From: Bacillus pumilus
GTDB taxonomy: Bacteria > Bacillota > Bacilli > Bacillales > Bacillaceae
Direction of reading: 5' to 3'
Length of the DNA: 64,000 bases
NCBI RefSeq assembly: GCF_900186955.1
Contig: NZ_LT906438.1
Span: 1,674,001-1,738,000, forward strand
The notes below the pieces were generated by a model, which ran no database searches, was not told the origin of the DNA, and was given only the letters and a program-made list of their open reading frames with translations. The position numbers were made by a program, and so were the translations under genes. Below, piece by piece: positions 1 to 64,000 of the stretch (positions are counted from its first letter, which is position 1; every line of letters begins with the position of its first letter).

Positions 1-1054
1 TATTATCTTCTCAGGTGGTCTTGGACCAACGAAAGATGATTTAACAAAAGAAACCATCGCGAGTACGCTTGGAAAAGAGCTCGTGCTAAATGAAGAAGCA
101 TTTGAATCCATTCAAGAATACTTTCGAAAGACTGGACGAGACATGTCACCGAATAACCGGAAGCAGGCACTCGTCCTAGAAGGATCTGATGTGCTCGTGA
201 ACCGGTTTGGAATGGCTCCAGGTATGTTTATTCAAGAAAACGATACGTTTTATATGCTTCTTCCTGGTCCGCCAAGTGAACTGCATCCAATGTTTGAGAA
301 CGAGGCGAAGCCGCTGATATCTGAGAAACTGGATTTGAAGGAAAAAATCGTGTCTGTTGTTCTTCGCTTTTTCGGAATCGGTGAATCACAGCTTGAAACA
401 GACCTAGAAGATTTAATTGATGCTCAAACCAACCCAACGATTGCACCTCTCGCATCTGACGGTGAAGTGACACTTAGGCTCACGGCTAAGCATAAGGATG
501 AAAAAGAAACGGAGCGTCTGTTAAAAGAGACGGAAGCGAAAATTTTAGCGCGTGTAGGAGAGTACTTCTACGGGTATGGTGATACATCACTTGTCCGTGA
601 AGCCTCCAAGGCCTTGCACGAACACGGGAAAACAGTGGCAGCGGCTGAGAGCCTGACAGGAGGAATGTTTTCTGAATGGCTGACAGACCTTGAAGGTGCA
701 TCGTCGATTTTAAGCGGCAGTATCGTTTGTTATACAAACCAAGTCAAACAGCAGGTGCTTGGCTGCCGTGAGGAAACATTGTCTTCTCATGGTGCTGTTA
801 GCAAAGAGTGTGCTTTAGAGCTTGCTGAAGGTGCTAGAAAGCTTACGGGAAGTGATATTGGCATTAGCTTTACGGGTGTAGCAGGCCCTGATACCCACGA
901 GGGACAGCCTGTCGGAAAAGTGTTCATCGGGCTATCTACGAAAGACCATACAGACGTGTTTGAATGGATGTTTACAGGAAGCCGGTCGGGCATTCGAAAG
1001 CGCGCTGTGAAATACGGACTGCATCACTTGCTCAATTTATTAAAAGAAAGTTAA
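1..1054 (+). CDS. cinA: CinA family competence/damage-inducible protein, 5' truncated by window edge
   Basis: The reading frame is open from the first bases of the window, so the true start lies upstream. The first visible residues contain GGLGPTKDD, the signature of the N-terminal molybdopterin-binding-like domain. The C-terminal half carries the CinA/PncC domain, with AAESLTGG and the later TGVAGPD motif; in this family that domain acts as nicotinamide-mononucleotide deamidase. It lies directly upstream of recA, the usual Bacillus order. A hairpin terminator follows, and recA has its own promoter. The family assignment is firm; the exact role of the N-terminal domain in Bacillus is not settled. 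Confidence 0.95.
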
Positions 1055-1084
1055 TTTTGTTTTTTGTTAGGTTTACTCCTTTAT

Positions 1085-1119
1085 AAAAGAGTGTTTTTTC
1101 TAATAGAAATCACTCTTTT
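1085..1119 (+). terminator. cinA terminator hairpin
   Basis: Nine-base arms AAAAGAGTG and CACTCTTTT enclose a 17-nt loop and are followed by T-rich sequence. The loop is long, so termination may be partial. Confidence 0.55.
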
Positions 1120-1129
1120 CTTAAAAATC

Positions 1130-1171
1130 TGCCAAGAAAAAATCGAATATGTGTTCGTTTTTTTCTTGGCA
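1130..1171. repeat. 18-bp imperfect inverted repeat centred on the recA SOS box
   Basis: Left arm TGCCAAGAAAAAATCGAA (1130-1147) pairs with the sequence ending at 1171, with 17 of 18 positions matching. The outer arms extend well past the LexA half-sites, and the right arm runs into the recA -35 element. A cruciform or, in read-through RNA, a hairpin is possible. Confidence 0.75.
1144..1157. promoter_or_regulatory. LexA (DinR) SOS box of recA
   Basis: CGAATATGTGTTCG matches the Bacillus SOS box (CGAAC-N4-GTTCG) except for one T in the left half. It sits just upstream of the recA -35 element, where LexA binding would block transcription. It is also the centre of a longer inverted repeat (1130-1171). 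Confidence 0.9.
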
Positions 1172-1194
1172 AATGACGTGAAACAAGGTATAGT
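1166..1194 (+). promoter_or_regulatory. recA sigma-A promoter
   Basis: TTGGCA (1166-1171) and TATAGT (1189-1194) are separated by 17 bp. The -35 element lies nine bases downstream of the LexA box. Confidence 0.85.
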
Positions 1195-1230
1195 ATAGAT
1201 AGTGGAATTGATAAAGGAGGAAACAATAGA

Positions 1231-2271
1231 ATGAGTGATCGTCAAGCAGCCTTAGATATGGCTCTTAAACAAATAGAAAAACAGTTTGGTAAAGGCTCTA
1301 TTATGAAACTAGGAGAGCGAACAGATACACGTATTTCAACAGTACCGAGTGGTTCGTTAGCACTTGATACTGCACTAGGAATAGGTGGATATCCTCGCGG
1401 TCGTATTATTGAAGTATATGGTCCAGAGAGTTCTGGTAAAACGACAGTAGCACTTCATGCCATTGCCGAGGTTCAGCAGCAGGGAGGACAAGCTGCATTT
1501 ATTGATGCAGAGCATGCGCTCGATCCAGTTTATGCTCAAAAACTAGGTGTCAATATTGATGAGTTGTTACTTTCTCAGCCTGATACAGGAGAACAAGCAC
1601 TTGAAATTGCAGAAGCTCTTGTCCGCAGTGGTGCAGTTGACATTGTTGTTATTGACTCAGTAGCTGCTCTTGTGCCAAAAGCAGAGATTGAAGGAGACAT
1701 GGGTGATTCACACGTTGGTCTACAAGCACGCTTGATGTCCCAAGCACTTCGTAAACTATCTGGTGCCATTAATAAATCAAAAACCATTGCCATCTTTATT
1801 AACCAAATTCGTGAAAAAGTTGGGGTCATGTTCGGTAACCCTGAAACAACGCCAGGTGGACGTGCGCTGAAGTTCTATTCATCTGTTCGTTTAGAAGTGC
1901 GCCGTGCTGAACAGCTGAAGCAGGGCAATGACATTATGGGGAATAAAACGAGAATTAAAGTAGTGAAAAACAAAGTAGCACCGCCATTCCGTATTGCAGA
2001 AGTAGACATTATGTACGGTGAAGGAATTTCAAAAGAGGGCGAAATCATCGACCTTGGAAGCGAACTAGATATCGTACAAAAGAGCGGTGCTTGGTATTCT
2101 TACCAAGAGGAACGTCTTGGACAAGGCCGCGAAAATGCGAAACAGTTCCTTAAAGAAAACAAAGATATTCTTCTCATGATTCAAGAACAAATTAGAGAGC
2201 ACTACGGTTTGGATACAAACGGAGTGAAAGCAGCTGAAGAAGAAGAAGGTCAAGAGGAATTGGAAATTTAA
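1231..2271 (+). CDS. recA: Recombinase RecA
   Basis: This is the ATP-dependent strand-exchange protein for homologous recombination and the co-protease that triggers LexA self-cleavage. At 346 aa it has the normal Bacillus length. The Walker A motif GPESSGKT is at residues 64-71 and the Walker B-type segment [10 protein letters not shown] follows. The C-terminal tail is acidic ([11 protein letters not shown]), as in other RecA proteins. The start ATG follows a strong ribosome-binding site (AAAGGAGGAA). The gene has a LexA box, its own promoter and a strong terminator, so it is a single-gene SOS unit. The pbpX gene found downstream of recA in B. subtilis is absent here. Confidence 0.99.
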
Positions 2272-2276
2272 AGACT

Positions 2277-2304
2277 AAAAGACGCTGAAAAGCGTCTTTT
2301 TTTT
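2277..2304 (+). terminator. recA intrinsic terminator
   Basis: GACGCT-GAAA-AGCGTC with flanking A-run and an eight-T tail forms a strong Rho-independent terminator six bases after the recA stop. Confidence 0.93.
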
Positions 2305-2380
2305 ACATTTACATGACAGCTAGCAGGTCAAAAGTTCTGTCTTTGCTTGAAATAACGACTTACGCCTCAGTCTGACTAGC

Positions 2381-2409
2381 TTGACAAGTATTTCCGACAC
2401 AATTACAAT
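2381..2409 (+). promoter_or_regulatory. Promoter upstream of rny
   Basis: TTGACA (2381-2386) is a perfect -35, and TACAAT (2404-2409) lies 17 bp downstream. It is about 170 bp before the rny start, which implies a long 5' leader. The rest of the 2305-2577 gap holds no convincing gene; a second TTGACA at 2459 has no good -10 at the right distance. Confidence 0.75.
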
Positions 2410-2577
2410 GGAAATGTATCACTTGTTTTTCTTAACATGATTGATAACTAATTTAAACTTGACAAGGGCAGTGAGGATCTCATTCCCTGTGAAGGCCCTG
2501 TATGTTGAGACACAAAACAATGTACATGCCGACACTTTATTTGTAAAACCAAGTTCATAGCAAGAGGAGGTGAAAAT

Positions 2578-4140
2578 ATGTCGCCTACGATGTTTACGAT
2601 CATCTCCATTTTGCTGAGCCTAATCTGTTTAGTTGTTGGCTACTTTGTTCGTAAAACCATTGCAGAAGCAAAAATATCCGGCGCAAGAAACATGGCCGAA
2701 CAAATTGTTGAGGATGCAAAGCGTGATGCGGAAGCATTGAAGAAAGAAGCGCTCTTGGAAGCGAAAGATGAAATTCATTCCTTTCGTGTAGAGGCGGAGC
2801 AAGAAGTTCGTGAAAGACGTAATGAGCTTCAAAGACAAGAAAACCGTTTACTTCAAAAAGAGGAAAATCTTGATCGCAAAGATGAATCTTTAGATAAACG
2901 GGAGTCCCTGTTGGAGAAGAGAGATCATTCTCTGAATGAACGACAACAACATATTGAAGAGATGGAAAGCAAAGTGGATGATATGATTCGTTTGCAGAAA
3001 GCCGAGTTGGAACGTATTTCAAGTTTAACTCGAGATGAAGCGAAACAAATCATTCTGGATCAAGTTGAAAATGAGCTTTCCCACGACATTGCAGTCATGA
3101 CGAAAGAATCTGAAAACCGAGCGAAAGAAGAGGCTGATAAAAAGGCGAAAAATATTCTTTCACTTGCGTTACAGCGTTGTGCAGCTGATCATGTAGCTGA
3201 AACGACGGTATCTGTAGTCAATCTTCCAAATGATGAGATGAAAGGTCGTATTATCGGACGTGAAGGACGAAATATCCGTACGTTAGAAACGTTAACAGGT
3301 ATTGACTTGATCATAGATGATACACCTGAAGCTGTTATCCTATCGGGCTTTGATCCGATTAGACGTGAAACAGCGAGGATAGCTCTGGACAAGCTAGTCC
3401 AGGATGGCCGCATTCATCCTGCACGAATTGAAGAAATGGTGGAAAAATCACGCCGTGAAGTCGATGATTATATCCGTGAGATGGGTGAGCAAACGACATT
3501 CGAAGTCGGAGTTCACGGTCTGCATCCGGATCTCATCAAGATTCTCGGTCGCTTAAAATTCCGTACAAGTTATGGACAAAATGTCCTGAAGCATTCAATT
3601 GAGGTTGCACATCTTGCAGGTCTCATGGCTTCAGAGCTTGGAGAAGATGCAAAGCTTGCAAAACGAGCAGGTCTTCTGCATGACATTGGAAAAGCCATTG
3701 ATCATGAAGTAGAAGGAAGCCACGTAGAAATTGGCGTTGAGCTTGCGACGAAATATAAAGAGCATCCTGTTGTCATCAACAGTATTGCCTCTCACCACGG
3801 TGACCAAGAACCGACATCTATTATCGCTGTTCTTGTTGCGGCAGCAGATGCATTATCTGCAGCACGCCCTGGTGCACGAAGTGAGACGCTTGAAAATTAC
3901 ATTCGGAGACTTGAGAAATTAGAAGATATCTCTGAATCTTATGAAGGTGTTGAAAAATCGTTTGCGATACAGGCTGGACGTGAAGTACGTATTATGGTGA
4001 AGCCGGATTCAATTAATGATCTTGAAGCTCACCGTCTAGCAAGGGATATTCGTAAGCGGATTGAGGACGAGCTCGATTACCCTGGTCACATTAAAGTGAC
4101 GGTCATTCGAGAAACTCGCGCAGTAGAGTATGCAAAATAG
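2578..4140 (+). CDS. rny: Ribonuclease Y
   Basis: This is the membrane-anchored endoribonuclease that starts bulk mRNA decay in Bacillus. The 520-aa length is that of B. subtilis RNase Y. The order is an N-terminal membrane segment (about residues 5-25), a long charged coiled coil (about 30-210), a KH RNA-binding domain ([15 protein letters not shown], about 222-240), and an HD domain with [10 protein letters not shown] and LLHDIGKA, which carry the metal-binding His/Asp residues. The start ATG follows AGAGGAGGTGA. It is followed by ymdB and spoVS, as in B. subtilis. Confidence 0.98.
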
Positions 4141-4171
4141 AGCGGTGCGCTTAGCGCCGCTTTATTTTTTT
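4141..4171 (+). terminator. rny terminator
   Basis: AGCGGTGC and GCGCCGCT form an 8-bp stem with a 5-nt loop and a T-rich tail, starting at the base after the rny stop codon. Confidence 0.85.
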
Positions 4172-4228
4172 GTGTAAATATGCAACACTGATAAGAAGTC
4201 AATTTATAAGAGAAAGGGTTCAAAGCGC

Positions 4229-5023
4229 ATGAAAATATTATTTGTTGGAGATATTGTCGGTTCACCTGGACGAGACACACTGAAAGAATACTTGCCAAAG
4301 CTAAAGAAGAAATATCAGCCCCACTTTACCATTGTCAATGGAGAAAATGCTGCTCATGGAAAAGGGATCACTGAAAAAATCTATCATGAACTGCTGCAAG
4401 CAGGAGCTGACGTGCTTACAATGGGCAACCATACATGGGATAAAAGAGACATTTTTGATTTCATCGATGACGCAGCCAACATGGTTCGTCCGGCGAACTT
4501 CCCAGAAGGTACACCTGGTAAAGGTCTGACGTTTATCAAAAAACAAGGGAAAGAATTAGCCGTCATCAACCTGCAAGGACGTACTTTTTTACCCCCACTT
4601 GACTGCCCATTTCAAAAAGTAGACGAGTTAATTGCGGAAGCATCTAAACGTACACCGTTCATTTTTATTGATTTTCATGGTGAAGCCACAAGTGAAAAGC
4701 TAGCGATGGGCTGGTATACAGACGGTCGTGCATCATGTGTCGTTGGAACGCATACACATGTTCAAACAGCAGATAACCGCGTTTTGCCAAAAGGAACTGC
4801 GTATATTTCAGATGTGGGAATGACAGGACCTTATGATGGCATTTTAGGTGTTGATCGGGAGACGATTATTAAACGATTCAAAACGAGTCTTCCAGTCCGT
4901 TTTGAGATTGCGGAAGGACGCACGACATTAAGTGCAGTAATCGTAGAAATTGACGAACAGTCGAAAAAAGCTGTCAAAATTGATCGAATTTTGATAAATG
5001 ATGACCATATTTTCTTTGAATAA
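4229..5023 (+). CDS. ymdB: Metallophosphoesterase YmdB (2',3'-cyclic nucleotide phosphodiesterase)
   Basis: This is a 264-aa calcineurin-like phosphoesterase of the YmdB family, which in B. subtilis hydrolyses 2',3'-cAMP and influences biofilm and motility decisions. Metal-binding motifs are visible: VGDIVGSPGRD at the N-terminus, NGEN near residue 37, GNHTWD near residue 68, and paired histidines in GTHTHVQTADNR. RBS AGAAAGGG precedes the ATG. It sits between rny and spoVS. No strong terminator follows; spoVS has its own sporulation promoter in the intergenic stretch. Confidence 0.96.
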   Translation: MKILFVGDIVGSPGRDTLKEYLPKLKKKYQPHFTIVNGENAAHGKGITEKIYHELLQAGADVLTMGNHTWDKRDIFDFIDDAANMVRPANFPEGTPGKGLTFIKKQGKELAVINLQGRTFLPPLDCPFQKVDELIAEASKRTPFIFIDFHGEATSEKLAMGWYTDGRASCVVGTHTHVQTADNRVLPKGTAYISDVGMTGPYDGILGVDRETIIKRFKTSLPVRFEIAEGRTTLSAVIVEIDEQSKKAVKIDRILINDDHIFFE

Positions 5024-5062
5024 ATGTTCACATATTTATTTCAGAAAAATATTAATCAGAAA

Positions 5063-5090
5063 GAAGGAATATGCGCCCTCTATCGTGAAT
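5063..5090 (+). promoter_or_regulatory. Putative sigma-H promoter of spoVS
   Basis: GAAGGAATA (5063-5071) matches the sigma-H -35 consensus, and CGTGAAT (5084-5090) lies 12 bp downstream and fits the -10 except at its first base. spoVS is a known sigma-H gene in B. subtilis, which supports the reading. Confidence 0.75.
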
Positions 5091-5112
5091 ATAGTAAAAA
5101 TGGTAGGTAGCC

Positions 5113-5159
5113 TGCTATTTTTGAAAAACATTTTGGGGATGGATTTTCAAAAAATAGCA
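5113..5159 (+). repeat. Inverted repeat in the spoVS leader
   Basis: TGCTATTTTTGAAAA on the left pairs with the segment ending AAAATAGCA on the right, about 15 bp with one bulge, around a 16-nt loop. It lies between the sigma-H-type promoter and the spoVS ribosome-binding site. No T-run follows, so it does not look like a terminator. Confidence 0.6.
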
Positions 5160-5224
5160 TCATCTAACAAAGATTGTTCTAATGAACCCTCACTTATCCA
5201 TTGTAAATTTAAGGGGGAGCAGAA

Positions 5225-5485
5225 ATGGAAATTTTAAAAGTTTCAGCAAAGTCAAATCCGAATTCAGTAGCAGGAGCATTAGCAGGCGTTTTACGTGAAC
5301 GCGGTGCAGCGGAAATACAAGCAATCGGCGCTGGAGCGCTGAATCAGGCGGTCAAGGCTGTAGCCATAGCAAGGGGATTTGTTGCACCAAGTGGAGTGGA
5401 TTTGATATGCATTCCAGCTTTTACTGACATTCTTATCGATGGAGAAGAAAGAACAGCCATCAAATTGATTGTTGAGCCACGATAA
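5225..5485 (+). CDS. spoVS: Stage V sporulation protein S
   Basis: This is an 86-aa Alba-fold protein needed for normal sporulation progress and coat assembly in B. subtilis. The sequence (MEILKVSAKSNPNSVAGALA at the start, KLIVEPR at the end) looks essentially identical to the B. subtilis protein, which is among the most conserved sporulation proteins. The start ATG follows AAGGGGGAGCAGAA. It is probably transcribed from the sigma-H-type promoter at 5063-5090 and ends at a strong terminator. Confidence 0.99.
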   Translation: MEILKVSAKSNPNSVAGALAGVLRERGAAEIQAIGAGALNQAVKAVAIARGFVAPSGVDLICIPAFTDILIDGEERTAIKLIVEPR

Positions 5486-5503
5486 TTCTAATTTTATTAT
5501 TTT

Positions 5504-5538
5504 CAACCTGCTTACATCATGTAAGCAGGTTGTTTTTG
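5504..5538 (+). terminator. spoVS terminator
   Basis: CAACCTGCTTAC and GTAAGCAGGTTG form a perfect 12-bp stem around ATCAT, followed by TTTTTGTTT. Confidence 0.93.
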
Positions 5539-5687
5539 TTTACCACTATACATTTCTTATATAACATATTCAGTTCATGAAATAGATAAAAATGACATAT
5601 TAGAGCTTGCATTTTTTCACCATGATGATAAATTAAGATTAAGTTAAAAATACTTCATCAAAAATAAATATTTAAGTAGGTGAAATA

Positions 5688-8600
5688 ATGGTTGAAGCTT
5701 TTTTGAAAAGAGGAAAGCTTGTTTTTATTTTATTTTTTATTGTTCTCATTGCTGGCGGCTATTTATTTACGCAGCTTCCTAAGCGAGAACTGCCAGAATT
5801 CCAAGCGAATATTGTCACAATTTCCACCGTGTTCCCAGGTGCGGATGCAAAACAGGTGGAAATTGATGTAACCAATAAGCTCGAATCAGCCATATCTGAT
5901 ATCAATGGTGTAGAGAAAACGAGCTCTGTTTCTGCTATTGGTTTTTCAAATATTGTGCTTGAAATTGATGATCAAGCCGACTTTCAAAAGGTGGCAAGTC
6001 AAATTAAGAACGAAACCACAAGTGCTGCATCGTCCTTTCCTGACGGAGTGATGGAGCCAGATGTAAAGGATGAGTTCGGCAACGTGCCCGTTGGTTCATA
6101 CATGATTGTGTCCAGTAAGTCATCAGACTTAGCAAAAAGTCAGGAATCGCTGCGTGCGTTGAAGGAAAAGGTTGAGGACATCAAAGGGGTAGACAGTGTC
6201 GTCATCAAAGGATTCAATGACAAGCAAGCGGTATTAAACTTAGATTCAAGCAAACTGGAGGAAGAAGGGTTAAATGTAACGGATGTCACAAATGCCATCA
6301 ATCAGGAGTTTGACACATCTCCACTAGGCGACATTCGGGCAGGCGGCGATAAGGTCAAGCTGTCCATCAATACCTACGACCGTTTGAATCAAGTGAAAAA
6401 GCTTGAGCTTTTCTCCAAAACGAACCGTGAACCGGTCACAATCAGTCAGCTTGGCAGCTTAAAAGAAGTAGAAAAAGAGAAAAGTGACATTGTGTCGTAT
6501 AACGGAGAGCCTGCCTATTCATTTACAGTCAATATCAAACCAGGGCTTGATATCCCTAAAATGTATAACAAAGTAAGTGATGTTATTGAGAAAGAGAAAG
6601 AGCTTCCAAGTGATGTCGAGTGGGTAAACTACTATTCACAAAAAAGTGAAGTGGATGCCATTTTTAATGATTTGATAAAAGAAGCCATTGTTGCGGTCAT
6701 CGCTGTTATTGTGGTCACCACACTTGGTCTGACCATTGGCGGTGCGTTCATCGTTTCACTTGCCATCCCATTATCAATCACAATCGGAACGATTCCGCTG
6801 CCATTTTTACAAGTGGACCTCAATCAGATATCGATTATCGGCTTTATCATTGCCCTAGGGATACTTGTCGATGATGCCATTGTCGTCAACGATAATATTT
6901 TAAGGCAGATGAAAAAATATGAAAGTCCGCTGAAAGGAACGATTGCAGGTGTCAAAGAAGTGGCAGGGTCTATTTTGACATCAACACTTGCGGTTGTGTT
7001 TGCTTTCTTGCCACTTGTTTTCCTATCAGGTGCAAACGGTTCATTTATACGAGCATTACCGTCTGTCCTCGTAACGACTGTACTTGCGTCTATGGTGATT
7101 TCTCTGACGCTAGTGCCAGTGTATCAATATACCGTGAACCGAAAAAGACAGAAAAAGAAAATTCAAAAGGAGCCAGGATTCCTAGGCAAACCGTTAAAAA
7201 AATTAGCTGATTTTTATGCAGACCGTGTGCTGACGAACATTGTGAAGCGTCCGCTGCTTATTGGCTTAAGTGGTTTGCTTGTTGCAACGCTTGCCTTTTT
7301 ACTGATTTTCGTCACACCATTTGAATTTTTCCCTGCAGCGAATAAGAAAGAAGTGGTTGTCACTGTCACACTTCCAAGTGAAACAACATTAGACAAAACA
7401 AATGAAACATTAGAGAAAATAGAACAAGAGATGAAACAGCAGAAAGGCATTGAAGAGACGGCGATCTTTGCAGGCGGCGGTGTACCGAACCTGTTTAATG
7501 AAAGTATCTCAAATGCAAGTGATCATACTGGTCAGGTTGTCGTGAGAGTAGACAATGATCAGATGACGAGTAAACAATTGATCGATCGTATGACAGAGCC
7601 ATTGCGTAAGAAATTTAAAGATGCTGATATCTTTATGAAAACCATTGTTCAAGGACCGCCAACTGGTGCACCTGTGACAGTAACCATTGCGGGTGACTCT
7701 TTTGCAAAGCTCATTGATGTCAAAGAAACGCTCACAAGTGAAATGAAAGAAAAAGGAGCGAGCTTGATCACTGACGATGTCAATCAGCCGGTAAAAACGA
7801 TCTCCTTTGAACTAAACCGTGACCGAATGGCAGAGGATGGCCTCAGCGCTCAGCTTGTCAGCAGACAGCTCGGTCTTGTGACAGAAGGCATGCCATTAGG
7901 CAGCTTTAAACAAGGAACAAAAGATATCGATTTAGTGGTCAAACAGGATGTAGGTACACATCAAAATGGATTAAAGCTAAAAGAAATAAAAGTGCCTGTT
8001 AATTCAAATGAAGGCGGTATGCCTTCACTCGAGCCACTTAGCCGATATGTAAAAGAAAAAGAAACAGAGCAGTACGAAAGCATTCCACATGAAAATGGAA
8101 TTCCGACCATTACGCTGAAGGCGTACCCTGGCACGTCAGAGTCGTTTAAAGGCGACATGAAAGAAGTCGTCGATCAAGTAGGAAAAACAGATGCAGCGAA
8201 GGATCTAGCTATTTCTCAAGGCGGAGAAAATGAAGATCAAACCAAGTTCTTTATTGAAATTAGTCTCTTATTTGGGGTTGTCTTGCTTCTCATTTATGTG
8301 ACCATCGCTTTCCAGTTCAATTCATTGATGCTTCCACTATTAGTTCTAGGAACGGTTTACTTAGCGATATCTGGAGCTGTTATCGGACTATTTGTCACAA
8401 AAACGCCGTTCAGCTTTATGGCAACAATGGGAATTGTCTCATTAGCTGGTATCGTGGTCCGAAATGCGGTTGTCTTGTTCGAATTTATTGAGCAGCGGCG
8501 TAAGCAGGGATTCGATCAACAGACAGCTGTCATTGAAGCGGGAAGAGCAAGGATTAGGCCAATTTTACTAACAGCATTTACGGCACTTGTTGCCCTAATG

Positions 8601-8732
8601 CCTGTAGCATTAAGTAATGATCCGCTCTTTAAGCCGCTGGCAATCTGCATTGTATCGGGTGTCTTTTTCTCAACAATTTTGACACTATTAATTGTGCCAG
8701 CCTTATATATTGCCGTTTCAAAAAGACGGTGA
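5688..8732 (+). CDS. RND family (AcrB/HAE1-type) efflux permease
   Basis: This 1014-aa protein has the two-fold RND layout: a first membrane helix (about residues 12-30), a large extracytoplasmic loop, a helix bundle (about 330-490), a second helix and loop (about 520-850), and a final bundle (about 855-1010). The GILVDDAIVVNDNI motif, in the fourth helix of this family, carries the paired acidic residues used for proton translocation. It is distinct from SwrC by eye. It lies alone between spoVS and tdh, with no membrane-fusion partner gene next to it. Substrates cannot be read from the sequence; drugs or lipids are the usual ones. Confidence 0.92.
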   Translation: MVEAFLKRGKLVFILFFIVLIAGGYLFTQLPKRELPEFQANIVTISTVFPGADAKQVEIDVTNKLESAISDINGVEKTSSVSAIGFSNIVLEIDDQADFQKVASQIKNETTSAASSFPDGVMEPDVKDEFGNVPVGSYMIVSSKSSDLAKSQESLRALKEKVEDIKGVDSVVIKGFNDKQAVLNLDSSKLEEEGLNVTDVTNAINQEFDTSPLGDIRAGGDKVKLSINTYDRLNQVKKLELFSKTNREPVTISQLGSLKEVEKEKSDIVSYNGEPAYSFTVNIKPGLDIPKMYNKVSDVIEKEKELPSDVEWVNYYSQKSEVDAIFNDLIKEAIVAVIAVIVVTTLGLTIGGAFIVSLAIPLSITIGTIPLPFLQVDLNQISIIGFIIALGILVDDAIVVNDNILRQMKKYESPLKGTIAGVKEVAGSILTSTLAVVFAFLPLVFLSGANGSFIRALPSVLVTTVLASMVISLTLVPVYQYTVNRKRQKKKIQKEPGFLGKPLKKLADFYADRVLTNIVKRPLLIGLSGLLVATLAFLLIFVTPFEFFPAANKKEVVVTVTLPSETTLDKTNETLEKIEQEMKQQKGIEETAIFAGGGVPNLFNESISNASDHTGQVVVRVDNDQMTSKQLIDRMTEPLRKKFKDADIFMKTIVQGPPTGAPVTVTIAGDSFAKLIDVKETLTSEMKEKGASLITDDVNQPVKTISFELNRDRMAEDGLSAQLVSRQLGLVTEGMPLGSFKQGTKDIDLVVKQDVGTHQNGLKLKEIKVPVNSNEGGMPSLEPLSRYVKEKETEQYESIPHENGIPTITLKAYPGTSESFKGDMKEVVDQVGKTDAAKDLAISQGGENEDQTKFFIEISLLFGVVLLLIYVTIAFQFNSLMLPLLVLGTVYLAISGAVIGLFVTKTPFSFMATMGIVSLAGIVVRNAVVLFEFIEQRRKQGFDQQTAVIEAGRARIRPILLTAFTALVALMPVALSNDPLFKPLAICIVSGVFFSTILTLLIVPALYIAVSKRR

Positions 8733-8738
8733 ATCAAA

Positions 8739-8777
8739 AAGTAAATCTCCTTTTCTATGGGGATTTGCTTTTTTTTT
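8739..8777 (+). terminator. Terminator of the RND permease gene
   Basis: AAGTAAATCTCC pairs with GGGGATTTGCTT (12 bp with G-U pairs) around an 8-nt loop, and a long T-run follows. Confidence 0.88.
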
Positions 8778-8906
8778 AGAAAAATATCCAAAAAAATATG
8801 TGGAGTGTTCATTTGTCTTTTTGCAGTAGACAATGGTATTTACGACGAAAATAAGACGTGTTAAAATCTCATTGGGAGAAGTTTTTTAACAAAGGGGTTG
8901 TACGTC

Positions 8907-9974
8907 ATGTGTGGAACGATGAAAGCAATTGTTAAAAAAGAAAGCGCTTACGGAGCGGTGCTGATGGAGATGCCGATTCCAGAAATCAATGATCATGAAG
9001 TATTGATTCAGGTGAAAGCCACTTCGATATGCGGAACAGACGTGCATATTTACAATTGGGATGACTGGGCAAAGGGAAGAGTTAAAGCGCCCTACATTTT
9101 TGGACATGAATTTACAGGGGAAGTTGTCAAGACGGGGAAACAAGTCTCACGTGCAAAAGTAGGGGATTTTGTATCGGCAGAGACACATGTTGTATGTAAT
9201 CAGTGCTCTATGTGTTTAACAGGTCAACAGCACTTGTGCAATGAAACGAAAATTTTAGGAGTAGACATTGACGGCTGTTTTGCTGAATATGTCAAAGTAC
9301 CTGAACAAAATGTGTGGCACAATCCAGCTCAAATGCCAGTAGAGCTTGCGTCTATTCAAGAGCCGCTTGGCAATGCGGTTCATACAGTGCTGCACACACC
9401 TGTTTCAGGTAAGTCAGTGGCGATTTTTGGCTGCGGACCAATCGGTTTAATGGCGATCGCCGTCGCGAAAGCTTCCGGTGCTGTCCAAGTGTTTGCTGTC
9501 GATCAAAACGAATACAGGCTGAATCTTGCCCGGGAAATGGGAGCAGACCATATCGTGGATATTGGAAAAGATGATCCTGTTGAGGTGATTAAGCAGTTCA
9601 CGCGGATGGAGGGGGCAGATGTGATATGCGAGATGTCAGGACATCCAGTTGCCATTAATCAAGCTCTCGAAGCTTGTGCAAATGGAGGGAAAATCAATAT
9701 ACTAAGCTTGCCAGAACGACCAGTGACAATTGACATTACGAATCAAATTGTTTTTAGGGGATTAACCGTGCAAGGGATCACGGGGAGAAAAATGTTTGAA
9801 ACGTGGCGTCAAGTATCTGAGTTATTAAGAACAAATACCATCGATGTCAAGCCAGTTGTCACCCATACACTACCATTTGAACAGTTCGAAAAGGGATTTG
9901 AACTCATGAGAAATGGGATGTGCGGAAAGGTCGTACTGATGATGCCATCAAATCAAAGGGGGAAGAAAGGATGA
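8907..9974 (+). CDS. tdh: L-threonine 3-dehydrogenase
   Basis: This zinc-dependent medium-chain dehydrogenase oxidises threonine to 2-amino-3-ketobutyrate with NAD, the first step of the threonine-to-glycine route completed by Kbl. Visible features are the catalytic-zinc region SICGTDVHIYNWD and GHEFTGEV, a four-cysteine structural-zinc loop (CNQCSMCLTGQQHLC), and the Rossmann motif GCGPIGLMA. I chose ATG 8907 (355 aa) because AAAGGGG lies nine bases upstream; a TTG nine bases earlier also opens the frame but overlaps that site. Its stop overlaps the kbl start in ATGA, so the two are translationally coupled. Confidence 0.97.
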   Translation: MCGTMKAIVKKESAYGAVLMEMPIPEINDHEVLIQVKATSICGTDVHIYNWDDWAKGRVKAPYIFGHEFTGEVVKTGKQVSRAKVGDFVSAETHVVCNQCSMCLTGQQHLCNETKILGVDIDGCFAEYVKVPEQNVWHNPAQMPVELASIQEPLGNAVHTVLHTPVSGKSVAIFGCGPIGLMAIAVAKASGAVQVFAVDQNEYRLNLAREMGADHIVDIGKDDPVEVIKQFTRMEGADVICEMSGHPVAINQALEACANGGKINILSLPERPVTIDITNQIVFRGLTVQGITGRKMFETWRQVSELLRTNTIDVKPVVTHTLPFEQFEKGFELMRNGMCGKVVLMMPSNQRGKKG

Positions 9975-11149
9975 AAGAATTCACGTATTTACAAGATGAA
10001 CTGGAAACAATGAAGCAGCAAGGCACTCACCAAACATTGAAAGAGATTGACTCAAAACAATCATCCACTGTGACATTAAATGAACAACCTGTCATACAGC
10101 TCTCCTCAAATAACTACTTAGGCCTCACCTCACATCCAAGGCTGATGAAAGCGGCAAAAGAGGCCATTGATGAATTCGGTGCTGGTACGGGGTCGGTACG
10201 AACGATCGCTGGCACAATGACGATGCACGAACGTCTTGAAAAAAAGCTCGCTGCATTTAAAAAGACCGAGGCAGCCCTTGTATTCCAATCAGGCTTTACG
10301 ACCAATCAAGGGGTCTTATCAAGTATCCTGACAAAAGATGATATTGTGATTTCAGATGAACTGAATCATGCCTCAATCATTGACGGCATTCGGTTAACAA
10401 AAGCAGATAAAAAAGTATATGGTCATTCCAATATGGAAGAGCTTGAGAAAATTTTAAAGAAATCTATGAATTACCGCGTTCGTCTCATCGTCACAGACGG
10501 TGTGTTCTCGATGGATGGAGATATTGCGCCACTTCCTGAGATTGTCAGGCTCGCAGAAGCATATGATGCATTTGTGATGGTAGACGATGCACATGCCTCG
10601 GGCGTGCTTGGTGAAAATGGCCGCGGGACAGTCAACCATTTTAAACTCGACGGCAGAGTGCATATTCAGGTTGGGACACTTAGTAAGGCTGTCGGAGTGC
10701 TCGGCGGCTATGTAGCGGGATCAGCCGTTTTGATTGATTATTTAAAGCATAAAGCAAGACCGTTTTTATTCAGCACCTCACATCCGCCAGCTGTGACTAG
10801 AGCGTGTGAAGAAGCGATTGAAGTGCTGTTAGACGAACCAGAGCGAATTAGCACGCTCTGGGAAAACGCCGCCTATTTCAAAGAAAAAGTCGTCAGCCTT
10901 GGATTTCAAGTTGCTCCGACAGAAACACCCATTATTCCAATTATGATTGGAGACGAAGCTCTTACGTTTCGCTTTTCAAAGGCTTTAATAGACCGAGGCG
11001 TGTTTGCCCAGGGCATCGCTTTCCCAACTGTAGCAAAAGGAAAAGCGAGAATTAGAGCCATCATCACAGCAGAGCACACAAAAGAAGAGCTTGACCGTGC
11101 ACTGACGATCATCGAAGAAGAAGCAAAAAAACTGAACATACTTGATTGA
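9971..11149 (+). CDS. kbl: Glycine C-acetyltransferase (2-amino-3-ketobutyrate CoA ligase)
   Basis: This PLP enzyme of the alpha-oxoamine synthase family cleaves 2-amino-3-ketobutyrate with CoA to glycine and acetyl-CoA. It is 392 aa from ATG 9971, which overlaps the tdh stop by four bases (ATGA); RBS GGAAGAAAGG lies inside the tdh end. The PLP lysine is in GTLSKAVGVLGGY, with DDAHASGVLG and NHASIIDGIR as further family motifs. The frame continues upstream to 9920 but that part overlaps tdh and has no counterpart in the family. Confidence 0.98.
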   Translation: MKEFTYLQDELETMKQQGTHQTLKEIDSKQSSTVTLNEQPVIQLSSNNYLGLTSHPRLMKAAKEAIDEFGAGTGSVRTIAGTMTMHERLEKKLAAFKKTEAALVFQSGFTTNQGVLSSILTKDDIVISDELNHASIIDGIRLTKADKKVYGHSNMEELEKILKKSMNYRVRLIVTDGVFSMDGDIAPLPEIVRLAEAYDAFVMVDDAHASGVLGENGRGTVNHFKLDGRVHIQVGTLSKAVGVLGGYVAGSAVLIDYLKHKARPFLFSTSHPPAVTRACEEAIEVLLDEPERISTLWENAAYFKEKVVSLGFQVAPTETPIIPIMIGDEALTFRFSKALIDRGVFAQGIAFPTVAKGKARIRAIITAEHTKEELDRALTIIEEEAKKLNILD

Positions 11150-11173
11150 GAGAGCGCAGGCTCTCTTTTTTTT
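11149..11173 (+). terminator. kbl terminator
   Basis: AGAGAGC-GCAG-GCTCTCT followed by eight Ts, overlapping the last base of the stop codon. Confidence 0.88.
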
Positions 11174-11248
11174 GCACTATTCTTTCCATATTTCATCAAA
11201 TCTACCGTTTGTTATGTATAATGTATGTAAAAAGATCTATTGAGGTAA

Positions 11249-12367
11249 GTGGTGAGACAAATGTTATTTAATAAAGAAAATTTTTATGAGCAATTTTTAG
11301 ATTATAAGAACAAAGGGAGAACAGATAAGAATCACCCTTTTCACAACATGTTTAATAAAGAAATCCCAAACAACATTCGTTATGAATTAGAAAAACGTCA
11401 TATGAGGAATTTGGATAGGATCGATATTAAAGCATCTACAGGAAATGGAAAAGTTGCAGAATCTATTTGGATAGCATTTCTAGATCAGCTATTAACAAAG
11501 AATCAAAAAACTAATAAAACAACAACACAAAAAGGATTATATATAGTTATTTTATTCGCTAATAACGGCAAAGACTTTTATTTATCGATTGGATTAGGTA
11601 CTGAAAATTTATCTCTCAAAAAGATTAAATATGAAGCCGAAGTTTGGCGAGAACGACTAATACCACAATTGGAGAGTAGTCCTAATTTAAAAGGATTTGA
11701 AATAGGTGATTTTTACCTAGGAGAATCTGATAGGCCAATAAAGTACGCAGCAGGTTCATTGGTTTTTAAAAGGTATAATATCAATACATTTAATCAACAA
11801 AGATTTTTAAAGGATATATATAACTTGAATGAATTCTTTTACGATTTTATTTTCGAAATTTATTCGAGTCCTGATCTTTTTATAGACACAAAAATTAAAA
11901 AGAGTATAAAACGAAAAAGAATCATTCATAGAGATGTTTATAAACAATTAAGAGAAGAAAGAGCAAAGCAAAACGAAGAGACAGGTAGAATAGCAGAGAA
12001 ATTTGTTTATCGTAAGGAAGTAGAGCAATTAAAAGCAGTGGGTCGGGAACAATTAGCGGAAGCTGTCGATTGGGTGGCTGAGACGGAAGATGGTCATGGA
12101 TTTGATATCAAATCTTATTACCCCGATGGAAAAGAGAAGCTCATAGAAGTAAAAGGATCTAAACTGACTCACCAAGACTTTCCATTCTTCTTATCTGAAC
12201 AAGAAAGAATGGTAGCAGAAGAGGAAAAAGAATCATATGTGATTACTTTAGTTGAGAGTGTCGGGACACAGCATATGAAGATTGTCAAAGAAATACAAAA
12301 CCCTTTAGGTAAAGACGATCTACATCTGAAACCTACTCAATATTCATGCAAAATTCGTGTGGATTGA
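11249..12367 (+). CDS. McrB-N-like (DUF3578) plus DUF3883 putative restriction-type nuclease
   Basis: This 372-aa protein is unlike its neighbours in being AT-rich, and it interrupts the kbl-miaB junction conserved in B. subtilis. Residues about 30-215 resemble the DUF3578/MrcB N-terminal region (ASTGNGKVAESIWIAFLD, then GLYIVILFANNGKDFYLSIG). Residues about 240-370 look like DUF3883, a PD-(D/E)xK-type fold: ETGRIAEKFVY, GFDI with D286, and LIEVKG with E300 and K302 as candidate metal ligands. A DNA-recognition plus nuclease arrangement suggests phage or foreign-DNA defence, but no methylase or GTPase partner is adjacent. The start is uncertain: GTG 11249, GTG 11252 (best spacing from TGAGG) or ATG 11261. 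Confidence 0.72.
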   Translation: MVRQMLFNKENFYEQFLDYKNKGRTDKNHPFHNMFNKEIPNNIRYELEKRHMRNLDRIDIKASTGNGKVAESIWIAFLDQLLTKNQKTNKTTTQKGLYIVILFANNGKDFYLSIGLGTENLSLKKIKYEAEVWRERLIPQLESSPNLKGFEIGDFYLGESDRPIKYAAGSLVFKRYNINTFNQQRFLKDIYNLNEFFYDFIFEIYSSPDLFIDTKIKKSIKRKRIIHRDVYKQLREERAKQNEETGRIAEKFVYRKEVEQLKAVGREQLAEAVDWVAETEDGHGFDIKSYYPDGKEKLIEVKGSKLTHQDFPFFLSEQERMVAEEEKESYVITLVESVGTQHMKIVKEIQNPLGKDDLHLKPTQYSCKIRVD

Positions 12368-12457
12368 AAAGTGGTGGCACGTATGAATTTATTTTCAATT
12401 CATCACAAAATAGTCTATACTGTAGGGTGGAGCTTGGTTTGAAAGGAGTACAAATTC

Positions 12458-13984
12458 ATGAATGAAGAGCAGAGAAAAGCGAGCGGACAAGTAAGTTCAT
12501 CGGACAAAAAATCCGAGAAGGACTATAGCCAGTATTTTGAAGCTGTGTACATCCCGCCTTCCTTAAAAGATGCAAAAAAACGGGGTAAAGAAGAAGTCGA
12601 ATACAATCAATTTCAAATTGACGAGCGTTTTCAAGGGTTAGGAAACGGGCGCAAGTTTTATATTCGCACATATGGCTGTCAAATGAATGAGCATGACACA
12701 GAAGTGATGGCTGGTATTTTTATGGCGCTTGGTTATGAACCGACAAACTCAACGGAAGATGCAAATGTCATCTTATTAAACACTTGTGCAATTCGTGAGA
12801 ATGCGGAAAACAAAGTGTTCGGAGAGCTTGGTCATTTAAAAGCATTAAAGCGTGAAAAGCCAGATTTAATTTTAGGTGTCTGCGGATGTATGTCTCAAGA
12901 GGAATCTGTCGTCAAGCGTATTTTGAAGAAACATCCATTTGTTGATTTGATTTTCGGTACACACAACATTCACCGCCTGCCAGAGCTGTTATCTGAATGC
13001 TATCTTTCAAAAGAAATGGTCATTGAGGTTTGGTCAAAAGAAGGCGATGTCATTGAAAACCTTCCGAGAGCCCGCCAAGGAAAAATTAAGGGCTGGGTGA
13101 ATATTATGTACGGTTGTGATAAATTCTGTACATACTGTATCGTCCCTTACACGCGCGGTAAGGAAAGAAGTCGCCGCCCTGACGAAATTATTCAAGAGGT
13201 CAGACGTTTAGCGGCAGAAGGATATAAGGAAATTACCCTTCTTGGTCAAAACGTAAATGCGTATGGAAAAGATTTTGAAGACATGGAATATGGTCTTGGA
13301 CACTTGATGGATGAGCTACGTAAAATCGATATTCCGCGTATCCGTTTTACAACAAGCCACCCGCGTGACTTTGACGATCACTTAATTGAAGTGCTTGCTA
13401 AGGGTGGGAACCTTCTCGATCATATTCATTTGCCAGTTCAATCAGGCAGTTCTTCTGTCTTGAAGCTTATGGCGAGAAAATATGACCGTGAGCGTTACCT
13501 TGATCTTGTGCGCAAAATCAAAGAAGCGATGCCAAATGCTTCATTAACAACGGATATTATTGTTGGGTTCCCAAATGAGACAGATGAGCAGTTTGAAGAA
13601 ACACTTTCCCTCTATCGCGAGGTTGAGTTTGACGCTGCTTATACGTTCATTTACTCTCCAAGAGAAGGAACACCAGCAGCGAAAATGCAAGACAACGTGC
13701 CAATGCATGTGAAAAAAGAACGTCTGCAGCGCCTGAATGCCCTCGTGAATGAAATTTCTGCGAAAAAAATGAAGGAATATGAAGGGCAGACTGTCGAAGT
13801 ATTAGTAGAGGGTGAAAGTAAAAACAACCCTGAAATCCTAGCCGGATATACAAGTAAAAGCAAGCTTGTGAATTTTAAAGCACCAAAAGAAGCTATTGGC
13901 AACATCGTCAAAGTGAAAATCACACAAGCCAAAACTTGGTCTCTTGACGGAGAAATGGTTGGAGAAGCTATCGAGGTGAATTAA
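12458..13984 (+). CDS. miaB: tRNA-2-methylthio-N6-dimethylallyladenosine synthase MiaB
   Basis: This radical-SAM methylthiotransferase adds the 2-methylthio group to i6A37 of tRNAs reading UNN codons, acting after MiaA, which is also encoded in this window. At 508 aa it has the usual Bacillus length. The N-terminal UPF0004 domain has the first cluster cysteines ([27 protein letters not shown]). The radical-SAM motif CDKFCTYC places cysteines at 220, 224 and 227. A C-terminal TRAM domain ends the protein. RBS GAAAGGAG precedes ATG. It is one base from ymcA, so the two form an operon. Confidence 0.97.
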
Positions 13985-13985
13985 A

Positions 13986-14420
13986 ATGACGCTTTATTCA
14001 AAAAAAGAGATTGTCGAGCGCGCAAGAGAGCTCGCTAAAATGATTTCTGAAACAGAAGAAGTTGATTTCTTCAAAAAAGCAGAAGCGCAAATCAATGAAA
14101 ATACAAAAATTTCAACGATTATTAATCAAATTAAGGCGCTTCAAAAACAAGCTGTGAATTTAAAGCATTACGGCAAACATGAAGCCTTAAAGCAAGTCGA
14201 AGAAAAAATCGATGCCCTGCAAGAAGAACTGGATGAAATTCCAGTGATTCAAGAATTCAAAGAATCACAAGTGGAAGTCAATTCCCTGCTTCAGCTCGTA
14301 GCGCATACGATTTCTAATCAAGTAACAGATGAAATCATTCTTTCAACCGGCGGTGACCTCTTATTAGGAGAAACCGGTTCAAAAGTGAAAAACTCATCAC
14401 CAAGTTGCTCCATTAAATGA
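13986..14420 (+). CDS. ymcA: RicA (YmcA), component of the RNase Y-associated RicAFT complex
   Basis: This is a 144-aa all-helical YlbF/YmcA-family protein. With YlbF and YaaT it forms the RicAFT complex that binds Fe-S clusters and steers RNase Y cleavage, affecting competence, biofilm and sporulation in B. subtilis. The C-terminal cysteine (in SPSCSIK) corresponds to a cluster-ligand region in this family. It begins one base after the miaB stop and ends at a strong terminator. The target enzyme gene, rny, is in the same window. Confidence 0.95.
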   Translation: MTLYSKKEIVERARELAKMISETEEVDFFKKAEAQINENTKISTIINQIKALQKQAVNLKHYGKHEALKQVEEKIDALQEELDEIPVIQEFKESQVEVNSLLQLVAHTISNQVTDEIILSTGGDLLLGETGSKVKNSSPSCSIK

Positions 14421-14421
14421 G

Positions 14422-14447
14422 AAAACCCCGCAAATGCGGGGTTTTTT
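14422..14447 (+). terminator. miaB-ymcA terminator
   Basis: AAAACCCCGC-AAAT-GCGGGGTTTT with a T-run; a strong, symmetric Rho-independent terminator. Confidence 0.93.
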
Positions 14448-14561
14448 GTTTTGTTATCATCATTTTTTGAAAGAACAAAAATCACACTTCCCATTCTACT
14501 TCTTGTTTCGTCACCCCAAAATCTCTCACTCTCCAACTTTTCCAATTTTCAAGGCAAGTTT

Positions 14562-14651
14562 ATGGGCGACCATGCATACACTGAAACAGAAATGAATTTA
14601 ATTGAACATGAAGTTCAAAATCGTGACACACTAGACGAATGCCCAGCATAA
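14562..14651 (+). CDS. Possible 29-aa small protein upstream of cotE
   Basis: A short frame from ATG 14562 encodes [20 protein letters not shown] followed by RDTLDECPA, an acidic hydrophilic peptide. AAGG lies seven bases before the ATG, a modest ribosome-binding site. The frame stays open upstream to 14451 but that part overlaps the region just past the ymcA terminator. It ends 34 bp before cotE, within the stretch where cotE promoters should lie. It may be an unannotated small protein or chance. Confidence 0.3.
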
Positions 14652-14685
14652 GATAAAACGATCAAGAACAAGGAGGCATGCCGGA

Positions 14686-15231
14686 ATGTCTGAATACAGA
14701 GAAATTATTACAAAAGCGGTGGTTGCAAAAGGGAGGAAATTCACCCAAAGCACTCACACCATTTCTCCATCGCAAAAACCAACCAGCATCCTAGGTGGTT
14801 GGATCATTAATCATAAGTATGATGCTGAAAAGGTCGGTAAAACTGTTGAGATTGAAGGAACCTTTGATATTAACGTATGGTATTCTTACGCTGATAACAC
14901 AAAAACAGAAGTCGTCACAGAACGGGTGAAATATGTAGACATCATCAAACTAAGATATAAAGATAAAAATTTCCTTGATGATGAGCACGAAGTGATTGCA
15001 AAAGTGCTGCAGCAGCCGAATTGTCTAGAAGTGACCATTTCTCCAAACGGCAATAAAATTATCGTTCAGGCAGAGCGTGAATTCATTGCTGAAGTGGTAG
15101 GAGAAACAAAAATTGTTGTAGAGGTCAATTCAAGCTGGAAAGAAAAAGATGATCATGAGTGGGAAGAAGAGGTGGATGAGGAGTTAGAGGATATTCATCC
15201 AGAATTCCTAGCGGGTGATCCAGAAGAGTAA
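14686..15231 (+). CDS. cotE: Spore coat morphogenetic protein CotE
   Basis: CotE is the morphogenetic protein that assembles the outer coat around the forespore. The 181-aa length equals that of B. subtilis. The N-terminus ([20 protein letters not shown]) and the strongly acidic C-terminal tail ([18 protein letters not shown]), which in B. subtilis is used for client binding, are conserved. The start ATG follows AAGGAGGCATGCCGGA. It lies between miaB-ymcA and mutSL, the conserved position. Confidence 0.98.
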
Positions 15232-15237
15232 TTGATG

Positions 15238-15267
15238 ACTAGGGCGCATATCCCCCTAGTTTTTTTG
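15238..15267 (+). terminator. cotE terminator
   Basis: ACTAGGG and CCCTAGT enclose a 9-nt loop and are followed by seven Ts. Confidence 0.88.
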
Positions 15268-15300
15268 TGTCCTATCTAGGAGAAAAAAGGTGATTTTTTA

Positions 15301-15309
15301 TGCTATAAT
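15301..15309 (+). promoter_or_regulatory. Extended -10 promoter of mutSL
   Basis: TGCTATAAT is a perfect TGn plus TATAAT extended -10, 47 bp before the mutS start. No good -35 is seen at 17 bp, which is common for extended -10 promoters. Confidence 0.7.
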
Positions 15310-15355
15310 GAAAGATGGTATGAATTCGAATGTAATATAGTGAGGGATTAGAAAT

Positions 15356-17931
15356 ATGGCAAGTTATACGCCCATGATACAGCAATATTTAAAAATCAAG
15401 GCAGAGTATCAAGATGCCTTTTTATTTTTTCGCTTAGGCGATTTTTATGAAATGTTTTTTGATGACGCAAAAGAAGCGTCACAAGAATTAGAAATCACGC
15501 TAACAAGCAGAGATGGCGGGACCATACCAATGTGCGGTGTTCCTTATCATTCTGCTTCTGCATACATAGAACAATTGATTTCAAAAGGCTACAAGGTCGC
15601 GATTTGTGAGCAGGTGGAAGATCCTAAAACGGCAAAAGGTGTAGTCAAAAGAGAAGTCGTTCAACTCATTACACCAGGTACGGTGATGGATGGTAAAGCT
15701 TAAGTGAAAATGAAAACAACTTCATTGCCTCTGTGACAAAGTTTGAAAATGGATATGGACTTGCACTTTCCGATTTATCTACTGGTGAAAACATGGCGGC
15801 TTTCATTGATCGATTAGATGAAGTCGTGTCTGAAATTTATTCTGTCGGTGCAAAAGAAATTGTGGTGTCAAAGCAGCTGGATGAGGAAACAGTCAAGACC
15901 TTAAAGGATCGGTGCCAAGCGACCATTTCATACGAAGATAGTGATGAATTAATCGATGAAGCTGAGCGGCTCGTGTCCCGCCTGAGTGAGCAACTAAGAT
16001 CGGCCTTTTTGACATTATATGCTTATTTAAGAAGAACGCAAAAAAGAAGCCTCGATCACCTTCAGCAAGTTCAAGTGTTTGAGCTCGAACAAACAATGAA
16101 AATTGATCTTTACTCAAAACGAAATCTTGAATTAACAGAGACGATCCGCTCAAAAAGCAAGAAGGGTTCTTTGTTATGGCTGTTAGATGAAACAAAAACA
16201 GCGATGGGTGGAAGGCTGCTCAAGCAATGGATCGACCGGCCGTTAATTCGTCTTTCGCACATTAAAGAACGCCAGGAAATGGTGCAAATTCTCATGGACC
16301 ATCTCTTTGAACGAGAGGACCTGCGTGAACGGTTAAAGCAAGTATATGATCTCGAACGTTTAGCGGGCCGCGTCGCATTTGGCAACGTAAATGCCCGTGA
16401 TCTCATTCAGTTAAAGGAATCCTTAAAACAAGTACCAGCCATTAAAGAGCTTGTGCACTCACTGCCAGAGGAAATGGCGAAATCAAGAGCGAATGATATT
16501 GATCCTTGTGATGATTTACTGGATTTATTAGAAGATGCGCTATATGAAAATCCGCCAATGACGCTAAAAGAAGGCAATTTGATTAAAGACGGCTACAATG
16601 CAAAATTAGATGAATACCGTGATGCCAGCCGAAATGGGAAGGACTGGATTGCACGGCTAGAACAGCAAGAAAGAGAATATACAGGTATTCGCTCTTTAAA
16701 AGTCGGGTTTAATAAAGTATTTGGTTATTATATTGAAGTGACACGAGCGAATACGCATTTGCTGGAGGAAGGGCGTTATGAAAGAAAACAAACGCTCGCC
16801 AATGCAGAGCGGTATATTACACCTGAATTGAAAGAAAAAGAAGCGCTGATTCTTGAGGCAGAATCAAATATTAGCGAACTGGAATATGAACTATTCGCAG
16901 CTCTCAGAGAACAAGTGAAAGTCTATATTCCGAGATTACAGCTGCTCGCAAAACAAATGAGTGAGCTGGACGCTCTCCAATGCTTTGCGACTGTCAGTGA
17001 AAAACGCCGTTATATCCGTCCAGAATTCTCAGAGGATGAGGTAGATGTCATAGATGGTCGTCACCCAGTCGTTGAAAAAGTGATGGATCACCAGGAGTAT
17101 GTACCAAATGACTGCCATATGGGAAATGGCCGGCAAACCTTACTCATTACTGGGCCAAATATGTCAGGGAAAAGTACGTATATGAGACAAATGGCGCTTA
17201 TCTCCATTCTTGCGCAAATTGGCTGCTTTGTGCCGGCATCGAAGGCGACTCTTCCGATCTTTGACCAAATCTTTACACGCATTGGGGCGGCAGATGATTT
17301 GATTTCTGGTCAGAGTACTTTTATGGTAGAGATGCTCGAAGCAAAAAATGCGATGGTGCATGCAACGAAAAACAGCTTGATTTTATTTGATGAAATTGGA
17401 CGCGGGACAAGCACCTATGATGGAATGGCTCTTGCGCAGGCGATCATTGAATTTGTTCACGATCATATTGGTGCCAAAACGCTTTTTTCCACACATTATC
17501 ACGAGCTGACAGTTCTTGAATCTCAATTAAGCGAGCTGAAAAATGTCCATGTACGTGCTGAAGAGCATGAGGGCACGGTCGTTTTCTTACATCAAATCAA
17601 AGAGGGTGCAGCTGATAAAAGCTATGGTATTCATGTAGCGCAGCTTGCTGAATTGCCTGATGCGATCATCGATAGGGCCCAGACCATTTTGACGGAGCTT
17701 GAGAGCGGATCACATGAAGTGACCCCGCACGTATCTGCAGCTCCAAAAACAGAAAAGGCAGAGGAAAAGCAACAGCTTTCTTTCTTTGAAGTAGAAGAAA
17801 AACCGCAAACCAAACCAGTTCTAAAACAGAAAGATCAAGCGGTGATCGAGGAATTAAAGTCATTCAATCTAATGGATATGACTCCGCTCGAAGCGATGAC
17901 TAAGCTATATGAATTGCAAAAGAAATTATAA
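15356..17931 (+). pseudogene. mutS: DNA mismatch repair protein MutS, broken by a one-base frameshift
   Basis: The frame from ATG 15356 gives the MutS mismatch-recognition N-terminus ([24 protein letters not shown]) but meets TAA at 15701-15703 after 115 aa. MutS continues without other damage in the next frame ([20 protein letters not shown]) to 17931. Restoring one T in GCTTAAGTG at 15700-15702 gives [11 protein letters not shown] and a continuous 858-aa protein, the normal length. The second part keeps the core, clamp and ATPase domains with Walker [22 protein letters not shown] and FSTHYHEL. Without correction the product lacks the Phe-x-Glu mismatch-reading domain. This is either a true mutator allele or a sequencing error. 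mutL follows 20 bp downstream. Confidence 0.93.
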
Positions 17932-17951
17932 TGTAAGGTGAGGTGAGCAAA

Positions 17952-19853
17952 ATGGCAAAGATTATTCAGTTATCCGATGACCTATCCAATAAAATTGCTG
18001 CAGGTGAAGTAGTCGAGCGTCCAGCTTCTGTCGTAAAAGAGCTTATGGAAAATGCAATTGATGCAAGCAGTACAGTGATTGAAATCGATGTAGAAGAAGC
18101 AGGTCTTTCCTCTATTAGAATGATTGATAATGGTGTTGGAATCGATGCTGAAGATTGTAAGCTCGCCTTTCAGCGCCATGCAACGAGTAAAATCAAAGAT
18201 GAAAATGACCTGTTCCGTGTCAGAACGCTCGGATTCAGGGGAGAGGCGCTGCCAAGTATCGCATCTGTCTCTCATCTAGAAATGAAAACAAGTACTGGTG
18301 AAGGAGCTGGAACGCACCTGGTGCTGCAAGGCGGAAAGATCATTTCAGAAAAAAAAACCTCTAGTCGCCGCGGTACCGAGATCGTCGTTACCAACTTATT
18401 TTACAATACACCGGCCCGCCTAAAATACATGAAAACCGTTCATACGGAGCTTGGCAATATATCAGATGTCGTCAATCGAATTGCGCTGGCTCACCCAGAA
18501 GTATCGATTCGCTTGCGTCATCAAGGAAAAGTCCTGCTTCAGACGAATGGAAACGGGGATGTGCGGCATGTGCTTGCGGCCATTTACGGAACAGCTGTTG
18601 CGAAAAAAATGGTGCCGCTTCACGTGCAATCACTTGATTTTGAAGTGAAAGGATATATCTCCTTGCCAGAAGTGACAAGGGCATCACGGAATTATATGTC
18701 TTCTGTTGTAAACGGCAGATATGTTAAGCATTTTCCGCTCGTGAAAGCGGTCCATGAAGGGTATCACACGCTGCTACCGATTGGCCGCCACCCGATTACA
18801 TTTATAGAGATGAAGATGGACCCCATTTTAGTGGATGTGAACGTTCATCCTTCGAAGCTTGAAGTGAGACTTAGTAAAGAGCAGGAACTTCATGAGTTAA
18901 TTAAGCAAGGAATTAAGGACGTATTTCAAAAGCAGCAGCTCATTCCAAGTGCTTCGGTGCCAAAGAAAGCACCAATGCCAGCGATCAAAAATGAGCAGCA
19001 ATCCTTAACCTTTGATGCGAAAAAAGGAAACACAAGCGAGGCGGAAACGCCGCTATCCTATCAGCCGGAGCCGCTCGAATCGGTCTTATATGAGACAAGC
19101 CATACCGAAGCATACGGAATGCCTAATCAAGAGAAGACGGAACCATCATCACCAGTATTTTATGAAGAAGCCTCATCTGAGCGAGTTCAGTTAGAGGAAT
19201 CCGCCGCTTCACTAGAATATGAAGAGTCAGAACTAAGAGAAGATGCTGCAGAAGCCATTTCAGAAAACGAACGCGTCCCTGTGATGTATCCCATCGGACA
19301 AATGCACGGCACATATATTTTGGCTCAAAATGAACGTGGGCTTTATATTATTGATCAGCATGCGGCCCAGGAGCGAATCAAGTATGAGTATTATCGTGAG
19401 AAGGTAGGAGAGATCAAACAGGAAGTGCAAGAAATGCTCGTCCCATTAACATTCCATTACTCGAAAAACGATATGCTGATTATTGAAGAGCATAAAGAGA
19501 TACTAACGAAAGTGGGTGTCTTCTTAGAGCCTTTCGGTTCAGGAAGCTACATTGTACGGTCGCATCCGCAGTGGTTTCCAAAAGGAGAAGAGGCTGAACT
19601 GATCGAAGAGATTATTGAGCAAGTGCTGGATGAGAAGCGTGTAGATATCAAAAAATTAAGAGAAGAAGCGGCGATTATGATGAGCTGTAAAGGCTCAATC
19701 AAAGCAAATCGTCATTTGCGAAATGATGAAATCAAAGCCCTATTAGATGAACTCAGGCAGACAAAGGACCCTTTCACTTGTCCGCACGGCCGGCCGATTA
19801 TCATTCATCACTCGACATATGAAATGGAGAAGATGTTTAAACGGGTCATGTGA
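17952..19853 (+). CDS. mutL: DNA mismatch repair protein MutL
   Basis: MutL couples mismatch recognition to strand removal. At 633 aa it has a GHKL ATPase N-domain ([38 protein letters not shown]), a variable acidic linker (about 330-430), and a C-terminal endonuclease domain. The endonuclease motif [12 protein letters not shown] and the C-terminal [12 protein letters not shown] and CPHGRP segments are present, so it should be a nicking-type MutL. I chose ATG 17952 (MAKIIQ), after AGGTGAG, over the in-frame GTG three codons upstream. It is in an operon with the frameshifted mutS. Confidence 0.97.
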
Positions 19854-19860
19854 TCAAATA

Positions 19861-19891
19861 AAAAAAAACAAAGGGCTAAAAAAGCCCTTTG
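19861..19891 (-). terminator. Terminator of the minus-strand secreted-protein gene
   Basis: CAAAGGGCT and AGCCCTTTG pair around five As. The T-run needed for termination is present only on the minus strand (the plus strand reads AAAAAAAA before the stem), so it serves the gene at 19930-20463. Confidence 0.8.
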
Positions 19892-19901
19892 TCACAGTCT
19901 G

Positions 19902-19927
19902 AAGCGCTCATATTTGAGTGCTTTTTT
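19902..19927 (+). terminator. mutSL terminator
   Basis: AAGCGCTCA-TATT-TGAGTGCTT (9 bp, one G-U) followed by TTTTTT on the plus strand. Confidence 0.8.
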
Positions 19928-19929
19928 AT

Positions 19930-20463
19930 TTAGCAACCACACGGATCTGGTGGTGTGACCACAACTGGTCGTGTTTGAATATCGAGGGTGTCCTCTGCAT
20001 AAAATTTAGAACCAATGCTAAGCGCACGGTTTTCTGCACGGAACGTATATGTACCTGCAGCAGGAAGTACTTTGTGTGAAAGTTGTAATTTAAATTGTGA
20101 AATTCCTAATAAATCGAGTCTAGCTGGAATGCGGACCGTTTTTCCACTGTTCAAAATGTAGCTGTCTTTTAGTGCTTTTCCATTGAAGATGTCTTTTGTT
20201 GTCGCTTGAAAGCCTGCAGGTAATGTGAACTCAATGGCACCGAGACTTAATACAGAATTTGGGCGGTATGTCAGCTCAATGTCAGAAAAAGACCATTCCT
20301 GCTTACTTGTACCTGTAATTTTCGCATAAAGTTCAGCTGGTCTGGCATTTGTTGATGCCTTGCCCTCCTGTGTGGCTCCTTCAGCGGATGCGGCAATCGG
20401 TACCGAGAGTGCCATGACCAATGTGAGCATCCCCATCATGATCATCGTCCATGTTTTTTTCAT
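19930..20463 (-). CDS. Secreted protein of unknown function
   Basis: This 177-aa protein starts with a clear signal peptide (MKKTW, a hydrophobic core, then a likely cleavage at ASA-E near residues 25-28). The mature part has an alternating beta-rich pattern (IELTYRPNSVLSLGAIEFTLP, HKVLPAAGTYTFRAEN) of the sort seen in secreted immunoglobulin-like or adhesion modules. It ends TPPDPCGC with a Cys-Gly-Cys tail. RBS AAGGGGGAAGG is strong. I do not recognise the family. A 14-bp inverted repeat lies just upstream and probably controls it. Confidence 0.75.
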   Translation of the reverse strand: MKKTWTMIMMGMLTLVMALSVPIAASAEGATQEGKASTNARPAELYAKITGTSKQEWSFSDIELTYRPNSVLSLGAIEFTLPAGFQATTKDIFNGKALKDSYILNSGKTVRIPARLDLLGISQFKLQLSHKVLPAAGTYTFRAENRALSIGSKFYAEDTLDIQTRPVVVTPPDPCGC

Positions 20464-20485
20464 TTCTTCCTTCCCCCTTGTTGAA

Positions 20486-20527
20486 TATAGGTAAATAATA
20501 GATAATTACACCCATTATTTACCTATA
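20486..20527. repeat. 14-bp perfect inverted repeat upstream of the secreted-protein gene
   Basis: TATAGGTAAATAAT (20486-20499) and its exact complement ATTATTTACCTATA (20514-20527) are separated by 14 bp, 23 bp upstream of the minus-strand start codon. Location and symmetry suggest an operator for a dimeric or tetrameric regulator. Confidence 0.7.
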
Positions 20528-20588
20528 ATGTTACCATATCCCTACATGGTATTAAATGGTATATTATACCCTTATTTTGTCATTTTGT

Positions 20589-20987
20589 TTAGTAATAACG
20601 GGGAAAATGCGCATTTGGTTGGTTCATTCCGTAACCAAAGCCTGGCATTTGCTGATTCGGCATCATCATATGCATATCTTGATATCCGTATGGATGATAT
20701 GGCATCATTCCATATCCACCATAGTGGCCATGATGATGGTGATCCTTCATTGGAACATGCGAAAAGGGGTCATGCTGATTTGGAAAAGGCGGATAGGCTG
20801 AATGATGATGCGGATAATGTCCGCTGTACTTATCCTTTTTACCGGTATGATAATGGTTTGGCATATTCATATGATCATGCATGTTTGGCGCGACCACATG
20901 CTCATGATTGGCTGTATACACATTCTCAAACGTATGGTACGGATTTCCTTCGTGATGATAATTCATTTGGCTATTCATATTGTTCAT
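20589..20987 (-). CDS. His/Met/Tyr/Pro-rich protein, probable spore coat component
   Basis: This low-complexity protein (132 aa from ATG 20987) is rich in His, Met, Tyr, Asn, Pro and Gly, with runs such as HHHHGHYGGYG and MHMMMPNQQMPG. Such composition is common among coat and crust proteins and may bind metal. AAAGGATGAG precedes the chosen Met; an ATG four codons upstream directly abuts that site. CATAGGATA at 21019-21027 fits the sigma-K -10 consensus, which supports late mother-cell expression. I do not recognise a named family. A longer open frame on the plus strand is a shadow of it. Confidence 0.65.
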   Translation of the reverse strand: MNNMNSQMNYHHEGNPYHTFENVYTANHEHVVAPNMHDHMNMPNHYHTGKKDKYSGHYPHHHSAYPPFPNQHDPFSHVPMKDHHHHGHYGGYGMMPYHPYGYQDMHMMMPNQQMPGFGYGMNQPNAHFPRYY

Positions 20988-21018
20988 TTGATATCTCATC
21001 CTTTATGTCAGGTTGCCA

Positions 21019-21027
21019 TATCCTATG
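21019..21027 (-). promoter_or_regulatory. Possible sigma-K -10 element
   Basis: Minus-strand CATAGGATA matches CATAnnnTA and lies 32 bp upstream of the coat-like gene start. No clear AC-type -35 is seen 16 bp further up. Confidence 0.4.
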
Positions 21028-21058
21028 AGCATGATCCGTTTCATGAGCCTATCCATAT

Positions 21059-21083
21059 GAAAAAAACCGGCTTTTCAGCCGGG
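21059..21083 (-). terminator. Terminator of the Cys/His-rich coat-like gene
   Basis: CCGGCT-GAAA-AGCCGG followed by seven Ts, read on the minus strand. Confidence 0.85.
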
Positions 21084-21113
21084 AAAACAAAAAGCAGTTG
21101 AAAGCGTCAGGTG

Positions 21114-21341
21114 CTAATATGAGAAGCCATGTCTTCTTCTACGACGCTTCTTACAACTGCTGCAGACACTTTTAGGGTAATAATAGGGATCGTAGCTTCT
21201 AGAAGTATCCCAGAAATCGCTCTCAAACCAATCATCTTTTTTATGATGAAACTTTTTTTCTTTACATGGGTCCTCATGGCAATGATCGTCATGCTTTTTA
21301 TAACAGTTTGAGTGGGAATGTTTGCACTTGCATTTGCACAT
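21114..21341 (-). CDS. Cys/His/Lys/Arg-rich small protein, probable spore coat component
   Basis: A 75-aa product starts MCKCKCKHSHSNCYKKHDDH, passes through a Lys/Asp/Trp segment and a Tyr-rich stretch (DPYYYPKSVCSSC), and ends in an Arg-rich tail. The composition suits a cross-linked or metal-binding coat protein. ATG 21341 is six bases from GGAGGG; the ATG at 21347 touches that site, so it is less likely. CATATACTA (21371-21379) fits a sigma-K -10. The open frame extends upstream to 21449 but has no start signals there. Confidence 0.65.
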   Translation of the reverse strand: MCKCKCKHSHSNCYKKHDDHCHEDPCKEKKFHHKKDDWFESDFWDTSRSYDPYYYPKSVCSSCKKRRRRRHGFSY

Positions 21342-21370
21342 TGTCATCCCTCCTAAATGTGACTCAATGC

Positions 21371-21379
21371 TAGTATATG
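21371..21379 (-). promoter_or_regulatory. Possible sigma-K -10 element
   Basis: Minus-strand CATATACTA fits CATAnnnTA, 30 bp upstream of the Cys/His-rich gene start; no convincing -35 was found. Confidence 0.4.
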
Positions 21380-21515
21380 CACGAATAAGACAAGGGGACT
21401 GGATGGTGGCGCATCTTTTGTAAAAAAAGGCTTTTTCTGAAAAATTCAAATGAAAAGAATTGACTAGTGCTAAAATAACATGATAAAATATAAATTTTTA
21501 TCCGCCGATGAAATG

Positions 21516-21524
21516 TGTTATAAT
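21516..21524 (+). promoter_or_regulatory. Extended -10 promoter of the CarD-family gene
   Basis: TGTTATAAT is a full TGn-TATAAT extended -10, 31 bp before the start codon. Confidence 0.65.
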
Positions 21525-21555
21525 CAAATTGTGAATACTTTCGGAGGTGGCGGAT

Positions 21556-22029
21556 TTGTTTCAAATAGGTGATAAAATTGTTTATCCTATGCATGGTGCC
21601 GGTGTGATTGAAGGAATGGAAGAAAAAGAGATTTTAGGTAAGACGGAAGAATATTTTCTGATTCAAATGCCGAATATGCAGATGATGATCCCAAGAGGCA
21701 GAATCAATCAACTAGGTATACGTCAGGTAGCAGATCAAGCAACGCTGAAAGTTGTGATGAACAATTTTGCAGAAGAAACAAACGACGACACGCTTACTTG
21801 GAAGCAAAGATATGATGAAAATATGAAAAAGCTAAAAACAGGTGCGATCGAAGATGGTGCAGACGTTGTCAAAGATCTGATGAGACGAAATCAGAAGAAA
21901 GCATTAAATTCAAGTGAAAAGAAGATGCTTGAAGATGCTCGAGGCATGTTAGTGAGTGAAATTTCTCTTGCACAAGGGCTTTCACAAGATGAAGTCCTTT
22001 CAGCTTTAGAGAATGAACTAAGAGTTTAA
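21556..22029 (+). CDS. ydeB: CarD/CdnL family transcriptional regulator YdeB
   Basis: This 157-aa protein has the CarD/TRCF RNA-polymerase-interacting fold at its N-terminus (MFQIGDKIVYPMHGAGVIEG) and a helical DNA-binding C-terminus (WKQRYDENMKKLKTG, KKALNSSEKKMLEDAR). Members bind the RNA polymerase beta subunit and stabilise open promoter complexes. I chose TTG 21556 because it aligns with the known N-terminus of YdeB and sits eight bases after GGAGGTGG; a GTG nine bases upstream overlaps that site. It has its own promoter and a strong terminator. Confidence 0.9.
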   Translation: MFQIGDKIVYPMHGAGVIEGMEEKEILGKTEEYFLIQMPNMQMMIPRGRINQLGIRQVADQATLKVVMNNFAEETNDDTLTWKQRYDENMKKLKTGAIEDGADVVKDLMRRNQKKALNSSEKKMLEDARGMLVSEISLAQGLSQDEVLSALENELRV

Positions 22030-22048
22030 TGATGGATATACAGTAATT

Positions 22049-22091
22049 GGCTGTAAACAGAAGGGTATCCCTTTTGTTTACGGCTTTTTTT
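22049..22091 (+). terminator. ydeB terminator
   Basis: A 17-bp stem with G-U pairs (GGCTGTAAACAGAAGGG against the segment ending TTTACGGCT) around TAT, followed by a T-run. Confidence 0.9.
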
Positions 22092-22342
22092 GTTTGAAAT
22101 CAGAAGAATATGTCCATTTTTGTAGGTGATTTTAACTAAAGCTAAAATAAGGTCATACGATGCAGTTTTTATTCAAGCAGCGAATGATTCAAAGAAGTCA
22201 GAAATACCTAGAGAGGCATAAAAAAACAGGTAAGTTCTCCTGATTCGTTTAAAAGAGCCGGACAACCTTTGAATTCTGTTAGCCATTGATAGTAAAATAA
22301 TGCGATAAGATGACACCTTAGAGAATGAAAAGGAGCGGTGAA

Positions 22343-23092
22343 ATGAAAAGGCTACTGATATGTGGATTCATCTTTCTGATCCTATGTGCTCTTTTAATGG
22401 TGAAATGCAGCCATTCTGTTCAAGAAAAAAAAGAGCAAAAGCAACATCAAGAAGAGATAGAAAAGTATCAAAAAGAGCGAAAAAAAGGGGATCGATACGA
22501 CAGTTTTAAACAGCTTATTCGGCATGAAAGAAAAGGGTATGAAATAGAATTTCACGAAAAGGGCGGAAGTGATTTACTCGTCTTTTCTCCTCATGGAGGG
22601 GAAATTGAACCAGGAACAAGTGAAATTGTAGAAGCATTTCAAGAAAGATACTCGACGTATTTGTTTGAAGGAACGAAACAAGACAACAATCGTGATTTGC
22701 ATATTACAAGCACCAAGTTTGATGAACCGATATTGGTCCAAATGATTAAAACGTATCCCTTCTCCATTTCCATCCACGGCTATAAAAGTGATAAAAAGCA
22801 CACGCTAGTTGGCGGGACAAACGAAAAAATGAAAAGAGCAGTTGTACGAGAGTTAAAAGATCGAGGATTTTCTGCAGAAATGGTGCAAGAAGGCGAACGG
22901 CTTTCAGGAACAGATCCTAAAAATATTAATAATCGAAATGCAAGTGGTGAAAGCGTTCAGCTAGAAATTAGTACGGCGCAGAGAGAATCTTTTTTCGACC
23001 ATTTTGATACGAGAAAAGGAAAGAAAAAAGCATTCAGACGTTATATCCGTGCTTTAAAAGAAGTATTAAGAGAATTTGACCCAACTTCGTAG
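22343..23092 (+). CDS. Poly-gamma-glutamate hydrolase family (DUF867) protein, membrane-anchored or secreted
   Basis: This 249-aa protein has an N-terminal hydrophobic segment (about residues 3-20, ending near MVKCS), then a charged linker and a zinc-hydrolase-like domain related to phage PghP. The motifs SPHGGEIEPGTSEI and SISIHGYK supply His and Glu ligands, and VQLEIS supplies a late glutamate. It is a clear paralogue of the ymaC product at 26408-27142 (shared SPHGG, STYLFEG, LHVTSTNFDEP-like and NINN motifs). ATG 22343 follows AAAAGGAGCGG; an ATG six codons earlier precedes that site. The likely substrate is poly-gamma-glutamate, by family. Confidence 0.82.
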   Translation: MKRLLICGFIFLILCALLMVKCSHSVQEKKEQKQHQEEIEKYQKERKKGDRYDSFKQLIRHERKGYEIEFHEKGGSDLLVFSPHGGEIEPGTSEIVEAFQERYSTYLFEGTKQDNNRDLHITSTKFDEPILVQMIKTYPFSISIHGYKSDKKHTLVGGTNEKMKRAVVRELKDRGFSAEMVQEGERLSGTDPKNINNRNASGESVQLEISTAQRESFFDHFDTRKGKKKAFRRYIRALKEVLREFDPTS

Positions 23093-23257
23093 TGAAATCG
23101 TTTTGATGGGTAAAAGTACTCCATTTAAACTTGGTAAAAAAGATAGAAATATGCGAAATGAACATAAATCATGCAATAAATTACAATTTGCCTTAAAAAC
23201 ATAAATTATGTAAAATAATAGTTATCAGTTTGATATGATAGAATGGGGCTGAAGTGG

Positions 23258-24406
23258 ATGGCACATAAAATACCATCTTCCGAAGTAGGTGTAAAGATCA
23301 ATCAATGGTACACGCATATTTGCAAATTTGAAGTCGAACAAGCAAACGATATGAAGCGCCTTGTTGAAGAAGAAATTCATGAGATGGAAGAGGATCAAGA
23401 TTTGCTTCTATATTATTCTCTAATGGATTTTCGCCATCAACTGATGCTTCAGCATTTAACGCCAGTCCATGCAGGGAGTGAAACACTTCAAGCCGTGTCT
23501 TTTCCGAAAGAAATGGAAGATGGAGAAGATGAGATGACAGGCTTACTTGGCTATTACTTTCATTTTTTTCATGGAATGTATGCGTTTATCCAGCGCCGAT
23601 ACATCGAGGCCATTTCCTATTACAAGCATGCGGAACATCAACTGATCTTAGTGACAGATGAGATTGAAAAAGCGGAATTTTACTATAAAATCGCTGAAGT
23701 ATACTATCATATGAAACAAACTTATTTCTCCATGCATTATGCTAAAAAGGCGAGAGACATTTATAAGAAACATCAGCTTTATGGAAAAAGAAGCATTCAA
23801 TGTGATTTTGTCATGGCAGGTAATTGTATTGATGTGAGTCAGCACCAAAAAGCGCTTCCTTACTTAGAAAAAGCGTTAAAGGTTTGTGAAGCGATGGAGC
23901 GGAAAGAGTGCACATCTTATTTTAAAGCGATGGCTCTTAATAACTTAGGAGCTTGTCATTATAGTATGGGAACGTACCATACAGCGACAGTCTTTTTTGA
24001 ACAAGCCATTTCCCTTTATCAAAAAGATCAAGCATCCACGATGATCAAATCATTATTTTCACTTGCTCTTACCTGGTTTAAACTCGGAGATATCGAGCGG
24101 GCGGGTGAGGCTATACGTAAAGGAATGAACGAGGCTTGTTTATTGGAAGATGAAATTTATCAGTTGAAATTTCAATTTTTACAGGCGCTTTATATAGAAA
24201 AAGACAGCTGTGAGCAATTAAGATCGGCACTATTTGGACTGCGAAGCAAAAAAATGTTTGCTGATTTAGAGGAATTAGCACTTGATGCGGCTAATTATTA
24301 TAAGGAACGCGACATGTACAAGGAATCCTCCACTTTTTTTGAGATTGTGATCGAAGCGCGTACGCACATTCAAAAAGGAGATGAGATGTATGAGAACGAA
24401 GCATAA
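23258..24406 (+). CDS. Rap family TPR phosphatase/regulator
   Basis: This 382-aa tetratricopeptide protein has the Rap N-terminal helical bundle (SSEVGVKINQWYTHICKFEV, then EIHEMEEDQDLLLYYSLMDFRH) and TPR repeats (SYYKHAEHQL, ALNNLGACHYSMGTYHTA). Rap proteins dephosphorylate Spo0F or block response regulators such as ComA and are inhibited by secreted Phr peptides. It ends HIQKGDEMYENEA, like RapA. ATG 23258 matches the family N-terminus (M-x-x-KIPSS). A possible degenerate phr overlaps its end. The target cannot be told from the sequence. Confidence 0.92.
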   Translation: MAHKIPSSEVGVKINQWYTHICKFEVEQANDMKRLVEEEIHEMEEDQDLLLYYSLMDFRHQLMLQHLTPVHAGSETLQAVSFPKEMEDGEDEMTGLLGYYFHFFHGMYAFIQRRYIEAISYYKHAEHQLILVTDEIEKAEFYYKIAEVYYHMKQTYFSMHYAKKARDIYKKHQLYGKRSIQCDFVMAGNCIDVSQHQKALPYLEKALKVCEAMERKECTSYFKAMALNNLGACHYSMGTYHTATVFFEQAISLYQKDQASTMIKSLFSLALTWFKLGDIERAGEAIRKGMNEACLLEDEIYQLKFQFLQALYIEKDSCEQLRSALFGLRSKKMFADLEELALDAANYYKERDMYKESSTFFEIVIEARTHIQKGDEMYENEA

Positions 24407-24446
24407 CATGTCAGCTGATCAAGTAGATGAAAGACTTCACACGTAA
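24390..24446 (+). CDS. Possible degenerate phr-type mini-gene
   Basis: An 18-codon frame overlaps the rap end out of frame, starts at ATG 24390 ten bases after AAGGAG, and encodes MRTKHNMSADQVDERLHT. The position and the C-terminal ERLHT resemble Phr pre-peptides, but the hydrophobic export core is missing. It may be a phr gene that lost its signal region, or a chance frame. Confidence 0.3.
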   Translation: MRTKHNMSADQVDERLHT

Positions 24447-24464
24447 TAACAGACAAAAACAACA

Positions 24465-24497
24465 CCCTTTACGAATCAACGTAAAGGGCTTTTTTAT
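24465..24497. terminator. Bidirectional terminator between rap and aprX
   Basis: CCCTTTACG-AATCAA-CGTAAAGGG with TTTTTT on the plus side and TGTTGTTTTT on the minus side, between convergent genes. Confidence 0.88.
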
Positions 24498-25823
24498 TTA
24501 TTCTTTGATGGCTTTTTCTGCGTCAATGGCACCTGCCCCGTAAATCATCGGGTCATCCCCAGACCACTTGCTTGTATTTTCTTTTAACAGGGTTTTGACC
24601 TCATCGGGCGTTAAATCTTGTGAATGCTCTAATAGAAGAGCACAAATACCAGCGCAAATCGGTGTTGCCATAGATGTGCCAGATAACGTCGTGTAATCAT
24701 CATCGACTCTGCTTGATTTGTCGAGTTTATCTAGAAAGGATCTTGGTGATCTGAGAGAGACGATGTTTACTCCTGGTGCAAGGATATCAGGCTTTGTCTC
24801 ACTATAAACAGTAGGACCTCTGCTTGAAAATGGTGCCACGATATCATCGTTTGATTCTGGTGTATTCCGGTCATCAAAAGCGCCAACCGTAATCACTTTT
24901 TGACTGACGGCAGGGCTCGCAATCGTTTGACTGTTAGGACCAGAGTTTCCGGCTGCGACGCATACTACAATGCCTTGATCCCAAGCAGCATTGACAGCAC
25001 GCACCATCGGATCGTCCTGTTCGTCATCATAACGCTGAGCATCTCCGCCTAGTGACATACTCATAATATGAATCGGATCATCAGGGTGATCTTCATTGAA
25101 CTGGATGCACCATTCAACCCCTTCTATAATAGTAGAAAGCGATCCAGCCCCTTGTTTATTTAACACTTTTACGCCAATTAAATGAGCTTTTGGAGCAGGT
25201 CCTTTGTACAAGCCATCTGAGGCCGCTCCGTCTCCAGCTACATCTCCAGCGCAGTGAGTACCATGCCCGTTATCATCATAAGGCTTTGTTTTTTGCTTGA
25301 CTAAGTCCACAAAATCGCGAATCCTTCCTTCTAAATCTTCATGCGGATAAATTCCTGTATCAATGACAGCGACCGTAATGCCTTCCCCTGTTAAGGCTGT
25401 ACCGTTGCGGAAGACTTCATCCGCGTGACTGGCTTGTGTGGCCACATCCAGAAGTGCATGAACTTTCCGGTCTAAATAAATTTTACGAATATGCTCACCA
25501 TTTGCTAACAGCTCCTCTAAAGCGGCCGGTGTTATGTCTGCAGCGCAGCAGTCGATATGTGAAAAGTGCCGTTTGATATTTGTTTTTCTACTTTTTTTCA
25601 TGAGCTGTTTTGTGCTTTGAATCCCTGCTTCGACCGCGTCTTTCTTAAATTCAATAATTACACGAAGCTTCTTTCTCTTCTTTAATCTTCCTTCAAAGAA
25701 ACGATGAAGAAAGCATGGCGTCCATTTAAAAGGTTTATAAAGGTGAAGGACGGTCTCTCTTAAAGGCTGATCTAGTTTACTAGCATGTGTCCTGACCATT
25801 TGCACCATAGAAAATCCAAACAT
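24498..25823 (-). CDS. aprX: Intracellular subtilisin-like serine protease AprX
   Basis: This 441-aa subtilase has the catalytic triad segments AVIDTGIYPHED (Asp), DNGHGTHCAGDVAG (His) and LSGTSMATPICAG (Ser), and the oxyanion region AAGNSGPNS. There is no signal peptide; an N-terminal region of about 140 residues precedes the protease domain, as in B. subtilis AprX, an intracellular protease. RBS GGAGGGCATCAC precedes ATG. Convergent with the upstream rap; followed on the plus strand by ymaC, the conserved order. Confidence 0.96.
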   Translation of the reverse strand: MFGFSMVQMVRTHASKLDQPLRETVLHLYKPFKWTPCFLHRFFEGRLKKRKKLRVIIEFKKDAVEAGIQSTKQLMKKSRKTNIKRHFSHIDCCAADITPAALEELLANGEHIRKIYLDRKVHALLDVATQASHADEVFRNGTALTGEGITVAVIDTGIYPHEDLEGRIRDFVDLVKQKTKPYDDNGHGTHCAGDVAGDGAASDGLYKGPAPKAHLIGVKVLNKQGAGSLSTIIEGVEWCIQFNEDHPDDPIHIMSMSLGGDAQRYDDEQDDPMVRAVNAAWDQGIVVCVAAGNSGPNSQTIASPAVSQKVITVGAFDDRNTPESNDDIVAPFSSRGPTVYSETKPDILAPGVNIVSLRSPRSFLDKLDKSSRVDDDYTTLSGTSMATPICAGICALLLEHSQDLTPDEVKTLLKENTSKWSGDDPMIYGAGAIDAEKAIKE

Positions 25824-26407
25824 GTGATGCCCTCCATTCTAGCTATCCATTCTTGTACACTCTTACGTTATGAGAATGAGAGCTGCTTTGTTCGGATTCT
25901 TGTCCCTTCTTTTCTTCATATTGGCGGCTTACTCATTTCTGATGAAAAAGAAAAGCGCTTACATTTTGTAAAATAATAGAAAAAGGTGGAAAACATGTAG
26001 AATCAGCCGATGATAGGTGGGAGAGTTCTTCTTAAAGAACCGGTGAAACAAACGATTTTGCAGAAAAAAGGAGGGGTTAGACAGGGTCAATGCTCATACA
26101 AATGTGACTTGTCACAGAGGAAAAAAATCAAATCCATATAAAAACAAGCCGAATTAAAGAAAACAGACTGGATAGAACTAGGTCATTTTAAACATAACTT
26201 CGTTTGTCTGTCATACTATTCTAACTCTGTTTTCAAAGACGAGAGGCGTTTCTGTGTATATAAATGCAATTATCTTATTTTTGAGGAATCTCATGATCTA
26301 GAGTGTTATGATCAAATTTGAAGAGAAAAAGTGGAAAAAATGAAAAGAAATGATGATTCAATATAAATCATAGAAACGGCTTAGAAATCTGTTAAAGGAG
26401 AACGGGA
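25824..26407. other. 584-bp divergent intergenic region between aprX and ymaC
   Basis: No convincing gene is seen. It contains the short palindrome TGTGACTTGTCACA (26103-26116) and a sequence resembling a ribosome-binding site (AAAGGAGGGG near 26068) without a following frame of note. It probably holds the divergent promoters of aprX and ymaC. Confidence 0.5.
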
Positions 26408-27142
26408 ATGAAGAAGTTTTTTGCTTTGCTTCTCCTGCTTGCGATCGGATGGGGCGTTTATTATACAATGCAAGCACAGGAACATGATGAGCCATTGTCA
26501 TCAGGTGGGGAAGACGAAAGCGGTTCAAATGATATTTATCGCAATTTTAAAGAACTGGAAGAAAACGAATCAACAAGCAGCTATCAAATTACAGCCAACC
26601 CAGTGCCTGGAAGCCGTCTTCTTGTGATGTCACCCCATGGCGGGAGAATTGAAGGCGGCGTGAGTGAGATCGTCCATTTTTTCGATAATGATTTCTCTAC
26701 GTATTTGTTTGAAGGTTTAAGAGAGAATGCGTCAGAACTTCATGTGACAAGTACAAACTTTGATGAGCCAGTCGGCGTCGCGCAGGCAAAAGCACACGAT
26801 TATATCTTAGCAGTGCATGGATACAAAGGTGAGGAAGGCATTGACCATACGCTCGTTGGCGGAACAGATTACGACCGTGCAGAAAAAATAGTGAATTCAT
26901 TAGAGCGAAACGGATTTTCTGCTGAACTGGCTGTCGCACACGCAACCCTGAGCGGAACAAGCAATCATAATATTAATAATCTTACTAAAACAGGGCAAAG
27001 TGTACAGCTAGAGATTAGTAGAAGTCAGCGTGAAGCTTTATTTGACAGTTTTGACTTTCGGCGGCGGTCGAGTACAAAAAACGAGACGTTCTACCGGTAT
27101 GTCAGGGCGATTCGGACAGTGCTGGATGAGGAATATACATAA
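26408..27142 (+). CDS. ymaC: YmaC, poly-gamma-glutamate hydrolase family (DUF867)
   Basis: This 244-aa protein has an N-terminal membrane or signal segment (about residues 3-20) and a DUF867 hydrolase domain with SPHGGRIEGGVSEI, ILAVHGYKGEE, HNINNLTKTGQSVQLEIS and related motifs. The phage PghP enzyme of this fold degrades poly-gamma-glutamate; a substrate in Bacillus is inferred. It is paralogous to the gene at 22343-23092. RBS AAAGGAGAACGGGA precedes the ATG. ymaD follows 77 bp downstream. Confidence 0.88.
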   Translation: MKKFFALLLLLAIGWGVYYTMQAQEHDEPLSSGGEDESGSNDIYRNFKELEENESTSSYQITANPVPGSRLLVMSPHGGRIEGGVSEIVHFFDNDFSTYLFEGLRENASELHVTSTNFDEPVGVAQAKAHDYILAVHGYKGEEGIDHTLVGGTDYDRAEKIVNSLERNGFSAELAVAHATLSGTSNHNINNLTKTGQSVQLEISRSQREALFDSFDFRRRSSTKNETFYRYVRAIRTVLDEEYT

Positions 27143-27219
27143 AGATGGTGCACATGTTAAGACAAGTAGCGTGAATTCTTGTTACACTATAAAAAGTGAT
27201 AACAAAAGGAGAGACGAAT

Positions 27220-27669
27220 ATGGCGCGTCATCATTTTCATCTTCAGGCGAGCTGGCCTGGCCTGCGTAACGATGTGGGTACAATCTCATGCGAACAGTTA
27301 AAAACGAAGATTTCAATTCCGAAAGAAATGGACGGTCCCGGCATCGGAACAAATCCAGATGAGATGCTCTTAGGTGCAGCGGCTACGTGTTATATTATTA
27401 CACTTGCCGCTATGATGGAGCGGAGCCAATTAGAAAAAGAGGATCTCACAATGAGTTCTGAGGCTGTCGTAGATGTGACAAATGGTGTGTTTACATATGA
27501 AAAAATCATTCACCGGCCTGTCATCATCCTCAAAGCCTCTGCTTCTCCGCAAGATATTGAGCTTGCCCGCAAGCTCGCGCACAAAGCCGAAAGCTCATGT
27601 ATGATCTCAAGAGCTGTTCAAGGAAATGTGGACATTTCCTTAGAAGAAACCATTCAAGTCGACGGGTAA
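27220..27669 (+). CDS. ymaD: OsmC/Ohr-type protein YmaD
   Basis: This 149-aa OsmC-family protein probably reduces organic or lipid hydroperoxides. The family cysteines are in GAAATCYIITLAAMM and in AESSCMISRAVQGNV. I chose ATG 27220 (MARHHFHLQ) because AAAGGAGAGACG precedes it; an in-frame upstream codon has no such site. Position after ymaC and convergent with ebrB matches B. subtilis. Confidence 0.92.
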   Translation: MARHHFHLQASWPGLRNDVGTISCEQLKTKISIPKEMDGPGIGTNPDEMLLGAAATCYIITLAAMMERSQLEKEDLTMSSEAVVDVTNGVFTYEKIIHRPVIILKASASPQDIELARKLAHKAESSCMISRAVQGNVDISLEETIQVDG

Positions 27670-27673
27670 AAAC

Positions 27674-27718
27674 AAAAAGTCATTTTCTCTTAATGAAATG
27701 GAGAAAATGACTTTTTTT
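27674..27718. terminator. Bidirectional terminator between ymaD and ebrB
   Basis: AAAAAGTCATTTTCTC pairs perfectly with GAGAAAATGACTTTTT around 11 nt; T-runs exist in both directions, and the structure touches the ebrB stop codon. Confidence 0.9.
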
Positions 27719-28085
27719 ATGACGTCCATTCGGTTTGATCGATTTGTTCTTTGTTTTCTTCCTTTTGTTTTTTTGACAGGTTCAAGACAATCACGCCGCA
27801 TATCACAAGTGCAAGACCAATGAAGCCTTTTATGTGAATGGTTTCGTTAAATAGCACGAACCCGATAAGAGCAGTAAGTGCTGTTCCAACACCAGACCAT
27901 GTTGCATAAGCAGACGAAAGGTCAATCGTTTTAAGTGCCAGACTGAGGAAGGTAAAGGCACACCCAAATCCGATCAGGACCCCAATACTCGGCAGCAGTT
28001 GCGAAAAACCTTGTGAAAGCTTCAGCATCGTACTGCCAAAAACCTCTGTCAAAATAGCCCCTGTTAAATAGAGCATTCCTTTCAT
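27717..28085 (-). CDS. ebrB: SMR family multidrug efflux subunit EbrB
   Basis: This 122-aa small multidrug resistance protein has four membrane helices, the membrane glutamate in AILTEVFGSTMLK, and the family motif SSAYATWSGVGTA. It works with EbrA as a heterodimer exporting cationic dyes and biocides in B. subtilis. A hydrophilic tail (KKQKEENKEQIDQTEWTS) extends past helix four, as in B. subtilis EbrB. It is 15 bp after ebrA in the same transcript, which begins with a tetR gene here. Confidence 0.95.
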   Translation of the reverse strand: MKGMLYLTGAILTEVFGSTMLKLSQGFSQLLPSIGVLIGFGCAFTFLSLALKTIDLSSAYATWSGVGTALTALIGFVLFNETIHIKGFIGLALVICGVIVLNLSKKQKEENKEQIDQTEWTS

Positions 28086-28100
28086 GATCTCTCACATCCT

Positions 28101-28418
28101 TTATGACATATTTAAAAGTACGACCCCTGAGACAAGCATCGCCATCCCAATGATTGCTCTTTGGTTCAAGGTTTCTTTGAAAAAAAGCACGCCAAAAATA
28201 GCCGTGAGGACTGTACCAACCCCAGACCATGTTGCATAAGACATGCTAAGCGGAATGATATTCAGTGTCAATGACAGCATATAAAAGGCAAGTGTATACC
28301 CAGCAACAACGACAGCGCTAGGCTTAAAGCGAGTAAAGCCATTTGAGAATTTTAACATCACGGCGCCAATGGCTTCTGAAAAAATAGCCACAGCTAGAAA
28401 AAGATATCCGAGGATCAT
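28101..28418 (-). CDS. ebrA: SMR family multidrug efflux subunit EbrA
   Basis: This 105-aa SMR protein has the essential glutamate in AIFSEAIGAVMLK and the motif MSYATWSGVGTV. It is the partner of EbrB. RBS GAGGAGGGATAATC lies within the end of the upstream tetR gene, which stops two bases before the ebrA ATG, so the three genes should be one operon on the minus strand. Confidence 0.95.
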   Translation of the reverse strand: MILGYLFLAVAIFSEAIGAVMLKFSNGFTRFKPSAVVVAGYTLAFYMLSLTLNIIPLSMSYATWSGVGTVLTAIFGVLFFKETLNQRAIIGMAMLVSGVVLLNMS

Positions 28419-28420
28419 GA

Positions 28421-28963
28421 TTATCCCTCCTCTAATAGGTGTAAAATCCGATGAAGTAAAAGGGTTTTTTCCTCTCGGTTCAGCGGTTCAAGCTGAAACA
28501 TTTCTGAAAACCATATTCCATCACATGAAAGGCGGATCAGCTGGCTCAATGCAGGGTCATTGATTTCCTCAGCTGCTTTCGCTTTGAACTCTGCATAAAA
28601 ATCACGCCAAGGGTTCAATAACGCTTCATCAAATGACATGGTGGCCAGCATGCTTGTACATAACTGGGTCGTGTTTTGCATATCAAGATCATTTAATGTC
28701 GCCAAAATATATGCACGTACATAAGGAGCCTTTTCGTTTTTGTATGTTTCCTGATACGACTCAAGCTGCTGACGAAAGCAGACAACTGCGTGCTCATTCA
28801 TTTTTTGGATGAGCTCTTCCTTGCTTGAAAAATGATAAAGCAGGCCGGCCTTGGTCATATGTGCATGCTCTGCTACCTTCTGAAGGGTAAGCTGACTTAA
28901 TCCTTCTTTTAAAATCGTACGAGCAGCTGCCTCAAAAATTTGCTCTTTTTTGGTTTTAGACAT
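28421..28963 (-). CDS. TetR family regulator of the ebrAB operon
   Basis: This 180-aa protein has a TetR N-terminal helix-turn-helix (IFEAAARTILKEGLSQLTLQ, then HMTKAGLLYHFSSKEELIQKM) and a ligand-binding helical domain. It is the first gene of a minus-strand operon with ebrA and ebrB, and a 24-bp palindrome lies 13 bp upstream of its start, so it is probably an autorepressor of the pump. To my knowledge the B. subtilis ebrAB locus has no such regulator, which makes this a local difference. Confidence 0.88.
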   Translation of the reverse strand: MSKTKKEQIFEAAARTILKEGLSQLTLQKVAEHAHMTKAGLLYHFSSKEELIQKMNEHAVVCFRQQLESYQETYKNEKAPYVRAYILATLNDLDMQNTTQLCTSMLATMSFDEALLNPWRDFYAEFKAKAAEEINDPALSQLIRLSCDGIWFSEMFQLEPLNREEKTLLLHRILHLLEEG

Positions 28964-28976
28964 AAAAAAAACACCT

Positions 28977-29000
28977 ACTTTACTGAACGGTCGGTAAAGT
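28977..29000. promoter_or_regulatory. TetR operator palindrome upstream of tetR-ebrAB
   Basis: Arms ACTTTACTGA and TCGGTAAAGT flank ACGG, with nine of ten arm positions complementary. Size and position fit a TetR-dimer operator overlapping the operon promoter. Confidence 0.75.
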
Positions 29001-29075
29001 AAATGTTAACCCATGAAAAACTAGTGTGTCAATCGATTCATTTTATGAAAGGTTGTTTTCACTTAAAAGTCATAT

Positions 29076-29336
29076 CTAATAATAAGGGTATGGTCCATAT
29101 GGCGGGTACGGAGGCGGATAAGGGTACCCATAGCCATAGCCTGGTGCAAGCAGGGACCCAGCAAGTAGTCCTCCAGCAAAACCACCTAAAAATGGAGGTC
29201 CAAAAAATCCAGGTCTCCCAAACCCAAATCCAGGTCTTCCAAACCCAGGGCCTCCAAATCCAAATCCAGGTCTTCCAAATCCAAAAGGTCTTCTCATGTC
29301 TTCTTGCATAAATGGCGGTGCATCAAAATAATTCAT
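29076..29336 (-). CDS. ymaG: YmaG-like Gly/Pro/Phe-rich spore coat protein
   Basis: This 86-aa protein is built from GFGRPGFGFGGPGF-type repeats and a Tyr/Pro-rich end (YGYGYPYPPPYPP), typical of inner coat proteins. Its position between ebrA and ymaF, on the minus strand, matches B. subtilis ymaG. ATG 29336 (MNYFDAPPF) follows GAGAGGAG nine bases upstream; an upstream GTG overlaps that site. The Gly-Phe repeats make the plus strand open as well, but that frame is a shadow. Confidence 0.8.
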   Translation of the reverse strand: MNYFDAPPFMQEDMRRPFGFGRPGFGFGGPGFGRPGFGFGRPGFFGPPFLGGFAGGLLAGSLLAPGYGYGYPYPPPYPPYGPYPYY

Positions 29337-29439
29337 AAAAAAGGCTCCTCTCACATAAAATCACTGTAACTGACATCAGTGTATTCGATTGGCCTATATG
29401 TGTTTGGATGAACGCCTATTATAAGGAGGAATGTTAAAA

Positions 29440-29841
29440 ATGGGCCTGTATCCATCTGATTGGGCAAAATGCCCGCCGCATGCTCATGCCTATAAAGCAC
29501 GAACGGATGTAACAGAAGAGCATTATCATTTAATAGAAGGTATTTCTCAGCCTGTCAATGGGAGCAATACCGATCAGCATACTCATTACTATCGCGGGGT
29601 CACCTCTTTTGAGAGAGGGCATTTCCACAGATACTACGGCGTCACAGGGCCTGCGATACCGAGATTAGATGGTACGCACTATCACGAGATTGAGGAAGTC
29701 ACGTTTTCAGCCTATAACGATTCTGTCCCCATTCCATACGGAGGAGTCGTCTATAGTCCGGACGAAGAGCGGCCGACGCATACGCACCGGTTAAAAGGAA
29801 AGACATATGAAGTGGTCGGAAATGAACCACTCGGCTGGTGA
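29440..29841 (+). CDS. ymaF: YmaF family His/Tyr-rich protein
   Basis: This 134-aa protein has repeated HxHxY/HYH units (HYHLIEGISQPVNG, HTHYYRGVTSFERGHFHRYYG, HYHEIEEVTF, HTHRLKGKTYEVVG), a regular beta-repeat of roughly 30 residues that could bind metal or carbohydrate. The family is found in sporulating Bacilli, upstream of miaA as here. ATG 29440 is nine bases after AAGGAGGA; the ATG at 29431 directly abuts that site. Confidence 0.85.
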   Translation: MGLYPSDWAKCPPHAHAYKARTDVTEEHYHLIEGISQPVNGSNTDQHTHYYRGVTSFERGHFHRYYGVTGPAIPRLDGTHYHEIEEVTFSAYNDSVPIPYGGVVYSPDEERPTHTHRLKGKTYEVVGNEPLGW

Positions 29842-29872
29842 TAGGCCCTATATAGGAGAGAAAGAGAAGTTA

Positions 29873-29881
29873 TGCTATACT
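29873..29881 (+). promoter_or_regulatory. Extended -10 promoter of miaA-hfq
   Basis: TGCTATACT gives an extended -10, 30 bp upstream of the miaA start; no clear -35. Confidence 0.55.
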
Positions 29882-29910
29882 GTAGGCAGTTTGTAAAAGA
29901 GAGTGATGTT

Positions 29911-30867
29911 ATGAAAAAAACGAAACAACCAGTGATTGTATTAGTAGGACCGACGGCTGTCGGCAAAACAAAACTGAGCATTCATATAGCCAAAGCATTT
30001 AATGGAGAAATTATCAGTGGTGATTCTATGCAGATTTATAAAGGAATGGACATTGGAACAGCTAAAATCACCCCTGAAGAAATGGATGGTGTCCCGCACC
30101 ACTTAATTGATATTAAAGAGCCAGATGAATCTTTTTCTACAGCTGAATTTCAGCAACTAGTCCGTATGAAAATCAAAGAGATTGCCGCTAGAGGGAAAAC
30201 ACCCATGATTGTCGGCGGAACAGGTTTGTATATCCAATCTGTTTTATATGATTACACATTTACCGATGAGAAAAGTGACCCTGCTTTTAGAGAAGAAATG
30301 GCGCTGTTTGAACAGCAGCATGGCTCCCTTCAGCTGCACGAAAAGCTAAAAGCAGTAGACCCTGATGCTGCAAAAGTCATTCATCCGAATAATGTCCGCC
30401 GCGTGATCCGGGCGCTGGAAGTGATCCATACAACAGGTCAGAAAATGTCGGAGATGCAAAATGGTCATCAAGAAGTTCCTCTTTATGATACAGCCTTCAT
30501 TGGGCTCAAAATGGATCGAGAGCTTTTGTACGAGCGCATTCACCAAAGAATTGATATGATGATAGATGAAGGCTTAATTGAGGAAGTGAGCGCACTTTAT
30601 CAATCTGGCTTGAAGGATTGTCAATCGGTTCAAGCGATTGGTTATAAAGAGTTGTATGCGTATTTTCAAGGTGACTGCTCACTTGATGAAGCTATCCAGC
30701 AATTAAAGCAAAATTCCCGTAGATATGCGAAGCGTCAGTTCACGTGGTTCCGTAATAAAATGGATGTCACTTGGTTCGACATGACACCGCCTTGCCACTT
30801 TTCAGACAAAAAAGAGGAAATTTTCGCATATATAGCAGGAAAGCTTGGACTTAAAGCGAAACTGTAG
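29911..30867 (+). CDS. miaA: tRNA dimethylallyltransferase MiaA
   Basis: MiaA transfers the dimethylallyl group to A37 of UNN-reading tRNAs; MiaB (12458-13984) then methylthiolates the product. The 318-aa protein has the P-loop GPTAVGKT near residue 15, [17 protein letters not shown], and [15 protein letters not shown] chose ATG 29911 because GAGAGTGATGTT precedes it and the family starts here; the frame continues 13 codons upstream over its own promoter. hfq follows 25 bp downstream, in an operon. Confidence 0.97.
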
Positions 30868-30892
30868 TTATCAGAATCAAGGAGGACGAAAC

Positions 30893-31114
30893 ATGAAACC
30901 GATTAATATTCAGGACCAATTTTTGAATCAAATTCGTAAAGACAATACATTTGTTACAGTATTCTTACTGAATGGCTTTCAGCTTCGCGGTCAAGTGAAA
31001 GGCTTTGACAATTTCACGGTGCTGCTTGAAACAGAAGGGAAGCAGCAGCTTATTTATAAACACGCCATTTCTACATTTGCACCTCAAAAGAATGTAAATC
31101 TAGAATTAGAATAG
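30893..31114 (+). CDS. hfq: RNA chaperone Hfq
   Basis: This 73-aa Sm-like protein forms the hexameric ring that binds sRNAs and A-rich mRNA tails. The Sm1 and Sm2 segments are [20 protein letters not shown] and [13 protein letters not shown] 30893 follows AAGGAGGACGAA. It is cotranscribed with miaA. A long hairpin that resembles a terminator follows. Confidence 0.98.
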
Positions 31115-31128
31115 GATATGTTCGACCT

Positions 31129-31203
31129 AATAGCCCCATGCATCTGCGAATAAACCGGCCGGAACCCGCTACGTTTTTTGTCAGTGCAGAGGGGCTATTT
31201 TGC
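31129..31203 (+). terminator. Long, bulged hairpin downstream of hfq
   Basis: AATAGCCCC and GGGGCTATT form a 9-bp base stem; after a 5-nt bulge, TCTGC and GCAGA continue it. The 38-nt apical region contains the palindrome CCGGCCGG and a T-run. It probably ends the miaA-hfq transcript, but the loop is much larger than in the other terminators here. Confidence 0.55.
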
Positions 31204-31275
31204 ATGCCATGAAACTTTTCTGCCTATTCTGCGTATAATCCCTTATTGGATATGAAGAAAGGTGAGGGAAGCGAT

Positions 31276-31608
31276 ATGGAAAATGCAGAGCTTGAATTAA
31301 GAAGGATTAGAGTGATCCTTCTATTGATTGGGATTGTTGTCTTATTTGGATCATGCGCCATTTCAAACATTGAATCAAGACAGGAAAGCTGGCATAACTA
31401 TTCTAATCAAGATGATCATGGACATATAGATGGCCTATTACAATCAGCTGTTGCACTAAAAAATAATCACTTTGCTGTTGTGAAAGATGATGAAGTACAT
31501 GTGTACCGGTTTGATGAAAAAGAGGGAGAACTCACCCTTATTAAAACAAAATACATAGATGAGTGGGACGAAGATTATGATGATGATGACGATTCTGTAG
31601 AAGAGTAA
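31276..31608 (+). CDS. ymzC: YmzC-like single-pass membrane protein
   Basis: This 110-aa protein has one membrane helix (VILLLIGIVVLFGSCAI, about residues 12-30), then an extracytoplasmic segment and a very acidic tail (DEWDEDYDDDDDSVEE). The call rests on its place between hfq and ymzA. I chose ATG 31276 after AAAGGTGAGGGA; an in-frame codon ten residues upstream lies before that site. No function can be given. Confidence 0.75.
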   Translation: MENAELELRRIRVILLLIGIVVLFGSCAISNIESRQESWHNYSNQDDHGHIDGLLQSAVALKNNHFAVVKDDEVHVYRFDEKEGELTLIKTKYIDEWDEDYDDDDDSVEE

Positions 31609-31687
31609 GCACGTAAATTTACAAATGAATGTGAAGTCGCTACACTATAATCATGCATCAGACATCTAGACAGAAAAGGATGAGTTC

Positions 31688-31900
31688 ATGACACACAAAA
31701 TTAAAATTAATCATTGGGAACAAACTTGTGAAGACGACTCCTGTTTTGAATATGGAACAAGCGTTTCTGTAAATGGGAAAGAATTAGTCAGAGAAGCTTC
31801 AATCGTCTCTGCGCTTGAAGCGGTGCTAAAAGAATTAGGTGTTGAAGTGGAAATTACAGAAGTGTCAGAAGATTTACAGTGCGATGCCTACAAAAAATAA
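31688..31900 (+). CDS. ymzA: YmzA-like small protein of unknown function
   Basis: This 70-aa soluble protein starts MTHKIKINHWEQTCEDDSCF. A pattern of beta strands and a helix (GKELVREASIVSALEAVLKE) is evident, with three cysteines. RBS AAAAGGATGAG precedes ATG. The position just before nrdI matches ymzA of B. subtilis, where it is part of the nrd region; here a terminator-like hairpin and a promoter separate it from nrdI. Confidence 0.8.
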   Translation: MTHKIKINHWEQTCEDDSCFEYGTSVSVNGKELVREASIVSALEAVLKELGVEVEITEVSEDLQCDAYKK

Positions 31901-31972
31901 AACAAAAAGTCTAGTCTACTAAGCGATTTTTTTTCGTGTTATGATAGATTTCGGTTTCAGTTGAATAGAGAG

Positions 31973-32014
31973 TAGAGCAGTCTATTTTTAGATCCTGTTC
32001 TGCTCTATTTATTT
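31973..32014 (+). terminator. Probable ymzA terminator
   Basis: TAGAGCAG and CTGCTCTA pair around a 19-nt loop, followed by TTTATTT; moderate strength. Confidence 0.5.
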
Positions 32015-32073
32015 GAACGTACGAGTTCGGCTATGAATGTTCGGCCGGGTTGGTTGATTTTTTTCGTTTCGAA

Positions 32074-32089
32074 CATCTATATGTTGTGT
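32074..32089. promoter_or_regulatory. NrdR box 1 upstream of nrdIEF
   Basis: CATCTATATGTTGTGT matches about 12 of 16 positions of ACACwATATATwGTGT. It lies just upstream of the -35 element and 32 bp (about three helical turns) from box 2, the classic NrdR pair geometry. Confidence 0.7.
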
Positions 32090-32090
32090 T

Positions 32091-32119
32091 TTGAAAAAAC
32101 ATAGTATACTATATATAGT
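32091..32119 (+). promoter_or_regulatory. nrdIEF promoter
   Basis: TTGAAA (32091-32096) and TATAGT (32114-32119) are 17 bp apart. The -10 lies inside NrdR box 2. Confidence 0.8.
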
Positions 32120-32121
32120 GA
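32106..32121. promoter_or_regulatory. NrdR box 2 overlapping the nrd -10
   Basis: ATACTATATATAGTGA carries the conserved core CTATATATAG. Binding here would cover the -10 element, so NrdR with bound dATP should repress the operon. Confidence 0.85.
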
Positions 32122-32153
32122 ATAACGAAATGATCAACAATACTAAAAACTAG

Positions 32154-34620
<2,467 letters not shown>

Positions 34621-34637
34621 TTAAAGGAGAGTTTAAC

Positions 34638-35618
34638 GTGACAAAAATTTATGATGCAGCCAACTGGTCAAAACACGAAGATGATTTTACACAAATGTTT
34701 TACAACCAAAATGTGAAGCAGTTCTGGCTTCCTGAAGAGATTTCCTTAAACGGGGACCTCTTAACATGGAAATATCTAGGTGAAAAAGAGCGAGATACGT
34801 ACATGAAGGTACTTGCTGGATTGACTTTACTTGATACAGAACAAGGAAATACAGGGATGCCGATTGTGGCTGAACATGTAGAAGGCCATCAGCGTAAAGC
34901 GGTATTAAACTTTATGGCCATGATGGAAAATGCGGTACATGCGAAATCATACTCAAATATCTTCATGACACTCGCACCAACTGAAACGATCAGTGAAGTG
35001 TTTGAATGGGTCAAAAAGAATAAATTCTTGCAAAAGAAAGCAGATATGATTGTCAGTTTATACCGTTCGATTCAAAAGGACGATCCGATTTCCCTCTTTA
35101 AAGCAATGGTTGCTTCTGTTTATTTAGAAAGCTTCCTATTTTACAGTGGTTTTTACTACCCGCTTTATTTCTATGGACAAGGAAAGCTCATGCAAAGTGG
35201 TGAAATCATCAACTTGATTTTGCGTGATGAAGCGATTCACGGTGTATATGTTGGATTATTAGCACAAGAAATTTACAACAAACAAACACCTGACGTGCAA
35301 AAAGAGCTATATGATTTCTCGATTGACCTCTTGAACGAGCTTTATGAAAATGAACTTCATTACACGGAAGATATATATGACCAAGTCAATTTATCGCATG
35401 ATGTGAAAAAGTTCATTCGTTACAATGCCAATAAAGCGTTAATGAACCTTGGATTTGCCCCTTACTTTGAAGAAGAAGAGATCAATCCAATTGTATTGAA
35501 CGGACTCAATACAAAAACAAAATCGCATGACTTCTTCTCAATGAAAGGGAACGGCTACAAAAAAGCAACGGTTGAGCCGTTAAAAGATGACGACTTCTTC
35601 TTTGGAGATGAATCATAA
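34638..35618 (+). CDS. nrdF: Class Ib ribonucleoside-diphosphate reductase beta subunit
   Basis: NrdF carries the dimanganese or diiron-tyrosyl radical cofactor. The 326-aa protein starts at GTG 34638 after AAAGGAGAG; the open frame begins earlier inside nrdE. Metal ligands appear in [20 protein letters not shown] and [13 protein letters not shown], and the C-terminus interacts with NrdE. It ends the NrdR-controlled operon with a strong terminator. Confidence 0.98.
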
Positions 35619-35627
35619 GTAAGGCGT

Positions 35628-35663
35628 AAAAGTCAAAACGCATCACTCGTTTTGGCTTTTTGC
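35628..35663 (+). terminator. nrdIEF terminator
   Basis: AAAAGTCAAAACG pairs with CGTTTTGGCTTTT (13 bp, one G-U) around seven nt, ending in a T-run. Confidence 0.88.
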
Positions 35664-35702
35664 CATTTCATATAATGCGTTACATACTGGAGGTTACCGA
35701 AC

Positions 35703-36320
35703 ATGGGAAAAATGGATGAAATCATACTAGTTGCACCGCGCACACGCGTATTCCAAAACGAATCGCTTGCGTTTAATGGTGTGAATAGTGAAGAGAAAAC
35801 AATCAACACCATTATGAAAGAAATCGAAGAGCACTTCAAGCAGATGCGCAGAGGCGATGCGGAAGAAAATCCTGACTTCAAGCAGCCGATTCCTTATGTC
35901 GTGATTAAGCGTGACGACGAAGTGTATGTATATGAAAGGCTTCAAGGCGGGGGAGAGACTCGATTGCATCATAAGTTATCTCTTGGCTTTGGTGGTCACA
36001 TGAATTTCATCGAAGGCAAAAACTTTGCTGAAATTCTAAAAGAAAATACGGATCGTGAACTAGACGAGGAACTTTCTATTCAAGAAGAAGACAAACTTGA
36101 GATGAAAACCCTTGGTTTAATTAATGATGATGACAACAGTGTCGGCCGTGTGCACATTGGACTGTTATCGGCGCTTGAATTATCTCCAGGCGCTCATGTA
36201 GAAGTGAAAGAAACAGATCAAATCTCAGGAAAATGGATGAAAGCATCCGATTTGAAAAAGCCTGAATACTTCGATCGACTTGAAACGTGGTCTCAATTTG
36301 TCGTGAACATTTTAGCATAA
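35703..36320 (+). CDS. ymaB: YmaB, Nudix-like protein
   Basis: This 205-aa protein of the YmaB family is reported essential in B. subtilis, with no settled biochemical role. A degenerate Nudix region is visible (LSLGFGGHMN, then ENTDRELDEELSI). RBS ACTGGAGGTTACCG precedes the ATG. In B. subtilis it lies just after nrdF, as here, but a strong terminator separates them. Confidence 0.93.
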   Translation: MGKMDEIILVAPRTRVFQNESLAFNGVNSEEKTINTIMKEIEEHFKQMRRGDAEENPDFKQPIPYVVIKRDDEVYVYERLQGGGETRLHHKLSLGFGGHMNFIEGKNFAEILKENTDRELDEELSIQEEDKLEMKTLGLINDDDNSVGRVHIGLLSALELSPGAHVEVKETDQISGKWMKASDLKKPEYFDRLETWSQFVVNILA

Positions 36321-36333
36321 AGGAATCAATCAT

Positions 36334-36370
36334 AAACCGGCTCAGCAGCAGACTTGAGCCGGTTTATTTC
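36334..36370. terminator. Bidirectional terminator between ymaB and cwlC
   Basis: AAACCGGCTCA and TGAGCCGGTTT form an 11-bp perfect stem around ten nt between two convergent genes. Confidence 0.88.
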
Positions 36371-36387
36371 GTTATAACAAGCTTCAG

Positions 36388-37146
36388 TTATTGGAAAACG
36401 AATGCGTCATGACCGGCCTGTTTCAATCTTGCGACGAGGTCATCCGCATTTTGCTTTGTACGAAAAGCCCCGGCTTGCACACGGAACATGCCGCCCTCTA
36501 ATACAACGAAGGCGTCAAAGCCTTTGGATTTCAGCGTGGCTGCTAATTCATCTGCATTGGCTTTCACCTTGAAAGCTCCAGCCTGAACTTTATAAAGATT
36601 ACTAGCTTTTTTTTTCAGCTGAAAGGCTTTCTCTAATCCAGTGGCATGAGCGCGAGCGATGCCTTGAAGGAAGGTTGCGTTGCGGAGCTTATTTGCATCA
36701 GCTGTCGTATCGATGAAACCATTCTCTGTTAAAATAGCGGGCATAGAAGTTTCTCGAAGAACGTGGAAGTTCGCTGTTTTCTTGCCGCGGTTGGCAAAAT
36801 CCACCGAGCGAACAATTTCATCATGAAGGGCATTGCGATACGTGGTGGTTGGTGCTGAAACGCCAGGATACACATAGCTTTCAAAACCTGTGCCCCCGCC
36901 TGCATTAACATGAATAGACACGAAATAGTCAGCTCCCCAGCTGTTTGCCGCATTTGTACGCTGGGCCAAAGTAACGGATTGATCAATTGAACGACTTAAG
37001 CGGACGGAAACGTCATCATAATCACTAATCAACATATCTCTCAATAAAATCGCGATTTGCAGTGTGATATTTTTCTCCAAAAGTCCATTAGCAGCAGCTC
37101 CAGAATCTGTTCCTCCATGGCCAGGATCAATAAAAATTTTCACCAT
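36388..37146 (-). CDS. cwlC: Sporulation-specific N-acetylmuramoyl-L-alanine amidase CwlC
   Basis: CwlC degrades mother-cell peptidoglycan at lysis. This 252-aa protein has an Amidase_3 domain (FIDPGHGGTDSGA, VSIHVNAGGGTGFESY, LTENGFIDT, with zinc ligands His and Glu) and two C-terminal SPOR-type repeats (LYKVQAGAFKVKANADELA, MFRVQAGAFRTKQNADDLV) that bind denuded glycan. There is no signal peptide, as in the B. subtilis enzyme. A sigma-K-type -10 lies upstream. It is divergent from spoVK. Confidence 0.96.
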   Translation of the reverse strand: MVKIFIDPGHGGTDSGAAANGLLEKNITLQIAILLRDMLISDYDDVSVRLSRSIDQSVTLAQRTNAANSWGADYFVSIHVNAGGGTGFESYVYPGVSAPTTTYRNALHDEIVRSVDFANRGKKTANFHVLRETSMPAILTENGFIDTTADANKLRNATFLQGIARAHATGLEKAFQLKKKASNLYKVQAGAFKVKANADELAATLKSKGFDAFVVLEGGMFRVQAGAFRTKQNADDLVARLKQAGHDAFVFQ

Positions 37147-37165
37147 CTATTCATCACCTCGTCTT

Positions 37166-37174
37166 TATTTTATG
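37166..37174 (-). promoter_or_regulatory. Sigma-K -10 element of cwlC
   Basis: Minus-strand CATAAAATA fits CATAnnnTA, 19 bp upstream of the cwlC start; cwlC is a sigma-K/GerE gene in B. subtilis. Confidence 0.6.
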
Positions 37175-37466
37175 AGAAAATAGAAAAATTGCCTGTACAA
37201 AATGCGGAAATCATTGAGACTCTTTTCTGCACAATTTGTGATGAGAAAGCTACATTTTTCTAAGAAAAAACAAATTGTTGGTTTGTCCGCCTAAATGGGA
37301 TGAATACAATGGAAATAGCACATCATTTCCTGGGAAACCGCAGAAATCCCTACAATATTCGGAATCTCGGGTCATTTTGACAGCAAACTTGGGCTTAAGC
37401 GGGCGATTGTCACGATTACAGCTCCACCCGAATAGAATAAAGAGAGAAGAGCGAGAGGTGAATACG

Positions 37467-38426
37467 TTGGAGCGAGCTGTCACATATAAAAACAACGGCC
37501 AAATCAATATTATACTTAACGGACAAAAGCAAGTATTGGTTGATGCAGATTCAGAGGCAGAATACCTAGAAGCCTTGCAGAAAAATGAGGCAAAACACAG
37601 CATCTTACGGGAAATAGAGCGTGAAATGAACAGCCTTGTCGGTATGGATGAAATGAAACGAAACATAAAAGAGATTTATGCTTGGATCTTTGTCAATCAA
37701 AAAAGGCAGGAACAAGGGTTAAAGGTAGGTAAACAAGCGCTTCATATGATGTTCAAAGGGAATCCGGGCACAGGGAAAACAACGGTTGCAAGACTTGTCG
37801 GGAAGCTTTTCTTTGAAATGAATGTCCTCTCAAAAGGTCACTTAATTGAAGCGGAACGCGGAGATCTAGTCGGCGAGTACATCGGTCATACTGCTCAAAA
37901 AACAAGGGATTTAATTAAAAAATCACTAGGCGGCATTTTGTTCATCGACGAAGCCTATTCTCTTGCCCGCGGAGGCGAAAAGGATTTTGGGAAAGAAGCG
38001 ATTGATACCCTAGTAAAACATATGGAGGACAAACAGCACGAATTCATTCTCATTCTTGCTGGCTACTCCAAGGAAATGGATCATTTTCTATCATTAAACC
38101 CCGGCCTGCAATCGAGATTTCCAATCAATATCAGCTTTCCTGATTATACCGTCGATCAGCTCATGGACATTGCCAAACGGATGATGGCTGACAGAGAATA
38201 TATATTTACTCAAGAAGCTGAATGGAAGCTACGAGATTACTTAATGCACATTAAAAGCACCACGAGTCCTGCAAAATTCAGCAACGGCCGTTTTGTGCGA
38301 AACACGATTGAAAAGGCCATTCGAACCCAAGCGATGAGACTCCTGCTTGTGGATCATTATGACAAAAAAGATTTGCTCACGATTAAAAGTCACGATCTCC
38401 AAATGAAAAAGGATACGCCTACTTAA
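37467..38426 (+). CDS. spoVK: Stage V sporulation protein K (AAA+ ATPase)
   Basis: This CbxX/CfqX-type AAA+ ATPase is needed for spore maturation. It has Walker A GNPGTGKTT, Walker B ILFIDEAYSLARG and the arginine-finger region SRFPINI. Compared with B. subtilis (M-L-E-R-A-V), the initiator position is ACG here, so I place the start at the next codon, TTG 37467 (319 aa), six bases after AGAGGTG; GTG 37458 is an alternative. The frame stays open to 37275 but that part reads as non-coding. A terminator overlaps its last codons. Confidence 0.94.
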   Translation: MERAVTYKNNGQINIILNGQKQVLVDADSEAEYLEALQKNEAKHSILREIEREMNSLVGMDEMKRNIKEIYAWIFVNQKRQEQGLKVGKQALHMMFKGNPGTGKTTVARLVGKLFFEMNVLSKGHLIEAERGDLVGEYIGHTAQKTRDLIKKSLGGILFIDEAYSLARGGEKDFGKEAIDTLVKHMEDKQHEFILILAGYSKEMDHFLSLNPGLQSRFPINISFPDYTVDQLMDIAKRMMADREYIFTQEAEWKLRDYLMHIKSTTSPAKFSNGRFVRNTIEKAIRTQAMRLLLVDHYDKKDLLTIKSHDLQMKKDTPT

Positions 38427-38443
38427 AATGGCGTATCCTTTTT
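38406..38443 (+). terminator. spoVK terminator overlapping the gene end
   Basis: AAAAAGGATACGCC and GGCGTATCCTTTTT form a 14-bp stem; the spoVK stop codon is in the loop. Confidence 0.9.
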
Positions 38444-38547
38444 ATAAAGAGATACTAAAATAAACCATCCGAATAGTGGTATACGTGTGATGTGTTTGGT
38501 ATGATGGTACTACTGAAAACTTAAGTACAGAAAGGAAACAACTGACG

Positions 38548-39810
38548 TTGAATGAACATGAAATGACAGAAAAAGCGATCCTTGTCGGCTGTCAATTGCC
38601 GCATGTCACGGATGAACGCTTTCAATACTCAATGGAAGAATTAGCTTCCTTAACCAAAACGGCTGGCGGTGAAGCTGTCAGCGTAATGACGCAGAAGAGA
38701 AATAGACAAGACAGCGCAACATATATCGGTAAAGGGAAAGTAGAAGAGCTTGAAGTGCTTTGCGAGGAATTCGAATGTGATGTCATTATTTTTAATGACG
38801 AACTGTCTCCAAGTCAACTAAAAGCTTTGGCAACTGCCTTAGATGTGAAAATTATCGATCGGACACAATTGATTTTAGACATCTTTGCAAAAAGAGCCCG
38901 GACAAGAGAGGGGAAGCTGCAAATAGAGCTTGCCCAGCTTCAGTATGCCTTGCCGAGACTAAGCGGACAAGGGATCAGTCTCTCAAGACAAGGCGGCGGA
39001 ATTGGCGCAAGAGGTCCAGGTGAAACAAAACTTGAAACAGATAGACGCCATATTCGAAACCGTATTCACGAAATTAACGGGCAATTATCTACAGTCAAAG
39101 AACACCGTACAAGATACCGGGAACGCCGGAAGAAAAATGGTGTGTTCCAAATTGCCATTGTTGGGTATACGAATGCCGGAAAATCTACTTTGTTTAACCA
39201 ATTAACAGATGCAGATAGTCATGAAGAGGATCTGCTATTTGCGACACTTGATCCAATGACACGTAAGATGACATTAGCATCTGGCTACAGTGTGCTGATT
39301 TCAGACACCGTTGGTTTTATCCAAGACCTCCCAACAACACTCATTGCGGCATTTCGTTCCACTCTTGAAGAAGTGAAGGAAGCCGATTATTTGCTTCATG
39401 TCATTGATTCTTCTAATGAGGATTACGAAGGTCACGAACGGACGGTTCATGAGTTATTAGAAGAACTAGAAGCAGACCGTATACCGATGCTGACGGTTTA
39501 TAACAAAGAAGATCAAATCAGACCGGATTTCATCCCATCTTCAAAGCATCGTCATCTGTTAATCAGTGCGAGACGCGAAGAAGATGTGAAGCGGTTAAAA
39601 GCGGATATTAAGGCAGAACTGAAACAAAACTTTTTAAAGCCATATCATGTGAAGATTCCTGCGTATGAAGGAAAGCTCATCTCCGCATTAAAATCAGAAA
39701 CGCTCGTGGAATCACTAGAATTTCAAAAAGAAGCAGAACTTTATGACATCACCGGGTTTAGCGGTGAGGAGCAGACCATATTAGGTCAAATCAAGAAGTA
39801 TATGTTGTAA
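38548..39810 (+). CDS. hflX: Ribosome-associated GTPase HflX (YnbA)
   Basis: HflX binds 50S/70S ribosomes and rescues or splits stalled ribosomes under stress. At 420 aa it has the N-terminal HflX domain ([23 protein letters not shown]), the linker [18 protein letters not shown], and a GTPase domain with G1 [10 protein letters not shown]3 [10 protein letters not shown] and G4 TVYNKEDQ. The start is TTG 38548 after GAAAGGAAACAACTGACG. ynbB follows 18 bp later in the same operon. Confidence 0.95.
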
Positions 39811-39828
39811 GAAAGGAATTAAATCAAG

Positions 39829-41109
39829 ATGTTTCATACATTAAAACACGGCAGTATTTTAGAAAAAGTAGCAGCAGAAACAGAACAAGACATTTTACAC
39901 ATGCATCAGCAAATTGATCAAAAGAGCGAACAAAATGAGTGGCGGGTGCTTGAAAGCTACCGAAAGCATAGAGTCAGTGACTCTCACTTTAATCCAACAA
40001 CTGGATATGGCTACGATGATATGGGAAGAGACACGTTAGAAAAAATTTATGCGGACGTCTTCGGGGGAGAAAGCGGCCTTGTGCGTCCGCAGATCATTTC
40101 CGGCACACATGCGATTTCCATTGCGTTATTTGGTGTGCTAAGACCTGGCGATGAATTGATCTATATGACGGGAAAACCATACGATACGCTAGAAGAAATT
40201 GTAGGGATTCGCGGCAAAGAAGGGACAGGCTCATTAAAAGACTTCCAGATTGATTACAAGGCCATTGATTTAAGGCAAGATGGATCCGTCGATTATGACA
40301 AAGTAAAAGAGTCGATCTCCTCTAAAACAAAAATGATCGGCATTCAGCGTTCAAAAGGCTATGCTTCAAGACCTTCCTTTACAATAGAAGAAATCGAGCA
40401 AATGATTTCATTTGTAAAAGAGATCAATGAAGAAATCATTGTGTTTGTGGACAACTGTTATGGTGAATTTACTGAATTACAAGAGCCATGTCATGTGGGA
40501 GCGGATCTTATGGCGGGTTCCCTTATTAAAAACCCAGGCGGCGGGCTTGCCAAAACAGGCGGCTACATCGTTGGAAAAGAAAAATGGGTAGAAGCTTGCT
40601 CTTATCGAATGACATCTCCGGGCATCGGCAGTGAAGCGGGTGCCTCGCTTTATGCGCTTCAGGAAATGTATCAAGGATTTTTCTTAGCACCGCATGTTGT
40701 GGCACAAAGCTTAAAAGGTGCAGTGTTCACGGCTCGTTTTCTTGAAAAGATCGGGTTCCAAACGAACCCAGCGTGGAATGCGAAAAGAACGGATTTAATT
40801 CAATCCGTCGAATTTGGCGATCCTAACAAAATGATTGCATTCTGTCAGGCGATTCAATACGCATCTCCGATCAACAGTCACGTCACACCGCATGCAAGCT
40901 ATATGCCGGGATACGAGGATGATGTCATTATGGCAGCGGGCACCTTCGTCCAAGGAGCTAGTATCGAGTTATCAGCCGATGGACCGATCAGACCTCCTTA
41001 TACAGCCTACGTTCAAGGCGGACTCACGTATGCCCATGTGAAAAATGCGATTTGCAGTGCTGTAGATGCCTTATTGGAACAAGGTTTTATCGACATACCT
41101 GCTCGATAA
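39829..41109 (+). CDS. ynbB: YnbB, PLP-dependent cystathionine/methionine-lyase-like protein
   Basis: This 426-aa aspartate-aminotransferase-fold protein is of the family often labelled aluminium resistance or methionine gamma-lyase-like. The PLP lysine is in GSLIKNPGGGLAKTGGYIVG; SGTHAISIALFGVLRPGDE shows the cofactor phosphate region. The substrate is unknown. It sits between hflX and glnR, as in many Firmicutes. Confidence 0.93.
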   Translation: MFHTLKHGSILEKVAAETEQDILHMHQQIDQKSEQNEWRVLESYRKHRVSDSHFNPTTGYGYDDMGRDTLEKIYADVFGGESGLVRPQIISGTHAISIALFGVLRPGDELIYMTGKPYDTLEEIVGIRGKEGTGSLKDFQIDYKAIDLRQDGSVDYDKVKESISSKTKMIGIQRSKGYASRPSFTIEEIEQMISFVKEINEEIIVFVDNCYGEFTELQEPCHVGADLMAGSLIKNPGGGLAKTGGYIVGKEKWVEACSYRMTSPGIGSEAGASLYALQEMYQGFFLAPHVVAQSLKGAVFTARFLEKIGFQTNPAWNAKRTDLIQSVEFGDPNKMIAFCQAIQYASPINSHVTPHASYMPGYEDDVIMAAGTFVQGASIELSADGPIRPPYTAYVQGGLTYAHVKNAICSAVDALLEQGFIDIPAR

Positions 41110-41117
41110 AAAATCCA

Positions 41118-41134
41118 TGTTAATATTCCTAACA
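41118..41134. promoter_or_regulatory. GlnR/TnrA box 1 of glnRA
   Basis: TGTTAATATTCCTAACA is a perfect match to TGTnA-N7-TnACA, just upstream of the -35. Confidence 0.9.
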
Positions 41135-41139
41135 TTTCG

Positions 41140-41168
41140 TTGACACATAATATAACATGACATATAAT
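41140..41168 (+). promoter_or_regulatory. glnRA promoter
   Basis: TTGACA (41140-41145), 17 bp, TATAAT (41163-41168): a perfect sigma-A consensus promoter. Confidence 0.93.
41141..41157. promoter_or_regulatory. GlnR box 2 within the glnRA promoter
   Basis: TGACACATAATATAACA fits TGTnA-N7-TnACA except at one base of the left half and overlaps the -35. Two tandem boxes are the known arrangement for glnRA autorepression. Confidence 0.75.
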
Positions 41169-41199
41169 AAATTTAAGCAAAGAGGAGGAGACAGTTGAG

Positions 41200-41610
41200 A
41201 TGAGTGATAACATTCGCCGCTCAATGCCTTTATTCCCAATTGGGATTGTCATGCAGCTAACAGAATTATCTGCAAGGCAAATTCGCTATTATGAGGAAAA
41301 TGGTTTAGTATTTCCAGCAAGAAGTGATGGGAATCGCCGATTATTTTCTTTCCATGATGTTGATAAATTACTAGAAATTAAAAATCTCATCGAACAAGGT
41401 GTAAACATGGCAGGAATCAAAAAACTTTTTGCCAAAGCTGAGGCAGAACATCCAGCGTCTGATGCAAAGACCGAGGAGAAAACCACAGCCAAGCACAACT
41501 TGACAGATGATGAACTCAGGAAGCTACTGAAAAAGGAACTCATTCAGGCTGGACGTTTCCAACAAGGAACGACCTTTAGGCAGGGGGATATGTCAAGGTT
41601 CTTCCGTTAA
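41200..41610 (+). CDS. glnR: Nitrogen regulator GlnR
   Basis: This 136-aa MerR-family repressor controls glnRA and other nitrogen genes; its C-terminal tail is released from autoinhibition by feedback-inhibited glutamine synthetase. The MerR helix-turn-helix is [20 protein letters not shown], and the C-terminus [10 protein letters not shown] is the GS-responsive tail. RBS AGAGGAGGAG precedes the ATG. It is cotranscribed with glnA, 59 bp downstream. Confidence 0.97.
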
Positions 41611-41669
41611 CCAATTAGCAAAAGCATTGCTATACAATTTTACCTTTTGTAGGGGAGGAGTTTTACGAA

Positions 41670-43004
41670 ATGGCAAAATACACAAGAGAAGATATCGTAA
41701 AATTAGTAAATGAGGAAAATGTAAAGTACATCCGTCTGCAATTTACAGACATTCTCGGAACGATTAAAAATGTTGAAATTCCTGTGAGCCAGTTAGAAAA
41801 AGCTCTCGATAACAAATGTATGTTTGACGGTTCATCTATTGAAGGTTTCGTACGTATTGAGGAATCAGATATGTATCTATACCCAGATCTCAACACATTT
41901 GTTATATTCCCTTGGACAGCAGAAAAAGGTAAAGTTGCACGCTTTATTTGTGACATTTACAAGCCAGACGGGACGCCATTTGATGGAGACCCGCGTAACA
42001 ACTTAAAGCGTGTCTTGAAGGAAATGGAAGACCTAGGATTTAGTGATTTCAACCTTGGACCTGAGCCAGAATTCTTCTTATTTAAATTAGATGAAAAAGG
42101 CGAGCCAACGCTTGAATTAAACGATAAAGGTGGATACTTTGACCTTGCACCAACAGATCTAGGCGAAAACTGCCGCCGTGATATCGTGCTTGAGCTTGAA
42201 GAAATGGGCTTTGAAATTGAAGCGTCTCACCATGAAGTAGCACCTGGACAGCATGAAATTGACTTCAAATATGCAGGCGCCATCCGTTCTTGTGATGACA
42301 TTCAAACGTTCAAACTCGTTGTCAAAACGATCGCGAGAAAGCATGGTCTTCATGCGACATTCATGCCAAAACCATTGTTTGGTGTAAACGGATCTGGTAT
42401 GCACTGTAACCTATCATTATTCAAAAATGGCAAAAACGCATTCTTTGATGAAAAAGCAGATTTACAATTAAGCGAGACGGCTAGACACTTTATCGCAGGT
42501 ATCGTCAAGCATGCAACTAGCTTTACAGCGGTCACAAACCCAACGGTGAACTCTTACAAGCGTCTTGTACCTGGTTATGAAGCACCTTGCTACGTGGCAT
42601 GGAGTGCACAAAACCGTAGCCCATTAATCCGTATCCCTGCATCACGCGGCATCAGCACACGTGTAGAAGTGCGCAGCGTAGACCCATCTGCAAACCCATA
42701 CCTTGCACTAAGCGTATTACTTGCAGCAGGTCTTGACGGAATCAAAAACAAACTAGACGCACCAGCACCAATTGACAGAAACATCTATGTCATGGACAAA
42801 GAAGAGCGCCTTGAAAACGGCATCGCTGACCTTCCTGCAACACTTGCAGAAGCACTTGAGCTGCTGAAATCAAACGAAGTCATGGTCAACGCGCTAGGCG
42901 ATCACTTATTCGAACACTTCATCGAATCAAAAGAAATCGAATGGGATATGTTCCGCACCCAAGTACACCCATGGGAACGCGATCAGTATATGTCTCAGTA
43001 TTAA
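41670..43004 (+). CDS. glnA: Glutamine synthetase type I
   Basis: GlnA makes glutamine from glutamate, ammonia and ATP and, when feedback-inhibited, acts as chaperone and inhibitor for GlnR and TnrA. The 444-aa length is standard for the Bacillus GSI-alpha form. Catalytic motifs are [36 protein letters not shown] and [14 protein letters not shown] strong terminator follows; beyond it the conserved gene order ends and an accessory region starts. Confidence 0.99.
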
Positions 43005-43009
43005 TAATA

Positions 43010-43046
43010 AAAACCCCTTGGAGCCATTGGCTTCAAGGGGTTTTTA
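43010..43046 (+). terminator. glnRA terminator
   Basis: AAAACCCCTTGGAGCC pairs with GGCTTCAAGGGGTTTT around ATT (16 bp, one G-U), followed by a T-run. Confidence 0.93.
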
Positions 43047-43052
43047 AAAAGG

Positions 43053-43118
43053 ATTTGGTGGTCAAATTTATAGTGACCAGAATCAAAATGAAGATTGGCC
43101 ACTTTTTGACCACCAAAT
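43053..43118. repeat. 14-bp perfect inverted repeat at the start of the accessory region
   Basis: ATTTGGTGGTCAAA (43053-43066) and its exact complement (43105-43118) enclose a 38-bp region in which AGTGACCA and TGGCCACT also pair with one mismatch. It lies seven bases after the glnA terminator, where foreign DNA begins, and may be an end or recognition site of a former element. Confidence 0.6.
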
Positions 43119-43225
43119 TCAACAGAAAATTTCAAAAGCAAACATAACTTTTAGATCAAATAAATCGATATTCACTCCATGACTCTGAGTTCGGTAAATC
43201 AAAAGTTAAATAACTTAGTGAACAG

Positions 43226-43953
43226 ATGCAAAATGAACAGCTTGTTTTAGATAAATTCCTAAAAGATCGTGAAAACTCTAAGCGTAAAGAAGCGCTGCAA
43301 TATCAGCTTGAAAAAGTCGAAAAATCAATTAACGCAAAGTATGATGATCTTATTAATGCTGAGCATGGGTTCAAGGATTTAGAAGGAAAATTGATGAACG
43401 ATAAGATTATCGATATCAATAAACAGCTTTCTGAATTCACTAAGTTTATCAATTCAAATATGGAGTCAATCGGCAAGTCTATCTCTAACAATTTTATTGA
43501 TAAGCTTAAAGAGGCTTTAAATGCTCTCGGTGTTGTCGTTAAGGGTAATACTACTGGCCAAAAGATCCCTCGTTTCAAGACTGGTGGATCAGTTGGTAAA
43601 GTCCCAGCTCAAGGAGCATTAGCTGTAGTAGATGATGGAGAAATTGTCCTTAATAAACAAGGCTCAGTTAACATGCTTAAAGCTGTTGAGTTTACTTAGA
43701 GAAACAAAGATAGAAGATAAAAGCAATAGCAAAGAGCTACGAGTCAATACGAAGTATGTTTAACAATGTAGCTTCTTCAGTTGCTATCGCTAAACTTTCA
43801 GTTCCAGGATTTGAAGTGTCAGAGTCCAAGAATGTTACTAGCAATTATTCAGTGAATATGCACATCGATAAAATGGTCGCTGATGAAAAAAGGGCTAATA
43901 ATGCTTTAGAAACTATTAGAAAAGGATTAAAGCAAATGAAAGGAAAGGTTTGA
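43226..43953 (+). pseudogene. Phage tail tape-measure protein remnant
   Basis: Two out-of-frame fragments (43226-43699 and 43756-43953) together look like the C-terminal end of a tape-measure protein. The first has a charged coiled coil and the segment FKTGGSVGKVPAQGALAVVD followed by DGEIVLNKQ; the second has SVNMHIDKMVADEKRANNAL with LETIRKGLKQM, typical of the end of these proteins. A related stretch also reads through a stop at about 43209-43211. The first 80-90% of the gene is missing. No other tail genes are adjacent. Confidence 0.65.
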
Positions 43954-44405
43954 AAACCGAATCTATAAATTTTCAAGTGTAAATTTAAGGTGCGTAATTA
44001 AACTTATAAAACTAATTAAAGGCTTATGAGTTAATTACTATAACATTTAAATAATTTTGATGAATTTGCAATGATACCAGCCCATTCTAACTTATTTTTA
44101 ATCTATATTCAATAGTTCATAACTGAATAGAATCAGTCTATGCTCATGGATCAAGGTGTTGTCTTTAGTGATGCCTAATTTAAGGGTGAGGCTGTCGTGG
44201 AATGCGCTAACAACGTTAAACTTGAAAGAGTAGTGACTCAGCCGATGCGATAAATGAGGATAGGATATCTCTGTGCTTCCCTATTTGCACATGTATCTGA
44301 AATTAACAGACGCAACTCAGTATCAAGAAATTGTAAACAAAATGGGAATTATGCCGATAATATAATAACTATTTAAAAGAAGAACATTATTTGGAGGGTG
44401 AGTAA
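43954..44405. other. 452-bp region without an intact gene
   Basis: Short broken frames are visible (for example a plus-strand run reading VVFSDA, stop, FKGEAVVECANNVKLERVV near 44155-44240, and YLKLTDATQYQEIVNKMGIM near 44290-44360). These look like decayed coding sequence of the same mobile element. I could not name them. Confidence 0.45.
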
Positions 44406-45029
44406 GTGAGTTTATGGAATACTATTAAGAATATGATTTTTAAACAAGAAGCAAAAAGTACTGTGAACACTTTAGAAGAAATAGCTGATCCGCCCCTGAA
44501 AATTGATGAATATCCAAAGTATGTGAGTGAAACTTCATACTCAGTAAAGTATGAAGAGGAAGATGCATTTTTTGAATATATCACATTCAATGTTGCTGGA
44601 GTAAGCTATTATCAAAAAGAAATAAAAAAGGCCATTGCCCAAGAAAAAGACAATTATAATTTTGAAGAAAAATATAATGGAATGACCAATACTGAAATAT
44701 TAGAATACACTTATGACGAGCCTATTTTCCTTCATCAGGATGAATTTTTTTCTGATTGTTATTTGCAACTTGAGGAGGACAACGAACATGATCCTCAAGC
44801 TATTGCAGTCTATGTTAATGATTTGAAAGTAGGGCATGTTCCACTTAAAGATTATAAAAAAGGCAAGGAATTTATATTCAGATATCTTAAAGATGGTATT
44901 TCCCATCCTGTTTCATCGAGATTGTATGGTGGGAAATATAAAATTAACCGTGATGATATAAAAGTTGATACTGGTGAATCCACTTACAAAATCGAGTGTC
45001 AAATAGTTATTAAGACGAATAAGCAGTAA
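44406..45029 (+). CDS. HIRAN domain-containing protein
   Basis: This 207-aa AT-rich gene starts at GTG 44406 after TTGGAGGGTGAG. Residues about 58-205 fit a HIRAN domain: FNVAGVSYYQKEIKKAI, then CYLQLEEDNEHDPQAIAVYV with VNDLKVGHVPL. HIRAN domains bind 3' single-stranded DNA ends in fork-remodelling helicases; here it stands alone, a form often seen in phage and mobile elements. The function is unknown, perhaps recognition of damaged or stalled DNA. Confidence 0.72.
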   Translation: MSLWNTIKNMIFKQEAKSTVNTLEEIADPPLKIDEYPKYVSETSYSVKYEEEDAFFEYITFNVAGVSYYQKEIKKAIAQEKDNYNFEEKYNGMTNTEILEYTYDEPIFLHQDEFFSDCYLQLEEDNEHDPQAIAVYVNDLKVGHVPLKDYKKGKEFIFRYLKDGISHPVSSRLYGGKYKINRDDIKVDTGESTYKIECQIVIKTNKQ

Positions 45030-45257
45030 GACAGATGGTTTTCAAATAAGATGATGTTTTTATGGATTATCAATAATATGTATATTGAACCATTAAAGGT
45101 ATGCAACCAAAACCCTATTTACTTCATTTATTTACAAATGATAGCATAAAACCGAGGAGGGTTATTCTTAACAGCTGAAACAAAATATTGAATTACAAAA
45201 ATATGCTTAATATTTGTTAGAAGTATAGCCACTAAATATTTAAAATTAGGAGTTATT

Positions 45258-45764
45258 ATGAAAAATTTAAGCACTTCAAAAGGATTATTACTCTCAATGG
45301 TTGCTGGAGTTTCTTTTTTAACAGTCACACCTTTTGCAGAAGCAAATGCTGCTAAAGCTCTCGAAAAAGAACAGTCCTATTCTTATTCATCTGTAAAATC
45401 TTCTTTTGATCAATCAAAAGAGCCTACAATAGATGAGATTGCACAGTATTGGAATCTAAATGAAGAAGAAACAGTAAAATTCAAAAAAACTATACAAGAA
45501 TTTCAAGAAAAGGAAAATGGGGAAGCCTCTGTACATGGTAAATTCACATCGGCTATAAAAGCAATAAAAGGTGCTTATGACCAATTACCGAAAAAACTTA
45601 AGGTAATGATAGGCGGTGTTACTGGGTTAGAAACGATTCTAATGACTCTAGAACATTATACAGGCGCTCTAGAACATGGTATCTATTTAGGCGCTCTTAA
45701 AGTTACTGGAAATGAAAATGCTGCGTGGTGGGTCGCTAAAACCATAATGCTGTTTGTTTTTTAA
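45258..45764 (+). CDS. Secreted small protein, candidate bacteriocin-like toxin
   Basis: This 168-aa protein has a signal peptide (KGLLLSMVAGVSFLTVTPFA, cleavage likely at AEANA-A near residue 32), a hydrophilic middle (about 35-95), and a hydrophobic C-terminal third (VMIGGVTGLETILMTLEHYT through WWVAKTIMLFVF) that could insert in membranes. The layout recalls secreted pre-proteins whose C-terminal hydrophobic peptide is the active toxin, but I recognise no family. RBS TTAGGAGTT precedes the ATG. A two-helix membrane protein is encoded 49 bp downstream, a possible immunity partner. Confidence 0.6.
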   Translation: MKNLSTSKGLLLSMVAGVSFLTVTPFAEANAAKALEKEQSYSYSSVKSSFDQSKEPTIDEIAQYWNLNEEETVKFKKTIQEFQEKENGEASVHGKFTSAIKAIKGAYDQLPKKLKVMIGGVTGLETILMTLEHYTGALEHGIYLGALKVTGNENAAWWVAKTIMLFVF

Positions 45765-45813
45765 ACTTAGCTAAAACATCCTAATGGTAAAATTCAAGGA
45801 GGTGCTTAATTAG

Positions 45814-46002
45814 ATGACACAGGAAAATAAGGCATCTAAAAGTGTGTTAATTACTTTACCTATCGCTATTATAGCTGTTGTGTTGGTTTTAAGTAAAATT
45901 GATACACCTGTCACTAATGTTTTATTTTATATTGTAGCTTTTGGTGTTATGGGTTTAACTGTTTCAAGTTTAATAAAAGATCACAAAAAAAAGAAAAATT
46001 AA
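45814..46002 (+). CDS. Small two-helix membrane protein, candidate immunity partner
   Basis: This 62-aa protein has two membrane segments (SVLITLPIAIIAVVLVLS and TNVLFYIVAFGVMGLTVSSL) and a Lys-rich tail (KDHKKKKN). AAGGAGGTG lies about 12 bases before the ATG. Size, topology and its place directly after a secreted hydrophobic protein suggest immunity, but this is inference from context only. Confidence 0.55.
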   Translation: MTQENKASKSVLITLPIAIIAVVLVLSKIDTPVTNVLFYIVAFGVMGLTVSSLIKDHKKKKN

Positions 46003-46095
46003 TCACTTATGAGGGGGCTACGTTTATAGCTCCCTGTTTTTGATTTTTAATCTATTTCGGATATCTGTTTCTTGTAATAAACAGAAAGGGTAGAT

Positions 46096-46224
46096 ATGTT
46101 GATAACAAAAACACTTTCCTCGCCGACATTTAAATTTCAGGTATTGATGGGTATCGTATTAGTTACACTAATAGAATTATTAAACAATATCATTCTTTTA
46201 TATTATCCGAAGGGGATTAAATAA
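46096..46224 (+). CDS. Possible 42-aa single-pass membrane protein
   Basis: A frame from ATG 46096 encodes a peptide with one strongly hydrophobic helix (VLMGIVLVTLIELLNNIILL) and a basic end (YYPKGIK). AAAGGG lies five bases upstream. It is too short to classify; it could be a membrane toxin or holin-like peptide, or an incidental frame in decayed DNA. Confidence 0.35.
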   Translation: MLITKTLSSPTFKFQVLMGIVLVTLIELLNNIILLYYPKGIK

Positions 46225-46719
46225 CGAGCACTCACAATAAAATTTTTGAGAAGGTTAAATTAGACTTAACTGCAAAACATATTGACGTAACAAAACCTGG
46301 ATTTTATGATGATCCAAATTTTATAGAGAATGAGAAAGTAGACTCGAAATTTTTAGAGAATTATGCAAAGTTTGTTCTGTACAAAGAATACAAGGATGAT
46401 TATAAAAATCATGCACAAAAGTTCTTTCATTTGTTGCAGAACTATTGTATGAAGAACTAAAAACTGACGGAAGGCAAAACGCTTGTGTAGATATGGCAGG
46501 AGTGCTATCGAAGCAGAAGGAGTATGGAACTATATAGTATTTGGAGCCTTGACAATAGATTTCCCTAAAAATAGCGGTTTATCTCAACTCCATTATTGGC
46601 CTGTTAGTTCTGGCTCCTTGCAAAAAACTGCAGCACATGCTTGGTGCGTAGTGCTTCCTTTTGGTGTAGTTGATTTAACCATAAAAAACAAGGTTTATCT
46701 AATAAACACAAAACATTAA
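46225..46719 (+). pseudogene. Frameshifted gene for a Cys-His-Asp (transglutaminase/papain-like) domain protein
   Basis: At least two frame changes split a once-continuous protein. The first part reads TSTHNKIFEKVKLDLTAKHI onward to about 46420; a shift gives VLSFVAELLYEELKTDGRQN with ACVDMAGVLSK; a second shift at about 46510 continues EGVWNYIVFGALTIDFPKNS to AAHAWCVVLPFGVVDLTIKN. Cys in NACVDMAG, His in AAHAWCV and Asp in VVDLTIK are spaced as in papain-like or transglutaminase-like folds. I do not know the family. No intact start is seen. Confidence 0.5.
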
Positions 46720-46749
46720 TCCCAGACTATGATCTATATTTAAAAAGAG

Positions 46750-46995
46750 AATGAGTGTTTCGGAAGAAAATGTTTTAAAGTTGTTTCTACGCCACCAACT
46801 TCAATACCACTTCTAAGCAATTCTTCATGTTTTAAGCATCAACTTGCTCTTCTTTTTTGTACTAAATCCACCTTTAGAAAGCTCTGTTACTTCCTGTGTT
46901 ACAGGATCCATATTTATAATTCTGTACTGCCAGGCTGTTCCTCTTTTTATGCACTCTACATAAAACATAGCTTTTATAGAAACGTATTTTTGCAT
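46750..46995 (-). pseudogene. Tyrosine integrase N-terminal remnant
   Basis: On the minus strand a frame from ATG 46995 reads MQKYVSIKAMFYVECIKRGT with AWQYRIINMDPVTQEVTELS and KGGFSTKK, the arm-type DNA-binding domain of phage and ICE integrases. A frameshift follows, after which KHEELLRSGIEVGGVETTLK continues the helical region. The catalytic domain is gone. With the tape-measure remnant this shows that the accessory region derives at least partly from a decayed integrative element. Confidence 0.6.
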
Positions 46996-47100
46996 TTTGC
47001 GGGATACCGAAAACTTTTAAAATGACCACCTCGACTTTACATATGTTGTAAATATCGTGTTAAAATTATACAAAGGAAATGAGAGCAAGGGGGTAATGGG

Positions 47101-48192
47101 ATGTCGGGTTTGATTTCCTCTGTAGATGTAGCAAACACTCTCAACAAATGGTATTTACATATTAAAAAGAGGGAAGTTTCACAAGCAGTAGAGTTGAGGG
47201 ATGAGATTCAAGAGATGTTAGGCGAAATGGAAGAAAATCAAGATGTTTTACTCTATTTCAATATTCTTGATTATAGATTTAAGGTACTTATGGAAGATTT
47301 AGTGGGGCAGCCAACAATAACAGAAAGCGAAAGAGTCAAAACAGATGACATGCTAAGGTTTTACTTTTATCTTTTCAAAGGTATGTACGAGAGTGCAAGG
47401 AATAATTATTCAGAAGCTCTAGTCCTATTTAGAGTAGCTGAGAGACAATTGGACAAGGTACATGATGAAATTGAAAAGGCTGAGTTCCATTATAAAATTG
47501 GCACACTCTACTATTTCAATAAGGTCACGCTCCTTTCTCACCATCATCTACAAACAGCAAAAGATATCTATAAAGGTCATGAAGGTTACAGCATACAGAC
47601 CATAAACTGTAATATGTTGTTGGCACTGAATTTGATTGATGATGGTAGACTAGAAAAAGCTGAAAAAATGCTTTTGGAGTGTGTTGATAGACTAATTGAG
47701 AAGGATGATAAGAGATTGTTAGCGTTGGCTTATTATGATTTAGGATTTCTCAAAATTCAGGATGACCACCATATAGAAGCCATTGAATATTTTAACAAAG
47801 CAATTTTCGCAGATGATCTAAAACAGTCAGCCCCTGTTTCATACTTACAATGTGCGTATGAATTTGCAAGATCAAGCTATAAATCAAATCAATTGGATCA
47901 GGCAATAAGTTGGGTTGCTGAGGGGAAATCCTTTTCTAAAGAACAGCAAAACACAAACTTTATTTTGAAATTCAATATCCTTGAGAAATGTTATACAACA
48001 CCACGGGAAAGCTATGAGGATATCAAGAAAGGGCTATGTTTTTTGGAAGAAAGAAAAGCATATGTTGATATAGAGGCTCTAGCTCCTGATGTTGCATCCA
48101 TTTATAAGAAGTTAAATCTTTATGAAGAAAGTAACTACTTCTTGGAATTGGCTTTAAAATCTTGTACGCTTATAGGAAAGGAGGTCATATGA
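47101..48192 (+). CDS. Rap family TPR phosphatase/regulator (accessory region copy)
   Basis: This 363-aa Rap protein is more AT-rich than the other two here. It has the N-terminal bundle (DVANTLNKWYLHIKKREVSQ, MEENQDVLLYFNILDYRFKV) and TPRs (ALVLFRVAERQLD, EAIEYFNKAI). RBS AAGGGGGT precedes ATG 47101. Its stop overlaps the start of a phr gene in ATGA, the usual coupling. Mobile elements such as ICEBs1 carry similar pairs to sense population density. The LXG toxin gene follows. Confidence 0.92.
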   Translation: MSGLISSVDVANTLNKWYLHIKKREVSQAVELRDEIQEMLGEMEENQDVLLYFNILDYRFKVLMEDLVGQPTITESERVKTDDMLRFYFYLFKGMYESARNNYSEALVLFRVAERQLDKVHDEIEKAEFHYKIGTLYYFNKVTLLSHHHLQTAKDIYKGHEGYSIQTINCNMLLALNLIDDGRLEKAEKMLLECVDRLIEKDDKRLLALAYYDLGFLKIQDDHHIEAIEYFNKAIFADDLKQSAPVSYLQCAYEFARSSYKSNQLDQAISWVAEGKSFSKEQQNTNFILKFNILEKCYTTPRESYEDIKKGLCFLEERKAYVDIEALAPDVASIYKKLNLYEESNYFLELALKSCTLIGKEVI

Positions 48193-48329
48193 TCATGAAA
48201 AAAATAATGATGATGATTACTACTGCTTTGCTATTAGGTACAATTCTTGGAATGCCTGTTGGACAACAAACTCAAGCTGATGCTAAAAATGAGGTAGTGT
48301 TACTTTTCTCTAGAGGTGCAGGTTCATAA
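48189..48329 (+). CDS. Phr pre-peptide
   Basis: A 46-aa secreted pre-peptide: basic start (MIMKKIMMM), hydrophobic core (ITTALLLGTILGMPVG), then QQTQADAKNEVVLLFSRGAG ending in S. Its ATG overlaps the rap stop; GGAAAGGAGGTC precedes it. By analogy with known Phr peptides the signal should be a C-terminal penta- or hexapeptide, here probably within SRGAGS (compare the xRG core of ERGMT). Re-imported via Opp, it would inhibit the upstream Rap. Confidence 0.85.
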   Translation: MIMKKIMMMITTALLLGTILGMPVGQQTQADAKNEVVLLFSRGAGS

Positions 48330-48400
48330 AAGCGATAGGGTTTTAATCCACCACTACGGAGGATAATTGGTTAAAAAACGATAAAGTGGATTAAAGTGTC

Positions 48401-48453
48401 AGACTCCTTATGGTATTCTAGTAAAAGAATATTCCATAAAAGGAGTCTTTTTT
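48401..48453 (+). terminator. rap-phr terminator that contains the LXG gene's ribosome-binding site
   Basis: AGACTCCTT (48401-48409) pairs with AAGGAGTCT (48440-48448); ATGG/CCAT and TATTCT/AGAATA extend the stem to 19 bp with small bulges, and a T-run follows. AAAGGAG in the 3' arm is also the Shine-Dalgarno of the LXG toxin gene, whose ATG is at 48456. The hairpin could therefore both terminate transcription and hide the toxin's ribosome-binding site. Confidence 0.8.
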
Positions 48454-48455
48454 AT

Positions 48456-50387
48456 ATGAAAATATTAGATGCTCCATCTTTACTATCAGCTGTCGAACAG
48501 AGGTCAAAGGCCTATCATGAGCTTCAAGAAGAGATGAAACTTGTGAAAAAAGCATTAAAAGGTGTATCGGGATTAGGTGATGAGTTTACTGGAAAAGGTG
48601 CAGATAATATCAAAGCTTTTTATAATGATCTTGCACTATACGCAGACACTTATCTTGATTTTATCGATATGCAAAAGGCTTTTTTAGATGGAGTGAAAGG
48701 AAAGCTGGATGATGAATCATTAGGCGGGAGTACATTTATTGATGAGCACTTCCTTGATGCTCAATTGAAGCAAGGCATTCAGAACAATAAAGATATGGTC
48801 AAGGAACAAAAAGAAGCTCTTTCCACTATTTTTGACGATATCAGTGATTTAATTGAATTACACACATTTTCAAGTAAAGAGGTCAATGAACATTTAGACG
48901 ATGCGAACAAAAAAAGAAAAGAGACAATTGATGCTTTACATAAAATAGATCATGAGCTAAAAACAGAATACGCAAAATCAGAAGCGATTGAGAATCACCT
49001 CAAAACTTTTTATGCAAAGATGATGGCTGCTACAGGAAAAGGAAAGAACGCTCAGCCCATGTATTATGATGCAAAAGCATTTCATGAGACAGATGTGTAC
49101 AAGAATCATGATAAAATCGATGCACAGGTGAAAGCATATTTAAAAGTGAAAAAAGAAGAAAAAGAGAAACGAAGAATTAAAGAATTGAAAGAAAAGCTCA
49201 ATGATCCTTCGTGTATATCAGAAGCGAAATACTTTGAGATTGTAGACGAAATTGGATATGAAAATCTTTCTTACGATCAAAAAATGTATTATAGCCAGCT
49301 TCTCCAAATCAAAGCGCAGGAAGAAGCATCAGAGGTATTCGTTGATAGTGTAAAAGGTGCTGCAGTTGGTCTATATGATGTGGCCAAAGATACAGTGACC
49401 GGAATATATGATCTTGTGACAGACCCTGGTGGTGCCGTAGAATCAGTCATTACGGCTGTTTCTCATCCAATTGAAACATCGAAAGCGATTGGAAAATCAA
49501 TTTCAGACTCATTCCAAAAAGAAGTCATCGATGGTGATGCGTATTCTCGATCACACTGGTTCGCCTATGCGACTGGTTCACTAGCAGAAATCGTCTTTGG
49601 TTCTAAAGGGGCAGGAGCCATTACAAAAACGGGGACAACCGCGGCGAAAACAACAGTGAAGAAAGGGCTTGAACAAGGAGCAAAATCATTAGACAGAGTC
49701 TCTATTCCGAATCTATTGCCGTACTCACCAAAGTTTCAAATGGCTGGTGGACCGAAGCTTCCGTACAATGTATTTGACGGCGAAAATCTCAAAAATAAAC
49801 TCCTCTCCATGGCAAAGCGTCTCGACAACAATTCAGGCTACGGAATCTCTAAGACAGGCAGACGATTACCAGCACCTAAATCACCACCGGCTGTTGTCAG
49901 TTACGGAGATCACTATGTGAGATGGAAACGTAAAAAAGTATTAAAACCAAATGTCGTTTATTCAACAAAGCAAGGCTACACCTACACAACCGATCACTAC
50001 GGACGTATTGTCAAAGTTGAAGCAAGTGATTTAAAATACGGAGAGGTCAAAAGAAACCAATACGCCCAATCTAATTCAGGTAAGCCAGATCGATTACTGG
50101 ATGATGATGGTGGTCATTTAATTGCCTCTATTTTTAAAGGGTCTGGGGATATTGATAATCTTGTGCCGATGAATTCACAGATTAATCGAAGCGGTGGGAA
50201 ATGGTATCAATTGGAACAAGAGTGGTTGGCAGCTTTGAGGAAAGACCCACCTGAGACTGTGTCAGTTTCCTTAGAAAGTATAAGATATGAAGGAGATTCT
50301 ATGCGGCCCTCTTTATTTAAAATTAAATATAAAATTGGTGATCGGAGAGTTAAAAAGGTAACGATTGAAAATAAGTCAGGAGGTTAA
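48456..50387 (+). CDS. LXG polymorphic toxin with C-terminal Endonuclease_NS_2-type nuclease (YobL-like)
   Basis: This 643-aa toxin has an N-terminal LXG helical domain (about residues 1-230, MKILDAPSLLSAVEQRSKAY) for type VII (Yuk/Ess) export, a middle region (VGLYDVAKDTVTGIYDLVTD with PGGAVESVITAVSHPIETSK) shared with B. subtilis YobL/YeeF relatives, and a C-terminal nuclease. The nuclease core DDDGGHLIASIFKGSGDIDN starts near residue 549, with His554 as candidate catalytic residue. I chose ATG 48456 because AAAGGAG precedes it and LXG proteins begin this way; the frame is open to 48396. An immunity gene follows five bases after the stop. Confidence 0.92.
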   Translation: MKILDAPSLLSAVEQRSKAYHELQEEMKLVKKALKGVSGLGDEFTGKGADNIKAFYNDLALYADTYLDFIDMQKAFLDGVKGKLDDESLGGSTFIDEHFLDAQLKQGIQNNKDMVKEQKEALSTIFDDISDLIELHTFSSKEVNEHLDDANKKRKETIDALHKIDHELKTEYAKSEAIENHLKTFYAKMMAATGKGKNAQPMYYDAKAFHETDVYKNHDKIDAQVKAYLKVKKEEKEKRRIKELKEKLNDPSCISEAKYFEIVDEIGYENLSYDQKMYYSQLLQIKAQEEASEVFVDSVKGAAVGLYDVAKDTVTGIYDLVTDPGGAVESVITAVSHPIETSKAIGKSISDSFQKEVIDGDAYSRSHWFAYATGSLAEIVFGSKGAGAITKTGTTAAKTTVKKGLEQGAKSLDRVSIPNLLPYSPKFQMAGGPKLPYNVFDGENLKNKLLSMAKRLDNNSGYGISKTGRRLPAPKSPPAVVSYGDHYVRWKRKKVLKPNVVYSTKQGYTYTTDHYGRIVKVEASDLKYGEVKRNQYAQSNSGKPDRLLDDDGGHLIASIFKGSGDIDNLVPMNSQINRSGGKWYQLEQEWLAALRKDPPETVSVSLESIRYEGDSMRPSLFKIKYKIGDRRVKKVTIENKSGG

Positions 50388-50392
50388 TTAAA

Positions 50393-50878
50393 ATGGAGAT
50401 GGAACCATCGAATGAAGTTTATCAAGAAATTTTGAATACAATAAATGATATAATACCTGTTGATTGGGAGAATGTTTTGCTATATGCAGAAATTCTGAAT
50501 GACTCTCGAGAAGTTTATTTTTTCTTTAATACAAACAAACAACAAAAATATATGTATTCTCATGATATTCCTGATATATTTGACGTCAGTGAAAATATAT
50601 ATGATGACTTATTAATTAATTTACAGGATTCTTTCAAAAAACTGAGAGATGAATTTAAAATCAACAATCAAGAAATTTGGACAAATTTAACACTAAAGAT
50701 TAAGAATAGGAATCAATTTGTCATAGATTTTAATTATGATGATGTATTGAACTCCCATTACAATACCTATCAACGAATGGCTATTTGGGAATATGAAAAT
50801 TTGGGAATTCTCCCTGAAAATGAGGAAGATAGAGAAGTTGTGTTGGAGTTTATTAATAACAAAGAAGAAAACAACTAA
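50393..50878 (+). CDS. YezG/DUF600-type immunity protein for the LXG toxin
   Basis: This 161-aa acidic protein (MEMEPSNEVYQEILNTINDI, DWENVLLYAEILNDSREVYF, AIWEYENLGILPENEEDREV) belongs to the YezG antitoxin family, which neutralises LXG nucleases. It starts five bases after the toxin stop with GGAGG overlapping the toxin's last codons, so production is coupled to the toxin. A paralogue at 52288-52764 follows a broken toxin copy. Confidence 0.92.
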   Translation: MEMEPSNEVYQEILNTINDIIPVDWENVLLYAEILNDSREVYFFFNTNKQQKYMYSHDIPDIFDVSENIYDDLLINLQDSFKKLRDEFKINNQEIWTNLTLKIKNRNQFVIDFNYDDVLNSHYNTYQRMAIWEYENLGILPENEEDREVVLEFINNKEENN

Positions 50879-50885
50879 CACATTG

Positions 50886-50912
50886 CCCTCCTATAATTTG
50901 GAGGGTTTTTTT
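50886..50912 (+). terminator. Terminator after the first toxin-immunity pair
   Basis: CCCTCC and GGAGGG around eight nt, followed by seven Ts. The flanking bases (CAACTAACACA...CCCTCCT) recur after the second immunity gene. Confidence 0.8.
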
Positions 50913-51002
50913 AATACCAATATTTACATCGAACAAAAGTTCTTAAAGCTCATTGATAAAGAACATTCTGTTGCTGTTTAATCCTTCAAGAAGAATGATT
51001 AA

Positions 51003-51254
51003 ATGCTTAGAAAAAAATGGACTGCGATGATGTTACCTGAGCATGTTGCACAACTTAACCATGATTTAGCAGAAACGAAAAAAATAGATAAACCAATTAT
51101 AGATGAACGACAAACAGAAGAATTCGAATTAACAATTGCTTATGCAATAAATGTTAACAAGCCTTTGACTTTTCAATTTTTGATTAATGTATACAGCCAG
51201 CTGCTTCAAATCAAAGCGAGGAAGAAGCATCAGAGGTATTCGTTGACAGTGTAA
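51003..51254 (+). pseudogene. YolD-like fragment fused out of frame to the second LXG copy
   Basis: The first about 60 codons (RKKWTAMMLPEHVAQLNHDL, AETKKIDKPIIDERQTEEFE) resemble YolD-like proteins, which accompany UvrX/YqjW polymerases in phages and plasmids. At about 51190 the frame runs into sequence homologous to the LXG toxin (VYSQLLQIKA) and then out of frame. The start of a YolD protein is missing. It marks a recombination junction. Confidence 0.5.
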
Positions 51255-52281
51255 AAGGTGCTGCAGTTGGTCTATATGATGTGGCCAAAGATACAGTAGT
51301 TGGCATTTACGATCTCGTAACAGATCCTGGTGGTGCCGTAGAATCAGTCATTACGGCTGTTTCTCATCCAATTGAAACATCGAAAGCGATTGGAAAATCG
51401 ATTTCAGACTCATTCCAAAAAGAAGTCATAGATGGTGATGCGTATTCTCGTTCAGACTGGTTCGCCTATGCAACTGGTTCACTAGCAGAAATTGTCTTTG
51501 GTTCTAAAGGGACAGGAGCCATCACAAAAACGGGGCCAACGGCGGCCAAAACAACGGTGAAGAAAGGGCTTGAACAAGGAGCAAAATCAATAGACAGAGT
51601 CTCTATTCCGAATCTATTGCCGTACTCACCAAAGTTTCAAATGGCTGGTGGACCGAAGCTACCGTATAACGTTTTTGACGGGGAAAATCTTAAAAATAAA
51701 CTCCTCTCCATGGCAAAGCGTCTCGACAACAATTCAGGCTACGGAATCTCTAAGACAGGTAGACGATTACCAGCACCCAAATCACCGCCAACCGTTGTCA
51801 GTTACGGAGATCACTATGTAAGGTGGAAACGTAAAAAAGTATTAAAACCAAATGTTGTTTATTCAACAAAGCAAGGGTACACCTACACAACCGATCACTA
51901 CGGACGTATTGTCAAAGTTGAAGCAAGTGATTTAAAATACGGAGAGGTCAAAAGAAACCAATACGCCCAATCTAATTCAGGTAAGCCAGATCGATTACTG
52001 GATGATGATGGTGGGCATTTAATTGCGTCTATTTTTAAAGGTTCAGGTGATATTGATAACCTGCTTCCGATGAATTCACAGATTAATCGTAGTGGTGGGA
52101 AATGGTACACTATGGAGCAACGGTGGTTGAAAGCTTTAAATTCAAACCCACCTAAACAAGTAGCAGTGAGCATTGAACCTATCTATAAAGGAGATTCATT
52201 ACGACGGTTAGTTTCTCTGTGGAGTATAAAATTGGAGAACGTTATTCTCAAGCATTTATTAAGAATCAACCTGGAGGTTAA
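51190..52281 (+). pseudogene. Second LXG toxin C-terminal half, 5' truncated and frameshifted
   Basis: From about 51190 the sequence repeats 49287 onward at high identity by eye: the middle region, the linker and the nuclease core (DDDGGHLIASIFKGSGDIDN). The LXG export domain is absent. One base is missing near 51218 (AAAGCGAGG versus AAAGCGCAGG), and a one-base change near 52205 shifts the last codons; restoring it gives YKIGERYSQAFIKNQPGG and a stop at 52279-52281. The frame 51281-52300 is what remains open. The last about 65 residues differ from the first copy, as expected for a different immunity specificity. Confidence 0.8.
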
Positions 52282-52287
52282 AACTCA

Positions 52288-52764
52288 ATGGAAGAATTAG
52301 AAATAAACTATAAAAAAATAGCAGAATCAATTAATGAATTAATACCATGTGATTGGGATAAAGTTTGGATGTATGCAGAAATACTTGATGATTCGGCTGA
52401 GATAGTGTTTTATTTTAATGAGCAAAATGAAAAAGAATATGTAAATGGACATCAAATTCCTCATAAATATAATGTAAGTAAGTCAACATACATCCACTTA
52501 TTATACGAACTTAGTGAAATTTTTGAAGAGTTGAAAAAGACATATATACAAAATGATTTAGGTGCTTGGACAACAGCTACTCTCCAATTAGATGTTTCAG
52601 GGAAATTCACTATTGATTTTGGATACGAAGATGTTTATTCTTTAGGAATTGACAATGTACAAAGAATAGCAGTTTGGGAATATGAAAATTTCGGATTTTT
52701 ACCCGACGATGAGGAAGATAAAGAAGCTGTATTAAATTATTTAAAAAATAAAGACAACAACTAA
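52288..52764 (+). CDS. YezG/DUF600-type immunity protein (orphan)
   Basis: This 158-aa protein is a clear paralogue of the immunity protein at 50393-50878 (shared DWDKVWMYAEILDDSAEI, VWEYENFGFLPDDEEDKEAV). It begins six bases after the native stop of the broken toxin copy; CTGGAGGTTAA supplies the ribosome-binding site. The gene is intact though its toxin is not, so it may protect against siblings that still make the matching toxin. Confidence 0.9.
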   Translation: MEELEINYKKIAESINELIPCDWDKVWMYAEILDDSAEIVFYFNEQNEKEYVNGHQIPHKYNVSKSTYIHLLYELSEIFEELKKTYIQNDLGAWTTATLQLDVSGKFTIDFGYEDVYSLGIDNVQRIAVWEYENFGFLPDDEEDKEAVLNYLKNKDNN

Positions 52765-52773
52765 CACGCATTA

Positions 52774-52797
52774 CCCTCCTAATCAAGGAGGGTTTTT
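52774..52797 (+). terminator. Terminator after the orphan immunity gene
   Basis: CCCTCC-TAATCAA-GGAGGG followed by five Ts; nearly the same as the terminator at 50886-50912. Confidence 0.8.
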
Positions 52798-52844
52798 GTA
52801 TGCCTGAATTTTATATATTTCATAATATAAATACCTCAATTCAC

Positions 52845-53306
52845 TTATCTAAACCGATAAACCGTCACTTCACAATCACCCAGTACTTCTTCCATCATCT
52901 CTTCAACAATCGTCCAATCGCCGCCAGCCAATCCGCAGCCAATCCCGTATGGAATGGCGATGGACGTTTGGTTTTTCTCTTCAGGTGATTGTGTCACTGT
53001 ATCCTTTAGGTGTTGAAAGCAGCTGCGTAAAGCATCGTAGTCGGTTTGCTTTCTTGTTCTTCCATACCCAGCTTGGGCAAATAAGTTGGCAATAGTTTTT
53101 CCGTCAGTTGTTTTGATGAGTTGAACGGAGCTTAACAAGTCATCTCCATGTTCTGTACATAATTGTTTATACTCTTTGTGCACATTGGGATATTTGCTTT
53201 TGATTTGTTTGGCTAATCCAGCACCCATGACCCCTTTACAGTTCACCTGGTGACAGATGATGTCTTCACTTGCCTCTAAAATGTTGCCATCCACTGTTTT
53301 GATCAT
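52845..53306 (-). CDS. Macro domain protein (ADP-ribose-binding, TARG1/Appr-1-p type)
   Basis: This 153-aa single macro domain starts MIKTVDGNILEASEDIICHQ and has VNCKGVMGAGLAKQIKSKYP (phosphate-binding loop with the Asn/Lys typical of ALC1/TARG1-like macrodomains) and AIPYGIGCGLAGGDW. Such proteins bind or hydrolyse ADP-ribose derivatives on proteins, nucleic acids or Appr-1''-p. RBS AAAAAGGGGTT precedes ATG. A LexA-like palindrome lies upstream. It borders the accessory region. Confidence 0.88.
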   Translation of the reverse strand: MIKTVDGNILEASEDIICHQVNCKGVMGAGLAKQIKSKYPNVHKEYKQLCTEHGDDLLSSVQLIKTTDGKTIANLFAQAGYGRTRKQTDYDALRSCFQHLKDTVTQSPEEKNQTSIAIPYGIGCGLAGGDWTIVEEMMEEVLGDCEVTVYRFR

Positions 53307-53333
53307 ATCGTGTAACCCCTTTTTAATAAAATA

Positions 53334-53347
53334 GAAACTTATGTTCT
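53334..53347. promoter_or_regulatory. LexA-like box upstream of the macrodomain gene
   Basis: Read on the minus strand, AGAACATAAGTTTC matches 12 of 14 positions of the Bacillus SOS box CGAACRNRYGTTYC. It is flanked by a longer perfect inverted repeat (ATAAAATAGAA/TTCTATTTTAT, 53326-53354) about 20-50 bp upstream of the start codon. Confidence 0.4.
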
Positions 53348-53506
53348 ATTTTATCAGTTTTAATCAAATGATTTAATAGCAAAATGCTTTTTATGAGTTT
53401 CATTTATTGAAGACAGTTTACAACAACTTGATTGTCAAAGCTTGCTCATGTCATCTAAAATATGGAGAGACTAGAAAATACGAAATGATGCAAAGAGGAG
53501 TTATTT

Positions 53507-54049
53507 ATGAATCCATTAGAAACGAATCGTTTAATTCTTAGACCGTTTTGCAATGAAGATGCGGCAGGGATGCTTGAGTATTTGTCTAATCCAAGAGTAA
53601 ATTGTTTTCTCGCTGATCGAATTTCTTCATTAGAAGAAGCTTTGGCTATAGTGCAAAAGAGAAAAAAAGACCATTCATATGTAGCGGTTTGTTTGAAAGA
53701 AAGTGGGCAGATTATTGGTGAGTTGTTTCATTTAAAAGAGGAGCCTGATACGTATTCAATCGGCTGGAATTTCAATGAAGCATATGAAGGGAAGGGGTAT
53801 GCACGAGAGAGTGCTGAAGCATTTTTGTCCTATTTATTTGTAGAAAAGGGAGCAAGGCGGCTTTATGCCTATGTAGAAGATGATAATGTCCGTTCGCAGG
53901 CATTATGTGAGCGTTTAGGCATGCGGAGAGAAGGCCTTTTTCTTGAGTTTATTTCATTTACTACATATGAGGATGGCACCCCTAAATATGAAAACACGTA
54001 CCAATATGCTTTACTAAAAAAGGAATGGGAGCAGCGTCACTCTCTATAG
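53507..54049 (+). CDS. GNAT family N-acetyltransferase (RimJ/RimL type)
   Basis: This 180-aa acetyltransferase starts with the RimJ/L pattern METNRLILRPF-like (NPLETNRLILRPFCNEDAAG). The acetyl-CoA loop is GWNFNEAYEGKGYARESAEA, and NVRSQALCERLGMRREG is the C-terminal motif that packs on the cofactor. RBS AGAGGAG precedes ATG. The substrate is unknown; ribosomal proteins and antibiotics are possible. It appears to be a single gene. Confidence 0.92.
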   Translation: MNPLETNRLILRPFCNEDAAGMLEYLSNPRVNCFLADRISSLEEALAIVQKRKKDHSYVAVCLKESGQIIGELFHLKEEPDTYSIGWNFNEAYEGKGYARESAEAFLSYLFVEKGARRLYAYVEDDNVRSQALCERLGMRREGLFLEFISFTTYEDGTPKYENTYQYALLKKEWEQRHSL

Positions 54050-54188
54050 AGCAGTAAGTAAATGATGTCAGTGACAGCAAAGTGACAAACATGTCATATG
54101 GTTCCATGGTTTGTTCGTTCAATCGATGGAAGAGTCATCTTATTTCAATTATCCTTGTCATAAATCGAGGAAAAAGGAATGAAATGAG

Positions 54189-54770
54189 ATGCAGGGATAT
54201 AATGAAGATTTATTTAGGTGGGTGAATCAGCTCAGTATCGATCATGGTTATTTGAATCCGATATTCATTGGACTAGCTGAATATACTGTGCTGTTAGCAG
54301 CGCTCACGTGTCTGTTCATATGGTTTCAAAATCGAAGTAGAACCAATAGGGGGATGGTTGTATCTGCCGGACTTACTTTCATATTGGCAGAGTTAATGGG
54401 GAAAATTGCAGGAATTTTTTATTCCAACCAGCAGCCCTTTGCCGAAATGAGTCATGTCAATCTTTTGATTCAAAAGGAAGTGAATAACTCTTTTCCGAGT
54501 GATCATACCATCTTTATTTTTTCTATATGTCTGATCTTTTGGCTTTTTCACAAACGCCATGTTTATTGGCTGATCATAGCGTGCGCTGTTGGTTTTTCAA
54601 GGATTTGGGTAGGTGTCCATTATCCATTTGATGTCTTAGCAGGTGCTGTCATAGCGAGTTTAACAGCGGTCGCTGTTGTCTATTTGCCGATATGCCAAAG
54701 GAGCGTGAATGCCATTTTGTCATGTTATGAGTGGCTTGAGCAGAAAATTGTAAGGAAGAGAACAAAATAA
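54189..54770 (+). CDS. PAP2 family phosphatase, BcrC-like undecaprenyl pyrophosphatase
   Basis: This 193-aa membrane protein has five to six helices and the PAP2 signature in three parts: a K-x6-RP-like segment around YSNQQPFAE (weak), PSDHT, and SRIWVGVHYPFDVLAG. The length and motifs resemble BcrC (YwoA), which recycles undecaprenyl pyrophosphate and gives bacitracin resistance. The first motif departs from KX6RP (QPF instead of RPF), so substrate or activity may differ. A strong terminator follows. Confidence 0.85.
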   Translation: MQGYNEDLFRWVNQLSIDHGYLNPIFIGLAEYTVLLAALTCLFIWFQNRSRTNRGMVVSAGLTFILAELMGKIAGIFYSNQQPFAEMSHVNLLIQKEVNNSFPSDHTIFIFSICLIFWLFHKRHVYWLIIACAVGFSRIWVGVHYPFDVLAGAVIASLTAVAVVYLPICQRSVNAILSCYEWLEQKIVRKRTK

Positions 54771-54788
54771 CATGTTGCACCAAAATCC

Positions 54789-54832
54789 CCCCGATCTGTT
54801 TATTGATCAGATCGGGGTACTTTTTATTTTCG
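54789..54832. terminator. Terminator between the PAP2 gene and the frataxin-like gene
   Basis: CCCCGATCTG and CAGATCGGGG form a 10-bp stem around nine nt, followed by TACTTTTTATTTT on the plus strand. The opposite gene ends inside the tail. Confidence 0.85.
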
Positions 54833-55195
54833 CCAAAACGTTGAACAATCCGCTTTGTCTTCGATATTAAATTCGATGATTTTCTTTAGGAGAGGATAAT
54901 CAACTGGCAAGCTTTCCTTCATGCGAAACATCTTTTTTCCATGGTCGTAACCCGCTTGTACAATGTCAGCTGAAAAGTGATCAATTCCTTTTCCTTCTGG
55001 TGCGACTGAAATGTGATGTTTTGCCACGCTAAACCCAATAATAAATGTGCCATGGTCTGTGAACATGGGCTGATTCCAAGCAATTTTTGGCTCTAATTGA
55101 GGGAATGTGTCTAATATCCATTGTAAAATGTCTTGCGTGCGCTGCTTCAGCTCTGGATTACCAATATTGCCTACATATTCTTCAAACACATGCAT
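54824..55195 (-). CDS. fra: Frataxin-like iron chaperone (Fra/YdhG, DUF1801)
   Basis: This 123-aa protein resembles the B. subtilis frataxin-like protein (WNQPMFTDHGTFIIGFSVAK with KHHISVAPEGKGIDHFS, and the C-terminus EFNIEDKADCSTFWRK), which supplies iron for Fe-S cluster and heme assembly. RBS TTGGAGGATAA precedes ATG 55195. The only plausible promoter lies beyond a tRNA-like RNA 35 bp upstream on the same strand, so that RNA may form its 5' leader. Confidence 0.9.
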   Translation of the reverse strand: MHVFEEYVGNIGNPELKQRTQDILQWILDTFPQLEPKIAWNQPMFTDHGTFIIGFSVAKHHISVAPEGKGIDHFSADIVQAGYDHGKKMFRMKESLPVDYPLLKKIIEFNIEDKADCSTFWRK

Positions 55196-55229
55196 GATGT
55201 TTTATCCTCCAATTTCATCGACCTCATAA

Positions 55230-55426
55230 GCCTCAGACGGGATTCGAACCCGCACTCCTTTCGTAAGCATAGGCTAGGGGGCAACACGCTTCCCTACGGA
55301 ATTTCACCGACAGGAGTTTCACCTGTCTCAGCTCATTTGCTTTTCGGTGCTTCTGAAACCCTTGCCTTGCGACCCGCTAGCTACAATTTGTTTTACGGCG
55401 CTCTTCCCTTCTAGAGCTACTGAGGC
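55230..55426 (-). ncRNA. 197-nt tRNA-like RNA with a large insertion in place of the anticodon arm
   Basis: Read from 55426 down to 55230 on the minus strand, the ends pair as a 7-bp acceptor-like stem (GCCTCAG/CTGAGGC). After TA comes a D-arm-like hairpin GCTC-TAGAAGGGAA-GAGC, and the 3' side has a canonical T-arm GCGGG-TTCGAAT-CCCGT. Between them CGTAA/TTACG can pair like an anticodon stem, but about 120 nt fill the loop, with further helices (TAGCTAG/CTAGCCTA, CAGG/CCTG, two GGTGAAAYTCC hairpins). No CCA is encoded. It is too small for a complete group I intron and shows no such core motifs. A promoter lies at 55445-55473 and fra begins 35 bp beyond. Confidence 0.65.
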
Positions 55427-55444
55427 GCGGAAGTTATTGATCAT

Positions 55445-55473
55445 ATTATATAAAGAAACTGGATAAATGAAAA
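55445..55473 (-). promoter_or_regulatory. Promoter of the tRNA-like RNA (and fra)
   Basis: On the minus strand TTTTCA and TATAAT are 17 bp apart; the expected start point falls about ten bases before the acceptor-like stem. Confidence 0.7.
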
Positions 55474-55803
55474 GCTGCGCTGATAATAAGTTTACTGATC
55501 TTTAGACGAATCGCACAAAATAGTCATAGGCACATATGATAAAAGACCATATGGTTTGTGTTTGTATACAGCATTGAATTGGGCTGATGGAAAGTGACAA
55601 ACCTGTTGATGAGTAAACTGAAAGAGATCAATATTCAAACAAAAAATGAAAAGCTTTACTCACAAATGTCCAATAAGTTCTCCTTTATTGCTCATCAGGA
55701 AAGATGCGGAATCTTTCTACTCATGGGTGTTCTTTGATAGAAGTGTCCAACAGGAATAACCGATCCTGCACAATTGTAACCGCTAACTCAATGTACGCCT
55801 CCA
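55474..55803. other. 330-bp region without an intact gene
   Basis: No gene with start signals is seen. The last part, just before 55804, continues the following BclA-like frame backward (PLTQCTPP) to a stop at about 55776-55778, so it may be decayed 5' coding sequence of that gene. Confidence 0.4.
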
Positions 55804-56166
55804 GTGCTTGTTGTCCTAGGCGGGACAGCGGTTTCTTTGCCTAATAATCAGAGTTTAGATGGTTTTACGGCAAGTGGTGGAAATACGATTTTTACAGTGC
55901 CAGTCTCGGGTCGCTATTTCATCACTTATCAAGTGAACACAAATGCAGCGCTGCTTGCTGGAACAAGGCTGGTTAACAGCGGATCTGCCATTCCTGGTTC
56001 TATATTAACACCCGCTTTATCGGCATCTACCTACAACGTATCACTCATTACAACACTTGCAGCAGGTAACCAAATTTCTCTCCAAATTTTCGGTTTAGTC
56101 GCAACAGTGGTGTTACTTGGGGGAGGTTCTGTTGGAGCGGCACTTACCATCATACGATTGGAATAA
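55804..56166 (+). CDS. BclA C-terminal-domain-like protein, probably a truncated exosporium-type gene
   Basis: This 120-aa frame has the C1q/TNF-like beta-jellyroll of BclA-type exosporium proteins (NTIFTVPVSGRYFITYQVNT, STYNVSLITTLAAGNQISLQ, VVLLGGGSVGAALTIIRLE). Whole members have an N-terminal targeting motif and collagen-like GXX repeats; neither is here. The GTG at 55804 has no ribosome-binding site, and an in-frame TAA lies 26 bp upstream. It is probably a fragment, though an isolated jellyroll protein cannot be excluded. Confidence 0.5.
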   Translation: MLVVLGGTAVSLPNNQSLDGFTASGGNTIFTVPVSGRYFITYQVNTNAALLAGTRLVNSGSAIPGSILTPALSASTYNVSLITTLAAGNQISLQIFGLVATVVLLGGGSVGAALTIIRLE

Positions 56167-56418
56167 GTACAAAAAGCAAAAAGGGCTTTTTTCATTTCAT
56201 CCCGAGATGATTGTTTATTTTAAAACCGAAAAAAGGCGGAATTTTTACGCAAACATCATTGATTAGAAAAAAGAAAAGCTTTTTCAAAGGAAACGGTTAT
56301 TGAAGATTTAAGTGATTCATATTAAAATGATCTCGAATGGACTAATTAGCAATTGCTAATAGAAGTTCCATATTTAGTGAAATCATGTGATGCAGCTGAA
56401 GGTGATTGGGGGTGTAGA

Positions 56419-57531
56419 ATGAGCAAGATTCCTGTTGCGGAATTGGCATCATTATTAAATGACTGGAACATGGAAATTAAAAAAGATCATGCAGATGAGG
56501 CAGAACGGCTATTTGCTAAAGCGAAACAAGCAGTAGAGGAAATTGATGATGCGGACATCCTTATGTACTATTCTCTTCTTGAGAAGAGGCATCACATTCT
56601 CATGTACAATTTAAGAGGTCAAAAGGGCAGTGTTTCAACGAAAAGTATGGAAGGTCTTCACGGGAAAAAAGAGGATGACTTATCTAACCGCCTTGCCTAC
56701 TATTTTGATTTTTATGAAGGTGTGTATGAACAGCATCAAGGGAATTACGAGGTTGCATTGCAAATGTATCAAAGTGCTGAAAAGCTCTTAGATAAAATTC
56801 CAAGTGAGATCGAACGTGCTGATTTTGATTTTAAGGTGGCCTGGCTTTACTACCGGCTTAGTCATATCATGCTCTCATTAAGCTATATCAGGAGAGCCCT
56901 TCACGTTTATAAACGGCACAAGCATTATGAAAGAAGAACGGCACTTTCATATTCCCTCATAGCGGCGAATCAAACAGAGATCGGCCGGTATGAAGAGGCG
57001 CTTGAAAATTATCGTCTGGCGGAAGACGTTTTGACAAGCGAGCAGGATGATTTTATGCTGGCTCAGCTTCATCACAATGTGGCCATTTTATATTCATTTT
57101 GGAATAAACCGAAAGAATCAATACGTCATCTTGAAAAAGCATTGTCCCATCAAGAATATTACGAGTCGGATTTCTTTTTCCATTCTACGTATCTGATGAG
57201 CCGGGAACTCTGTGTGATTGGTGAAAAGCAGCGTGCAAGCCACTATATAGAGGCTGCGTATGCGAGAATAAAAGATGCTTCTCATGAAGTGTTTCAGCTG
57301 AAAATAGGCATCGTCCATGACCTTTACTTAACGAATGCACCACAAAGATTTCAACAAATTGATGAGAAATTAAGAAAGTTAGAAGAGAAGAATGAATATC
57401 ATGAAGTAAAAGAGCTTTCACATTTTGCGGCTAAGTATTGTGAAAAGCAAGCACTTTATGAGCAGTCTGTTTTTTATTTGAACAAAAGTTTAGAAGCGGA
57501 TTTACATATGAAAAGAATGGGGTTGATTTAA
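56419..57531 (+). CDS. Rap family TPR phosphatase/regulator with PhrG-like partner
   Basis: This 370-aa Rap protein has KIPVAELASLLNDWNMEIKK, DDADILMYYSLLEKRHHILM and TPRs (ALQMYQSAEKLLDKIP, ESIRHLEKALSHQEYY). I chose ATG 56419, after GGGGGTGT; the frame is open upstream without start signals. Its phr starts one base after its stop. The peptide ends EKIIGG, like PhrG (EKMIG), so this Rap may act on DegU or ComA outputs as RapG does; that is inference. Confidence 0.93.
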   Translation: MSKIPVAELASLLNDWNMEIKKDHADEAERLFAKAKQAVEEIDDADILMYYSLLEKRHHILMYNLRGQKGSVSTKSMEGLHGKKEDDLSNRLAYYFDFYEGVYEQHQGNYEVALQMYQSAEKLLDKIPSEIERADFDFKVAWLYYRLSHIMLSLSYIRRALHVYKRHKHYERRTALSYSLIAANQTEIGRYEEALENYRLAEDVLTSEQDDFMLAQLHHNVAILYSFWNKPKESIRHLEKALSHQEYYESDFFFHSTYLMSRELCVIGEKQRASHYIEAAYARIKDASHEVFQLKIGIVHDLYLTNAPQRFQQIDEKLRKLEEKNEYHEVKELSHFAAKYCEKQALYEQSVFYLNKSLEADLHMKRMGLI

Positions 57532-57532
57532 G

Positions 57533-57646
57533 ATGAAAACAGGTTTAAAAGTATTATTCGTTGTAGGTTTAGCGATCGCTGCGTCAGTTCTGACTCAAAA
57601 CGTTGCGGGTTCTTTCGAAGTAGCAGAAAAAATCATTGGTGGTTAA
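57533..57646 (+). CDS. PhrG-like pre-peptide
   Basis: A 37-aa pre-peptide: basic start MKTGLK, hydrophobic core VLFVVGLAIAASVL, then TQNVAGSFEVAEKIIGG. The C-terminal EKIIG(G) closely resembles the PhrG pentapeptide EKMIG with one extra Gly. It starts one base after the rap stop. It should be exported, trimmed, and re-imported to inhibit the upstream Rap. Confidence 0.88.
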   Translation: MKTGLKVLFVVGLAIAASVLTQNVAGSFEVAEKIIGG

Positions 57647-57664
57647 TCCACCATTTATCTCTTG

Positions 57665-57696
57665 CCCTTGTTGATCATCGTCAGCAAGGGTTTTTT
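57665..57696 (+). terminator. Terminator of the rap-phr pair
   Basis: CCCTTGTTGA pairs with TCAGCAAGGG (10 bp, one G-U) around TCATCG, followed by six Ts. Confidence 0.88.
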
Positions 57697-57710
57697 GTTT
57701 TTTAATAGGC

Positions 57711-57749
57711 TCTTCTTATTAAACGCTACAAGAACGTTTAATAAGAAGA
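57711..57749. repeat. 15-bp perfect inverted repeat
   Basis: TCTTCTTATTAAACG (57711-57725) and its exact complement (57735-57749) flank nine bases. No T-run follows. It lies in the 343-bp gap (57647-57989) before the Gly-rich gene; no gene is otherwise seen in that gap. Confidence 0.7.
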
Positions 57750-57989
57750 ATTCGCAACAAAGGGGGTGTGCAAATTTGTTACCTGCCTCATTATTCTAAA
57801 TAAACATAGGGCAGAGCAACAAGTTAAAAAGGTCACCTTTCTTTGCTTAATTTAATTTTTTGCAGGACTTTTCATTCAAATTTTATCAGATTGGTCTATT
57901 GTACATAGAATTGAAAGAAAAAGTGTGAACACCGCTCCGTTTGTCATGCATATGATGAGATCAAGTGTATCTAGAAGGTAGGTGATTGT

Positions 57990-58208
57990 ATGGATCCACG
58001 GGTGTATGGAGGATTTCACGGAGGCGGTTTTAGCGGAGGAGCAGTGGGCCCTCATATCGGCTTTGGCGGGTATTATGTGAGCCCAGGTGTGTACTCTGGT
58101 CTAGGCGGTTTCCCTGGATACGGAGGATTTGGGACATTTTCTGGATACCCGTACGGCTCCACGTTCATTATGGGGCGTCCTCCTGGTTTTTATGTAAGAA
58201 GTTATTAG
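57990..58208 (+). CDS. Gly/Tyr/Phe-rich small protein, probable spore surface component
   Basis: This 72-aa protein is made almost wholly of Gly, Tyr, Phe, Pro and Ser (YGGFHGGGFSGGAVGPHIGF, YYVSPGVYSGLGGFPGYGGF). Such compositions are typical of coat or crust proteins such as YmaG-type proteins. RBS AAGGTAGGTGATTG precedes the ATG. No named family recognised; the role is inferred from composition alone. Confidence 0.65.
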   Translation: MDPRVYGGFHGGGFSGGAVGPHIGFGGYYVSPGVYSGLGGFPGYGGFGTFSGYPYGSTFIMGRPPGFYVRSY

Positions 58209-58249
58209 TGGTTTCATTACAGAGATTGAAATAGCCAATCGAAAGATGG

Positions 58250-58945
58250 CTATTTCAATTGATGAAAGTGCTTGAATGCAGCAGTGATCACAATGACCCC
58301 TAGGATAGAGATAGGCAGCCAAATGATGATAAACGGATCGAATGCATCTGTGTATGCCGCTAATGCAGCACCTAGGCAGTAAAAGACAATAGAGCCTATT
58401 CGCATGAAACTGACAGGCTGAATGGGAGCTGTTCTTTTTTCCCGATGTGAAATGCGCTGAGCCAAATCCTCAAATAGGTTGGCGAGTGTATTCGTTAGAA
58501 CCGTTGTGGAAATGCCAGCCACATTTAATTTGCGGGCGGCCGCTGTCTGCAGGCCCATGGCCATGCTTAAAAGGATAATGAGCATAAAATAAGCACCTTG
58601 TGTATAAGGGAAAATGGTCATGAGAGCAAATAGAAGCAGTATCAGGACTTCTATGATAAAGATACGTGTAACGGCTTTTGGCCAAAACGTTTTCTCATGA
58701 TTTCCGCCTATCACAACAGCAAGTAAAACCCCTAAAACAAATCCACTCAGTGCGGTGATGGAATGAAGGGCAGTAAGCTGCAAGGAGCTTCCTGCTGCAA
58801 TGCCAAGTAGCACAATATTACCTGTCATATTGGCTGTAAATACATGCCCTAAGCTCAAATAGCCAATCACATCCACAATACCTGCTGCAAGGCACAAGAA
58901 AATAAGTGCTATATTTCGAAATGAATGTGCGGTCAAAATGGTCAT
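58250..58945 (-). CDS. DUF1275 (YoaK-type) membrane protein
   Basis: This 231-aa protein has about six membrane helices and the DUF1275 start (AAGIVDVIGYLSLGHVFTANMTGN) with the later AMGLQTAAARKLNVAGISTT-type motif. The family function is unknown. It lies 33 bp downstream of ligD on the same strand and may be cotranscribed with it. Confidence 0.88.
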   Translation of the reverse strand: MTILTAHSFRNIALIFLCLAAGIVDVIGYLSLGHVFTANMTGNIVLLGIAAGSSLQLTALHSITALSGFVLGVLLAVVIGGNHEKTFWPKAVTRIFIIEVLILLLFALMTIFPYTQGAYFMLIILLSMAMGLQTAAARKLNVAGISTTVLTNTLANLFEDLAQRISHREKRTAPIQPVSFMRIGSIVFYCLGAALAAYTDAFDPFIIIWLPISILGVIVITAAFKHFHQLK

Positions 58946-58978
58946 CCCTTTCTTACTCTCTAATGGTAAGTGTAACGC

Positions 58979-60844
58979 TTAATGACCGCGTATGTCCATC
59001 TTATGTGCCGGGATAATGTCCTCAAGCCGGTGCAAAACTTGTCTGAAAGTGTCATCATTTGCAAGGTGCCTCATGCGTCGGAATGGATCGCCTTTTTCCT
59101 TTAGACGCTCTATCACAGCTGGCATGGTAAACAAAGAAGGATGAAGTCCATCTTGATGAAGTTCGTCCCATTCAAGCGGTGTCGCTACAAGTCCAAGCTC
59201 ATTTCCTCTTGGTGAATAGGGCGCAATGATTGTTTTTCCAGCATCGTGCTGAATATAGTCTAAATACAAGCGATTGCCGCGTTTTTTCTTAAGACGTTCC
59301 AGAGTAAATAGCTCAGGGGCTTGTTCACATAAAAATTGGCATATAAACGCGGTAAATGTTCTCGTTTCTTCGTATGTGAAGGCATTTTTCTTTAATGGAA
59401 TATACACTTGTAGTCCTTTACCACCGCTTGTTTTAATAAAGGCTGTGAGAAAGAGGCCGTCTAAAAGCGTTTTGATTCGCTTGGCAGCTTCTATGGCTAG
59501 ATGAAACTCGTTAACAGACGGCGGGTCTAAATCAAAGACGATTTCGACCGGCCGGTTCGTATCCCTTGTTTCAAAAGGAATATGAAATTCCATTGCAAGC
59601 TGGTTGCCAAGCCAAAGAAGCGTCTGAGGGTCATTACAGACCGTGTAAGCAATATCATCAGCTTGATCGGTCAACACATAATCTGGCGCATAATCAGGTG
59701 TCGACTTTTGATAAAAGAATTCATCCCCGGCGCCATGAGGAAACCGAATTAAAGTCAGCCGTCTTTCACGTAAAAAGGGCAAGAGATAGGGAGCTGCTTG
59801 TCTCAAATAAAGTAAGTAATCTGCCTTGTTCAGATGAAGAGCTGGCACAATCGGTTTTTCGGGATGAGTGATGTCAATCACAGCAGGGAGCGGATACAGC
59901 TGTTTGAGCATTTGCTGAAACGTACACGTCGCTGGATCAGTATCTAGTAAAAAGGAAGAAAAACGCGGCTCTCTTAAGGCGGATCCATCAAAGGAGATAC
60001 AAGCAATGCTCGCGACGATAGAAGGTGGGATTTCATATCCTGATGCCCCTGCCTGCTTGCCTTTTGTTTGAAAGAGCGTACGAAGCGTTTGTTCTTCTTC
60101 TTTAGAAAATCCATGCTTGAATTGGACAACCTCAGTGAGTTGATGATCTTGATAAATACAGCCTTGAAAGTAGCCATTTTCTTTATCAAAATGAGTCACT
60201 ATGACAGAGACATATCGCCAGTTTTTGACTTTCAACCATTCTTTTGACCGGGTATTGTCGTGCCATTTACTCGTTCCTTTTTTCGCAACGAGTCCTTCTG
60301 CTAAATACGTCGTCATCAGCTTTTTCATATTTTCAGGATTTGTGTCTGTATGAATGAGTTGAAGAAGGGAAGGGTGTTCAAGCTGTACAGATGGCGGAAG
60401 TTTTGCTGCTTGGAAAACTTGCTGTAACTGTTTTTTCCTTTCTATCAACGGTAAATCAATTAGAGATTGCCCTTTGCATCTTAATAGATCAAATGCGATC
60501 AAATGACATGGAAACCGCTCAGCCTGTTGCTTAATCGCCTCTTTGTTTTTCAGCCTGCCTCTTTGCTGAACCCTCGCAAAATCGCTTTGCTGTTCATCCA
60601 GTAAAAAGACCAATTCCCCGTCAAACGTCAGAGGTAAAAAAAGAGCAAACTGATCCCTTAATTTTTCGCACTGTTCAATCACCTCAGGAAACTGTTCATT
60701 TAATCGTTTTCCGGCTCTGCTTTCTAAATGAATCTCGTTTTGATCCCACGTCAGAATGACTCGAAAGCCGTCATATTTTAATTCATACACCCAGTCTGCA
60801 CCGGTAGGAACATCATGTGCAGCCGTTAATCGCATAGGTTTCAT
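58979..60844 (-). CDS. ligD: NHEJ ATP-dependent DNA ligase LigD (ligase plus polymerase domains)
   Basis: This 621-aa protein repairs double-strand breaks with Ku. The N-terminal ligase domain has the nucleotidyl-lysine K23 in ELKYDGFRV, with ESRAGKRLNEQFPEV and LVAKKGTSKWHDNTRSKEWL. The C-terminal half is the primase-polymerase domain (EIVFDLDPP with two Asp metal ligands, KTSGGKGLQVYIPL). No phosphoesterase domain is present, as in B. subtilis LigD. It is divergent from ku with a 116-bp shared control region, whereas the B. subtilis genes are codirectional. Confidence 0.96.
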   Translation of the reverse strand: MKPMRLTAAHDVPTGADWVYELKYDGFRVILTWDQNEIHLESRAGKRLNEQFPEVIEQCEKLRDQFALFLPLTFDGELVFLLDEQQSDFARVQQRGRLKNKEAIKQQAERFPCHLIAFDLLRCKGQSLIDLPLIERKKQLQQVFQAAKLPPSVQLEHPSLLQLIHTDTNPENMKKLMTTYLAEGLVAKKGTSKWHDNTRSKEWLKVKNWRYVSVIVTHFDKENGYFQGCIYQDHQLTEVVQFKHGFSKEEEQTLRTLFQTKGKQAGASGYEIPPSIVASIACISFDGSALREPRFSSFLLDTDPATCTFQQMLKQLYPLPAVIDITHPEKPIVPALHLNKADYLLYLRQAAPYLLPFLRERRLTLIRFPHGAGDEFFYQKSTPDYAPDYVLTDQADDIAYTVCNDPQTLLWLGNQLAMEFHIPFETRDTNRPVEIVFDLDPPSVNEFHLAIEAAKRIKTLLDGLFLTAFIKTSGGKGLQVYIPLKKNAFTYEETRTFTAFICQFLCEQAPELFTLERLKKKRGNRLYLDYIQHDAGKTIIAPYSPRGNELGLVATPLEWDELHQDGLHPSLFTMPAVIERLKEKGDPFRRMRHLANDDTFRQVLHRLEDIIPAHKMDIRGH

Positions 60845-60960
60845 TTGTGCATGTCACTTCCTCATATGATGTGTTCTTAGAGTGGGATGAAATTTTCATT
60901 CACATACATAAGTCTAACGAAAACATTGCATAGTAAGGAGAAAAGAACGGAGGCGACGCG

Positions 60961-61809
60961 ATGCATACAGTTTGGAAAGGCGGCATTAGCTTTGGACTAG
61001 TCAATATTCCAGTGAAGCTGTTTACCGCTACAGAGAACAAAGATATTAAATTAAGACAGCTGCATAAAGAGTGTCACACGCCCATTAACTATAAAAAGGT
61101 TTGTGCCAACTGCGGTGAAGAGGTGGCACCAGAACAAATCGTCAAAGCGTACGAGTATGCGAAAAATAAATTCATTGAATTAGACGAGGAAGAGCTTGAA
61201 AAGCTGCGAAAAGAAAATGAAGAAAAAGCCGTTGAAATCATTGATTTTGTGAAGATAGAAGAGATTGATCCAATCTATTATGAAAGAAGTTACTTTTTAT
61301 CACCAGATACCGGCGGAGCGAAGGCTTATTCATTATTAAGAAAAGCTTTAGAGGAATCGGGGAAAATTGGTGTCGCAAAGATTATGATCCGCTCAAAGGA
61401 GCAATTAGCAATCGTTAGATGCTATGAACATATTTTACTGATGGAAACCATTCATTTCCCTGATGAAATTAGACAGGTATCAGATGTACCGAATATCCCC
61501 CAAGAAGAAAACATTGTAAAAAAGGAGTTAGATACAGCGCTTCTTTTAATCGAGCAATTAACCACAACTTTCGATCCAGCTGCCTATCAGGATGAATACA
61601 GAGAACAGCTGATGAATTTAATTGGAGATAAAATATCTGGAGAACATACAGTTCAGCCAGAAACGACAGGCAAAAAAGATCCTGCATCCAATGTGACCGA
61701 TTTAATGGCAGCTCTACAGGCTTCAATCGACCGATCAAAACCAGCCAAAGCGAAAAAGGCAGCACCTAAAAAAAGAAAAGCACCAGCGAAAAAAGAAAAG
61801 AATGCATAA
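60961..61809 (+). CDS. ku: Non-homologous end-joining protein Ku
   Basis: This 282-aa bacterial Ku homodimer subunit (MHTVWKGGISFGLVNIPVKL) binds DNA ends and recruits LigD. The Ku core spans about residues 1-230; a Lys/Ala/Pro-rich tail (KAKKAAPKKRKAPAKKEKNA) binds DNA or LigD. RBS AAGGAGAAAAGAACGGAGG precedes ATG. CATAGTA at 60929-60935 with ACATA 18 bp upstream loosely resembles a sigma-G promoter; ku is forespore-expressed in B. subtilis. Confidence 0.96.
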   Translation: MHTVWKGGISFGLVNIPVKLFTATENKDIKLRQLHKECHTPINYKKVCANCGEEVAPEQIVKAYEYAKNKFIELDEEELEKLRKENEEKAVEIIDFVKIEEIDPIYYERSYFLSPDTGGAKAYSLLRKALEESGKIGVAKIMIRSKEQLAIVRCYEHILLMETIHFPDEIRQVSDVPNIPQEENIVKKELDTALLLIEQLTTTFDPAAYQDEYREQLMNLIGDKISGEHTVQPETTGKKDPASNVTDLMAALQASIDRSKPAKAKKAAPKKRKAPAKKEKNA

Positions 61810-61812
61810 AAT

Positions 61813-61834
61813 AAGACCGCTTTTGAGCGGTCTT
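61813..61834. terminator. Bidirectional terminator between ku and the ydaT-like gene
   Basis: AAGACCGC-TTTTGA-GCGGTCTT between convergent genes; the T-rich tail is better on the minus strand (TTATTTTA). Confidence 0.8.
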
Positions 61835-62276
61835 ACTGCGGTTTTAACACATCCTGAATGTTCCCATCTTTTCTATGGATAACAACAGAAGTCCCTTTAT
61901 TAGATGCAATCTCACTTGCCCGGTCGATGGCTTCTTGTTTCGTTTCTTTGACCTCACTTGCTCGTTTTGCTTTCTCTGTTTGAACCGCCCAGCCTTCTTC
62001 GTGTTTGACGACATGCTGCGCATGATCCAAAAGCTCTGGTCTTGCGGAGCTGCTGTCTTTAGATGGCGTGACAGAACCATGAGCTGAGACATTCTCGATC
62101 TCTTTCTCCGTTGCGTTCTTTTTCCATTCTTTCGCTTGACTGATTGCAATTGGGATGGCTCTACTTTCGTCATAGCCTTCCTGCATCATTTTGTTCGCAA
62201 TCTCAAGCGCTTTTTTTCGAATGACGTTGTCTAATGATTTAAATGAAGCAGGATAATCATTCATCGTCCAAGGCAT
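61833..62276 (-). CDS. YdaT-like protein (DUF2188)
   Basis: This 147-aa protein starts MPWTMNDYPASFKSLDNVIR, followed by a ChaB/YdaT-type helical region (KALEIANKMMQEGYDESRAI), and ends in a DUF2188 domain (HEEGWAVQTEKAKRASEVKE, VVIHRKDGNIQDV). B. subtilis YdaT is a general-stress (sigma-B) protein of unknown role. It is convergent with ku and shares its terminator. Confidence 0.85.
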   Translation of the reverse strand: MPWTMNDYPASFKSLDNVIRKKALEIANKMMQEGYDESRAIPIAISQAKEWKKNATEKEIENVSAHGSVTPSKDSSSARPELLDHAQHVVKHEEGWAVQTEKAKRASEVKETKQEAIDRASEIASNKGTSVVIHRKDGNIQDVLKPQ

Positions 62277-62436
62277 ATAAAGCGCTCCTTTCTTTTATTT
62301 GAACAACTTCCCCCATATGTAATCGATCAAACATATCATTCTTCTCAAACCAATGAAGGGGATAAAATACATCGTTTTGCTGAGGCAGAATCTCATCAAT
62401 TCCCGCAGAATAGAAGGTAGAAAAGGAGTGATTTTG

Positions 62437-62910
62437 ATGATGATAAAAGGTTTGTATGAAGCCCATTTACCTGTGAGTGACTTAAAGACATCTATTGCGT
62501 TTTATGAAAAGTTGGAATTGACACTTGCTCACGCAAATGAACGAGTTGCTTTTTTATGGATTGAGAAAGGGAAGAGCTGGCTTGGCTTGTGGAAAGTAGA
62601 TATCAATGACTTCCCATATCATCCCTCGACACGGCACGTTGCTTTTCAAATTACAACGTCTAGTATCGAACAAATCAAGGCTTGGCTGGTTGAAAAAGGC
62701 ATCAGCATTCACCCAATGTTTGGCTTTTCAGAAGAGAAGCAGCCTTTAGTTCTCGATAATCCGCCGCAATTTCATGCAGCGATCTATTTTCTTGACCCAG
62801 ATGGAAATCTGCTTGAATGCATTGCCCCGCTTGAGCTTGATACAGAAGAAGACTACGGTATCATGACATATGAGGACTGGGATCGAAAGAAAAATCCGTT
62901 TATTGATTGA
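62437..62910 (+). CDS. VOC/glyoxalase superfamily protein
   Basis: This 157-aa protein has two beta-alpha-beta-beta-beta modules (GLYEAHLPVSDLKTSIAFYE; TRHVAFQITTSSIEQIKAWL; IYFLDPDGNLLECIA). Candidate metal ligands are the first His, the central His and the final Glu. ATG 62437 follows AAAAGGAGTG; a longer open frame upstream lacks such a site. Substrate unknown; fosfomycin- and glyoxalase-type enzymes share the fold. Confidence 0.87.
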   Translation: MMIKGLYEAHLPVSDLKTSIAFYEKLELTLAHANERVAFLWIEKGKSWLGLWKVDINDFPYHPSTRHVAFQITTSSIEQIKAWLVEKGISIHPMFGFSEEKQPLVLDNPPQFHAAIYFLDPDGNLLECIAPLELDTEEDYGIMTYEDWDRKKNPFID

Positions 62911-62922
62911 CAAAACCACTCA

Positions 62923-62943
62923 TTGTAACTATATTGATTACAA
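62923..62943. promoter_or_regulatory. Operator 1 of the Rrf2-type regulator
   Basis: A 21-bp palindromic site with arms TTGTAAC and ATTACAA separated by TATATTG, 15 bp before the Rrf2 start. A near copy stands upstream of the following reductase gene. Confidence 0.8.
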
Positions 62944-62958
62944 CGGTGGTGAAAGATT

Positions 62959-63372
62959 GTGAAACAAATTAGCAACAGGTATCCGATTGCTGTTCATATT
63001 TTGTCATTTATTGCAGGTGTTCAAAAAGAGTGTACAGGGAATTTTATTGCAGAAAGTGTGAATTCAAATCCAGCCATTGTTCGAAAAATGATGGCAATGC
63101 TCAAACGGGCAGGTCTCATTGAGATACGCCGCGGAGTAGGTGGTGCTTACTTAAAAAGGCCGGCAGAGGAAATCACGCTGTTAGATGTGTACCGTGCTGT
63201 CGATGTAAGCGAGGATGAAGAATTGTTTAACTTCCATCAGCCAGTCATCGCATGTCCGATTGGTCAAGCGATGGATACAAGACTGAGAAGTGAACTAAAA
63301 GAAGCTCAATCAGCGCTTGAGAATCACCTAAAGCAAGTGACAATTCAGCAATTATTGACAGAGGCGGAATAA
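62959..63372 (+). CDS. Rrf2 family transcriptional regulator (YwnA-like)
   Basis: This 137-aa winged-helix protein starts at GTG 62959. The N-terminus (NRYPIAVHILSFIAGVQKEC), the recognition region (SVNSNPAIVRKMMAMLKRAG) and the wing (RRGVGGAYLKRPAEEITLLD) are typical of Rrf2/YwnA. A single cysteine in VIACPIGQAM could sense thiol or redox stress; the three-cysteine Fe-S cluster of IscR or NsrR is absent. Matching operators flank its own start and that of the downstream reductase, so both are probably its targets. Confidence 0.88.
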   Translation: MKQISNRYPIAVHILSFIAGVQKECTGNFIAESVNSNPAIVRKMMAMLKRAGLIEIRRGVGGAYLKRPAEEITLLDVYRAVDVSEDEELFNFHQPVIACPIGQAMDTRLRSELKEAQSALENHLKQVTIQQLLTEAE

Positions 63373-63399
63373 AAAAGCTCATACATTGGAGCTTTTTTT
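63372..63399 (+). terminator. Terminator of the Rrf2 gene
   Basis: AAAAAGCTC and GAGCTTTTT around eight nt with a T-run, overlapping the stop codon. Confidence 0.85.
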
Positions 63400-63408
63400 A
63401 CACTTTTG

Positions 63409-63429
63409 TTGTAACCATTTTGATTATAA
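63409..63429. promoter_or_regulatory. Operator 2 of the Rrf2-type regulator
   Basis: TTGTAACCATTTTGATTATA plus A differs from operator 1 at only a few positions and lies about 46 bp before the reductase start. Confidence 0.8.
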
Positions 63430-63474
63430 CGTATGCACATCACCGTGAATCACAAAATGAGGAGGTCAAACATT

Positions 63475-64000
63475 ATGAAGTTATTAGTAACAGGCGCAAC
63501 AGGACAGCTTGGATCGCTCGTCGTCCAGCATTTACTTAAAAAGGTACCAGCTGAACAAATTGCGGTGAGTGTTCGAGATCCGCAAAAAGCAGCACATTTA
63601 AAGGAAGCCGGGGTGGATGTACGCCGCGGAGACTTTACTCAGCCAGACACCCTTAAGGCAGCCTTTCAAGGCATTGACCGCCTTTTGATCATTTCAACTG
63701 CGGATGGTGACCGCGTGCAGCAGCATACGGCTGCCATCCAAGCGGCGAAAGCAGCCAGTGTATCCTTTATTGCTTATACAAGCGTTGTGAATGCAAGAGA
63801 GAGTCAGCTTGTCCTTGCACACGACCACGCAAAAACTGAAGAAGCCATTGTGGCCTCTGGCATTCCTCATGTGTTTCTAAGAAACAACTGGTATGTAGAA
63901 AATGAAAAAGATACGATACTAGCAGCCGTTAGCGGCGCACCATTTTTAAGTCCAATTGGTGATGGCAAGGTTGGCTGGGCAACAAGAAATGACTACGCAG
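63475..64000 (+). CDS. NmrA/QOR2-type NAD(P)H-binding reductase, 3' end outside the window
   Basis: An open frame from ATG 63475 runs to the window edge (175 codons). It begins MKLLVTGATGQLGSLVVQHL, an SDR-a NAD(P)-binding motif (GATGQLG), and continues with VDVRRGDFTQPDTLKAAFQG and IPHVFLRNNWYVEN, characteristic of the quinone oxidoreductase QOR2 (YtfG) branch. RBS GAGGAGGTC precedes ATG. It has the same operator as the Rrf2 gene, so it is probably induced by quinone or electrophile stress. Confidence 0.88.
   Translation, partial: MKLLVTGATGQLGSLVVQHLLKKVPAEQIAVSVRDPQKAAHLKEAGVDVRRGDFTQPDTLKAAFQGIDRLLIISTADGDRVQQHTAAIQAAKAASVSFIAYTSVVNARESQLVLAHDHAKTEEAIVASGIPHVFLRNNWYVENEKDTILAAVSGAPFLSPIGDGKVGWATRNDYA

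Follow-up and report, generated by a model that had tools for sequence, protein, structure and literature searches.

An apparently new family of tRNA-scaffolded RNAs in phage tRNA arrays, Bacilli chromosomes and plasmids

In tmRNA, tRNA-like ends carry a large extra domain with a pseudoknot, and the tRNA-like half is processed by RNase P. In the bacterial Y RNA YrlA, a tRNA-like module is joined to a Ro-binding stem. Phage tRNA arrays are usually read as a codon supply or as a replacement of tRNAs that have been cut. ROOL and GOLLD, which phages and prophages encode, often close to tRNA islands, are described as forming RNA nanocages; the examples are 659 nt and over 800 nt long (PMC12286853). 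For Listeria plasmids, the non-coding RNAs already described include Rli28, RatA, and the NiCo and fluoride riboswitches (PMC9484302, PMC6985202).

The RNA considered here is encoded on the minus strand of the window, the whole stretch of 64,000 nt of Bacillus pumilus DNA that was analysed, and is almost certainly a member of a stand-alone RNA family with a tRNA body. It shares with tRNA (RF00005) the acceptor stem, U8, the D-arm, the UUC T-loop, and the position of the anticodon arm, but has a domain of about 120 nt at the variable region and a loop without U33 that is complementary to this domain. As in tmRNA, of which phage copies also exist (L192, L207), tRNA-like ends carry a large extra domain; here, however, the D-arm and an anticodon-like arm are complete and the extra domain is at the variable region. 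YrlA is likewise a bacterial non-coding RNA with a tRNA-mimicking module, whereas in this family the free ends make the acceptor stem. ROOL and GOLLD are also structured RNAs of unknown role near phage or prophage tRNA islands, although at the example lengths given they are several times longer than the about 150-240 nt of the family members (PMC12286853). Phage decoy or replacement tRNAs come from similar arrays and have a tRNA shape with an altered variable region, but they are functional tRNAs, and decoding is not expected of this RNA.

The family, with its architecture, appears to be new, in a sense that does not extend to function, and to be of tRNA ancestry. No prior description was found by titles and abstract openings in the open-licence PMC literature, which is weak evidence of novelty. 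An array member with a tRNA body but a seemingly hidden anticodon-like loop fits neither of the usual array roles. The RNA falls between tRNA finders and Rfam, and is present in sequenced, cultured phages, which give a direct experimental handle on it.

Anatomy and comparison with known RNA families

The features of the RNA and its flanks are given in Table 1. The order and strand of the acceptor stem, D-arm, and T-arm with TTCGAAT are those of an earlier note on this DNA. The same note had the anticodon arm replaced by an insertion; a large domain is present, but it is at the variable region and a separate anticodon-like arm persists (55398-55374). Where it had two GGTGAAAYTCC hairpins, the first copy (GACAGG/CCTGTC) is borne out by A-U to G-C changes and the second is without support. 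Pairing, proposed there as the test for structure, is kept across the homologues. The folding energy of the window RNA is ordinary (minimum free energy, z -1.49; 12 of 200 shuffles were equally good). Because this single-sequence fold is unremarkable, the case for the RNA is comparative, through homologues, covariation, and a model built from phage members, which recovers identical ends.

Table 1. Features of the tRNA-scaffolded RNA and its flanks in the window.
Feature	Position	Strand	Remarks
tRNA-scaffolded RNA	55229..55426	-	198 nt including discriminator; basis: blastn homologues, model R1, phage-only model R2 (model positions 1-157)
Acceptor stem, 5' strand GCCTCAG	55420..55426	-	Partner 55230-55236; double changes in 2/7 pairs (A1), 5/7 (A3)
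UA between acceptor stem and D-arm; one nucleotide between D-arm and anticodon-like arm		-	
D-arm	55400..55417	-	4-5 bp; zero double changes in A1 and A3
Anticodon-like arm CCGU/GCGG, A-rich loop	55374..55398	-	Columns 32/50: both sides changed in 14/25 (A1); double changes in 5/5 pairs (A3)
AACA in anticodon-like loop, candidate pseudoknot strand 1	55389..55392	-	Complements UGUU 55283-55286; A-U in this copy, replaced by G-C in L115 and in most phage members
Structured stretch at variable region	55373-55254	-	120 nt
Variable-domain stem, 5' strand GCAAGGCAAGGG	55359..55370	-	Partner 55267-55279; one pair is G-C in 17, A-U in 5, C-G in 2 (A1)
Core, 5' strand GTTTCAGAAGCACCGAA	55343..55359	-	GCACCGA in 90/94 tallied members, partly selected via the search motif
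Apical hairpin AGC/GCU	55330..55341	-	Invariant in A1, so that a covariation test is impossible
Peripheral hairpin GACAGG/CCUGUC	55309..55327	-	A-U to G-C double change in 9/22; missing from L008, L009, L015
Core, 3' strand GTAGGGAAGC	55288..55297	-	Common to Bacillus through Streptomyces phages; Quantum (L194) reads GGAGGGAAGC
UGUU, candidate pseudoknot strand 2	55283..55286	-	
Variable-domain stem, 3' strand	55267..55279	-	From alignment A1
Small hairpin 5' of T-arm, GNRA-type loop	55255..55266	-	Outside the counted structures
T-arm GCGGG-TTCGAAT-CCCGT	55237..55253	-	Double changes in 4/5 pairs (A3)
Acceptor stem, 3' strand, and discriminator U	55230-55236; 55229	-	CCA not encoded in window copy
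Promoter-like site TTTTCA-17-TATAAT	55445..55473	-	10/12 matches; 18 nt upstream of acceptor stem
fra-like DUF1801 gene (name from the earlier note)	54824..55195	-	Start 33 bp past discriminator

The tRNA criteria of a 7 bp acceptor stem, a D-arm, and a T-arm with the conserved elbow are seen in the RNA. Its variable region is 120 nt in the window, where a tRNA has a few to about 20 nt, and members are 152-240 nt overall. The anticodon-like loop has no U33, is often 8-10 nt, and is A-rich (AAAACGGA or AAAACA..GUAG), so that the 7 nt loop, U33, and readable anticodon of a tRNA are absent. Some distant members encode CCA (for example L104, L144, L182, L235, and L261). The small hairpin 5' of the T-arm changes from C-GAAA-G to G-GAAA-C in L016, L104, L144, and L182, and has GGAA and GCAA loops in L012 and L013.

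ARAGORN predicted no tRNA or tmRNA in the window and, on the other loci given to it, no tRNA over the RNA except a tRNA-Met on the 3' part of L144. The Rfam scan of the window found no family at threshold, and low-threshold scans gave one unrelated weak match and then two weak ones. On the strand of the RNA itself the sole listing was tmRNA at 8.5 bits (threshold 47), over the T-arm; with the tmRNA models (RF00023/RF04321) L204 scored 7.6 bits against the same 47. No Rfam group I or II intron family was listed for the window at E values up to 10. Neither YrlA (library content for YrlA unchecked) nor, over the RNA, ROOL or GOLLD was listed in the Rfam scans made. The families described for Listeria plasmids in PMC9484302 and PMC6985202 (Rli28, RatA, NiCo, and fluoride) were considered as candidates and rejected, none of them being found over the RNA of the Listeria plasmid locus L041 by Rfam scan. 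A known Rfam family had been named as grounds for refutation, and here the outcome is divided. The window RNA is below every threshold and unmatched by RF00005, but L204 (38.9 bits) and L240 (34.9 bits), the only two phage members scanned as short stretches, are above the generic tRNA threshold of 29, a stretch of 95-96 nt taking the place of the model's 17 nt around the anticodon arm. That they pass this threshold supports tRNA ancestry.

Within the domain, Bacillus and the Streptomyces phages have the core strands around GCACCGAA and GUAGGGAAGCG in common and the peripheral hairpins are variable, one being dropped by a 16 nt deletion in L008, L009, and L015; the constancy of the core is overstated by the retrieval of many members with core motifs. 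Phage Quantum (L194) has a long apical insertion and an altered core, GGAGGGAAGCG. The CC-GAA/GUA-GG arrangement of the core presumably resembles a loop E motif. The idea that the core resembles part of 23S rRNA was dropped, the pattern having no matches in the window's own genome.

Distribution in phages, Bacilli, and plasmids

In phages the RNA is mostly part of a tRNA gene array; in Bacilli it is encoded singly, by chromosomes as well as plasmids, and in many cases has its own promoter-like box. A tRNA gene is within 1 kb at 23 of the 31 viral loci, compared to two of the 79 bacterial and plasmid loci, where the viral set excludes L186 (from a bacterial genome) and the bacterial set contains near-duplicates. 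In 11 of these 23 no more than 8 nt separate the two, and wherever a tRNA was found the nearest one shares the strand of the RNA. The first distant member came from the tRNA cluster of genome G100 (L104), where the RNA follows tRNA genes for Glu, Ile, and Trp, and further members were found in IMG/VR contigs and Streptomyces phages. Seventeen records, representing 16 named Streptomyces phages (Comrade twice), match; the RNA sequence was inspected in eight and the other nine are supported by blastn alone. In 15 of the 17 there is no annotated feature under the match, and in JustBecause the unannotated RNA is between tRNA-Arg and tRNA-Asp. Blastn searches that used the RNAs of L246 and L261 found no named phages beyond those of Streptomyces.

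Compared by blastn with 100 relatives, the RNA has matches in 27, which were sorted by hand into 19 near full length (own genome included), six partial or decayed, and two of the T-arm end only. Beyond close relatives, the alignments begin and end no more than 1-2 bases from the acceptor ends. The window's own genome has a single copy, the remaining matches being short. Model R1, run on a larger sample of 398 Bacilli, detected the RNA at 62 bits or more in 10 genomes, with one fragment, and most other matches were tRNA-sized. Nineteen plasmid records match, 16 of them with 80 % or more of the query aligned and identities of 86-94 %; eight of the 16 are from Listeria monocytogenes and the others from Bacillus, Priestia, Cytobacillus, and Peribacillus. 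In GTDB contigs, a pattern scan identified 65 loci, mainly in Bacillales genera, including one record flagged as contaminated (Acetivibrio). R1 matches all 86 sources given to it, these 65 loci among them (89 matches, three being second matches).

For Bacillota outside Bacilli (299 genomes with R1, 398 with R2), many of the matches listed are tRNA-like, and no members were identified among the long matches that were examined. Six long R1 matches (L106-L111) each overlap one or two ordinary tRNAs, and the long R2 matches L309, L315, and L316 are without the core motif. The core strand GTAGGGAAGC is present in only 10 of the 72 whole-genome loci examined, all of them Bacilli members. Bacterial copies are sporadic, and some have decayed (G021, G031, G033, and G034), so the RNA is dispensable in bacteria.

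No neighbouring gene family recurs at more than five of 83 loci, except an antisense frame over the RNA itself (eight loci); the comparison took in reading frames of 50 aa or more up to 4 kb away, or as far as the retrieved sequence extends. A TATAHT box at -40 to -12 is present in 34 of 78 upstream regions of bacterial and plasmid loci, compared to 31 of 618 control windows, and terminator-like sites follow 20 of 82 loci (four viral loci included) against 26 of 305 controls. The promoter scan of the window gave three sites against 2.2 +/- 1.6 in shuffles, which is not significant on its own. The consensus promoter that had been placed about ten bases upstream is present as a promoter-like site (10/12), at 18 nt.

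Three loci, on a Listeria plasmid (L041) and in two Kurthia genomes (L154 and L169), have the RNA with similar promoter and terminator flanks, a likeness that suggests recent transfer of the entire transcription unit. In L136 (2646-2818, minus strand) and L160 (2167-2376, plus strand) there are second copies of the RNA, recognizable in the 3' part only, about 2 kb from the intact copy.

Covariation and the anticodon-like loop

Alignment A3 contains 14 of the 31 viral members. It excludes L194, L207, L220, L221, L234, L246, L289, L235, L241, and L256, as well as the main-type L183 and L184, L185 (RNA identical to that of L182), and the near-duplicates L197-L199 and L254. Of its cells, 93.0 % are paired, and this falls to 27.9-48.7 % when the partner strand is slid by 1-3 columns. 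Double changes are seen in 21 of 41 pairs, against a mean of 15.6 in shuffles, one of 500 of which reached 21. They are in the acceptor stem (5/7), anticodon-like arm (5/5), domain stem (6/6), apical stem (1/5), and T-arm (4/5), with none in the D-arm, core, or pseudoknot. In the Bacillus alignment (A1), 98.9 % of cells are paired and six of 49 pairs have double changes. The CACC/GGUG helix of R1 competes with a reading of CC/GG plus GC/GC in R2, both being invariant.

Covariance model R2 was built from these 14 phage sequences and includes no Bacillus chromosome or plasmid sequence. Against the 64 kb window it gave a single match, end to end at 55426..55229, with 87.4 bits and an E value of 1.8e-23, the E values being rough due to short calibration. 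Twelve intact main-family loci score 81.8-97.1 bits; L022 is unlisted at E 0.01, and the degenerate L171 and L152 score 37.4 and 28.3 bits.

There are 23 different acceptor 5' strands among 94 members, and all seven pairs are intact in 87 of these; the discriminator is A in 67, U in 25, C in one, and G in one. Acceptor sequence that varies while pairing holds argues against a single fixed aminoacyl identity. The tallies of 94 and, below, of 103 members contain near-duplicates, with L185 (L182), L197 (L191), and L186 (L104) being duplicates.

The anticodon-like loop, conserved in sequence where the acceptors vary, is complementary in a fixed register to sequence 3' of GUAGGGAAGC. The pairs are AACA/UGUU in the Bacillus group and L261, AACG/CGUU in L115 and most phages, and AAUG/CAUU in L207, with the wobble forms AAUG/CGUU, AAUA/UGUU, and AGCG/CGUU in L144, L046, L193, and L105. 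Pairing is complete over the four positions in 98 of the 103 readable members. Longer complements are seen in L246 (UAAAACG/CGUUUUA), L207 (AAAUGC/GCAUUU), and L261 (UAAACAGG/CCUGUUUG, the final pair being G-U). There are misfits of G-G in L104 and L182 (and their duplicates L186 and L185), of A-A in L221, and in L289.

In 22 representatives, 85 of 88 positions pair, compared to 81.2 with randomly dealt tails, and five of 20000 permutations were as good; for the nine distinct loop and tail combinations it was 474 of 20000, kinship being ignored in both. These tests omit L289, and the loop letters of L221 were assigned by eye. They supersede an earlier swap test (2/5000) that did not hold to one register and scored other complements for some members. 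Against a pseudoknot, none of its pairs is changed on both sides in A3, and the outermost pair fails in eight of 12 cells. On balance it is likely that the loop and the domain core form a pseudoknot, and this suggests a block on decoding.

Candidate roles and alternative readings

A new structured RNA that mimics tRNA, one of the two readings in the earlier note, is supported by the homologues, the covariation, and the phage-only model R2. We infer that an RNA of phage tRNA arrays was probably captured by Bacilli and plasmids and there became an independent transcription unit. Its ends would be trimmed in the manner of a tRNA by RNase P and the 3' tRNA enzymes, giving a stable RNA, and the pseudoknot would lock the anticodon-like loop so that it does not decode. 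The RNA may then be a trans-acting, non-decoding mimic of tRNA, which would occupy a factor that binds or cuts tRNA, with the conserved core as the contact surface. The target could be the ribosome or a defence nuclease directed against anticodon or variable loops, and its occupation would spare translation for the phage or plasmid. Such a mimic or decoy is the most likely mechanism, held tentatively, and the explanatory chain as a whole is somewhat easier to doubt than to accept. To see in it a family of non-decoding mimics that crosses phyla, from the phages of Streptomyces and other hosts to Bacilli and plasmids, with a locked loop that jams a host tRNA-recognizing factor, is likewise a tentative reading.

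A conserved core would also fit a ribozyme or aptamer, or else an assembly made of RNA only. A catalytic or small-molecule-binding core on a tRNA body that is mere stable scaffold would account for core strands that are near-constant while most outer helices drift, and for an anticodon-like loop that complements the core. This is rather unlikely, however, as no Rfam ribozyme or riboswitch was found over the RNA in the scans made, no cis-regulated gene is widely common, and the constancy of the core is inflated by motif retrieval and broken in Quantum. An assembly comparable to ROOL and GOLLD would share their genomic niche, the phage tRNA islands (PMC12286853), but this RNA is several times shorter than the examples given there and has no Rfam match to them, making this reading less probable still. 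Only slightly better placed is a role in translation, in which the RNA is aminoacylated and enters the ribosome like tmRNA, or stalls or rescues ribosomes. The GG of the D-loop, the UUC of the T-loop, the acceptor pairs, the prevalence of discriminator A (67/94), and the CCA encoded by L104, L144, L182, L235, and L261, among others, are as expected of such an RNA. The variable acceptors and discriminators are not. In the window, no tmRNA is called by ARAGORN, a program that outputs tag peptides, and L192 and L207 carry a separate tmRNA; it is therefore an unlikely role.

An interrupted tRNA, the other reading of the earlier note, would here have its variable region split by a small intron of a new kind, whose removal leaves a functional tRNA. 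The tRNA ends are intact, and short insertions split other tRNAs in the phage arrays L241 and L256. Nevertheless it is improbable, since removal of the domain leaves a loop without U33, often of 8-10 nt, that is apparently paired to the supposed intron and is conserved where the acceptors vary.

Least probable, to the point of being largely refuted, is the proposal that the RNA regulates fra in cis, as a leader responsive to iron or to the state of tRNA. The RNA is upstream of fra on the same strand, and the terminator scan of the window found no terminator between them, as had been stated, at a distance of 33 bp from the discriminator where 35 bp had been given. Yet fra was detected in 50 of the 100 relatives, most without the RNA beside it, and the RNA adjoins fra only in the B. 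pumilus group; elsewhere, homologues precede other genes or are in tRNA arrays. The conserved link to one gene or pathway that marks a cis-regulatory leader is thus not seen. In G031, G033, and G034 the fra frame is open behind a decayed RNA, and G035 has fra and no RNA match. The two are apart or on separate contigs in G001, G019, G025, G047 (RNA partial), and G064, and in G050, G051, G053, G066, G098, and G099 the RNA is present and fra was not found at the threshold used.

Some further observations concern the phage loci and tRNA arrays. In Streptomyces phage LuckySocke (L199:796-950), the annotated gene 22 (L199:730-879, hypothetical protein) overlaps the beginning of the RNA and is perhaps a spurious reading frame. 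The array in L289, with 23 predicted tRNAs, has two divergent copies of the RNA (7551-7790 and 2160-2340, both on the minus strand), the second with a different anticodon-like loop and pseudoknot region. Beside the RNA in G100 there is an unusually long tRNA-Ile(UAU) prediction of 96 nt (L104:1365-1460, minus strand). In a tRNA-Leu(UAA) of L241 (4777-4942, minus strand) and of L256 (13962-14127, plus strand), the anticodon loop is split by only about 79 nt. The split apparently falls between U34 and A35, where the group I intron of cyanobacteria is located. The insert is far too short for a group I intron and is possibly a mini-intron. Short inserts that end GAGTTACTTCA are present in tRNAs at L241:8282-8421 (minus strand), L256:11710-11859 (plus strand), and L256:10721-10848 (plus strand), the first two of about 65 nt between the D-stem and the anticodon stem (anticodon GTT by eye), and L241 contains additional copies of GAGTTACTTCA.
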